Shown here in pieces: positions 1-35,937 of a stretch of 35,937 nucleotides of DNA. Position numbers and translations under genes: made by a program. This stretch comes from Planctomyces sp. SH-PL62 (GTDB lineage Bacteria; Planctomycetota; Planctomycetia; Planctomycetales; Planctomycetaceae), in assembly GCA_945905295.1 (NCBI GenBank), contig CAMDPX010000053.1:1-35937 (forward strand). The letters are read 5' to 3'. The notes under the pieces were generated by a model, which saw nothing but the letters and a program-made list of their open reading frames with translations, made no database searches and was not told the DNA's origin. Position 1 is the first letter of the stretch. Every line of letters begins with the position of its first letter.

Positions 1-40
1 CGGGTTGAGTTCATCAACCCGCGGCTAGCGCCTTGCGGCT
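1..40. repeat. Intergenic palindrome downstream of the surface-protein gene
   Basis: Positions 1-8 and 14-21 form a perfect 8-bp inverted repeat around a 5-nt loop. It is followed directly by a GC-rich segment (about 21-40, GCGGCTAGCGCCTTGCGGCT). I recall this combination as a common intergenic repeat of planctomycete genomes. It lies about 45 bases past the stop of the minus-strand surface-protein gene, so it could serve as its terminator hairpin, but no T-tract is visible. The window edge may cut the element. Confidence 0.55.
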
Positions 41-85
41 CACTGAATTCAAAGATCATTACGAATGGCGGAGAGTCGTTTTCGA

Positions 86-3000
86 CTACGCGACCGTGAC
101 GGGATCACCCATCAGATTCAGCGCGTCGCCAAACGTGTTCCCGACCGAATTCAACGTGATCGGGCTCGCTCCGCCGTTGGCGATAATCGTCAGCACTCCG
201 GTGATGTGCAGCACACCGCTATCGGTAACCGCTCCGCCGGATGTGATCGACAGAGTTCCCGTCGTGGTGATCGTTCCCAGATCAACGCCCCCGGCATCTG
301 TGTCGGTAATGGCGACGTTTTTCGCGATGATGGCGAGCGCACCACCATAGGTCGAACTGCCATCATTCAACGTGATATTGGCCGTTCCGGCATTGAGCGT
401 TGTCGTGCCGGCGACAGTGAGCGTTCCGGAGTCGGTGATGTTTCCGGTCGAGGTGACCGAGAGATTGCCGGCCACCGCCGTGGCACCCAGATTAACCGCG
501 CCCGTGGCGGCGACAGTCACGTTGTTGCCAGTCAGGACCAGAGCCCCGGTGAAGGCATTCGTGCTCGTCCCCAGCGTGATGTTGTTCGCACCGGCATTGA
601 TGGTCGTTGTCCCGATGACCGCCAGTTTGCCGGTGTTGGTCACCGCGCCAGTTGGGGTCACGGTCAACGTGCCGCTGAGCGTCGAAGCACCGAGCACGGT
701 CGGAAGCGTATTGAAGATCGAAGCGTTGGATCCGGTGACGCCGATCGCGCCGGTGTAGGCGGAGGCCACCTGATCCAGCGTGATGGCCGCGGCGGTCGCA
801 TTGAATGTGGTCGCGCCTGTGACGGTGATCGCACCGCTGTCGGTGATCGCCCCGGTCGAGGTAACAGCCAACGTGCCGGTCGCGGTCGTCGCGCCGACAT
901 TCACCGCACCGGTCGCGGCGACTGCCACATTGCGGCCGGACAGGATCAACGCGCCGGTGAAGGCGTTCGTCGTTGTGCTCAGTGAGAGGTCACTCGCGCC
1001 GGTCGCAATCGTCGTTGTGCCGCCGATGGTCAGCTTGCCGGTGTTCGTCAACGCGCCGGTGGCGGTCACACTCACGTTGCCGGTTACCGTCGAGACTCCC
1101 AATACGGTCGCTCGCGGATTGAGCAAACTCGCGGACGAACCGGCCAGGCTGACCGCTCCGGTATATGCCGAACTCGGAGCGTTGAGCGTGATGGTGCTCG
1201 CCCCCGCGTTAAACGACGCGGTGCCTGGCACAATGATGTCGCCCACGTCGGTGATCGCACCCGTCGACGTCAGCGAGAAGTTGCCGGTCATGACGGAGGC
1301 CGCCACCTCGGCGGCTCCGGCCACCACGACCGTGACGTTCTTGCCAGCCAGATACAGCGATCCGCCAACCGTACTCGCGGCGTTGGTCAGCGAGACGTTG
1401 CCGGTCGTGCCGATCTGCAAGTTCTGACCGATCGTCAGCACGCTGGTGCTCGTGACCGTGCCGGTGTTGAAGACGTAGAAGTCTTGCGCGATGTTCGATG
1501 TTCCCAACGTGACCGCACCGGTTGCGGTGACGTGTTCGATCCGCGCCGTCATCGAGATCGCGCCACCGAACGTATTCGTGGGCGTATCGAGGTTCACATC
1601 GTGAGTCGCCCCGACATTGATGTTCGTCGCTCCGGTGATGGTCAGCTTGCCGGTATTGGTGACGTTGCCCGATGTCGAAGTGACTCCCAAGGCCCCCGAC
1701 AACGTGCAGGCACCGAGCACCGTGGCGGTGGTATTCAAGACCGATCCGTTGGCTCCGGTGAGGCTGATCGCGCCGGTGTAGGCGGAGGCCGCCTGATCCA
1801 GCGTGATCGAAGCGCTGCCGGCGTTCAACGTGGTTGTGCCGGTGACGGTCTGTGTCCCGCTGTCGGTGATGGCACCAGTCGACGTGACGGCCAGATTGCC
1901 GGTCGCGGTGGTGGCTCCCAGATTCACAGCGCCCGTGGCACCCACCGTGACGTTGGTTCCCGTGAGGATCACCGCGCCGGTGAAGGTATTGGTCGCGGTT
2001 CCCAGTGTGATGCTGTTCGATCCGGCATTGATCGTTGTTGTGCCGGTGATGGCTAACTTGCCGGTATTCGTCACCGCGCCCCCGGGTGCCACCGTGAGAG
2101 TGCCGGTCAATGTGGAAGCGGCCAACGCCGTCGCCAGTGTGTTGGTGATCAACGCATTCGAGCCGGTCACACCGATCGCGCCGGTGAAGGCTGAGCCCGC
2201 TTGATCGAGCGTGATGGCCGTCGTGCCGGCATTCAGCGTGGTCGTGCCGCCGACGGTTAAGTTGCCGCTGTCGGTGATGGCACCGGTTGACGTCACGGCC
2301 AGATTGCCGGTCGCCGTCGTGGCACCCAGATTCACCGCGCCGACGGCTCCTGCCGTGACGTTGTTGCCCGTGAGGATCAACGCGCCGGTGAAGACGTTTG
2401 TCGCTGTTCCCAGGGTGATGTTGCTGGCCCCCGCGTTGATCGTGGTGGTGCCGCCGACCGACAGTTTGCCGGTGTTGGTCACCGCGCCAGTCGGCGTGAC
2501 GTTCAATGTGCCCGACAATGTTGAAGCTCCCAAGACGGTCGCGCGGGAATTGATGATCGAGGCGTTCGAGCCGACGACGCCAATCGCTCCCGTGAAGGCC
2601 GAGCCCGCTTGATCCAACGTGATCGCCGTGCTGCCGGCGTTCAGCGTTGTCGTGCCTGTCACCGTCAACGTTCCGCTGTCGGTGATCGCCCCTGTCGCGG
2701 TCACGGCGAAGTTCCCCGTCGCCGTCGTTGCGCCCAGATCGACGGCACCGGTCGCCGCCACGGTCACGTTCTTGCCGGTCAGAATCAACGCGCCCGTCAA
2801 CGTATTCGTCGATGTTCCCAGCGTGATGTCGTTCGTTCCCGCGCTGATCGTCGTGGTTCCCGTCACCGTCAACTTGCCCGTGTTCGTCACCGCGCCAGTG
2901 GGTGTCAGAAGCAAGTTGCCGCCGACAGTCGTGACGCCGAGTTCTGTCGCAGCATTCGAGGTGACTGTGAGATTTTTCGTGGCCGCCGTCGTCCCAGAAA

Positions 3001-3412
3001 TCGATTCGGCTGCTGTCAGTCCAATCGTTAGGTCACCGGTCGTTCCCGTGACTTTCAGCGAATCGACGCCGAGTCCTCCGTTGAAATTGACAGTCACCAG
3101 ATTACCGCTGTTCGCCGCATCAATGGTGGCGTACAGCCTGCCCGCCAGTTTGACGGTGGTGTTACTAACTCCGGCGGTGACCTCCACATTGTCCGCCGAT
3201 GACGTCCCCGTGAGGGAAAGAACGCCGCTGGAAAATGCCACGCCAAGCGCGGGGAGACAACGTTCTTCGAGATACTCGGCGACTGCCGGACTGGATTGAC
3301 CATACAGATCGCGAGCGGCAAGTCGGCGTTTGCTCTGTTTCCGCAAAGAGGCGGTTCTCAAGTTGGACCACAGGTTCTTGAAGTAACCACTCTGGCGGAA
3401 CAAGTTCAGCAT
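86..3412 (-). CDS. Giant repeat-rich beta-helix-like surface protein
   Basis: Predicted extracellular or cell-surface protein of about 1108 residues; function unknown. The ATG at 3412 is preferred over a TTG at 3460 because GGGAG lies 8 bases upstream. The N-terminus is basic (residues 1-35) and carries LEERCLPA at about 48-55, like the LEPR-XLL/LEDR-type motif of planctomycete surface proteins. A Thr/Gly/Ala/Asn-rich body follows, made of alternating half-repeats of about 68 residues. One type carries 'TNTGKL..GTTTINAG', the other 'ITDSG.LTV.GTTTLNAG'. Six NTGKL copies are spaced 408 bp apart, except one spacing of 612 bp. The composition resembles filamentous-haemagglutinin or autotransporter-adhesin beta-helices. 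No enzymatic domain, autotransporter barrel or LPXTG-type anchor is visible; the protein ends shortly after the last repeat. Antisense frames stay open because of the repeated sequence and are not genes. Confidence 0.8.
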   Translation of the reverse strand: MLNLFRQSGYFKNLWSNLRTASLRKQSKRRLAARDLYGQSSPAVAEYLEERCLPALGVAFSSGVLSLTGTSSADNVEVTAGVSNTTVKLAGRLYATIDAANSGNLVTVNFNGGLGVDSLKVTGTTGDLTIGLTAAESISGTTAATKNLTVTSNAATELGVTTVGGNLLLTPTGAVTNTGKLTVTGTTTISAGTNDITLGTSTNTLTGALILTGKNVTVAATGAVDLGATTATGNFAVTATGAITDSGTLTVTGTTTLNAGSTAITLDQAGSAFTGAIGVVGSNASIINSRATVLGASTLSGTLNVTPTGAVTNTGKLSVGGTTTINAGASNITLGTATNVFTGALILTGNNVTAGAVGAVNLGATTATGNLAVTSTGAITDSGNLTVGGTTTLNAGTTAITLDQAGSAFTGAIGVTGSNALITNTLATALAASTLTGTLTVAPGGAVTNTGKLAITGTTTINAGSNSITLGTATNTFTGAVILTGTNVTVGATGAVNLGATTATGNLAVTSTGAITDSGTQTVTGTTTLNAGSASITLDQAASAYTGAISLTGANGSVLNTTATVLGACTLSGALGVTSTSGNVTNTGKLTITGATNINVGATHDVNLDTPTNTFGGAISMTARIEHVTATGAVTLGTSNIAQDFYVFNTGTVTSTSVLTIGQNLQIGTTGNVSLTNAASTVGGSLYLAGKNVTVVVAGAAEVAASVMTGNFSLTSTGAITDVGDIIVPGTASFNAGASTITLNAPSSAYTGAVSLAGSSASLLNPRATVLGVSTVTGNVSVTATGALTNTGKLTIGGTTTIATGASDLSLSTTTNAFTGALILSGRNVAVAATGAVNVGATTATGTLAVTSTGAITDSGAITVTGATTFNATAAAITLDQVASAYTGAIGVTGSNASIFNTLPTVLGASTLSGTLTVTPTGAVTNTGKLAVIGTTTINAGANNITLGTSTNAFTGALVLTGNNVTVAATGAVNLGATAVAGNLSVTSTGNITDSGTLTVAGTTTLNAGTANITLNDGSSTYGGALAIIAKNVAITDTDAGGVDLGTITTTGTLSITSGGAVTDSGVLHITGVLTIIANGGASPITLNSVGNTFGDALNLMGDPVTVA

Positions 3413-3633
3413 GTTCGAGACTCCCGCAACGTGACGATCCGGAAAACGTCGATGGCCCAATGAGCCAACGATGCGGAGTCAGGAATCGAAGCGGAGAGTT
3501 CGGACTTGTGTCTTTCGCGAGACCAGTCGTGAGAATCTCCTTGAAGGAGTCTCAAGAGCGCAACTGGCGCGAGAATGCGTGCTGGTCAAAGCTTGGCGAG
3601 AGGCGATGGTCGGTGGGAGCCGACCCTACGCGG

Positions 3634-3930
3634 CTACAGGCGCAAGAATGCCTGCAAGTCGGAAAGGATTGCGTTGGCAGTCGCTTCCGCCGCATCGCGT
3701 GTGAGCAGTTCGCCACGGTTCAGTCGTTGGCGAACTTCTTCCAGAACATCCGCGCGGACTTCTGGGAGTTCTTGGATCTTCGCCATCAGTTCAGAAGTCT
3801 CGCGAGATGCGGAGGCCGATGATGAGGAAGAGGTGGATCCGGTTCGTCGCGGGCCGCTCGCGGCGGAACCTGGGCGAGTCGGTCGGCGACCGAAGAGCGG
3901 TGATCCCATCGAGTCGCCATCAATTCGCAT
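3634..3930 (-). CDS. flgM: FlgM-like anti-sigma-28 factor
   Basis: Small protein of 98 residues, likely the anti-sigma factor that binds FliA (sigma-28) until the hook is complete. The N-terminal half is disordered and Ser/Gly/Arg-rich, starting MRIDG. The C-terminal half (about 47-98) matches the FlgM pattern: a helix with 'LPEVRADVLEEVRQRL' followed by 'GELLTRDAAEATANAIL'. This parallels the usual 'R..KV..I...I..G.Y..d...iA..ll'. AGGA lies 7 bases before the ATG at 3930. It diverges from the TPR gene at 4059 and sits upstream of the surface-protein gene on the same strand. FlgM is a divergent family, so the call rests on pattern, length and the flagellar context. No FliA gene is in the window. 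Confidence 0.7.
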   Translation of the reverse strand: MRIDGDSMGSPLFGRRPTRPGSAASGPRRTGSTSSSSSASASRETSELMAKIQELPEVRADVLEEVRQRLNRGELLTRDAAEATANAILSDLQAFLRL

Positions 3931-4058
3931 ACGAAGTTCCTCACCTCAAGAACGTTGACGTTGTCAAACGGAATTCTTCACAACGACTGTTCAAACGAGT
4001 TGATTTGTCCCAAAGGCGGGGCATAGTTGCCCGACACCGAATACGGGTCAAGGTCAAC

Positions 4059-5999
4059 ATGTCCGCGCATTCTCACTCACCATCGACTTCAAAATCTGCA
4101 CCGCCCACGGTCTCTTCGCAGGGTGAAGTTCCTTCGATTCCCGCGTCTTCAATGCCCGACAGCGATGTTCCGCAGCGGAAGTTTCCGCTGTTTGTGATCG
4201 CGTTGGCCATCTCTGCCACATTGCCGATCGGACTTGGGATCGGCTGGACATGCCGAGCCAAGTCGGCCAAGCCTGTGACAACCTTCACGCACGACGACAC
4301 CTCACCCAACGAAGAGACCGATTCGCTCAGTTGGGCTTGGCGAAATCTGCGAAACACGGACGATCTGTTTCGAGCGGGAGACTTTGGACTTGCGCTACAA
4401 CACTACCAATCGAAGGAATGCGCGGATCCCTTGCGACCATCCGCCGAACTTCGTTTGAAAATCGCCTTATGCCACGAAGCACTCGGCCAGTGGGACGAGG
4501 CGGTCTCGATTCTCGATTCCATTTTGGAAGACGCCGAGTCGGAACTTCGCGATGCGGCTTTGTTGGCACACAGCCGAATCGGGCTCTGCCGGCAGGATTT
4601 CGAGCACACCCGCGCGACTCTCAGACGACTTCTCGGCCCGTTGGACGAACTGCGGCCAGTCGCTCGGACGATTGCGGAAGACGCTTGTTATCTCTTGGCC
4701 AGCGCGTGTTTGTTGGAGGAGGACTCCGCGCAGGAGGAACCCTCGCACCTGAATCGGCCAATTTCGCCACTGCACCGATCCGCGATGCAGTGGATCAACA
4801 CGTCGCTCTTGGATCAGTCGATCCCCGCGCAAACAAACGAGCTGGCCGGTTCCGGCGAACCCAATCCGACACAACCAGACGCAGCGCCGTTTGACGATGA
4901 AACTTGCACGATGGCGACTCGCCTCTTCGCTGCGACTTCCTCCGCGGAACGCCGGCAGCTTGGTGAGCAGCTTGCTCGACAGTTGCTTGCTAACCATTCA
5001 AAGGCTCGGTGGGTCGGACATCTCAAGATGGTGCTTGGAGAAGTGGCCTACCGGCAGGGTGATCTGATTCAGGCCAAGGAGCTCTTCGGTGAAGTGGCTG
5101 ATCGATCGTTGAGCGCGCTGGCTGCGATCGCGTCGTACAACCAAGGGGTCGTGCAATTCCAGTTGCGAGAGTATCGCCCTGCCAGCCGCACTCTCGGCCG
5201 CTTCGTCGATGGAGCGCCGGGGCACGAATTATGTCCGCTCGCTTTGCTCTTACGTGGCCGCTCACTTCTGGAATTCGGAGATGGCGAGATGGCGGCCTTC
5301 GATCTGAAGCGGGCGGTCGATTCACCGGGACGCGACGAATTGCGAGCTTGGGCGGCCGTGTATATGGGGCTGGCACATCTGCAAAGTGGCAAGCCGATGC
5401 TGGCGGCTCAGTCGATGTTTCATCGTCGCGATCGTCTGCAATCAGACGTTGCGCGAGCGGAGTTGGCGTTCGTCGTTTCGCTGGCTCGATTGGAATCCTT
5501 GAAGCCGTCGGATTCACGCGATCGAGAAGTGATCTTCATGCTCCGCGCGTTGGCGTCGATCAACGCCGACTCGGAATGGTTAGGTGCTTGCGGGCGACAG
5601 ATGCTCGGCCGAGCGTATCAGCACTTGGGGCTGATCGAACAAGCGATGGCAGTCTATGAGCATGCGTTGCGGCAGGATCTCCAAGAGCCGTTCGCCTCCG
5701 ACATCAAACTTGCGCTGGCTGATTCCGCGTTGGCAACGGGGAATTCGGCGTTGGCACGGCATCATCTTGCGGACCTTCAAGCGAGCCAGCGAGCACCGTG
5801 GGCCACACAAGCTGGGCTGCGGATCGCGAAATGGGAATTGGATCAAGGCGATCACGAAAAATGCCTGACCATCTGCCGCGAGCTGTTGCCCACCACGTCC
5901 GATCGTGCGCCGATCTTCCGCCTGATGGGACGAGCCCACGAGTCAACCGGCCATTTCGATCTGGCCGCCGAGTGCTATGCGGGACTCGCCAAGCACTAG
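4059..5999 (+). CDS. Membrane-anchored TPR-repeat protein
   Basis: Protein of about 646 residues. I start it at the ATG at 4059; the longer open frame from 3807 would run antisense through flgM and encodes low-quality Arg-rich sequence. The N-terminus is Ser/Pro-rich (1-40) and cytoplasmic, then comes one membrane segment (about 42-62, FPLFVIALAISATLPIGLGI). The rest is a long helical region with TPR signatures such as 'DDLFRAGDFGLALQHYQ', 'ALGQWDEAVSILDSIL', 'AYRQGDLIQAKELF' and 'GHFDLAAECYAGL'. TPR arrays mediate protein-protein contacts; the partner is unknown. The position between flgM and the HDOD-kinase suggests a link to envelope or flagellar function, by inference only. The ribosome-binding site is weak (AGG). 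Confidence 0.75.
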   Translation: MSAHSHSPSTSKSAPPTVSSQGEVPSIPASSMPDSDVPQRKFPLFVIALAISATLPIGLGIGWTCRAKSAKPVTTFTHDDTSPNEETDSLSWAWRNLRNTDDLFRAGDFGLALQHYQSKECADPLRPSAELRLKIALCHEALGQWDEAVSILDSILEDAESELRDAALLAHSRIGLCRQDFEHTRATLRRLLGPLDELRPVARTIAEDACYLLASACLLEEDSAQEEPSHLNRPISPLHRSAMQWINTSLLDQSIPAQTNELAGSGEPNPTQPDAAPFDDETCTMATRLFAATSSAERRQLGEQLARQLLANHSKARWVGHLKMVLGEVAYRQGDLIQAKELFGEVADRSLSALAAIASYNQGVVQFQLREYRPASRTLGRFVDGAPGHELCPLALLLRGRSLLEFGDGEMAAFDLKRAVDSPGRDELRAWAAVYMGLAHLQSGKPMLAAQSMFHRRDRLQSDVARAELAFVVSLARLESLKPSDSRDREVIFMLRALASINADSEWLGACGRQMLGRAYQHLGLIEQAMAVYEHALRQDLQEPFASDIKLALADSALATGNSALARHHLADLQASQRAPWATQAGLRIAKWELDQGDHEKCLTICRELLPTTSDRAPIFRLMGRAHESTGHFDLAAECYAGLAKH

Positions 6000-6251
6000 C
6001 CTGATTCGTGTGCCATCACGACCGTCCCGTTCGGTTTGATCCGCAGGACCGTTGTTGTTTCACAGGCTGTGTGAATCTCGCGATTGGCGAGGCATTTCCG
6101 ATCAAGTTGAGTCGAACGGTCTCGATTCCTTGAGTGGGCCGCGTGCGATGCTGCCGTGGTTGGTGGGCTTTTCGGCTTGCCCTTCAACCGTTGGCATTTC
6201 CTGCGGTCGCCTCTCACCACACCATGATTCACATCATTTTGAGACTTCAAC

Positions 6252-6908
6252 ATGTTCAACGCTCTGGCGAGCTGCATCGACGGTCATTCGAGTGATCCCG
6301 ATGACCTTTTCTCGGAATCGAATCGACTTCAACACCTCCATGATTCCATCGAAGCAGACACTCCTGAATCCGCCGTGTTCGATGACTTGGCCATCGGCTT
6401 GATGGCGATCGAGGGCCGGAACTACAGCACTGCGGTGACATCACTGACGCGAGTCACTGATGCCGATCCGACGCAGTTCGCGCTGGCTCAAGAATGGCTG
6501 GGGACCGCGTATCTCAAATCTGGACAACCCGAATTGGCCATCGACCCGTTACGTCGGGCGATTCAACTCAACGAACAACTCGGCCGCGAACCGCTCGCCA
6601 TTGCCGAGTGTCATTTCTCGCTCGGCCTGGCATTCCTGCACTCAGGCCGTGGCGAATGCGCCTTGAGCGAATTCCAAGCGGCTCTGCATTGCGAGCCAGA
6701 CTGGGGAACCGTGCTGATGGAAATCGCACGCGTGCATGCGCTCCGCAACCGCATTCTCGAATCCGCCGCCGCGCTGGACGAAGCAGGTCAGCAGGACGAA
6801 GCCTTTCTGAGTCAGGCAAATGACGACTGCGATTTTGAGACTGTCGTGGTCAGTCTGGCATGTCGATCCCGACAAGGGACACCTCATTTGTGTCCTGATT
6901 TTGAATAA
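6252..6908 (+). CDS. Small TPR-repeat protein
   Basis: Soluble protein of 218 residues without signal peptide or membrane segment. Residues about 45-165 hold three TPR-like units: 'GLMAIEGRNYSTAVTSLTRV', 'AQEWLGTAYLKSGQPELAIDPLRRAI' and 'FSLGLAFLHSGRGECALSEFQAAL'. The rest is not recognisable. It follows the larger TPR protein by about 250 bases and precedes the HDOD-kinase on the same strand, so the three may be co-expressed. Function unknown; probably an adaptor or scaffold. Confidence 0.7.
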   Translation: MFNALASCIDGHSSDPDDLFSESNRLQHLHDSIEADTPESAVFDDLAIGLMAIEGRNYSTAVTSLTRVTDADPTQFALAQEWLGTAYLKSGQPELAIDPLRRAIQLNEQLGREPLAIAECHFSLGLAFLHSGRGECALSEFQAALHCEPDWGTVLMEIARVHALRNRILESAAALDEAGQQDEAFLSQANDDCDFETVVVSLACRSRQGTPHLCPDFE

Positions 6909-6963
6909 GCCCAGTGGACCGTTTTCAATTGCTTCTTCGCAGACATGAATTCGGAGAATGCGG

Positions 6964-8847
6964 ATGTCTGTCAATTGGGCTGAATTGGTCAGTGATTTGT
7001 TGAAGTCTCGCCCGCAGATCGAGTTGCCACGGCGACTGAAACTTCCGGTACTTCCCCAGTCCGTCGTCGAGTTCACCGCGATTGCCGAGAAGCCCGAAGC
7101 GCGGTCGCAAGAACTGGCGGCTCCCATCGAAGCCGATTCCGCGTTGACGTCGGAATTGTTGCGGCAGGTCAACTCGGTAGGCGTCGGCTTGAGGCAACGA
7201 GTTGTCTCCGTGACTCAAGCCATCAATCTCTTTGGGCCGCGCCGGACCAAAACGTTGGTGTTGTGTTGCGCGTTGCAAACGGCCACATCGAATATCAAAC
7301 CGCAACTGCTCAATGTCGTCCAATTTCAAAAAGAGAACCGCATTCGTGCGATCTTCGCACGCGAGACAGCTCGCGAAATTGGCTGCGACATAGAACTGTC
7401 CTATACCGCAGGGTTGCTTCAAGACTTTCTACTACCGCTTCTCGTCGATGCGTTCTACGACGACTACCTGCGATTTTTTCAGGAAGAACGAGCACTCGTC
7501 GAACAAGAGCGGGAAAAGTTCGGCTGGAATCACGCGCAGATCGCGGCTGGATTGATGTTTGATTGGGGATTCCCCGATGAGCTCGTCGCTGCCGTCTGTC
7601 TGCATCACGATGTGGAACGGCTGAAATCGAATGCGGAACTTCAAGAATCTTCCGTGAGCGCCGCCATCGCGGCCGCTTCGCTGCCCGAAAGTTTGTGTCA
7701 ATCGCCGCAAGGATTTGACACGCTGTTGCTGCTCCAGGATGTGCTTTCCGATTTTCGGTTTCTGGAAGTTGCCAACGTCGTTGACGAGGAGTTCGCTGGG
7801 GACAACCTGCATCCGGCACAGAACGTGGGCTTGTGCGAGCGGCTCGGCAACTTGGCCATCGACAATCTGGAACAACGAAAACTGAATCGAGTCCATCATC
7901 ACCGACAGCTTGGTAACTACACGCTGGAAGACCAAATCGGCCAGGGCGGCATGGGGGTGGTCTATCGGGCGCGGCACTGCATGTTAAAACGGCCGGCGGC
8001 GATCAAGCTGTTGCACTCGATGAAACTCGGTTCCGAATCCTTGTCGCGTTTCGAAACGGAAGTGCAATTGACTTGTCAGCTCACCAGTCCACACACCATC
8101 GCCGTGTACGACTACGGCGTGACGACGGAGGGGCTGTTTTATTACGCGATGGAGTACTTGGATGGCATCACTCTGGCGCAGTTGGTGGCGAATTATGGTC
8201 CGCAGCCCGCCGGTCGCGTGATTCATTTGCTGCAACAGGTCTGCTTCTCGCTGGCGGAAGCCCATGCCGCCGGTTTGATCCACCGGGATTTGAAACCAGA
8301 GAACCTGATGCTCTGCTGCCGAGGCGGGATTCCCGACATGGTCAAGGTTCTGGACTTCGGCTTGGCGAGAGTTGTCTCAGCACACCCGGAACGGGATCAG
8401 GTTCCGCAGACACTCTGCGGCACGCCGCTGTATATGCCGCCCGAAGCGATCACCGCGCCTCAAACGATCGATGCCCGCAGCGACCTGTATTCGCTGGGAG
8501 CCGTCGCCTATTTCCTGCTGACAGGTACGCCGGTCTTTCCCGGCGAGACAGTCAATGGCGTCCTAGGCCAACATCTCCGAGCAGCACCTCAACGACCGTC
8601 AGAACGATTGGGCATCCCTGTGGATTCCGACTTGGAGTCTCTCATCTTGCAGTGCTTAGCCAAAAGCCCATTGGATCGTCCAAGCGATGCTCAGCGATTC
8701 AGCCTGATGTTGAATGAGTGTCGCGCCAAGTCGACATGGCAGTCCGAAGATGCGTCGCTTTGGTGGTCTCGGCGTCTCGACTTTATGCAGGCGAACTTGC
8801 CAATCCTTCCGAGCACAATTGAGCCAACGAGAATTATTAGTGCGTAA
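6964..8847 (+). CDS. HDOD domain-Ser/Thr protein kinase fusion
   Basis: Predicted cytoplasmic signalling protein of 627 residues. The ATG at 6964 is chosen over 6958 because GGAG at 6953-6956 is 7 bases before it and only 1 base from the other. Residues about 20-220 form an HDOD output domain (LPVLPQSVVEF near the start, later FGWNHAQIAAGLMFDWGFP and VCLHHDV). Residues about 318-590 form a Hanks-type kinase: glycine loop GQGGMGVV (326-333), catalytic lysine in AAIK (348), HRDLKPEN with Asp442, DFG at 464-466 and CGTPLYMPPEA. All catalytic residues are present, so the kinase should be active. There is no membrane segment after it, unlike PknB-type kinases. HDOD domains often act in chemotaxis or c-di-GMP-related signalling. 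The gene is followed by a CheA-like kinase. Confidence 0.88.
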   Translation: MSVNWAELVSDLLKSRPQIELPRRLKLPVLPQSVVEFTAIAEKPEARSQELAAPIEADSALTSELLRQVNSVGVGLRQRVVSVTQAINLFGPRRTKTLVLCCALQTATSNIKPQLLNVVQFQKENRIRAIFARETAREIGCDIELSYTAGLLQDFLLPLLVDAFYDDYLRFFQEERALVEQEREKFGWNHAQIAAGLMFDWGFPDELVAAVCLHHDVERLKSNAELQESSVSAAIAAASLPESLCQSPQGFDTLLLLQDVLSDFRFLEVANVVDEEFAGDNLHPAQNVGLCERLGNLAIDNLEQRKLNRVHHHRQLGNYTLEDQIGQGGMGVVYRARHCMLKRPAAIKLLHSMKLGSESLSRFETEVQLTCQLTSPHTIAVYDYGVTTEGLFYYAMEYLDGITLAQLVANYGPQPAGRVIHLLQQVCFSLAEAHAAGLIHRDLKPENLMLCCRGGIPDMVKVLDFGLARVVSAHPERDQVPQTLCGTPLYMPPEAITAPQTIDARSDLYSLGAVAYFLLTGTPVFPGETVNGVLGQHLRAAPQRPSERLGIPVDSDLESLILQCLAKSPLDRPSDAQRFSLMLNECRAKSTWQSEDASLWWSRRLDFMQANLPILPSTIEPTRIISA

Positions 8848-8887
8848 CAGAACTCGGTTGTCCCCGGCGTCTCATGGGATTAGGGGG

Positions 8888-8914
8888 GAATCGTCGTGTG
8901 AGTTTCACCGATAG
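8888..8914 (+). promoter_or_regulatory. Weak sigma-28-like -10 element before the CheA-like gene
   Basis: ACCGATAG at 8907-8914 matches six of eight positions of the sigma-28 -10 consensus GCCGATAA. Fifteen bases upstream is GAAT, a poor match to TAAA. It lies 18 bases before the ATG at 8933. Low confidence; it is offered only because a FlgM-like gene and another candidate of this type occur in the window. Confidence 0.2.
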
Positions 8915-8932
8915 TCATCCGGAACACGTCTT

Positions 8933-10225
8933 ATGGACCGCAAGTGCAAGTTGATTCAGGAACTCGGCCTCCTGCGAAAGTTCGCAGCGGAGATGGACGA
9001 GGATCTTGGCCACTTTGAGAGTGACGCTGATGCTTTAAGTACCGCATCGATTCATGATGGTATCACCTCGAAGTTCAAGGAGTTCGTCGCGCGATCGTTG
9101 CGAACGGTTCACACGATCAAAGGGACGGCCGCAGTACTCAAGCTGAAGGAGCTAACGAGTTCGGCGCGCACGCTGGAGGATCTGTTAGTTCTCATTCGTG
9201 ATGGTTTCCGCTGCTGGGATACGTCAATGGCTCATCGGCTTTGCGAGATGTCAAAAGCGTTGCGACAGATGGTTTCTCAAATCGCGGAGACCGCGAGTGG
9301 ATCGGTCGCAAAGACGCCTCGGCACACAACCCACATGCTGCGTTACGATCACAACCGACGAGCGTCGTCTGCTCCGAGGGTTGCGGCCAATGGCACCGGC
9401 AATCCTCTCGCGAGGCCATTGCCGGAGAAGGCAGCGCCGATTCCGCAATCAACAACATTCGCCAAAATCGCATCCGATGTTGATGAGCGTCTGTTTGAAA
9501 AGCTGGTTCAATTGATCGGCCAGATTTCGGTCGTTCAGCAACAGATTGAGGAATGTTGCTCCCCTCGCGAGGACGCGAAGCGGAATCTGGCGTTTCGATG
9601 GCTCAATCTCATCGGGCCAGAGATGCGAGACACTTTGGCCAAGTTGCCTTGCGAGCCGATCGGCGACACTTGGAACGGCTGGCCCCGTCTGCTGTCGGAA
9701 ATGGCGGCGAACTGCGGCAAGCAGGCGCAGATTAAAATTGAAGGGGCGGAAGTGCGCCTCGACAAGCAGAGTATCCGAACGATTCAGAACGCGCTGACAC
9801 ATCTCCTGCACAACGCGGTCGACCACGGCATTGAGCGGCCCGATGTTCGTGAGGCGATGGGCAAGCCACCGGTCGCCACCATTGTGCTCTCGGCATCGCA
9901 GATGCGAGATCAAATTCAAATCCTCGTGAAGGATGACGGACAGGGCGTTGATGTTGAACGTGTCAAACAACAAGCCCTTCGCATGAAGTTGGTGACGCCC
10001 ACTCAAGCCGCTCGTATGACGGGGCCGGAGCTCACGCAGTTCATTCTTCGACCGGGGCTCTCGACGGCGTCGCAAGTCACGAACAACTCCGGCCGAGGCA
10101 TCGGCATGGACGCTGTTGTCGCGAACGTCGAGAAGCTTGGCGGCACGCTGGAGATCCACAGCATTCACGGCCAAGGGACCACCATTAAGATCAAATTCCC
10201 GCTGGGCCAGCCGAAGAGCGTTTGA
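8933..10225 (+). CDS. CheA-like histidine kinase lacking a CheW-like domain
   Basis: Protein of 430 residues related to chemotaxis kinase CheA. An Hpt (P1) domain occupies about 10-120, with phospho-acceptor His60 in 'VHTIKGTAAVL'. A low-complexity linker (about 125-170) is followed by a possible dimerisation helix region (about 180-250). A CheA-type ATPase domain ends the protein: N box HLLHNAVDHGIE (about 290-301), G1 DDGQG (334-338), G2 GRGIGMDAV (387-395) and GQGTT (413-417). The protein stops at 430, so the P5 CheW-like domain that docks CheA to receptors is missing; a P2 domain is also not evident. Typical CheA is 600-700 residues. It may be a dedicated kinase in a non-receptor pathway. 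No CheY, CheW or receptor gene is in the window. Confidence 0.85.
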   Translation: MDRKCKLIQELGLLRKFAAEMDEDLGHFESDADALSTASIHDGITSKFKEFVARSLRTVHTIKGTAAVLKLKELTSSARTLEDLLVLIRDGFRCWDTSMAHRLCEMSKALRQMVSQIAETASGSVAKTPRHTTHMLRYDHNRRASSAPRVAANGTGNPLARPLPEKAAPIPQSTTFAKIASDVDERLFEKLVQLIGQISVVQQQIEECCSPREDAKRNLAFRWLNLIGPEMRDTLAKLPCEPIGDTWNGWPRLLSEMAANCGKQAQIKIEGAEVRLDKQSIRTIQNALTHLLHNAVDHGIERPDVREAMGKPPVATIVLSASQMRDQIQILVKDDGQGVDVERVKQQALRMKLVTPTQAARMTGPELTQFILRPGLSTASQVTNNSGRGIGMDAVVANVEKLGGTLEIHSIHGQGTTIKIKFPLGQPKSV

Positions 10226-10257
10226 CGAAGTGACTTTGAACTCAACATCGTCACGCG

Positions 10258-10303
10258 AGTCGCGGGAGCGACTCGCCTACGTCGCTCAGTCGCTCCCGCG
10301 ACT
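10258..10303. repeat. 16-bp palindrome between convergent genes
   Basis: AGTCGCGGGAGCGACT (10258-10273) is the exact reverse complement of 10288-10303, with a 14-nt loop. It sits in the 101-base gap between the convergent ends of the CheA-like gene and motE, so it could act as a bidirectional terminator; GATTTTGTT follows on the plus side. Its form also fits a dispersed intergenic repeat. Confidence 0.65.
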
Positions 10304-10326
10304 GAGGTTCGATTTTGTTCCGCGTT

Positions 10327-11247
10327 TTATGGTTGCTTGAGCAGTTCGATGAGCGCCGCGGCCTTCGCGGGATCGGATGCGGCAATGGTGGCGAGCACTT
10401 TCGCGGCCTGCCGGTCCTTCATGTTCTTTAGGATCTCGACGATGGCCGCATCGCGGTCTTGCTTCGCGAGTTGTTGCAGGACCTCGGCCACAACCTCGGC
10501 CGGCATGCTGTCGAAGATCGTTCCCAATCGTTTGAGCGCCGCTGGATCACTGGTGACACTCACCGATGGAACGGCCGGTGTTGCTTCCTTGGTCGGAGCC
10601 GTGACCTCGGTTTTGGGTGGCGGCGCTTCCAGCGCATCGAGTTTCTGACGCAACAATTCACTCTCGTCAGGAGTGGCGCTGTCGGCTGGCTCGCGATGCT
10701 GATTGAGTTCCTCCAGCTCCTGACGTAATCGATCTCGTTCGGTTGGATTCGCCTTGGCGGCTTTGTCGCGAAGTTGGTTGATCTCTGCGTGTTCCTTTTT
10801 CAGCCAGTCACGCTCCTCTTGAGTCACCTTGTTGGCTTTCTCGCGAAGCTGATTGATCGCCACCTGCTCCGCGCGAATGTCCGCGAAGATCAGCTTCAGG
10901 ACTTCCTGGCGTTCGTCGAGCCGAAGTTCCTTCTCGTAAGTGGTTCGCAACCGTTGATTCAGTGCCACGACCAGCGGGCTGGTTTCGTCCATGCCTTCGA
11001 CATACGGCGGTCGAACAGCGATGGGTGCTTCCGGCTCCTCGTTCGGTGGCTCCTCTTGAGCGGTTTGATTTTGAGCGCGCTTTTCCAACGCCGCCAATGG
11101 GGTCTCGGCCGCTTTCGCTTCGGCGGCTTCCGCGCGCTGAAGCGCCGCTTTCAATTCCGACTGCTGCTTCTTCCAAAACAGAGTCCCCCCCGTGGCGGCT
11201 CCGCCAAAGATCATCATGACCAGCAGAAGTTGAAACATCGTTTTCAT
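10327..11247 (-). CDS. motE: MotE-like flagellar protein (membrane-anchored coiled coil with MgtE-N-like C-terminus)
   Basis: Protein of 306 residues with an N-terminal membrane segment (about 4-24, MFQLLLVMMIFGGAATGGTLF). Charged coiled-coil sequence occupies about 27-60 and 100-205. The C-terminal helical domain (about 233-304) contains 'LGTIFDSMPAEVVAEVLQQL', 'AAIVEILKNMKDRQAAKVL' and 'DPAKAAALIELL', the pattern of the MgtE N-terminal/FliG middle-domain fold found in MotE. In rhizobia MotE is a periplasmic chaperone for MotC; homologues occur beside fliJ in many bacteria. It follows fliJ by 22 bases. Residues 131-205 are three tandem 25-residue coiled-coil repeats. Its function here is inferred from architecture and position. 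Confidence 0.72.
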   Translation of the reverse strand: MKTMFQLLLVMMIFGGAATGGTLFWKKQQSELKAALQRAEAAEAKAAETPLAALEKRAQNQTAQEEPPNEEPEAPIAVRPPYVEGMDETSPLVVALNQRLRTTYEKELRLDERQEVLKLIFADIRAEQVAINQLREKANKVTQEERDWLKKEHAEINQLRDKAAKANPTERDRLRQELEELNQHREPADSATPDESELLRQKLDALEAPPPKTEVTAPTKEATPAVPSVSVTSDPAALKRLGTIFDSMPAEVVAEVLQQLAKQDRDAAIVEILKNMKDRQAAKVLATIAASDPAKAAALIELLKQP

Positions 11248-11269
11248 GGACTCTGATCTCTTCTTCGTT

Positions 11270-11728
11270 TTACGCCGAGTCCGTCGCGAGCGACTTTCTC
11301 GACCACTGCTTCATCACCACGTCATCCAATTCGATTTGCTGTTGCCGAGTTCCCTCGTCCAGATGCTCTTGCCAGCGTTGCGAGCGCAGGTGCAGCAACG
11401 CTTCCACCTGCTGAGTCACCGCCGTGTACTGACTTTGAGCTTCTCGAAACCGGCGTTCGACGGCCTTGAGGCTTTCTTGAGCTCCGCGCAGGGTCTCGCA
11501 AAGCTGCTGGGCATGTCGTAACGATTGCTCACGCAATGCCGGCACAATCATCCGGCCAACTCGCTCCGGCAACCGACAGGCCGATTCGATCTGCCGTTCC
11601 AAATCCTGCACCACCGCTCGCGCCAACTCGTGCTCGCGCGCGATCCGAGACAACACGAGCTCAGCCTGCTTCTGCCGCTGCTGGTGGTATCGCAAGAGCT
11701 TTTCAAGTTGGAACTGAAAACGTTTCAT
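11270..11728 (-). CDS. fliJ: Flagellar export protein FliJ
   Basis: FliJ is the coiled-coil stalk-like subunit that interacts with the FliI ATPase ring and with FlhA during flagellar export. The protein has 152 residues, the usual size. It starts MKRFQFQLEKLLRYHQQRQKQAEL, matching the FliJ N-terminal pattern of 'F.F.LE.vL..r...e..a', and is helical and charged throughout. It lies directly after fliI in the direction of transcription and ahead of motE, the common fliI-fliJ-motE order. A 109-base gap with a palindrome separates it from fliI. Confidence 0.88.
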   Translation of the reverse strand: MKRFQFQLEKLLRYHQQRQKQAELVLSRIAREHELARAVVQDLERQIESACRLPERVGRMIVPALREQSLRHAQQLCETLRGAQESLKAVERRFREAQSQYTAVTQQVEALLHLRSQRWQEHLDEGTRQQQIELDDVVMKQWSRKSLATDSA

Positions 11729-11739
11729 GGTTCACAACT

Positions 11740-11833
11740 AACCTGAAGCGTCAGTGAGGGCGAACGCTTCACCAAACTTCGATTTCAGAATGAAAGTCGA
11801 TCGAAACGTCCGCCCTCGCTGACGCTTCGGGTT
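11740..11833. repeat. Planctomycete-type inverted repeat, copy 1 (fliI-fliJ gap)
   Basis: A 23-nt arm at 11740-11762 (AACCTGAAGCGTCAGTGAGG...) pairs with 11811-11833 with two mismatches. Both mismatches are T for C, so they could remain G-U pairs on one RNA strand. The loop is 48 nt. Nearly the same arms recur at 13189-13282 and 23694-23782. All three copies sit between adjacent co-directional flagellar genes. Confidence 0.85.
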
Positions 11834-11837
11834 AGTT

Positions 11838-13154
11838 TTAGTACGGCCAGCGTGCGGCGATTTGTTCCAATGCCTTGCGAGTCTCTGCAAAAGCGAACTG
11901 CTCGCCGGTGGTTTGACGCAGGAACGACATGATCGCGGGCATCAACTCGATGACTTTGTCGATCTGCGGACTGGTTCCCTTTTGATACGCGCCGATGCGG
12001 ATCAAGTCTTGAACTTCCGCGTGCATCGCCATGATCGCTCGGATCTTTCGAGCGGCCGCTTGATGTGCGGGATCGGTCACGCTGAGGAATGCTCGGCTGA
12101 CGCTTTGCGAAATGCTGATCGCGGGGAAGTGGCCCGCTTCGGCCAGCTTGCGGTCGAGCACGAAGTGACCATCGAGCAACGATCGTGCGGAATCCGCGAC
12201 CGGTTCGGCGAGGTCGTCCCCTTCAACCAGCACGGTCAAGAAGCCTGTGATGCTGCCGATCGCTCCGTTACCAAGTTGTTCAACCGTGTTCGCCAGCAAT
12301 TGAAAGACGGAGGGGGTATAGCCTCGCGCGCTGGGTGGTTCGCCCAAGCTCAGTCCCAGTTCGCGTTGAGCCATCGCCAGTCGCGTCAGGCTGTCGAGAA
12401 AGAACAGCACGTTCGCGCCGCGACTGCGAAACGAATCGGCGATGCTGATCGCTGTCTCGACGGCGCGAATCCGCATCAGAGGTAATTGCTCGCTGCTGGA
12501 GATCACGACAACGGACTTCTTGAGACCTGCTTCACCCAAGCTGTCTTCCAGGAATGGACGTAGCTCGCAGCCTCGCTCGCCGACCAAGCAAATCACGTTG
12601 AGATCCGCTTCGGCGGTCTTCGCGATGTTGCCCAGCAACGTGCTCTTGCCGACACCGCTGCCGGCAAAGATCCCTAATCGTTGACCACGGCCGCAGAGCA
12701 ACAGACTGTCGATGGCCTTCTGCCCGGTAACGAACGGCCGCTCAATCCGCTCGCGTTCGAGCGGTGATGGCGGAGCGAAACGAACCAATCGCCGCTCACC
12801 GGGACGAATCGGACCTTTGCCATCTAGTGGCCGGCCCAAGCCGTCTAAGACTCGTCCCATCAAGCCCTGTCCGATCGGAACCGAACGCCGTTGGGGCATC
12901 CGCACGACCGGCATTCCGGATCGCAACTCTTCGGCGAACTCAAACGGAGCCAGCCGGGCGAGGCCGCGCGTGAAGCCCACCACTTCGGCCGGAACTTCAC
13001 GGCCATTCGGTTCGAGGATCCGGCACTGATCGCCGATCGCCGCCGACAACGCACACGCGAGCCCATCCTCAGCAATCCGCAGCCGGCTCTGCACGCGGAA
13101 GCCGTCATGGGCATCGACCTCACGCTTCAGACGTTCGAGATTCAAGGCGATCAT
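11838..13154 (-). CDS. fliI: Flagellum-specific ATPase FliI
   Basis: FliI is the ATPase of the flagellar type III export apparatus, forming a hexamer at the cytoplasmic gate. The protein has 438 residues, the family length. Visible motifs: Walker A GSGVGKST (165-172), the catalytic glutamate in VGERG (Glu193), Walker B NVLFFLDSLTR (248-258), and 'SITGFLTVLVEGDD', 'FPAISISQSVSR' further on, diagnostic for FliI/YscN rather than F1 beta. The start ATG at 13154 follows a 131-base gap after fliH. The fliH-fliI-fliJ order is canonical. Confidence 0.96.
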   Translation of the reverse strand: MIALNLERLKREVDAHDGFRVQSRLRIAEDGLACALSAAIGDQCRILEPNGREVPAEVVGFTRGLARLAPFEFAEELRSGMPVVRMPQRRSVPIGQGLMGRVLDGLGRPLDGKGPIRPGERRLVRFAPPSPLERERIERPFVTGQKAIDSLLLCGRGQRLGIFAGSGVGKSTLLGNIAKTAEADLNVICLVGERGCELRPFLEDSLGEAGLKKSVVVISSSEQLPLMRIRAVETAISIADSFRSRGANVLFFLDSLTRLAMAQRELGLSLGEPPSARGYTPSVFQLLANTVEQLGNGAIGSITGFLTVLVEGDDLAEPVADSARSLLDGHFVLDRKLAEAGHFPAISISQSVSRAFLSVTDPAHQAAARKIRAIMAMHAEVQDLIRIGAYQKGTSPQIDKVIELMPAIMSFLRQTTGEQFAFAETRKALEQIAARWPY

Positions 13155-13188
13155 AAAAGCTTTGTCCGATCAGAAAGAACAACACACT

Positions 13189-13282
13189 AACCCGAAGCGT
13201 CAGCGAGGGCGGACGCGCCAACCGACTTTGTTCGTGGAACCAAATCTGTGTGAAGCGTTCGCCCTCGCTGATGCTTCGGGTT
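13189..13282. repeat. Planctomycete-type inverted repeat, copy 2 (fliH-fliI gap)
   Basis: Arms 13189-13211 (AACCCGAAGCGTCAGCGAGG...) and 13260-13282 are reverse complements apart from one base. The loop of 48 nt has the same length as in copy 1 although its sequence differs. It fills most of the gap between fliH and fliI. Confidence 0.87.
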
Positions 13283-13285
13283 GGT

Positions 13286-13915
13286 TTAAGAAACGAGCTG
13301 CTGACGTAACTCTTCAATCTGTCGGCGCAGTTCGTAAACGATCGACATTTCGCCCGATGCCGCCTTGCAGTCGCCGCGAGCCAATGAGGCGTCGGCTTGA
13401 ACGCAGACGTGATCGCCCAGGGTCGTCGCCGAGATGTGCGATTCGACATGCTGCTGCCAGACGGACAGATCGGCCGGATGCAGTTTCACGACGATCGGCT
13501 GATCGGTGCTCAATCGCTCGACGACTTCGCGCACGAGGTTCTCGATGGGGAACTGATCGCTGTGGACTCGATCCAACACGAGTTTCGCGGCGATCGCGTG
13601 AGCCAGTTCGATCGTGGTCTGCTGGAGCTCGGGCATCAGGATTTGCTGCCAATGCACCTGCATCGTCTTCGCGGCATGCTGCAACTGAGCGGCCGCTTCT
13701 TCGAGCGCCGTGACTTGATTGCGGAGACTGGCCTCGAGTTCCGCGCTGACGGCAGAAGCTGCCGTTTGGCTCGACTTCGATCCACTCGCCTCGGCCAGCG
13801 CGAAGTGAGCGACCCGGTGATGGTGCGCCTGCAACCATTCCGGCGCCGGCTTCATCGGGTCTCCGAGCACAACACGCCGAATCGGTAGTTTCAGCGCGAT
13901 TGTCTTTACGGTCAT
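13286..13915 (-). CDS. fliH: Flagellar assembly protein FliH
   Basis: FliH binds FliI and regulates its ATPase during flagellar export. I start the gene at the ATG at 13915 (209 residues, MTVKTIALK...); the open frame reaches further upstream but that sequence does not look like FliH. The central region is helical (about 60-110, 'EASLRNQVTALEEAAAQLQ'). The C-terminal part has the FliH/YscL features 'ELAHAIAAKLVLDRV', 'LVREVVERL', 'VVKLHPADL' and 'ASLARGDCKAASG', the last matching the typical 'd..l..GGc.vet..G' region with the second glycine lost. It is followed by fliI and diverges from fliK. Confidence 0.87.
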   Translation of the reverse strand: MTVKTIALKLPIRRVVLGDPMKPAPEWLQAHHHRVAHFALAEASGSKSSQTAASAVSAELEASLRNQVTALEEAAAQLQHAAKTMQVHWQQILMPELQQTTIELAHAIAAKLVLDRVHSDQFPIENLVREVVERLSTDQPIVVKLHPADLSVWQQHVESHISATTLGDHVCVQADASLARGDCKAASGEMSIVYELRRQIEELRQQLVS

Positions 13916-13939
13916 CAGAGTTCCATTCCGACGTCGATT

Positions 13940-13957
13940 CGCGAAATCCTTTTCGCG
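13940..13957. repeat. Small perfect hairpin in the fliH-fliK divergent region
   Basis: CGCGAAA and TTTCGCG form a 7-bp perfect stem around TCCT. It lies in the 112-base region between the divergent starts of fliH (13915) and fliK (14028). It could be a regulator site or an untranslated-leader hairpin of either gene; no promoter could be assigned. Confidence 0.4.
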
Positions 13958-14027
13958 CAGGGAGCCATCGTGATGCGACAGCGTCCCTCTTCTCGATTTC
14001 TTCGGTGCAGACGGCTGCGAGAGTCTT

Positions 14028-15356
14028 ATGAAAATCGCTTCGACACTGACGATCAGCGCACCCGGCGAAACGAGCTTGCCCAGCTTGCTCAGTTCCGTGT
14101 CGGACACGCTGTTGCCGCAACTGGGCGCGCCCTCGTTGCCGGTGGACGATCCATCCAAGTCGCCGTCGTCGCAATCGCTTTCCTCCTTCGATGCGATGCT
14201 CGCCATGTTCGGGCTCGCGCCGAATCTGCCGCTGCCATCGGTGCCGGTTCCTGTTGTCGCTCAGGCGGCCGTTCCGAATGCCGCTCCTGAGATCGGTTCG
14301 GTTGTCGAGCCAGGAGCTGGCCCGGCCGCTTCAAATCTCGTCGCTCTGAATAATTCATTGGCTCCATCACTCAGCCTGGAAGCGGCCGCGCTTCCGAATC
14401 CAACAACCTCAGTCTTGGCGGCTCCAACAACAGACGTCACCGCGACCACTGCCTTAGCAACGCCCGTCGCAGCAGTGCCCGCCGACCAACGGCAGCCCAT
14501 CCGAAAAGGCGTTGACGCCATCGAACCGCAGCAGCAGGCCGCCGCGTTAATACCGACCGTCAGTGAAACCAAAACGAGCGCTCAACCTGAGTCGTCTTCG
14601 CAGAGCGTGCTGCAAACTTCAAAGTCGCTTGCCTCGACTGAGCCGCAATCGCACGAGTCCGCTTCGCTGGTGGAGCCGGCCTCCGATTCGAAATCGCTCG
14701 GCAGGATTGAGCAGGCGACGGTTTTCGGTGCGACCGTGATCGCCTCAGAGCCTGCTGGTCCTCACGAGTTGGTCGCAGCCCCTCAGCACTTTGCGGAGCT
14801 TCGGCCACAGGTTGTCGAAGACAAAGACCATCGACATCGACGCGCCACGACCGATCGGTCACCGGCCTCGGAAGTCGTGAACTCCGTGAGTCATCCCATC
14901 GAGGTCATCGGCAACGGTGCGAAGCTCATTGATTCGAAGAGTCTGAGCGATCAACTCACGGTGGCGATGCAAACTCACGGGCAAGACTTGGCCGCCGGGA
15001 AACCGATCGAATTGCAATTGCGGCTGGATCCACCGGAACTCGGCATGGTCCGAGTCCATTTGCGAATGACCGAGAATTCCGTGTCGGTGCGGTTCATCGC
15101 CGGTGACGAAGCGGTCACTTGGATGCTGGAAAGCCAGCTCCCCGATCTGCGGCAGTCGCTGGCGGAGCGGGGACTTTCGTTCGTGCAGTGCAACGTCGGC
15201 AGCAATTCTGGGAATCAATCACAGTCGACTTTCCACCACGATCCCGATCAGCGGTTGAGTGTTCCGTCGCCGATGAAAGGTCATCGGTGGCAACAGTCTT
15301 TCGTCGTGCGGCAAGCGGTGACATCTCGTGCCGCTGGCTTGGACATCTTGGTGTGA
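14028..15356 (+). CDS. fliK: Flagellar hook-length control protein FliK
   Basis: FliK is the secreted ruler that sets hook length and switches export specificity through FlhB. The protein has 442 residues. The N-terminal two thirds are low-complexity, Ala/Ser/Pro/Thr-rich, as is usual. The C-terminal Flg_hook domain (about 305-390) shows 'ELQLRLDPPELGMVRVHLRM' (328-347), where the L.P..LG.v.v motif is diagnostic, then 'FIAGDEAVTWMLESQLPDLRQSLAERGL'. GAGAG lies just upstream of the ATG. It diverges from fliH and precedes a diguanylate cyclase gene. Confidence 0.9.
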   Translation: MKIASTLTISAPGETSLPSLLSSVSDTLLPQLGAPSLPVDDPSKSPSSQSLSSFDAMLAMFGLAPNLPLPSVPVPVVAQAAVPNAAPEIGSVVEPGAGPAASNLVALNNSLAPSLSLEAAALPNPTTSVLAAPTTDVTATTALATPVAAVPADQRQPIRKGVDAIEPQQQAAALIPTVSETKTSAQPESSSQSVLQTSKSLASTEPQSHESASLVEPASDSKSLGRIEQATVFGATVIASEPAGPHELVAAPQHFAELRPQVVEDKDHRHRRATTDRSPASEVVNSVSHPIEVIGNGAKLIDSKSLSDQLTVAMQTHGQDLAAGKPIELQLRLDPPELGMVRVHLRMTENSVSVRFIAGDEAVTWMLESQLPDLRQSLAERGLSFVQCNVGSNSGNQSQSTFHHDPDQRLSVPSPMKGHRWQQSFVVRQAVTSRAAGLDILV

Positions 15357-15390
15357 GAGGTAATTCAAAACGTCCGTAGCTCGCCTCATA

Positions 15391-15437
15391 GAGGCTATCC
15401 GAGAACTGATCGGCGCGACCCCTTCTCGGATAACCTC
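15391..15437. repeat. Palindrome between fliK and the diguanylate cyclase gene
   Basis: Arms GAGGCTATCCGAGAA (15391-15405) and 15423-15437 pair over 15 bases with one mismatch, with a 17-nt loop. It starts 35 bases after the fliK stop. It could terminate fliK, or be another dispersed intergenic repeat; no T-tract follows immediately. Confidence 0.6.
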
Positions 15438-15471
15438 TTAACGCGATGTCATTCGTTGTGAGTCGTCCAAA

Positions 15472-16419
15472 ATGATGATCGGTGTTTCCCTCTTCTGTTT
15501 CTTGCTTGGAGCGGCCGTGACGTTTCTGGTCATGAGGCCGAAGCTCAACCGTTCCCAGAGCGAACTGGAAGTGGTTCCAAAAGAACTGCCTGACCAGTCG
15601 CCCAAAATAGATGAGTTCCTGCGTCAGATGATGCAGATGGCGAATCAGATGGACGGCAATGTTGAGCGTCATACCGGTCGATTGACCGAAATCAACGACG
15701 GACTGAAACAAGCCGCGAGCGAGTCACCCTCGGCCGTCATGGAAATGACCTCCCGGTTGCTGGAAGCCAACGTCCAACTGCGGTCCGAACTGAACAACGC
15801 GCGGGACCAAATCGCCACGAAGCAGCGCGATTTGGAGACCTATAGGACTCAGGCACGCGTCGATACGTTGACCGGTTTGAACAATCGCCGTTCCTTCGAC
15901 ACGGAATTGGCTCGTCTGTTTGCTCAGCGACATCGGCAGGGGACGACCATTTCGCTGTTGATGATCGACATCGATCACTTCAAACGCTTCAACGACAGAT
16001 ACGGCCATCTGGCCGGGGACTTGGTACTGCGATCGGTGGCACAAGTGCTGACCAACACTGTGCGCGACATGGATCTCGTGTGTCGCTACGGTGGAGAAGA
16101 GTTTTCCGTGATCTGTCCGGGCTCAAATCTGCAACAGGCATGTGCTGCCGGTCGCCGAATTTGCGAGGCCATTGCACAAAGCGTCGTGGTCCTGAAAGAC
16201 GGCCCCATTCAAGTCACCGCGAGCATCGGCGTCGCGGAAGTGGGAACCGGCGAACTCGAAGCCGATCTGATTCAACGGGCCGATAACGCCTTGTATTCCG
16301 CGAAGGGCGCGGGGCGCAACTGCGTCTTCTTCCAACACGACCAGACTTGCATGCCTCTGATTCCAGAGAACGCCGACACCGCCGCGAAACTGGAATCGAG
16401 CGTCTCGACCGTTGCATGA
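15472..16419 (+). CDS. Membrane-anchored GGDEF diguanylate cyclase
   Basis: Likely makes cyclic di-GMP from two GTP. Of 315 residues, 3-21 form a membrane anchor (IGVSLFCFLLGAAVTFLV), about 45-128 a helical/coiled-coil linker, and about 130-290 the GGDEF domain. This domain starts DTLTGLNNRRSF and carries the active-site signature GGEEF at 207-211. The inhibitory I-site RxxD is RDMD (198-201), with the usual five-residue spacing before the signature, so product inhibition is expected. Further family motifs are MIDIDHFKRFND and SIGVAE. No sensory domain is seen. High c-di-GMP usually opposes motility, so a role beside fliK and flgD is plausible by inference. Confidence 0.92.
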   Translation: MMIGVSLFCFLLGAAVTFLVMRPKLNRSQSELEVVPKELPDQSPKIDEFLRQMMQMANQMDGNVERHTGRLTEINDGLKQAASESPSAVMEMTSRLLEANVQLRSELNNARDQIATKQRDLETYRTQARVDTLTGLNNRRSFDTELARLFAQRHRQGTTISLLMIDIDHFKRFNDRYGHLAGDLVLRSVAQVLTNTVRDMDLVCRYGGEEFSVICPGSNLQQACAAGRRICEAIAQSVVVLKDGPIQVTASIGVAEVGTGELEADLIQRADNALYSAKGAGRNCVFFQHDQTCMPLIPENADTAAKLESSVSTVA

Positions 16420-16547
16420 ATGGCTCTGCGGCAGAGTGGCGATGGGATCTGGCGAAGACCTGCCTCCGGCGACGCCCAGTCGTTCGGCCGTAATTCAAAT
16501 GTCGGCGATCAAATACCGGCATCGTCATCGACGCGATGCAGTTGGTG

Positions 16548-16636
16548 CTTCGGCCCAAAGGGCCAGTCGTTCGTCCAGCCAGGGCCAACGGCCCTGGTAT
16601 CGGTGCCCCACGAACCGCAGGCCCAACGGGCCGACC
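16548..16636 (+). repeat. GGCCCAAAGGGCC repeat, copy A (inverted relative to copy B)
   Basis: The element runs from CTTCGGCCCAAAGGGCC through CCAGCCAGGGCCAACGGCC to AGGCCCAACGGGCCGACCG. Its reverse complement, with scattered differences and a shifted centre, occurs at about 16986-17078. It contains several nested small palindromes (GGCCC..GGGCC, CCAGGGCC..GGCCCTGG). The type resembles dispersed intergenic repeats I associate with planctomycetes. Confidence 0.75.
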
Positions 16637-16770
16637 GTTCTTCTGGCCGTTCAATGAATGGTCAGAGTCTTGCACTGCAAACGTTGAAAGTCTTCTTGTC
16701 AGGAGAAGATTCTTGGAACGACGAGCACGTTGCGTCACTGTGGTAAAGGAGTTGCGTTTCAGAACTGCGA

Positions 16771-16876
16771 TTCATCCGTGTGGGCTTCCTATCCGTGTGC
16801 TTGTGGTTTGTGTTCCGGCAACAAATCCTGGCAACGCGAGTCGCAAGCACACCGATAGGAAGCCCGCACGGATGAA
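16771..16876. repeat. Long palindrome with 33-nt arms
   Basis: The left arm 16771-16803 (TTCATCCGTGTGGGCTTCCT...) is the reverse complement of 16844-16876 except at two positions. The loop is 40 nt and holds no gene. It lies midway between the two inverted repeat copies A and B. If transcribed it would form a very stable hairpin on either strand. Confidence 0.85.
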
Positions 16877-16985
16877 AACAATTCCTCAACGAAGGCGAGT
16901 CACTCATCTCACTCCGCGGACTTGGGTCGCGGACGCAGCTCGCACTAAGCAGCCCATCGGTCAGGCAGAGGCATGTCCGTGGGGA

Positions 16986-17078
16986 TCGAACGACCGGCCC
17001 GTTGGGCCTCAGGAAAAATCTGTGTTCCGATTCCAGGACCGTTGGCCCTGGCTGGGCGAACGGATGGCCCTTCGGGCC
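16986..17078 (-). repeat. GGCCCAAAGGGCC repeat, copy B (inverted relative to copy A)
   Basis: Read on the minus strand it gives GGCCCGAAGGGCCATCCG, CCCAGCCAGGGCCAACGG and AGGCCCAACGGGCCGGTCG, matching copy A (16548-16636) in the same order. The copies differ in the middle segment. Together with the palindrome between them they form a symmetric structure of about 530 bp. Confidence 0.75.
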
Positions 17079-17271
17079 AAAGGCGAAAAACGTTTTGGTG
17101 CCAATGTCATTCGTGAGTAATTCAATCGTGAGACACCTCATTCGCCCGGCACATCAATCGTGATCTCCGTCCCGCAGTTTTCGCCGATGCGTGGTGATGG
17201 AGTTCGCTGAATACTGGGACTCTGCCAGAAGTCCTCAGAACCCCTACTGTGAGTACAGGTCGCGGATCGAA

Positions 17272-17298
17272 TAAGAGTGTGTGTGCTTTTCGCGATAT
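17272..17298 (+). promoter_or_regulatory. Candidate sigma-28 (FliA) promoter for flgD-flgE
   Basis: TAAG (17272-17275), a spacer of exactly 15 bases, and CGCGATAT (17291-17298) resemble the FliA consensus TAAA-N15-GCCGATAA; the CGATA core is intact and five of eight -10 positions match. It lies 46 bases before the flgD ATG. A FlgM homologue in the same window makes FliA control plausible. Short motifs occur by chance, so confidence is limited. Confidence 0.35.
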
Positions 17299-17344
17299 GC
17301 CCTTCGGCTGTTCTGCGCGAAGTGACTTCTCAAGGTTAAACCGT

Positions 17345-17692
17345 ATGACTCCAACCGCCACGACGTCTGATGCCTCTCGCGATCAGTTCTTGAAGCTGCT
17401 GGTGGCACAGCTCCGGGCACAAGATCCTCTGGAGCCGATCAAGGACCAGGAGTTCACGGGGCAGTTGGCTCAGTTTTCGACGTTGGCGGGAATTGAAAAG
17501 CTGAATGCGAACTTCGGCGATCTGTTGTCGTTGCAGCAGATCACTCAAGGTGCTGGGCTGATCGGCAAGAATGTGACCTACAGCACGGCGGACAATGCCT
17601 CAAACACGGGAAGCGTCGAAGGCTTCTCGATCGCGGACGGTCACTTGCAACTGAAAGTGAGTGGCCAAGAGATTCCGATTGGACAAGTTTGA
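17345..17692 (+). CDS. flgD: Flagellar hook-capping protein FlgD (short form)
   Basis: FlgD is the scaffold cap on which hook subunits polymerise. I start at the ATG at 17345 (115 residues); an upstream frame from 17249 adds sequence with no resemblance to FlgD. The conserved N-terminal region is present: 'DQFLKLLVAQLRAQDPLEPIKDQEFTGQLAQFSTLAGIEKLN' (about 14-55). A short beta-rich tail follows ('GLIGKNVTYSTADN', 'GSVEGFSIADGHLQLKVSG'). The C-terminal tudor/Ig-like domains of the 220-residue enterobacterial form are missing, similar to short forms elsewhere. It is followed by flgE after 153 bases. Confidence 0.92.
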   Translation: MTPTATTSDASRDQFLKLLVAQLRAQDPLEPIKDQEFTGQLAQFSTLAGIEKLNANFGDLLSLQQITQGAGLIGKNVTYSTADNASNTGSVEGFSIADGHLQLKVSGQEIPIGQV

Positions 17693-17845
17693 GGTATGAC
17701 GGCAGCCGCATAGAGACGCGGCCGAAGACGACGGCTCGGTTTGGAAAACTGAGCACGGGACAACGGAGTGAGCCAGGAGACGTGACGGATCACGTGGGGC
17801 ACGGACGCGAAGTATTTCGCCCCTCGCACGATTGATCTGTCACTC

Positions 17846-19942
17846 ATGAGCAACTCTCTCACTGCCAGTTCGTCTGGTCTCCGAGTTCACCAGCAGATGC
17901 TGGATGTCGTCGGCAACAACTTGGCGAACGTCAACACCACCGGCTACAAGGCTCAGCGGATTCGTTTTTCGAATCAGTTTTCGGCGCTGTTGGAATCCAG
18001 CAGCGGCCCCACGGAAAGCGGTGGCGGTCGCAACCCCGTGGAGATCGGCCTGGGGGTGCAGGTCGCGGGGATCGACACGAAATTCTCGCAAGGGACGACC
18101 GAAGCGACGGGCAATAAGCTCGATCTGGCGATTCAAGACAACGGTTTCTTTCTCCTCCGGCACGGCAAAGATCTTTTGGCGACACGCGCCGGAGCGTTTT
18201 CGGTGGATGCGCAGAACTTCTTGGTCGATTCCTCGACCGGCGATCGAGTCCAACGCGCCGGAACTGTCGGTGAAGGATCCGCGACCGCGCCTGCGTTTCA
18301 GGTTGCCGGGAACAATGACATCTCAATCCGTCACGGCCTGACGATTCCCGGTCGAGCCACGGAGAAGGTTTCGTTTCGAGGCAACTTGGATGCTCGCGCA
18401 GACCTGCCGTTAGCCACTGTGTTGACGTCGAGCCAGCCGATTACGACGAGAGGTCAAGCGGCGACCTTGAGCACACAGTTGAATGATCTCGATCAAACCG
18501 TCAGCTCGTATACGGCGGGCGACCGGATTTTGATCCGAGGATCGCGAGTTGACGGTACGACCGTCGATACGGCCTTCGTGGCGACCGGCACGAGCGGTGA
18601 CACGGTGGGTGCTCTCTTGGATGTGATCAACGCAGCGTATCTCTCTCCGACACCGGGCCTGGGCGCGACGACCAATTTAGACAGTGCCGGACGCATCGTC
18701 ACGACGGCGAATCAAACGGGAACGTCGAAGTTGACGTTGTCTCTCAGCAGCGATCCCACGGATGCGGTCGCGGCTTCTGGCGTGACGAACTTCACCAATC
18801 TTCAACAAACGGTCGCAGGCCAGAATGGCGGCACGGCCACGACCACCATCGAGGTCTTCGATGGGCAGTTCGCGTCTCACAACGTCACGTTTACGTTCCA
18901 GCGGCAGTCGTTCAACACTTGGAGCCTCAAAGCTGCGCTCGACGAAGGCGCGGGGACCATCACACGTTTCGGGCAAGACAATTCCGTGGCCGGCTTACGA
19001 TTCAACGAGAACGGCTCGCTCGCGGGGATCGATGGAACGGCGACGGCTCAAGTCGTGGTGTTGAAGAAAACGCTGACGGCCGGGCAATCCCCCGCGACTT
19101 TGGCGACGATGTTGGATCAGCTCGACCAACATTCGCAGGGAGCCTACGCCCCAACCGATGTGCTCACGATCGCAGGCACCGAACGGGATGGGCGATCCAT
19201 TACCCCCATCAGTTTCTCTCCGGCCGGAAAAACAGTCGGTGACCTGATTGATGCCGTCAACACCGCGTTTCAAAGCGCGACGGCGTCGCTGGATGCGGCC
19301 GGCAATGTTGTGTTGGCTGCGGACACGACGGGGCAAAGTGAATTGTCTCTGCGACTGTTAGACGGACCGTCGAACGTTGGACAGACGAGTTTTGGTACAA
19401 GCATTGAGGCGGTGAGCGGGAGTAACGGAGACGAGAATATCACTTTTGAATTGGCCAACGTCGCTGGGTTCGGTGCCAAGCAGACCATTCAGCTTTCGTT
19501 CGGAGCCCAACAGGGATTCGATGGATTGACGCAATTTGGTGGTTTCAATTCCGCGGCACCGTCCGATCAAGACGGATTTGCGCAGGGCACACTGATTGAT
19601 CAAGAGGTGCAGCAGAATGGCGTGATTCTCGGTCAGTTCAGCAACGGCCGAACGGAAGCACTGGCTCAAATTGCTGTGGCCACCTTCGCCAATCCCGAAG
19701 GTATGGGGCGCGTCGGCAACAACCAGTTCAAACCGAATTCCAGCTCTGGCGCGCCGGTGATCACAACGGCTCAGGCCGGCGGAGCCGGTTCGATTCAAAG
19801 CGGAGTGCTCGAAAGTTCCAACGTCGATGTGGGTGTCGAATTCACCGCGCTCATCGCAGCCCAGCGTGGCTTCCAAGTCAACGCGCGAGCTTTCAGCATC
19901 GCCAACCAACTGCTTGAGGAAACGGCGAATCTCCTGCGATAA
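17846..19942 (+). CDS. flgE: Flagellar hook protein FlgE (long form with duplicated insert)
   Basis: FlgE polymerises into the flexible hook. At 698 residues it is far longer than the 400-residue enterobacterial form. The N-terminal D0 rod motif is clear (MSNSLTASSSGLRVHQQMLD, then NNLANVNTTGYK at about 24-35), as is the C-terminal one ('VDVGVEFTALIAAQRGFQVNARAFSIANQLLEE'). The core also holds 'LDLAIQDNGFFLL'. Two related segments at about 206-303 and 416-507 share 'L..LDQ....Y...D.L.I.G...DG' and 'TVG.L.D..N.AF/Y....A.LD.AG', resembling flagellin hook-IN-like inserts and suggesting an internal duplication. No strong ribosome-binding site is seen before the ATG. Confidence 0.94.
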   Translation: MSNSLTASSSGLRVHQQMLDVVGNNLANVNTTGYKAQRIRFSNQFSALLESSSGPTESGGGRNPVEIGLGVQVAGIDTKFSQGTTEATGNKLDLAIQDNGFFLLRHGKDLLATRAGAFSVDAQNFLVDSSTGDRVQRAGTVGEGSATAPAFQVAGNNDISIRHGLTIPGRATEKVSFRGNLDARADLPLATVLTSSQPITTRGQAATLSTQLNDLDQTVSSYTAGDRILIRGSRVDGTTVDTAFVATGTSGDTVGALLDVINAAYLSPTPGLGATTNLDSAGRIVTTANQTGTSKLTLSLSSDPTDAVAASGVTNFTNLQQTVAGQNGGTATTTIEVFDGQFASHNVTFTFQRQSFNTWSLKAALDEGAGTITRFGQDNSVAGLRFNENGSLAGIDGTATAQVVVLKKTLTAGQSPATLATMLDQLDQHSQGAYAPTDVLTIAGTERDGRSITPISFSPAGKTVGDLIDAVNTAFQSATASLDAAGNVVLAADTTGQSELSLRLLDGPSNVGQTSFGTSIEAVSGSNGDENITFELANVAGFGAKQTIQLSFGAQQGFDGLTQFGGFNSAAPSDQDGFAQGTLIDQEVQQNGVILGQFSNGRTEALAQIAVATFANPEGMGRVGNNQFKPNSSSGAPVITTAQAGGAGSIQSGVLESSNVDVGVEFTALIAAQRGFQVNARAFSIANQLLEETANLLR

Positions 19943-20019
19943 GCCCGTTTCAATCGTGTCTGCCGAGTGATGGGATGGCCTGGATGTTGGCGAGATAGGG
20001 TCAACCGGCCGCCTCAACA

Positions 20020-20037
20020 CAACCGATACAACCGATA
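20020..20037. repeat. Two tandem copies of CAACCGATA before fliF
   Basis: The 9-base unit CAACCGATA occurs twice in direct succession, about 108 bases before the fliF ATG. It contains CCGATA, as in sigma-28 -10 elements, but no matching -35 element lies 15 bases upstream of either copy. It might be an operator or chance. Confidence 0.3.
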
Positions 20038-20144
20038 CCAATTCACATTGATTGGGGAGATTGTGTACGCGCTGAGTCGTTCAGCCTCGTTTGCCGTCGC
20101 GCGACGAGCTTGCCCAATTTGCCCCACGATCGGAAGTTCGCGCG

Positions 20145-21650
20145 ATGGGTGGCTGGCAACGATTCATGCAGCAGTGGTCGCAGGTCTGGGTGCGGCTTAG
20201 CCCCAAGGGGCGAGTTGCATTCGGCGGTGCCGGTGCGGCGTTTCTCGTGCTGATCGTGTGGGTGGGCTTCTGGGCTTCGACGACGAATTACGCAGTCCTC
20301 TTCAACGGCTTGCAGCCGGAAGACACGGCGGCCATTTCGCAAAAACTCGATGCGGATCGAATCCCTTATGAGCTGGCAGGCGACGGTGCCACGATTCTGG
20401 TTCCGGTCGATCGCGTCTTGAAAACTCGCATGAGCCTTAACATTGCCGGGCTTCCACAAGGAGCCGGCAAGGGGTTTGAAATCTTCGACTCGATGTCGAT
20501 GGGCACGACACCGTTCGTCCAAAATCTGTACTACGTCCGAGCCACTCAAGGTGAGTTGACGCGCACGATCATGCAGTTGGATGCGGTGGGGCTCGCACGA
20601 GTTCATATTGTGCAGTCCGATCCGTCCCCTTTCATTCGCGACGAGAAACCGGTCACCGCCAGTGTGTGGATTCGCACGAAGCCAAGTCACAAACTGACTC
20701 ACGATGTGACTTCCGGCATCGTCGCATTCATGGCTGGCAGCGTGAAAGGTCTGACGCCTGAAAACGTCACGGTGATCGACTCCAAAGGGCATGTGCATAC
20801 CGAGCGTCCCGATTCCCAGGGTGGATTGGTTTCCTCCAAACAACGCGAACACCAACGTGAAGTCGAGGCGGACCTGACTCGTAAGGCTCAAGAGATTTTG
20901 GATCGAGCGCTCGGACCGGGCCAAGCCGTGGTTCGCGTGACGGCGGTCATGAAGTTTCTGCATGTCGAAGAGCAGAGTAAGAAAATTGACCCCGACGGGC
21001 GCGTCGCGACGCACGAATCCACCACGTCGTCCAAAACGACGAGTCCGGCTGGTCCGCGCGGAACAGTCGGTGCCGCGGGCAATGTGCCTGGAGCTCAACC
21101 GCCGGCAGCGAACGCCAACGGCCCGCTCACCCAAAACGAGACCATCGAAAGTGAATACGAAATCTCGAGCACGAGGCGGCAGTTCGTTGAGAATCAAGAA
21201 ACGATTGATCGGATCACGGTCGCGGTCATCCTGATGCCAACTTCCGATGACCCCGACGCTGATCCGGAGGAAGTCCTCGCCATCAGTTCCGCCGATGCCG
21301 AAAAGCTCGTCAAGCAGGCGGTCGGGTTTATCGAGAAGCGAGATGACATTCAGGTGAGCATCGGCAAGCCCTCGGCTCCAGGAACTGATCTTGAGGAAAC
21401 TCCGGGCGTCGTGGCCGCTCAGCGCTGGCAAAACTACATCCATCTCGTGAAGGCTTCCGCGCTGGTGATCGCCGCGCTGGCTGGGTTGATCATGGTCGTG
21501 ATGATGTACCGCAGCAGGCCGGCCGTTCCGTCTCAAGCCGTCAAACCCATTGATCCCGTCGCGTCACAAGAACCTTTGGATGTCGGTGCGGTGGTCAGCG
21601 TTTTGAAGTCGTGGCTCGGTGACTCTAGCCGTAACGCTCAACCGACGTAG
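20145..21650 (+). CDS. fliF: Flagellar MS-ring protein FliF
   Basis: FliF forms the inner-membrane MS ring, the base of the flagellar rotor. I start at the ATG at 20145, with GGAAG 8 bases upstream; a TTG at 20091 is the alternative. The 501-residue protein has membrane segments at about 23-44 and 437-455. Between them is the YscJ/FliF domain, with 'YAVLFNGLQPEDTAAISQKLDADRIPYEL', 'GKGFEIFD', 'QNLYYVRATQGELTRTIMQLD' and 'ARVHIVQ'. The C-terminal tail of about 44 residues ends 'LKSWLGD', the expected FliG-binding region. The fliG gene follows after 15 bases. Confidence 0.96.
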   Translation: MGGWQRFMQQWSQVWVRLSPKGRVAFGGAGAAFLVLIVWVGFWASTTNYAVLFNGLQPEDTAAISQKLDADRIPYELAGDGATILVPVDRVLKTRMSLNIAGLPQGAGKGFEIFDSMSMGTTPFVQNLYYVRATQGELTRTIMQLDAVGLARVHIVQSDPSPFIRDEKPVTASVWIRTKPSHKLTHDVTSGIVAFMAGSVKGLTPENVTVIDSKGHVHTERPDSQGGLVSSKQREHQREVEADLTRKAQEILDRALGPGQAVVRVTAVMKFLHVEEQSKKIDPDGRVATHESTTSSKTTSPAGPRGTVGAAGNVPGAQPPAANANGPLTQNETIESEYEISSTRRQFVENQETIDRITVAVILMPTSDDPDADPEEVLAISSADAEKLVKQAVGFIEKRDDIQVSIGKPSAPGTDLEETPGVVAAQRWQNYIHLVKASALVIAALAGLIMVVMMYRSRPAVPSQAVKPIDPVASQEPLDVGAVVSVLKSWLGDSSRNAQPT

Positions 21651-21665
21651 CAAGGCACACGACCC

Positions 21666-22703
21666 ATGACAAAGCCAACGCCAGCACTCACGAATTGGGA
21701 CAAAGCGGCGATCTTGCTGCGAGCACTGTCGCCGGAACCCAATCAAAACCAAGACGTGCTGAATCAGCTTGATCCCGCTCAGGCCGCGAAGTTGCGAGCC
21801 GTCATGGCCGAAGTCGCCAAACGCTCGGACTTGGCCACGATCACGCAGGACGTGCTACGCGAATTCCAAGACCTGCGCCGCCACAATGGAACACAGGCGG
21901 CCGGTCCGTCCGAGGCTCCGCACTTCGCGGCGAATTGGGTCGCTCGACAGTACGGCGAATCGGCCGCGCCGGCTCAGGCCAGCGACGATTCACCATCCGC
22001 GAACAGCGAGGCGAATGAGCCCGATGCCGCAACAAAACTTGCGAAGGTGGCCGCTCCGGTGTTGGCTCGCGTCTTGCAGCAAGAATCGCCACGAGTCCTG
22101 GTGCTGGTCCTGCAATCGCTGTCAGCGGATCAAGCCGCGGCCGTACTGAAGCTGATTCCGCCCGATGTTCGCGGGAGTTCGATCGCGATGATGGCCGGCG
22201 GAATCCAAATCGCAGAATCCATCCGCGACCGAGTCTTACAAACGATTCTCATGCAATGCGACACCTCCGGCCCCGCACTTGAGACAACGTCGGACGAAGA
22301 CGTGCAAGTCAAACTCCTGGTCGGCATTCTGCAAGGGGTCGATCGCGAAGAACGCCTGCGGCTGATGACTCTGCTGACCGAACAGAACGAAGTGGTCGCC
22401 GCGAAAATCGACGACTGCCTCTACGACTACACCGACCTGCTTCGCATCGGCGATCGGTCGCTGCAAAAGATCCTCACGCAGACCGACCAGAAGACGCTGG
22501 CCATGGCGCTCAAGACCGCGCCGGCGGAGATTCGCGACAAAGTCATGAAGAACATGTCCGAACGGGTGCGCGCCGCGCTCGCCGAGGAAATGGAATTCCT
22601 CAGCGAAGTCCCGAACGCCAAAGCCGAAGCCGCTCGCAAAGAGATCACGGCCATCATTCGCACGCAGGACAAAGAAGGTGCGCTGGTCTGGCTGGAATCC
22701 TGA
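21666..22703 (+). CDS. fliG: Flagellar motor switch protein FliG
   Basis: FliG couples the MS ring to the stator and to FliM. The protein has 345 residues, near the usual size. The N-terminal region is divergent. The middle domain (about 115-200, 'APVLARVLQQESPRVLVLVLQSLSADQAAAVLKLIPPDVR') replaces the usual EHPQ-type motif with QESPR. The C-terminal torque domain is clear: 'DYTDLLRIGDRSLQKIL', 'LAMALKTAPAEIRDKVMKNMSERVRAALAEEMEFLS'. Charged residues of the torque helix are kept (Arg in SERVR and the Glu-Glu pair where Asp-Asp is common). It ends 19 bases before the convergent flgL stop. Confidence 0.93.
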   Translation: MTKPTPALTNWDKAAILLRALSPEPNQNQDVLNQLDPAQAAKLRAVMAEVAKRSDLATITQDVLREFQDLRRHNGTQAAGPSEAPHFAANWVARQYGESAAPAQASDDSPSANSEANEPDAATKLAKVAAPVLARVLQQESPRVLVLVLQSLSADQAAAVLKLIPPDVRGSSIAMMAGGIQIAESIRDRVLQTILMQCDTSGPALETTSDEDVQVKLLVGILQGVDREERLRLMTLLTEQNEVVAAKIDDCLYDYTDLLRIGDRSLQKILTQTDQKTLAMALKTAPAEIRDKVMKNMSERVRAALAEEMEFLSEVPNAKAEAARKEITAIIRTQDKEGALVWLES

Positions 22704-22722
22704 CGCCCAGAGTCAGAGGGGG

Positions 22723-23676
22723 TCACTGCAAGAAATCGGACAAGTTCAACGAGTTGATTTGTTGGATCAGTGACAGGCCGATCTTGTAGAGATTCTGGTT
22801 CTGCGTCAGCGAGGTGATCGCGGCGGCCACATCGACGGATTCCAGTTCGACGTTCTGCTTTTGCAGCGACAACTGCACGTCGGTAATTCGGTCGCGCCAT
22901 TGCGTCAGCAGTTCCGCTTGCACGCCTTGGGTTCCCAGCGTGTCGAGCGCACTCGTCGTCGCGCGGTCGAGTTCATCAATGTGTTTGGTCAGCGCGGCGT
23001 TGCGATCTGTTGACGACAAGCCGCGTGTGTTGCGGATGTCGTCGCGCAGGTTCATCAGGACTTGGAAAGCGTCTTTCGGATCCGAACTGTTGCCGGTCTG
23101 CGGGAGTTCAAACACGTGTCCCGGAATCAGCGTGTTGAGCGTCTGGCCCGGCCCGATGAGAACCTGCGAACTGGCGTCGCTCCCTTGATAGTTGATCTGA
23201 GTCGGCCGCCCCGCGCTATCGGTGGCCGCGACGACAAATGGGGTCGTTTCGGTGGCCGTGCCGGCGAACAGCGAACGACCGTCCGACAATTTGCGGTTGC
23301 CGATTTGCAGCAAGGTGCTGAGCGCCCCATCGATCTCCTGCGCGAGCGCCTGATCGGAGGCCGGATCGGACGCGGCACTGTTCGCCGCTTGCAGTGCGAT
23401 GTCTTTGGCATGAGTCAGCACATTCTTCACATCCGTAATCGCCGCCGTGGACGCATCGAGCGCGACGGACGCATCGCGGATCGTCGCCAAGTGCGTCGTC
23501 AGTCGAGCATCGTCCTGACGGTTCTTCAGCACGCGCACGGTCTCGGCTGGCCCGTCCGACGGGCGTTGCAATCGGAGACCCGACGCGAGCTGATCCTGCA
23601 ACTTGGCCATACCAGCCAGGGTCTTCTGTGTATTGCGGAGCAGTCCTTGAAACTGCATCTCGGTAGTGACTCGCAT
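22723..23676 (-). CDS. flgL: Hook-filament junction protein FlgL (HAP3)
   Basis: FlgL links the FlgK ring to the flagellin filament. It has 317 residues, the family size. The N-terminus MRVTTEMQFQGLLRNTQKTLAGMAKLQDQLASGLRLQRPSD matches the flagellin D0/D1 pattern 'RI.....Q.LN..q..L..LQ.QLASGkRi..PSD'. The C-terminus is helical, with 'VDVAAAITSLTQNQNLYKIGLSLIQQINSLNLSDFL'. It is the last gene of the minus-strand set, 112 bases after flgK, with inverted-repeat copy 3 between. Confidence 0.93.
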   Translation of the reverse strand: MRVTTEMQFQGLLRNTQKTLAGMAKLQDQLASGLRLQRPSDGPAETVRVLKNRQDDARLTTHLATIRDASVALDASTAAITDVKNVLTHAKDIALQAANSAASDPASDQALAQEIDGALSTLLQIGNRKLSDGRSLFAGTATETTPFVVAATDSAGRPTQINYQGSDASSQVLIGPGQTLNTLIPGHVFELPQTGNSSDPKDAFQVLMNLRDDIRNTRGLSSTDRNAALTKHIDELDRATTSALDTLGTQGVQAELLTQWRDRITDVQLSLQKQNVELESVDVAAAITSLTQNQNLYKIGLSLIQQINSLNLSDFLQ

Positions 23677-23693
23677 CGCGTCTCAACCAAACT

Positions 23694-23782
23694 AACTCGA
23701 AGCGTCAGCGAGGGCGAACGCTTCAAGCGACGATGATGGTGGAACTCCTGTGAAGCGTTCGCCCTCGCTGACGCGGCGGGTG
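23694..23782. repeat. Planctomycete-type inverted repeat, copy 3 (flgK-flgL gap)
   Basis: The arms at 23694-23716 (AACTCGAAGCGTCAGCGAGG...) and 23760-23782 correspond to copies 1 and 2, with slightly more mismatches at the outer end of the right arm (GCGGCGGGT instead of GCTTCGGGTT). GAACGCTTCA and TGAAGCGTTC extend the pairing inward. It lies between co-directional flgK and flgL. Confidence 0.83.
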
Positions 23783-23788
23783 TGTGAT

Positions 23789-25462
23789 TTATCGGATCGA
23801 CAGCAAGTCGTCGTAGGTCGTGTTGAGCACGTTGATGTACCTCGACGCGATTTGAAACATGCGTTGGAATTTCAGCAGGTTGACCATTTCTTCGTTGGTG
23901 TCGACGCCGGAGAGGCTCTGACGCTGTTGTTCAAGTCGGTCGAGCAAAAGCTGATTGGTGTCGAATTGCTCGGTCAGTCCCTGCACGTCGGCCCCGACGT
24001 CGGCGATGGTTTGCAGGAAGTCGCCTGACAGCGTCGTGCCGTTCGGCATGAGCGGCGCATCGCGCAGCGCGACCAGGCGTTGCAAGTTCCCACTGTCGCC
24101 GGGTTGTCCGCTGCTGGATGTCGCCAAGCGATCGGCATTGCTGAGCAGATCGCTGCTGACCTTCAGCGTCGCCGCGTCGCCGCCGGTGAAAAACGAGTTC
24201 AGTCCCAGCGCACCCAACAGTCCGGCCGAGTCTGATGACGTCGTGCCGTCCCCTCGAAAATCAAACTTGAATCCCGGTGCGGACATCAGCGAGAGCGTTC
24301 CGGATTGCGAGTTCACGAAGGCCGTCAGATTCGGGATTGTTCCGAACGCATTGCCGATGTCGTTCAAGCTTTGTTGAGTCGGATCAACGTTGATCGTGGT
24401 CAGCGTGCGTTCGCCGGTAGCGGTGTTGGTGACTGCGACGATGACGGTGCCAGCGGTCGGTGGTGATGGAAGCCCCGCGGAAGTCAACGTTTGAGTGACA
24501 TCGCGGACTGCCTGCTGACTGGTCAAAGTCGTGAATGCTCCGGCGACGCCGACACCCGTTGTTTGCACGGAGTTGAACGCTTTCGCAACCGCGCGAGCCA
24601 AATCGTCGATCCGCGCGATGTATCGCGGCATCGTCTCGCTGCGGGCGATGAGATATCCCCCCAGTTGTCCCCCCGCGACTGGCAAATCGGTGCTTGTGCC
24701 AGCCGCTCGAATTCCGACTTCTCCGTCGGCATTGCGAGCCACTTCGAGTGACAACGCTCGGCCGCCGACGACTAATGCCGCGCCGCCAGACATCAGCGTG
24801 AGTTGGCCTTGATTGCCGCTCAGAACTTCGACGCCAATCTTTTGGCTCAATTGCTGAACTGCTTGCGACCGCTGGTCCATTAAGTCATTGGGTGCTGATC
24901 CCAAAGTGCTCTGTCGAGCGATCTCCGCATTGAGCTGCGCGATCTGCCTGGTCAGCGGATTGATCTCCGTGACGAGCGCGCCGATCGACTGATCGAGATC
25001 GTCTCGCAGGTGCAGTAAGTCGGTCGCCGACGAATTGAATTCGCGAGCCACTTGATCGGCCGATGCGACCGTCAGCTTCCGCTCCGCGCTGCTATTCAAC
25101 TGCGAGGACAATCCTTCGAGCCGATTGAACAAGGTTTCGAGCCGGGCTCCCGGCGACGCCTTTTCGTTGGACAGCCGGCTTTCCAACTGCGTCGCGACGG
25201 AGAGTTGCGATTCCGACGTCCCCGTCGCGGCCGTTTGGCGGATCTGAGTTTCCTCAATGTGCTCGTTGATCAATCGCTGAATGCCGGCCACCTCGACCCC
25301 TCGGCCAATCGACAGGTTGTCCAGCCGTTGTGGCGCCACGCTGCTGAGCTGCACGACCTGGCGGTGATAGCCCGGCGTGTTCGCGTTCGCGATGTTATTG
25401 CCAATCACGTCCATCGCGCGTTGGCTGGTCGTTAATGCTGAGACGCCGATCCCAAATTGCAT
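23789..25462 (-). CDS. flgK: Hook-filament junction protein FlgK (HAP1)
   Basis: FlgK is the first junction protein on top of the hook. It has 557 residues, typical of the family. The N-terminus MQFGIGVSALTTSQRAMDVIGNNIANANTPGYHRQ (1-35) is the rod/hook D0 signature. Residues about 175-210 hold 'INPLTRQIAQLNAEIARQ', the FlgK helix hairpin motif. The C-terminus has 'LDRLEQQRQSLSGVDTNEEMVNLLKFQRMFQIASRYINVLNTTYDDLLSI', diagnostic for FlgK. The start lies 6 bases after the flgN stop. Confidence 0.96.
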   Translation of the reverse strand: MQFGIGVSALTTSQRAMDVIGNNIANANTPGYHRQVVQLSSVAPQRLDNLSIGRGVEVAGIQRLINEHIEETQIRQTAATGTSESQLSVATQLESRLSNEKASPGARLETLFNRLEGLSSQLNSSAERKLTVASADQVAREFNSSATDLLHLRDDLDQSIGALVTEINPLTRQIAQLNAEIARQSTLGSAPNDLMDQRSQAVQQLSQKIGVEVLSGNQGQLTLMSGGAALVVGGRALSLEVARNADGEVGIRAAGTSTDLPVAGGQLGGYLIARSETMPRYIARIDDLARAVAKAFNSVQTTGVGVAGAFTTLTSQQAVRDVTQTLTSAGLPSPPTAGTVIVAVTNTATGERTLTTINVDPTQQSLNDIGNAFGTIPNLTAFVNSQSGTLSLMSAPGFKFDFRGDGTTSSDSAGLLGALGLNSFFTGGDAATLKVSSDLLSNADRLATSSSGQPGDSGNLQRLVALRDAPLMPNGTTLSGDFLQTIADVGADVQGLTEQFDTNQLLLDRLEQQRQSLSGVDTNEEMVNLLKFQRMFQIASRYINVLNTTYDDLLSIR

Positions 25463-25468
25463 GATGGC

Positions 25469-25990
25469 TCAACCTCCCCACTGCAAGACGGGACCGACGT
25501 GAGCCGACTCACTCTGACCGGTTGCGTTGTAACTGGTGAAGTGCGGTCCGCCTCCCGTGATCTGGCCGACGATCCGCTCGGTCAGATCGAGCGTTTGCTG
25601 AATCATCGCCGCGTTCTGCCGATTCAATCGCAACAGCTCTTCCGACATTTCTTGCAGCCGCTGCCGGCACCGCAACAGCTCGCCGCGCGATTCGCTCGAA
25701 ACGTAACCGTCGAGCCGCGACAACGTCACCTCGTCCGGAGCGATGTTGAGCCGCGAGCCCATCTCCCGGCGAAGAATCGCACGCTTGTCACGCATCACCT
25801 CGCCCATGTGAAAACTGTCCGCTTCGGCTTCCAACGCCTGTGTCAGCCGTTCGCCATCACGATTCATCAACGCCTGCCGAATCTCACGCACGGCCACGAG
25901 CAAGACAGACAGCGTCTGCTCTTCCTCGCGCAGGTGCGAAATGATGCGAGTGTCTTGTTTCACGGAATTTGTCATCGGTGCGTTGTCCAT
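25469..25990 (-). CDS. flgN: FlgN-like export chaperone
   Basis: FlgN is the cytoplasmic chaperone for FlgK and FlgL. The protein has 173 residues and is helical and charged throughout ('LREEEQTLSVLLVAVREIRQALMNRDGERL', later 'LRCRQRLQEMSEELLRLNRQNAAMIQQTLDLTERIV'). The 'N..N..l......' helix near the C-terminus is typical of FlgN. It lies directly before flgK (6-base gap) and directly after flgJ (3-base gap), the usual chaperone position. The family is divergent, so the call leans partly on context. Confidence 0.82.
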   Translation of the reverse strand: MDNAPMTNSVKQDTRIISHLREEEQTLSVLLVAVREIRQALMNRDGERLTQALEAEADSFHMGEVMRDKRAILRREMGSRLNIAPDEVTLSRLDGYVSSESRGELLRCRQRLQEMSEELLRLNRQNAAMIQQTLDLTERIVGQITGGGPHFTSYNATGQSESAHVGPVLQWGG

Positions 25991-25993
25991 TGG

Positions 25994-26479
25994 TCATTCC
26001 CTGCCATTCATCATCGCTGTCAACGCAGCCGTCATCGCTCTGCGTGACGTGCTGTATGCCTCACCGACAACGGTTTGTCGATTCGGCTCATCTCGCGGAG
26101 CAGTGAAGGCGACGTTCGATTCATCGACCGGAGTCGTGACGGCGACGTTTCCGGTCGGCCGGCGCACGGAGAGTTGTTCGTGGTGCAGCGTCTCTCGCAG
26201 CATTTTGGCTAAGCCGAAACCACGACCTTCAGCCATCTGGCGGCCGACGAATTGATCGAACATTCCGCCGTAAACGTCGCCAGAGTTGCTGCCGAACATC
26301 GTCTCTGGATCGAGCGTCTTGCGCATTTCCTTCAACATTTGCGAGGCAAACAAGCTCTCGAAGTCTCGAGCGACTTGATCGATCTTTTCGTTGCCGACCG
26401 GCATGGAACCAGTCGCGGAGCTCGCGGCTTTGCCGAATGCGAAAGACTCGATCGGTGCGGAGGTGATGGCTTGAATCAT
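25994..26479 (-). CDS. flgJ: Rod-binding protein FlgJ, N-terminal domain only
   Basis: FlgJ caps the growing rod in the periplasm. I use the ATG at 26479 (161 residues); a TTG at 26491 is possible. The rod-binding domain is clear at about 30-95: 'VARDFESLFASQMLKEMRKT' and 'GGMFDQFVGRQMAEGRGFGLAKML'. The C-terminal muramidase domain of enterobacterial FlgJ is missing, so peptidoglycan opening must be done by another enzyme or be unnecessary. It follows flgI with a 110-base gap containing two hairpins. Confidence 0.9.
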   Translation of the reverse strand: MIQAITSAPIESFAFGKAASSATGSMPVGNEKIDQVARDFESLFASQMLKEMRKTLDPETMFGSNSGDVYGGMFDQFVGRQMAEGRGFGLAKMLRETLHHEQLSVRRPTGNVAVTTPVDESNVAFTAPRDEPNRQTVVGEAYSTSRRAMTAALTAMMNGRE

Positions 26480-26509
26480 GACCGTTTCCAAACTTCCTCA
26501 GCGTCGTCG

Positions 26510-26565
26510 CTGAATTCGCCAGAATTCAGCCCCTGTCACAACTTTCTGAACTCTGGCGAGTTCAG
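26510..26565. repeat. Double hairpin between flgI and flgJ
   Basis: CTGAATTC-GCCA-GAATTCAG (26510-26529) and CTGAACTC-TGGC-GAGTTCAG (26546-26565) are each perfect 8-bp hairpins with 4-nt loops. They are also near reverse complements of each other, so they can pair as one longer stem. Located between co-directional flgI and flgJ, they could affect relative expression. Confidence 0.8.
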
Positions 26566-26589
26566 CTACGGCCGCATTGGGAGCGACGG

Positions 26590-27750
26590 TCACTTAATGA
26601 CCAACTCGGCATGCAACGCGCCGGAGTCTCTCAAGCCTTCAAAGATGGCGATCAAGTCTTGTGGCGTGGCTCCCAATGCGTTCAACACGCGAGCCAGTTC
26701 GGCCACGGTGTAGGTTCGGTTGGCTGGCGATTGCGACGACAATCGGTCATCCGGAGCGGGGGGAACTGGGAGTCCGCCAAAGCGTTCTTCCCCTTCTTTC
26801 GGAGGTGGCAGAAGCGATGGGGGATTCGGCACCGGCAACGCCGAAGCATTCGTCGAAGGACGCAAACCAGGAGACATGTTGGGATTGATCACCAAATTGC
26901 GGTGCGTGATCCCGATCCCAGAGACACGCACGTTGTGTCCGACAACGACGGTGCCGGTTCGCTCGTTGATGATCACTTTCGCGGTCGTGTCGGGATCGAC
27001 CATCAGCAGACCGACTTCACTGACAAACTCGGTGACTCGGCGTGTGAACGACGCCGGAATGCGAATCTGAACGACCCCTTTATCGACGGTCTTCGTGGAC
27101 GCTGGAAATCGCTCGTTGATGGCTTGAGTGATCTTGGAACTCGTCGAATAGTCGGGATCTTGCAGCAGCAGTCGCACGAATCCGTTCTGATTGATTTCGC
27201 TCAGGACTTCGCGTTCGACAAACGCGCCTCCCTGAATGCGGCCAACACTCGGATGGTTCGCCTGCCCGTTGTTCGCGCCGCGAGCATTCGCCCCGCCAAT
27301 CGAAACGGAACCGGACGCCAGCGCATAAACTTCACGGTCGACACCTTGAAGCGGAGTGAGGATCAGCCGCCCTCCGGACAAACTGGTGGCGTCATCGGCG
27401 ATCGACACGACGACATCCAACTTGCTCCCTTTGCGAGCAACATCCGGCAGTTCGGCATCCACCCAGACCATCGAGATGTTCTGCGACTTGTAGACGTTGT
27501 CCAGCAGGTTCTGCCGAGCGATCGTCGAAGAGATCTCCATCTTGCGGAGCATGTCGGTCGCCACCTGTTGCGTCGACAACGATCGGGCTCCCGTGTTGTT
27601 CAAACCCACGACCAGGCCCACGCCGAACAAATGATTGCCGCGCGAGCCATCCACCGTCGTGATGTCCTTGATACGCACCTCCGCGCGGCTCGCTTCGCTC
27701 CCTGCGATTACGATCAACGCAGCGACGAAAAGCCGCCCGATACAAGCCAT
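26590..27750 (-). CDS. flgI: Flagellar P-ring protein FlgI
   Basis: FlgI forms the P ring in the periplasm around the rod. The ATG at 27750 is chosen because AAGGAG lies 6 bases upstream; the protein then has 386 residues. A Sec signal peptide is visible (about 1-23, MACIGRLFVAALIVIAGSEASRA). It is followed by 'VRIKDITTVDGSRGNHLFGVGLVVGLNNTG', the FlgI N-terminal signature; further features are 'VWVDAELPDVARKGSKLDVVVS', 'GGRLILTPL' and 'ERTGTVVVGHNVR'. A proline-rich insert (about 300-345) precedes the C-terminal 'VAELARVLNALGATPQDLIAIFEGLR'. Confidence 0.95.
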   Translation of the reverse strand: MACIGRLFVAALIVIAGSEASRAEVRIKDITTVDGSRGNHLFGVGLVVGLNNTGARSLSTQQVATDMLRKMEISSTIARQNLLDNVYKSQNISMVWVDAELPDVARKGSKLDVVVSIADDATSLSGGRLILTPLQGVDREVYALASGSVSIGGANARGANNGQANHPSVGRIQGGAFVEREVLSEINQNGFVRLLLQDPDYSTSSKITQAINERFPASTKTVDKGVVQIRIPASFTRRVTEFVSEVGLLMVDPDTTAKVIINERTGTVVVGHNVRVSGIGITHRNLVINPNMSPGLRPSTNASALPVPNPPSLLPPPKEGEERFGGLPVPPAPDDRLSSQSPANRTYTVAELARVLNALGATPQDLIAIFEGLRDSGALHAELVIK

Positions 27751-27772
27751 GATCAGCTCCTTCTTGACCGTG

Positions 27773-28408
27773 TTACCACGGCCAGACTTTGTTTCCAATT
27801 CGCCCAAACCATCCTTGGTTGGTGAACTTCGAATCGACGCCGGTTCCTTCATACGAGACGCTGAAGTTGGCGATCGATCGAGACTCGATGCTGTTCTTCA
27901 AATCCACATCGTTGGCGCGGACGACTCCGGAGATCCGCAACAGCCGCGTTTCGTTTGAGACGACTCGTTTGCGAAACCCCTCGACCACCAAGTTTCCGTT
28001 CGGCAGCACGTCCACGACCGTGACCGTCATCTGATCGAGAAACTTCCGATCGTTTTCATACTCGGCACTGCCATTGAAGGCGCGGTCGGACGATTGATTC
28101 GAGGACAACTCCGCCGCCGCCGAACGCGAGGCTCCATTCGACGAAGTCTTGCCCGCGAAGTTGAACTTGCCGGACTCCGAATTGTTCTTGTCGAGCTTGC
28201 GAGCTTCGTTCGTCGAAGCTCCGGTCACTTCACGCACGACGACGGTCAGCAAGTCGCCAACTCGCCGAGCGCGATTGTCCATAAACAAATAACCGGAGCG
28301 CTGGTCGCGCCGTTCCCAAATCGAATCGGCCTGGCCGCTCTTCGCGAGAAACAACGAGGCCACGCTGCTGAGCGCCAACAACACAAATCTTCCAACGCGA
28401 CGATTCAT
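27773..28408 (-). CDS. flgH: Flagellar L-ring protein FlgH without lipobox
   Basis: FlgH forms the outer-membrane L ring. It has 211 residues. The signal peptide (about 1-27, RFVLLALSSVASLFLAKSGQA) has no cysteine, so unlike classical FlgH this one should not be lipidated; cleavage after Gln-Ala is plausible. The mature part shows FlgH motifs: 'SLF/DS.W..R', 'NRARRVGDLLTVVV', 'FLDQMTVTVVDVLPNGNLVVEG' and 'ISGVVRANDVDLKNSIESRSIANFSVSY'. AAGGAG stands 8 bases before the ATG. It lies between flgA and flgI with 22-base gaps on both sides. Confidence 0.94.
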   Translation of the reverse strand: MNRRVGRFVLLALSSVASLFLAKSGQADSIWERRDQRSGYLFMDNRARRVGDLLTVVVREVTGASTNEARKLDKNNSESGKFNFAGKTSSNGASRSAAAELSSNQSSDRAFNGSAEYENDRKFLDQMTVTVVDVLPNGNLVVEGFRKRVVSNETRLLRISGVVRANDVDLKNSIESRSIANFSVSYEGTGVDSKFTNQGWFGRIGNKVWPW

Positions 28409-28430
28409 CGCGAGTCTCCTTTCAAGAGAT

Positions 28431-29594
28431 TCAATCCAAGACTTCCACTTCCGTCGCGCTCAGCACGCGGCCGTGGATCGTGGCATTCGAATCGACATTT
28501 TTGACTTTGATGATCTCGCCCGCGCGACCGTCCTGCTGTGCCTCGCCGGTGACGACGACCAACAGCGATCCACTGCGAGCCGAAACTTTCACTCGACTGC
28601 GATTCTTGATCAGCACCGGTTGGGGACCACTTTTTTCGGGTTCGATATCCACCGTGCGAACCAACTGCGCGGCGGGCATCACTCGCTTCGCCTTCTGTCC
28701 CGCCAGTTGATCCGCCGACGTGCAATATCCGGTTAGCGTTGTCACATCCTGCCGGAGCAATTCGAGATCGCTCGCCTTGAACACATGCCCGCGAGCCACC
28801 GGCCTCACCGGCACAACGATCTCCTCGAAGTGCCGCACATCGAATTGCACCGGCACGTCCAACGCACGTTCTCCCGGAACATTGATCGTGACGCGCATGG
28901 CGACTCGTCCGAGCGGCGTACCGGGATTTCGCAGCTCCGCCGAGCAGGTCGTTTCCTCGGGCAGCAGTCGCTCGCGCAACTCACGCGACAACGGCTGAGC
29001 CAACTGGATGACGACGTTCTCCTCCGGCCAAGGCAACTGCTTCGTCAAACATCTCTGAGCCGCATCGATGACCAGTCGCTCGACGTCGATGGCCTCCGAA
29101 TCGCGATCCATGTCCGATTTGGTGATCGAGTACGAAGCGAGCAACACCGAATTCCGCGGCATGAAGTCACTGGCGTCCGGGGATTCGGAATCATTGATCA
29201 CTTTGCCCGTCGCGGTCCGCCCGGAAGCACTGCGAATCATCACCATCTGTGGATCAATGCCCGCGACTCGCAGCCGAAATTCAACTTGTCTCGGAGTAAT
29301 GACCGGCTGCTTGCCGGCCAGCGGCGCGTCATCCAGATCGAGCAACGCAATTCGGCACCGCAGCGACTCCACGCCACCTCGGATGTCGGCGACGTCCGCA
29401 ACCCGAATGATCAAGGAATCGAGTCGCCCCACAGGATGCAATGTGATGACGACACGCTCGAAGGAATCAAGGTCCGAGTCTGGCGGATCGGCAGCACAAA
29501 CGCCGGCTTGGCCAGCGAGCACCGCGATCACCAACAACACAAGCAACCGTTCGGCCAGTCGGCCCGGTCGATCATTCGCAGCATGAGTCGTCAT
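28431..29594 (-). CDS. flgA: P-ring assembly chaperone FlgA
   Basis: FlgA is the periplasmic chaperone for P-ring assembly by FlgI. At 387 residues it is longer than the usual 220-240. It carries an N-terminal membrane-type signal (about 16-35, ERLLVLLVIAVLAGQAGVCAA) and an extended region with an FlgA-like helix 'QRCLTKQLPWPEENVVIQLAQ'. The C-terminal SAF/FlgA domain (about 265-387) has 'VARGHVFKASDLELLRQDV', 'LAGQKAKRVMPAAQLVR', 'VKVSARSGSLLVVVTGEAQQDGRAGEIIKVKN' and 'GRVLSATEVEV'. It follows flgG by 4 bases. Confidence 0.92.
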   Translation of the reverse strand: MTTHAANDRPGRLAERLLVLLVIAVLAGQAGVCAADPPDSDLDSFERVVITLHPVGRLDSLIIRVADVADIRGGVESLRCRIALLDLDDAPLAGKQPVITPRQVEFRLRVAGIDPQMVMIRSASGRTATGKVINDSESPDASDFMPRNSVLLASYSITKSDMDRDSEAIDVERLVIDAAQRCLTKQLPWPEENVVIQLAQPLSRELRERLLPEETTCSAELRNPGTPLGRVAMRVTINVPGERALDVPVQFDVRHFEEIVVPVRPVARGHVFKASDLELLRQDVTTLTGYCTSADQLAGQKAKRVMPAAQLVRTVDIEPEKSGPQPVLIKNRSRVKVSARSGSLLVVVTGEAQQDGRAGEIIKVKNVDSNATIHGRVLSATEVEVLD

Positions 29595-29598
29595 AGTG

Positions 29599-30387
29599 TT
29601 ACCTCACCATTCCGTTGGTGGCCTGCAGCATCTGATCGCTGGTGAGAACCGCTCGCTGACTCGCTTCGAACGCGCGTTGCGCCGTGATCAGCCGAATCAT
29701 CTCGGTGACGACTTGCACGTTGGAACGTTCGAGAAATCCTTGTTGCAGCGTCCCAAGCCCATTGTCGCCCGGAGTGCCCGGCTGCGCCGTTCCCGATGCG
29801 TTCGTCTCGCTGAAGAGGTTGCGTCCTTCGGCACGCAGCCCCCCTTGGTTCGGGAACTGTGCCGTCGCAATGTTGCCGACATTCGTCGCCGCGGATGTTC
29901 CGGGCGTCGTCACGGAAACTGTGCCGTCGGTACCAATCGTGATCGACAACGCCCCCGGCGGAATCGTCACCGGCGGTTGCAGCGGAAATCCGTCCGCCGT
30001 CACCAACTGCCCGGTCGAGTTCAATCGAAACGAACCGTCGCGTGTGTAGCGCGTGTCACCGTTGGGCATCAGAACTTGAAAGAACCCCGGTCCATCGATC
30101 GACGTGTCGAGCGAATTGCTGGTGTTCTCCAGCGTCCCTTCGGAAAAGATCTTCGTGATCCCCGATGTGCGAACGCCGCTGCCGATTTGAATGCCCGTGG
30201 GAACTTCAAACCCGTTGGCTCCCTGAGTGCCTGGATTGCGCACCGTTTGATACAGCAAGTCTTGGAACTCGACCTGGCTCCGCTTGAATCCGGTGGTGTC
30301 GACGTTGGCTAAGTTGTTGGCCGTGGTATCGACGACGGTTTGCTGAGCCAGCATTCCCGAAGCCGCCGTAAACAGCGCTTTGATCAT
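29599..30387 (-). CDS. flgG: Flagellar distal-rod protein FlgG
   Basis: FlgG builds the distal rod. It has 262 residues, the exact family size. The N-terminus MIKALFTAASGMLAQQTVVDTTANNLANVDTTGFKRSQVEFQDLLYQ is the FlgG pattern. The core has 'QIGSGVRTSGITKIFSEGTLENTSNSLDTSIDGPGFFQV' and 'YTRDGSFRLNSTGQLV'. The C-terminus has 'QGFLERSNVQVVTEMIRLITAQRAFEASQRAV'. It follows flgF by 5 bases and precedes flgA by 4, indicating a tight transcription unit. Confidence 0.96.
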   Translation of the reverse strand: MIKALFTAASGMLAQQTVVDTTANNLANVDTTGFKRSQVEFQDLLYQTVRNPGTQGANGFEVPTGIQIGSGVRTSGITKIFSEGTLENTSNSLDTSIDGPGFFQVLMPNGDTRYTRDGSFRLNSTGQLVTADGFPLQPPVTIPPGALSITIGTDGTVSVTTPGTSAATNVGNIATAQFPNQGGLRAEGRNLFSETNASGTAQPGTPGDNGLGTLQQGFLERSNVQVVTEMIRLITAQRAFEASQRAVLTSDQMLQATNGMVR

Positions 30388-30392
30388 GATCG

Positions 30393-31094
30393 TTATCTCC
30401 CTGTCGGCCGCGTTGTGAGACCAATGGCATCCCCAATCGACCGCAGCGCACGCTGTGTCGCTTCGAACTGTCGCAGTCCGATCGTCATCTGCATCATCTC
30501 GTGGACCGCGGTGGTGTTGGACATTTCCCGCGCGCCCGGCCGCAGATCCGGCTGATCGACCGTCGTCGGCTCGACCCCTTGCGGAGCCGCGAAGCCGGTG
30601 CTGCTGACTCGCTGCAACTTCGCCAGATCGGCGAACTCCACGACACGAAGCTGATCGACCTTCAGCCCATCGGCCACCACAGACCCGTCATTGACGACCT
30701 CGACCGACTTGGCACCGGCTGGCAATGTGATCGGCCCCGCCAACCCCTGCACGGCGAGTCCCTCGGGAGTCACGAGCTGGTTTTCGCTATTGAGCTGAAA
30801 AACTCCGCACCGCGAATACATCGGGCCGTTCGGACTATCGACCACGAACAGGCCAGAACCGCTGATCGCGACATCCAGCGGATTCCCAGTCTGCTCAAAC
30901 CCACCCGGAGTTTGATCCGCATGCACGCTGACGCTCGGAGCGACAAAGTCCTCGGCACGACCAGTGGCTTCAAACCGCACCACTTCACGCCGATAGCCCG
31001 GCTTACCAGCGTGCGCAAGATTCAGCGCAGCGACGTCCTGCTGATGAGACGTCGCCAACATACCGCCGGCAGCACTATACAACCCTCGAATCAC
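30393..31094 (-). CDS. flgF: Flagellar rod protein FlgF
   Basis: FlgF is a proximal/distal rod component paralogous to FlgG. It has 233 residues and starts at a GTG at 31094, fixed by the conserved MIRGLYSAAGGMLA. The usual 'NNLAN.nT.G' motif is altered to 'LNLAHAGKPGYRREV'. The core retains 'PLDVAISGSGLFVVDSPNGPMYSRCGVFQLNSENQLV', and the C-terminus has 'VHEMMQMTIGLRQFEATQRALRSIGDAI'. It is the first gene of the nine-gene minus-strand set (flgF-G-A-H-I-J-N-K-L). Confidence 0.9.
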   Translation of the reverse strand: MIRGLYSAAGGMLATSHQQDVAALNLAHAGKPGYRREVVRFEATGRAEDFVAPSVSVHADQTPGGFEQTGNPLDVAISGSGLFVVDSPNGPMYSRCGVFQLNSENQLVTPEGLAVQGLAGPITLPAGAKSVEVVNDGSVVADGLKVDQLRVVEFADLAKLQRVSSTGFAAPQGVEPTTVDQPDLRPGAREMSNTTAVHEMMQMTIGLRQFEATQRALRSIGDAIGLTTRPTGR

Positions 31095-31280
31095 GGCCCG
31101 TCCTTGCGCCGGTGGAGTTGATCAACGCCGAGTCATCCACACGTAGTGAGAAGACGCAGCATCCTTCTGCATCGACTCCCGGTGACGAAACCATGATCGT
31201 CATTTCACTGGCCAACCAATCTTGCCTCCCTCGCCGGTTTTGTGCGGCTTCTGCAAACGCCGAAGCATTGCGAACTGATC

Positions 31281-31309
31281 CGTATAAGAACCTAAACCGG
31301 ACAGTTGAA
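31281..31309 (-). promoter_or_regulatory. Weak sigma-70-like promoter candidate for the flgF-flgL set
   Basis: On the minus strand TTCAAC (31304-31309) is separated by 17 bases from TATACG (31281-31286). Matches to consensus are three of six and four of six. It would give a leader of about 180 bases to flgF. Weak, and listed because it is the best candidate in the gap. Confidence 0.25.
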
Positions 31310-31353
31310 CGATTCGGTTTCAACTTTTTGTTGAGCCGCACGCATTTTGGAGG

Positions 31354-31404
31354 ACGGACAATCCTGTCCGTCGTGAGGTCTTGAGGACGGACAGGATTGT
31401 CCGT
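31354..31404. repeat. Perfect 19-bp palindrome (ACGGACAATCCTGTCCGTC type)
   Basis: 31354-31372 is the exact reverse complement of 31386-31404, with a 13-nt loop. Each arm also folds on itself (ACGGACA-ATCC-TGTCCGT), giving a compound structure. It lies after the methyltransferase gene direction-wise upstream of flgF; the form fits a dispersed planctomycete-type intergenic repeat. Confidence 0.85.
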
Positions 31405-31435
31405 GCTCCATTTGGCTGCGGTTCAGCCGCGTCGT

Positions 31436-32236
31436 TTAACCGCTCGGCGTCCAGATTCGCGGGGGTGATTCGGACACGCCAGCGCGAGCGACTCGGCGAG
31501 CTTTGAGTCGGACATACGGCGGCACGAATCGGCCGCGATGCCCGAAGTGTCCGGGGGCCGCTTTGTGATCGGCTCGGAACGGCTCGCGAAGGTCTTCGAG
31601 CACGAATCCGCTGCGGCACAGCTCGCCGATCAGATCATCCCAGCGATGCAAGAACTCGACCGCACCGCGTTCGCGGTACGAATCGTCCGCAACATTCGGC
31701 AGTGGTCCGTCGCGATAGTATTCGACGCCGATCACATAGCGGTCCTCTTCGTCGCGATGCGAAATCTGCAAGCTGGTCGGCTGCTTGTGCTGACTGATGT
31801 AGAGCCCACCGTCACGCAGTACGCGAGCAATCTCACGATACGTCTTGGAAAGATTTTGCACATAGCAAGTGCTGACCGGCTGATGCACGATGTCGAAGCT
31901 GGCGTCCTCCAACATCACCATGTCGTCCATCGAACCCTCGATCGTCCGCACGAGAAGTCCACGCTTGGTCGCTTCCTGCTGATCCAACCACAGCATCTCC
32001 GGGCTGAGATCCACGACCGTGACGTTCGCTCCCGCGACCGCGTACAGAATCGTCTGCCACCCACCCGCGCCGGCCAAGCAGAGCACGTTCAACCCGACCA
32101 CGCTCGGCGGCAGCCAGCCGCGACTGTCGAGCGTCGCAAGCGGCGTTCGACATTCTTCATCCGTCGCGACATGCGCGAACGGACTCCCCTTCGCGAGACG
32201 GTTCCAGGCTAATCGGTTTTGTGGAAGATGAGACAT
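31436..32236 (-). CDS. Class I SAM-dependent methyltransferase
   Basis: Predicted cytoplasmic methyltransferase of 266 residues; substrate unknown. The Rossmann motif I is NVLCLAGAGGWQ (about 50-61), slightly unusual in having Gly-Ala-Gly-Gly-Trp. The acidic ribose-binding residue is Asp76 in VTVVDLSPEML. Motif 'SFDIVHQPVSTCYV' (about 113-126) and 'YREIARVLRDGGLYISQHK' correspond to the Methyltransf_11 post-motifs. The C-terminal part (about 150-230) contains a substrate-related region with 'GFVLEDLREPF'. It is not obviously flagellar and diverges from the next gene. Confidence 0.85.
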   Translation of the reverse strand: MSHLPQNRLAWNRLAKGSPFAHVATDEECRTPLATLDSRGWLPPSVVGLNVLCLAGAGGWQTILYAVAGANVTVVDLSPEMLWLDQQEATKRGLLVRTIEGSMDDMVMLEDASFDIVHQPVSTCYVQNLSKTYREIARVLRDGGLYISQHKQPTSLQISHRDEEDRYVIGVEYYRDGPLPNVADDSYRERGAVEFLHRWDDLIGELCRSGFVLEDLREPFRADHKAAPGHFGHRGRFVPPYVRLKARRVARAGVSESPPRIWTPSG

Positions 32237-32325
32237 TGGTTGTGATTGTCGGTAAACAAAGTGCGGTATGGCAGTGCGTACTTGGATTTGGCAAACTGGA
32301 ATTCGTCACGATGGGAGGTGTCATC

Positions 32326-32643
32326 ATGAGACGGGTTATGTACGTCGAATTCAAAGGACAGGGCCTCGCTGGTTCTGGTCGGATCGGCTGGGTCGAGCTG
32401 ACGAAATCCGGTTGTTCATTTCGCTATCAAGGCAAGGAGCTTCTGAAAACGAAGTCAGGCTACAAATACAATTGCATCGACGTTGACACCGGAGACCACT
32501 ACTGGGTTTCGGGGCCAAAGAAGCGTGGTGGCGATCGGCTCTATGGCGGTATCGTGGAAATCGACGAAGACGCGAGGGAAGAATACTGGCTGCGAATTCG
32601 CAACCTGCCAGAGAACGTGCATCTCTCTGAATATCGTGGCTGA
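32326..32643 (+). CDS. Small conserved hypothetical protein
   Basis: Protein of 105 residues. The ATG at 32326 follows GGGAGGTG by about 6 bases, which decides the start over an open frame from 32221. The sequence starts MRRVMYVEFKGQGLAGSGRIG and contains 'YQGKELLKT', 'DVDTGDHYWVSGPKKRGGDRLYGG', and 'VEIDEDAREEYWLRIRNLPE'. I recognise a type of short conserved hypothetical protein with this 'YW.SGPKK.G.D.LY' core, but know of no function. No signal peptide or membrane segment. Confidence 0.75.
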   Translation: MRRVMYVEFKGQGLAGSGRIGWVELTKSGCSFRYQGKELLKTKSGYKYNCIDVDTGDHYWVSGPKKRGGDRLYGGIVEIDEDAREEYWLRIRNLPENVHLSEYRG

Positions 32644-32656
32644 ACTCGGTGCTGAT

Positions 32657-32881
32657 TCAATCGACTTCCGCCTGCACGTCGTTCCAGCTTCGCCAGCCGG
32701 CCTTTTTGCGATTCCCGCCCGCTTGCTTAAGTTCGGTGAGCGACTCTTTCAGAACGTCACGATCCTCAATGTCCTCAAGCCATTCGATCATGGCCTCCCA
32801 GGAGTCAGCATCGACAACGGCAAATCGCTTGCCTTTCGTTGTGACGTATTGCACGGATTGAATTGCTTCAAGGCCGCTCAT
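32657..32881 (-). CDS. Phd/YefM-like antitoxin, apparently without partner
   Basis: Protein of 74 residues from the ATG at 32881; a TTG at 32896 would add five. The N-terminal part (about 5-45) 'AIQSVQYVTTKGKRFAVVDADSWEAMIEWLEDIED' resembles the Phd/YefM-type antitoxin pattern of a beta-strand followed by 'v.....ye.l...Le'. The C-terminus 'LKQAGGNRKKAGWRSWNDVQAEVD' resembles the tail that would wrap a toxin. No RelE/ParE/Doc toxin gene adjoins: the gene downstream in transcription is convergent, and the upstream neighbour is the 381-residue hypothetical. It may be an orphan. Confidence 0.6.
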   Translation of the reverse strand: MSGLEAIQSVQYVTTKGKRFAVVDADSWEAMIEWLEDIEDRDVLKESLTELKQAGGNRKKAGWRSWNDVQAEVD

Positions 32882-32932
32882 GATTGGAGATTTCAAATTT
32901 GAGATTCACGAACAAGAAAGGGATCGTTGCGC

Positions 32933-34075
32933 TCACGATAACAGTGCCGCCGTGAAGGTGACGAGGTCGTTCTTGCCTTGAGCCACACGCTGCAACACGT
33001 CCATGCGGCCGGCGTCGCGGCAGAGTTCGGAGAACGAGAACGAACTGCTGTCTTCGAGATTCAACAGGTATTGCTCGGCCAATTGCACGGCGTCGTCCCA
33101 ACGGCCGATGCGCGAGGCCAAGTCCACCAGCACGTAGGCGATGAGCTGCTTGTCCCGTTCATCCGGCTCGGCGTCGAGCTTCTCGCGGAAGTACGCGATG
33201 GATTCATCGACCTTCTCACCGGCGAGCGCCATGAAGTAGTGCCGATGAGCCGGATAGCACTCGTTGAACGGCGGGTCGCCGGGGTATTGGAACTGCGGAT
33301 CGAGATGACTGCCGTACTCGGTCAGTTCGATGGCCAGCTTCAGTTCGGGGCAGTCCTTGTCGAGGAACCGCGCGAACCGCACAACCGCGTTCAAGTGCGA
33401 CACGTCGATGTGATAGTTCCCCTCTTGGAACAACCAATCGCGGCCGGCAATCGCTTCGCGCAGCGAGTCGCTCGGCGGCGCGAGCGCCATCCGCCGCTGC
33501 ACGTCGGCCTGCACCGAATCGGTGATGTCGGTGTAAAGGTGCTTGACCAGAATCGCCGCGCAGCGTTTGCGATCGTCGGCCGGCAGCCGAACCATCTGCT
33601 GCTCCAGCGACGTGATCGTGCTGCACGTCCCGTGAGTCTTCAGCATCCATTCGATCCCCTTGGCCGGATTCGCTCCGTCAAACAGCGCGACCTGAATCAA
33701 TTCTTCGGTCTCGTCGCCAGGTTCGCGCCGAGAGGGCATCGCCGCCAGTGCCTTCGCAACCGGCTCCGGCTCACGAATCGTTCGGAAATAGAGCCACGCA
33801 TTCGCAATCTGCCCGGCGTCGAGGAATAACTGCCCGGCCGCACGAGCCGCCTCGACGTACGTCTTCTCAAACTCCGCCCGCTTTTCCGTCGGCACATCGT
33901 CGAGAGACGTCGGTCGGAACAGCGGCAAGCCCAGCTCCTGCTTCTTGCGCATCAGGGTGGCGTCAAACATCCGGTGAAAGTCCTTGCTCGCCTTGAGCGA
34001 TTCGAGCAGCTTGTCGAACACGGCGGTCGCGCCAGAAGGTTTTGTTTCGGAGAGTTGGTTGAATGCGTCGGTCAT
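32933..34075 (-). CDS. Conserved hypothetical protein, helical repeat type
   Basis: Protein of 380 residues from the ATG at 34075 (MTDAFNQLSET...); the frame open further upstream lacks support. It is soluble and largely helical, with TPR-like features in the second half ('YFMALAGEKVDESIAYFREKLDAEPDERDKQLIAYVLVDLASRIGRWDDAVQLAEQYL'). Residues about 25-75 contain 'HRMFDATLMRKKQELGLPLF'. I do not recognise the family; it may be planctomycete-specific. It lies 25 bases after the DUF5615-like gene on the same strand. Confidence 0.75.
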   Translation of the reverse strand: MTDAFNQLSETKPSGATAVFDKLLESLKASKDFHRMFDATLMRKKQELGLPLFRPTSLDDVPTEKRAEFEKTYVEAARAAGQLFLDAGQIANAWLYFRTIREPEPVAKALAAMPSRREPGDETEELIQVALFDGANPAKGIEWMLKTHGTCSTITSLEQQMVRLPADDRKRCAAILVKHLYTDITDSVQADVQRRMALAPPSDSLREAIAGRDWLFQEGNYHIDVSHLNAVVRFARFLDKDCPELKLAIELTEYGSHLDPQFQYPGDPPFNECYPAHRHYFMALAGEKVDESIAYFREKLDAEPDERDKQLIAYVLVDLASRIGRWDDAVQLAEQYLLNLEDSSSFSFSELCRDAGRMDVLQRVAQGKNDLVTFTAALLS

Positions 34076-34100
34076 GGTGGGCGTTTCCGGTGGGAGTTGG

Positions 34101-34469
34101 TCAGGGGATATAAACGATTCGATCTTGCCATTCAAATTCTTCGGAGGTATCTGCGGCGAAGACAAGAAACTCGACAACCTCTTTCAGATTCTGGTGTTCG
34201 CGGATGACGAGAATTCCCGGGGCGTGATTTCTAGCCAGCAAGTGCTCGGCCAAGTGTTTCGGCATCGTGCCTTTGTCGAAAGTCACAACGATCCGATTGG
34301 CGGCTTCCGACCAAGCCAACAAATCGGGATCGAGAGTTCCGAGCGGCGGCGCATCGACATCGCCAACTCGTACAACTTCGATCGGGTTAGAACTCGTGGC
34401 ATTGTGGCGCCCAATTGCTCGCCATAATGGGCCGCGAAGGTGCTCGTCGAGCAGATACGCCAAAGCCAT
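34101..34469 (-). CDS. DUF5615 PIN-like toxin candidate
   Basis: Protein of 122 residues. The N-terminal LLDEHLRG (6-13) and 'LLAWSEAANRIVVTFDKGTMP' (50-70) are the marks of the DUF5615 PIN-like family; acidic residues Asp8, Asp49 and Asp65 fit the PIN-like metal site. 'ILVIREHQNLKEVVEFL' follows. It starts 2 bases after the stop of the DUF433 gene, so translation is probably coupled. DUF433-DUF5615 pairs are regarded as VapBC-like toxin-antitoxin modules. Ribonuclease activity is not shown by the sequence itself. Confidence 0.8.
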   Translation of the reverse strand: MALAYLLDEHLRGPLWRAIGRHNATSSNPIEVVRVGDVDAPPLGTLDPDLLAWSEAANRIVVTFDKGTMPKHLAEHLLARNHAPGILVIREHQNLKEVVEFLVFAADTSEEFEWQDRIVYIP

Positions 34470-34471
34470 GA

Positions 34472-34786
34472 CTATCGCACCATCGCGGTTTGCTGAAGCT
34501 GCTGAAAACGGCGACGTAGTTCGGCCAAGTCCGGTGATGCAGGCGGGATCGTTCCTTCCGGAGTCGCGGTGCCGGCGACGTAACCGTCAACCTCGGCTTG
34601 GTTCTCCAAATAAAACGCGATGACTTTGTGAATCAACGCGAGCGGCAGACTCGGAAATTGATCCAACAACATCTCCGGTGAGAACCCCTGATTGTAGTAG
34701 TCAACGACATGTTCCAAGCCGATGCGGTGTCCCGTTAGACGGATCGCTTCAGGCGATGGATGGAAAAGAAAATCGGGAAGTTGCAT
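34472..34786 (-). CDS. DUF433 antitoxin candidate
   Basis: Protein of 104 residues from the ATG at 34786 with AGGAG 8 bases upstream; a longer frame from 34852 has no support. 'IRLTGHRIGLEHVVDYYNQGFSPEMLLDQFPSLPLALIHKVIAFYLENQAEVDGYV' is the DUF433 winged-helix-like pattern (compare 'i.GTRI.v..il..l..G.s.eeil..yP.lt.edv.aal.Y'). It is paired with a DUF5615 gene directly downstream, and such proteins act as antitoxins with probable autoregulation. Confidence 0.82.
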   Translation of the reverse strand: MQLPDFLFHPSPEAIRLTGHRIGLEHVVDYYNQGFSPEMLLDQFPSLPLALIHKVIAFYLENQAEVDGYVAGTATPEGTIPPASPDLAELRRRFQQLQQTAMVR

Positions 34787-34863
34787 GGCAAGACTCCTGA
34801 TGGAGGGGAACCTGGCACTCACCATATCGCCGCTCTGACGCAGGCGAAACAACGAAATGCTTC

Positions 34864-35661
34864 TTAGTACCTCGCCAGGTCACCCGCCTGTTGCTTGAGA
34901 TTCAGCTTGGTCACGATGTCTTGAGCGCCGACGACCATCATCCGCAGCTCGCTGCCGATGGCGATGAACTGCCAGCCTTCGGCGATGCGCCTCTGGACGT
35001 CGTCGGTCGATTGCACATGCAGGCCGACGGGCGTGCCGGTCTTCTTGCCCGCAGCGAGGACTCGTTGCAGCATCGCTTCGAGTTCGGCGGCCGTCGGATC
35101 GACACCATCGGGGCCGCGCATCTGAGCTTGCAGGTCATTCGGGCCAACAAAGATCGCATCGACTCCCGGCAGGCTGTAAATCGCTTCGGCGTTGGCGACT
35201 CCTTCGGGAGATTCCGTTTGCAGGATGACCAGAATCTCGTCGTTGGCGTGCTTGTAGTAATCACCAGGAGTCGCATCAAAGTTGAGCGCGTGCAACGCAC
35301 CTCCCACCGAGCGATTCCCGGTCGGCGGATACTTCGCCGCCGCGATTGCGGCTTTGGCTTCGGCAACGGTGTTGACCATCGGCACGACGATCCCCATCGC
35401 ACCGCCGTCGAGCACTCGCTTGATGTGGTCATGATCGCCACGCGGAACTCGCGCGATCGGCACGCATCCGGCTTCCGCAATGGCCGCGAAGCAAATCGAC
35501 GCATCGGACCAGTCGATCGGCGAGTGCTCCAGATCGACCGTCAGCCACGGAAAGCCCGAGCGAGCCATAAACCGCGTCGCGAACACATTTCCCAACGACA
35601 ACCAAGTGCCGACCTGCGGCTTGCCCGCCTTGAGAGCGGCTTTGACCGGATTTTTCTTCAT
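34864..35661 (-). CDS. HpcH/HpaI family aldolase
   Basis: Likely class II (metal-dependent) aldolase of the 2-keto-3-deoxy acid type, splitting or forming pyruvate-containing sugar acids; the exact substrate cannot be told. It has 265 residues. Family residues are visible: His46 in DLEHSP, Arg71 in ARVP, the metal ligands Glu150 in LQTESPEGV and Asp176 in [12 protein letters not shown], and '[12 protein letters not shown]' (87-98). The pattern fits HpaI and YfaU (2-keto-3-deoxy-L-rhamnonate aldolase). It stands alone, with a palindrome upstream; no sugar-acid pathway neighbours are in the window. Confidence 0.9.
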
Positions 35662-35675
35662 GGTGCTTTCTCGTA

Positions 35676-35743
35676 GAGCAGGCGGCTCGCCTGCTTGGGT
35701 GACTGGCGTTCGATTTCAATGGGAGCAGGCGAGCCGCCTACTC
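35676..35743. repeat. Palindrome upstream of the aldolase gene
   Basis: GAGCAGGCGGCTCGCCTGCT (35676-35695) pairs with 35724-35743 over 20 bases with one mismatch; the loop is 28 nt. Each arm also has an internal palindrome (AGGCG..CGCCT). It begins 15 bases upstream of the aldolase ATG at 35661, so it lies within the leader or promoter of that gene. Confidence 0.8.
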
Positions 35744-35809
35744 CACGGAGTCGCGTGATTCTCCGCCTTGAGCTTGCCGCGTCAACCGAGTCCAACTCTA
35801 AAGAGTGAG

Positions 35810-35838
35810 TTGAATCTCGTCCGGCTCCTACATAGATT
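35810..35838 (+). promoter_or_regulatory. Sigma-70-like promoter candidate for tRNA-Phe
   Basis: TTGAAT (35810-35815) and TAGATT (35833-35838) are separated by exactly 17 bases, each matching four of six consensus positions. The downstream 22 bases to the tRNA are very GC-rich (GCCGCCCC), as in stable-RNA promoters. Plausible but unproven. Confidence 0.35.
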
Positions 35839-35860
35839 GCCGCCCCTTCGGCTCGGCCGA

Positions 35861-35933
35861 GGACAGGTAGCTCAGTTGGTAGAGCACAGGACTGAAAATC
35901 CTGGTGTCGGCGGTTCGATCCCGCCCCTGTCCA
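35861..35933 (+). tRNA. tRNA-Phe (anticodon GAA)
   Basis: A complete cloverleaf can be drawn. The acceptor stem GGACAGG (35861-35867) pairs with CCTGTCC (35926-35932), with discriminator A at 35933. The D arm is GCTCAGTTGGTAGAGC. The anticodon stem-loop CAGGACTGAAAATCCTG carries GAA, read as phenylalanine. The T arm is GGCGGTTCGATCCCGCC with the invariant TTCGA. CCA is not encoded (CTT follows), so it must be added by nucleotidyltransferase. The gene ends four bases before the window edge. Confidence 0.97.
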
Positions 35934-35937
35934 CTTT

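Follow-up and report, generated by a model that had tools for sequence, protein, structure and literature searches.

The window, by which we mean the whole stretch of 35,937 nucleotides analysed, is one entire contig (G000:C53) of the Planctomyces sp. SH-PL62 assembly, which comprises 8.6 Mb in 476 contigs with an estimated completeness of 97%. A small TPR gene, an HDOD-Ser/Thr kinase gene and a CheA-like gene (Table 1) are read in one direction, towards a convergent operon that has FliJ, FliI and FliH among its genes. Past this operon lie FliK, a diguanylate cyclase (GGDEF), FlgD, FlgE, FliF, FliG and flagellin, followed by FlgK, FlgN, FlgJ, FlgI, FlgH, FlgA, FlgG and FlgF. An earlier note on this DNA, made from the sequence alone, had named two TPR proteins, FlgM and a diguanylate cyclase as neighbours of the two kinases; the TPR and GGDEF proteins are indeed present, whereas FlgM has no match among the window ORFs tested (small ORFs in part). 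The product of the convergent gene is MotE-like by position only, its Pfam match being weak, and the inverted repeat that separates this gene from the CheA-like gene is possibly a terminator or a repeat element. A dispersed palindromic repeat of about 100 bases also occurs between the flagellar genes (11735-11837, 13183-13286 and 23690-23781), and several copies of it lie between che genes of a related genome, G150 (L109). Adjoining the locus on the minus strand (86-3460) is a gene for a 1124-residue protein with 13 DUF5649 repeats, whose place in G150 (L097) is also taken by a large repetitive protein.

Table 1. Features at the proposed former chemotaxis site and around the two kinase genes (window positions).
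Feature	Coordinates	Strand	Evidence
Large TPR protein, bordering the lost che cluster on the left	3807..5999	+	TPR families
Putative leader remnant of the former che operon	6030..6179	+	Alignment to the G150 sequence immediately before cheA
Interval expected to hold the deletion junction (site emptied of the che cluster)	6180..6224	.	
Small TPR protein; che-cluster gene in relatives	6252..6908	+	TPR families; 61% identical in G083
HDOD and Hanks-type Ser/Thr kinase, catalytic residues intact	6958..8847	+	Pfam HDOD, Pkinase
CheA-like histidine kinase: P1, P3-like helices, P4; without P5/CheW	8933..10225	+	Hpt, HATPase_c, AlphaFold, Foldseek
Perfect 16-nt inverted repeat, lying between the CheA-like gene and the flagellar operon convergent with it	10258..10303	.	
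Convergent flagellar-operon gene; coiled-coil protein; right flank of the insertion	10327..11247	-	G150 order

The HDOD-kinase has 629 residues, with Pfam matches to HDOD at 29-218 (E 2.6e-37) and to Pkinase at 321-577 (E 8.3e-43). It contains the motifs GQGGMGVVY, AAIK, HRDLKPEN and DFG, so that the glycine loop, catalytic Lys, HRD and DFG of a Hanks-type kinase are all encoded within 6958-8847. Full-length relatives with 38-80% identity are found in about 20 genomes listed by the family and genus searches, while a scan of the named genomes with an alignment of the protein gives mostly kinase-only matches. One myxobacterial match (L194) has the reverse order, with an HDOD-like part following the kinase, as judged by eye and not by family search.

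The CheA-like protein is 430 residues long. Pfam places an Hpt domain at 13-119 (E 1.8e-8), which carries His60 and represents P1, and a HATPase_c domain at 283-425, which represents P4 and has its N box (LLHNAVDHG) at 291, G1 box (DDGQGVD) at 334 and G2 box (SGRGIGMD) at 386. No P2 is detectable. In the P3 region homologous sequence aligns, but there is no Pfam H-kinase_dim match, although Pfam does recognise the dimerisation domain in the CheA of G083. AlphaFold predicts helices at the P3 position (185-208 and 215-236, pLDDT about 65-74) after a disordered linker at 138-183, with the P1 helices and P4 mostly near or above a pLDDT of 90. The best Foldseek match is the P3P4 fragment of Thermotoga maritima CheA (4xiv, E 3.7e-18). 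The earlier note's description of both proteins, namely a kinase with all Hanks catalytic residues beside a CheA with His60 and the N, G1 and G2 boxes that stops short of CheW, is thus borne out, with starts placed here at 6958 and 8933.

P5 is regarded as a core, defining domain of CheA. In the window protein the ORF ends at residue 430, after P4 and with nothing past it, and Pfam finds no CheW domain in 8933-10225. A CheW-like domain beyond a sequencing frameshift at the CheA stop, which the earlier note had named as a possible refutation, is not found: only about 100 bases separate the stop at 10225 from the end of the convergent gene at 10327, and a tblastn search of every window frame with the P5 domains and CheW of G083 gives nothing credible (best E 0.19). 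Nor does the window hold the CheW, receptor and CheY genes that cluster with CheA in the flagellar class. Without P5 and CheW the protein should have no place in the usual array, as had been proposed; judged by its sequence, it cannot use the standard P5-CheW-receptor coupling.

In G083 (C389), the gene order is CheA (with two CheW domains), CheW, MCP, CheY, HDOD, CheB, CheR, CheB, CheX, CheY, CheX, TPR and HDOD-kinase. In G150, the closest relative among the genomes compared, the same region lies on two contigs: the first carries the large TPR gene followed by CheA, with the contig break inside CheA, and the second carries MCP, CheY, HDOD, CheB, CheR, CheX, CheY, CheX, TPR and HDOD-kinase, then the convergent gene, FliJ and FliI. 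The G150 relative of the large TPR gene (47% identical) is directly upstream of the canonical cheA (L097 10635-12641), and that of the convergent gene (56% identical) directly follows the HDOD-kinase; both outer flanks of the G150 che cluster are therefore the flanks seen in the window, whose FliI is 92% identical to that of G150. The small TPR gene precedes the HDOD-kinase in G083, G150 and the window alike, and the HDOD-kinase orthologues at the 3′ end of the cluster are 79% (G150) and 73% (G083) identical to the window protein. Hence the HDOD-kinase belongs to a chemotaxis cluster in this genus, whereas its relatives examined in other genera have neither che nor flagellar genes nearby. G150 has no CheA-like gene between its HDOD-kinase and convergent gene, and the window is about 1.4 kb longer there.

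The window keeps the outer genes, but everything from CheA to the last CheX is gone from the site, which is reduced to the interval between the end of the large TPR gene (5999) and the start of the small one (6252). The left part of this interval, 6030-6179, aligns with the G150 cheA leader with a score of 33, whereas 1000 mononucleotide shuffles reach at most 20; the match is not significant under a stricter local-alignment scoring scheme and is relied on only together with gene order. The right part, 6225-6266, matches the DNA just before the TPR gene in G150 at 83%. With pre-cheA DNA on the left and pre-TPR DNA on the right, the che genes therefore left a tight junction.

The cluster is also missing from the rest of the assembly. 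Canonical CheA, CheX and the cluster HDOD protein are absent from it, save for the match of the latter to the window's own HDOD-kinase, and the cluster CheA, CheW, CheY, CheR and CheB find their best matches in other systems, with 24-42% identity. The three chemosensory clusters that remain (C18, C45 and C158) are of a different type, and che genes are also present on C443 and C379. The assembly is likewise without FliM, FliN, FlgC and the usual FlhA-FlhB-FliP-FliR genes of relatives (compare G083:C420, L143); diverged export-type genes on C11 and an FlhA-FlhF-FlhG-like set on C218 are the only such genes found. Given the 476 contigs and the absence of this second flagellar cluster, the missing che genes could partly reflect an assembly gap. 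Separately, a short CheA fragment with an in-frame TGA lies on C384 (L071 3053-3283, minus strand), flanked by genes resembling those for purine nucleoside phosphorylase and ileS. Its likeness to the CheA of G103:C85, with 84% identity across 58 residues, suggests that this genome has lost one more chemosensory system.

Over P3-P4, the CheA-like protein is 42-48% identical to CheAs of the lost cluster's type, while the cluster CheAs of G083 and G150 share about 78-80% identity between themselves. A tree built from 51 CheA P3-P4 sequences groups the protein with CheAs of that type (20-row clade, 100/99); its end branch, at 3.68 changes per site, is about 30 times as long as the median (0.12). 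By an AU test, neither joining it to the two genus CheAs in one clade (p 0.07) nor setting it just outside the group (p 0.41) is rejected, and our claim is limited accordingly to 'nearest to the lost cluster's CheA type'. No orthologue was found among the genomes searched from the genus (12), family (150) and phylum (392), nearly all relatives found there being much longer open frames; these searches scored the best candidates per genome and could miss a distant P5-less CheA. A direct scan of the named genomes yields no close relatives either, and the arrangement is known from one genome only. Of the pair, whose lack of conservation the earlier note had named as a refutation, the HDOD-kinase is thus kept with its TPR gene in G083 and G150, but its CheA-like partner is not.

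The CheA-like protein has changed at 67 of the 142 columns that are otherwise invariant in its CheA type, including the Arg of the HLxRN motif, the RMQPI motif of P3 and neighbours of the ATP site; its kinase activity is for this reason not assured. Nevertheless, the frame is open over 430 codons, of which 127 are one step from a stop, and comparison with the G083 CheA gives a dN of 0.49 and a dS of 1.52, the latter near saturation. GC3 is 0.664, as in the neighbouring genes. The reading frame, codon use, dN below dS and kept catalytic motifs argue that the gene is still constrained, as do the confident AlphaFold models of P1 and P4.

We consider it about an even bet (probability roughly 0.5) that the locus is a collapsed flagellar-type chemotaxis operon, whose CheA, truncated and moved, was kept as an array-free histidine kinase. 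The che cluster would once have lain between the large TPR gene and the FliJ/FliI operon and have lost its CheA-to-CheX stretch, while the CheA-like gene would derive from the same CheA type, having been cut short ahead of P5 and relocated inside the locus. Its product would be a dimeric kinase in which P4 phosphorylates His60 of P1, which may in turn feed putative receivers made elsewhere in the cell. Cytoplasmic partners would control this kinase in place of receptors, most likely the co-oriented HDOD-kinase with the TPR protein; these two are the obvious choice, given their common strand, their gene order and their former membership of the che cluster. A more specific version, in which the loss of P5 and of the cluster freed the CheA from the array and placed it as a free histidine kinase under the control of the HDOD-Ser/Thr kinase, is speculative and rather unlikely; if true, a joint His/Ser-Thr signalling pathway would have been made from a dismantled chemotaxis operon.

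Slow decay of the CheA-like gene, as opposed to a new use, is the main rival to the collapsed-operon reading. On that account, to which we assign a real but clearly smaller chance, the gene is a functionless, truncated copy that has been drifting since the che cluster was lost, and the HDOD-kinase is kept for reasons of its own. The roughly 30-fold long branch, the change of nearly half of the otherwise invariant columns, some of them in P3 and next to the ATP site, the dimerisation domain that Pfam misses here but not in the G083 CheA, and the CheA already reduced to a fragment on C384 all agree with it; a frame open throughout, dN well below dS, kept catalytic motifs and a codon-position GC like that of the neighbours do not. 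It is unlikely that the cluster moved to unassembled DNA and that the P5-less CheA is a diverged paralogue operating alongside, for instance by donating additional phosphate or by competing for dimerisation. The missing FliM/FliN/FlgC and FlhA-FlhB-FliP-FliR genes, in a genome whose FliI is 92% identical to that of G150, do hint at unassembled motility DNA, yet completeness is 97%, every cluster gene is absent, the ancestral site is empty, and the accelerated branch fits a loss of constraint.

The earlier note had suggested an unusual phospho-signalling pathway for flagellar assembly or the swarmer/stalk switch. The position in a flagellar locus, the same-strand spacing and the GGDEF gene further on are compatible with such a pathway, dedicated and conserved, but it lacks comparative support, as the CheA-like gene has no orthologue among the genus, family and phylum genomes searched and flagellar genes do not adjoin the HDOD-kinase in those other genera that were examined; we hold it to be very improbable. 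Least credible of all is that a chimera or binning error joined unrelated pieces: the assembly is fragmented and of metagenome type, but the locus is collinear with G150 on either side and uniform in composition.

Ser/Thr kinases also accompany other che clusters of this genus. Pkinase-REC-REC genes stand directly upstream of CheA in G103, G083 and G144 (L087 7118-9064, L088 1522-3351 and L089 203-2113) and are a possible direct link between Ser/Thr kinases and the phosphorelay, and in G083 a second HDOD-Pkinase gene follows another che cluster. This recurrence supports a part for Ser/Thr kinases in chemosensory signalling in this genus. A link between Ser/Thr kinases and chemosensory genes is real in this genus, but the pair seen here, whose link the earlier note had called an inference, is not conserved. 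Ser/Thr kinases in or beside several che clusters point to Ser/Thr input into planctomycete chemosensory signalling, of which we found no description in a limited search of the literature; nor did that search turn up directly relevant work on HDOD in Planctomycetes or on orphan CheA. A natural P5-less CheA, with its ancestral operon and the empty site both visible, also raises the question of whether a CheA core can live outside receptor arrays.

Published work bears on how unusual such a protein is. The role of P5 in array placement is established, and in a survey of 13,673 CheA proteins a CheW-like P5 was present in 100% (PMC10782961). The survey, however, takes HATPase_c plus CheW as the mark of a CheA (PMC10782961), so a P5-less CheA would probably escape it, and such forms may be under-recorded rather than absent. 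Compared with flagellar-type CheAs (G083:C389, G150:C383 and G130:C15), the window protein shares the P1 His, a predicted helix pair at the P3 position and the P4 boxes, but it is without P5/CheW (of which G083 has two), sits on a very long branch, and has no CheW, receptor or CheY genes with it. The split CheA3 and CheA4 of Cereibacter sphaeroides likewise depart from the canonical CheA domain set, but they keep a CheW domain and stay in the receptor array (PMC10782961), unlike the protein described here. The Pkinase-REC-REC genes offer a parallel within the genus, a Ser/Thr kinase adjoining CheA; they carry receivers instead of HDOD, however, and their neighbouring CheAs are long, that of G103 having a CheW domain. 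Finally, the HDOD-Ser/Thr kinase family of this planctomycete family has the same domain order and intact catalytic residues as the window protein, but its members in the other genera examined are not found beside che or flagellar genes, unlike the one described here.
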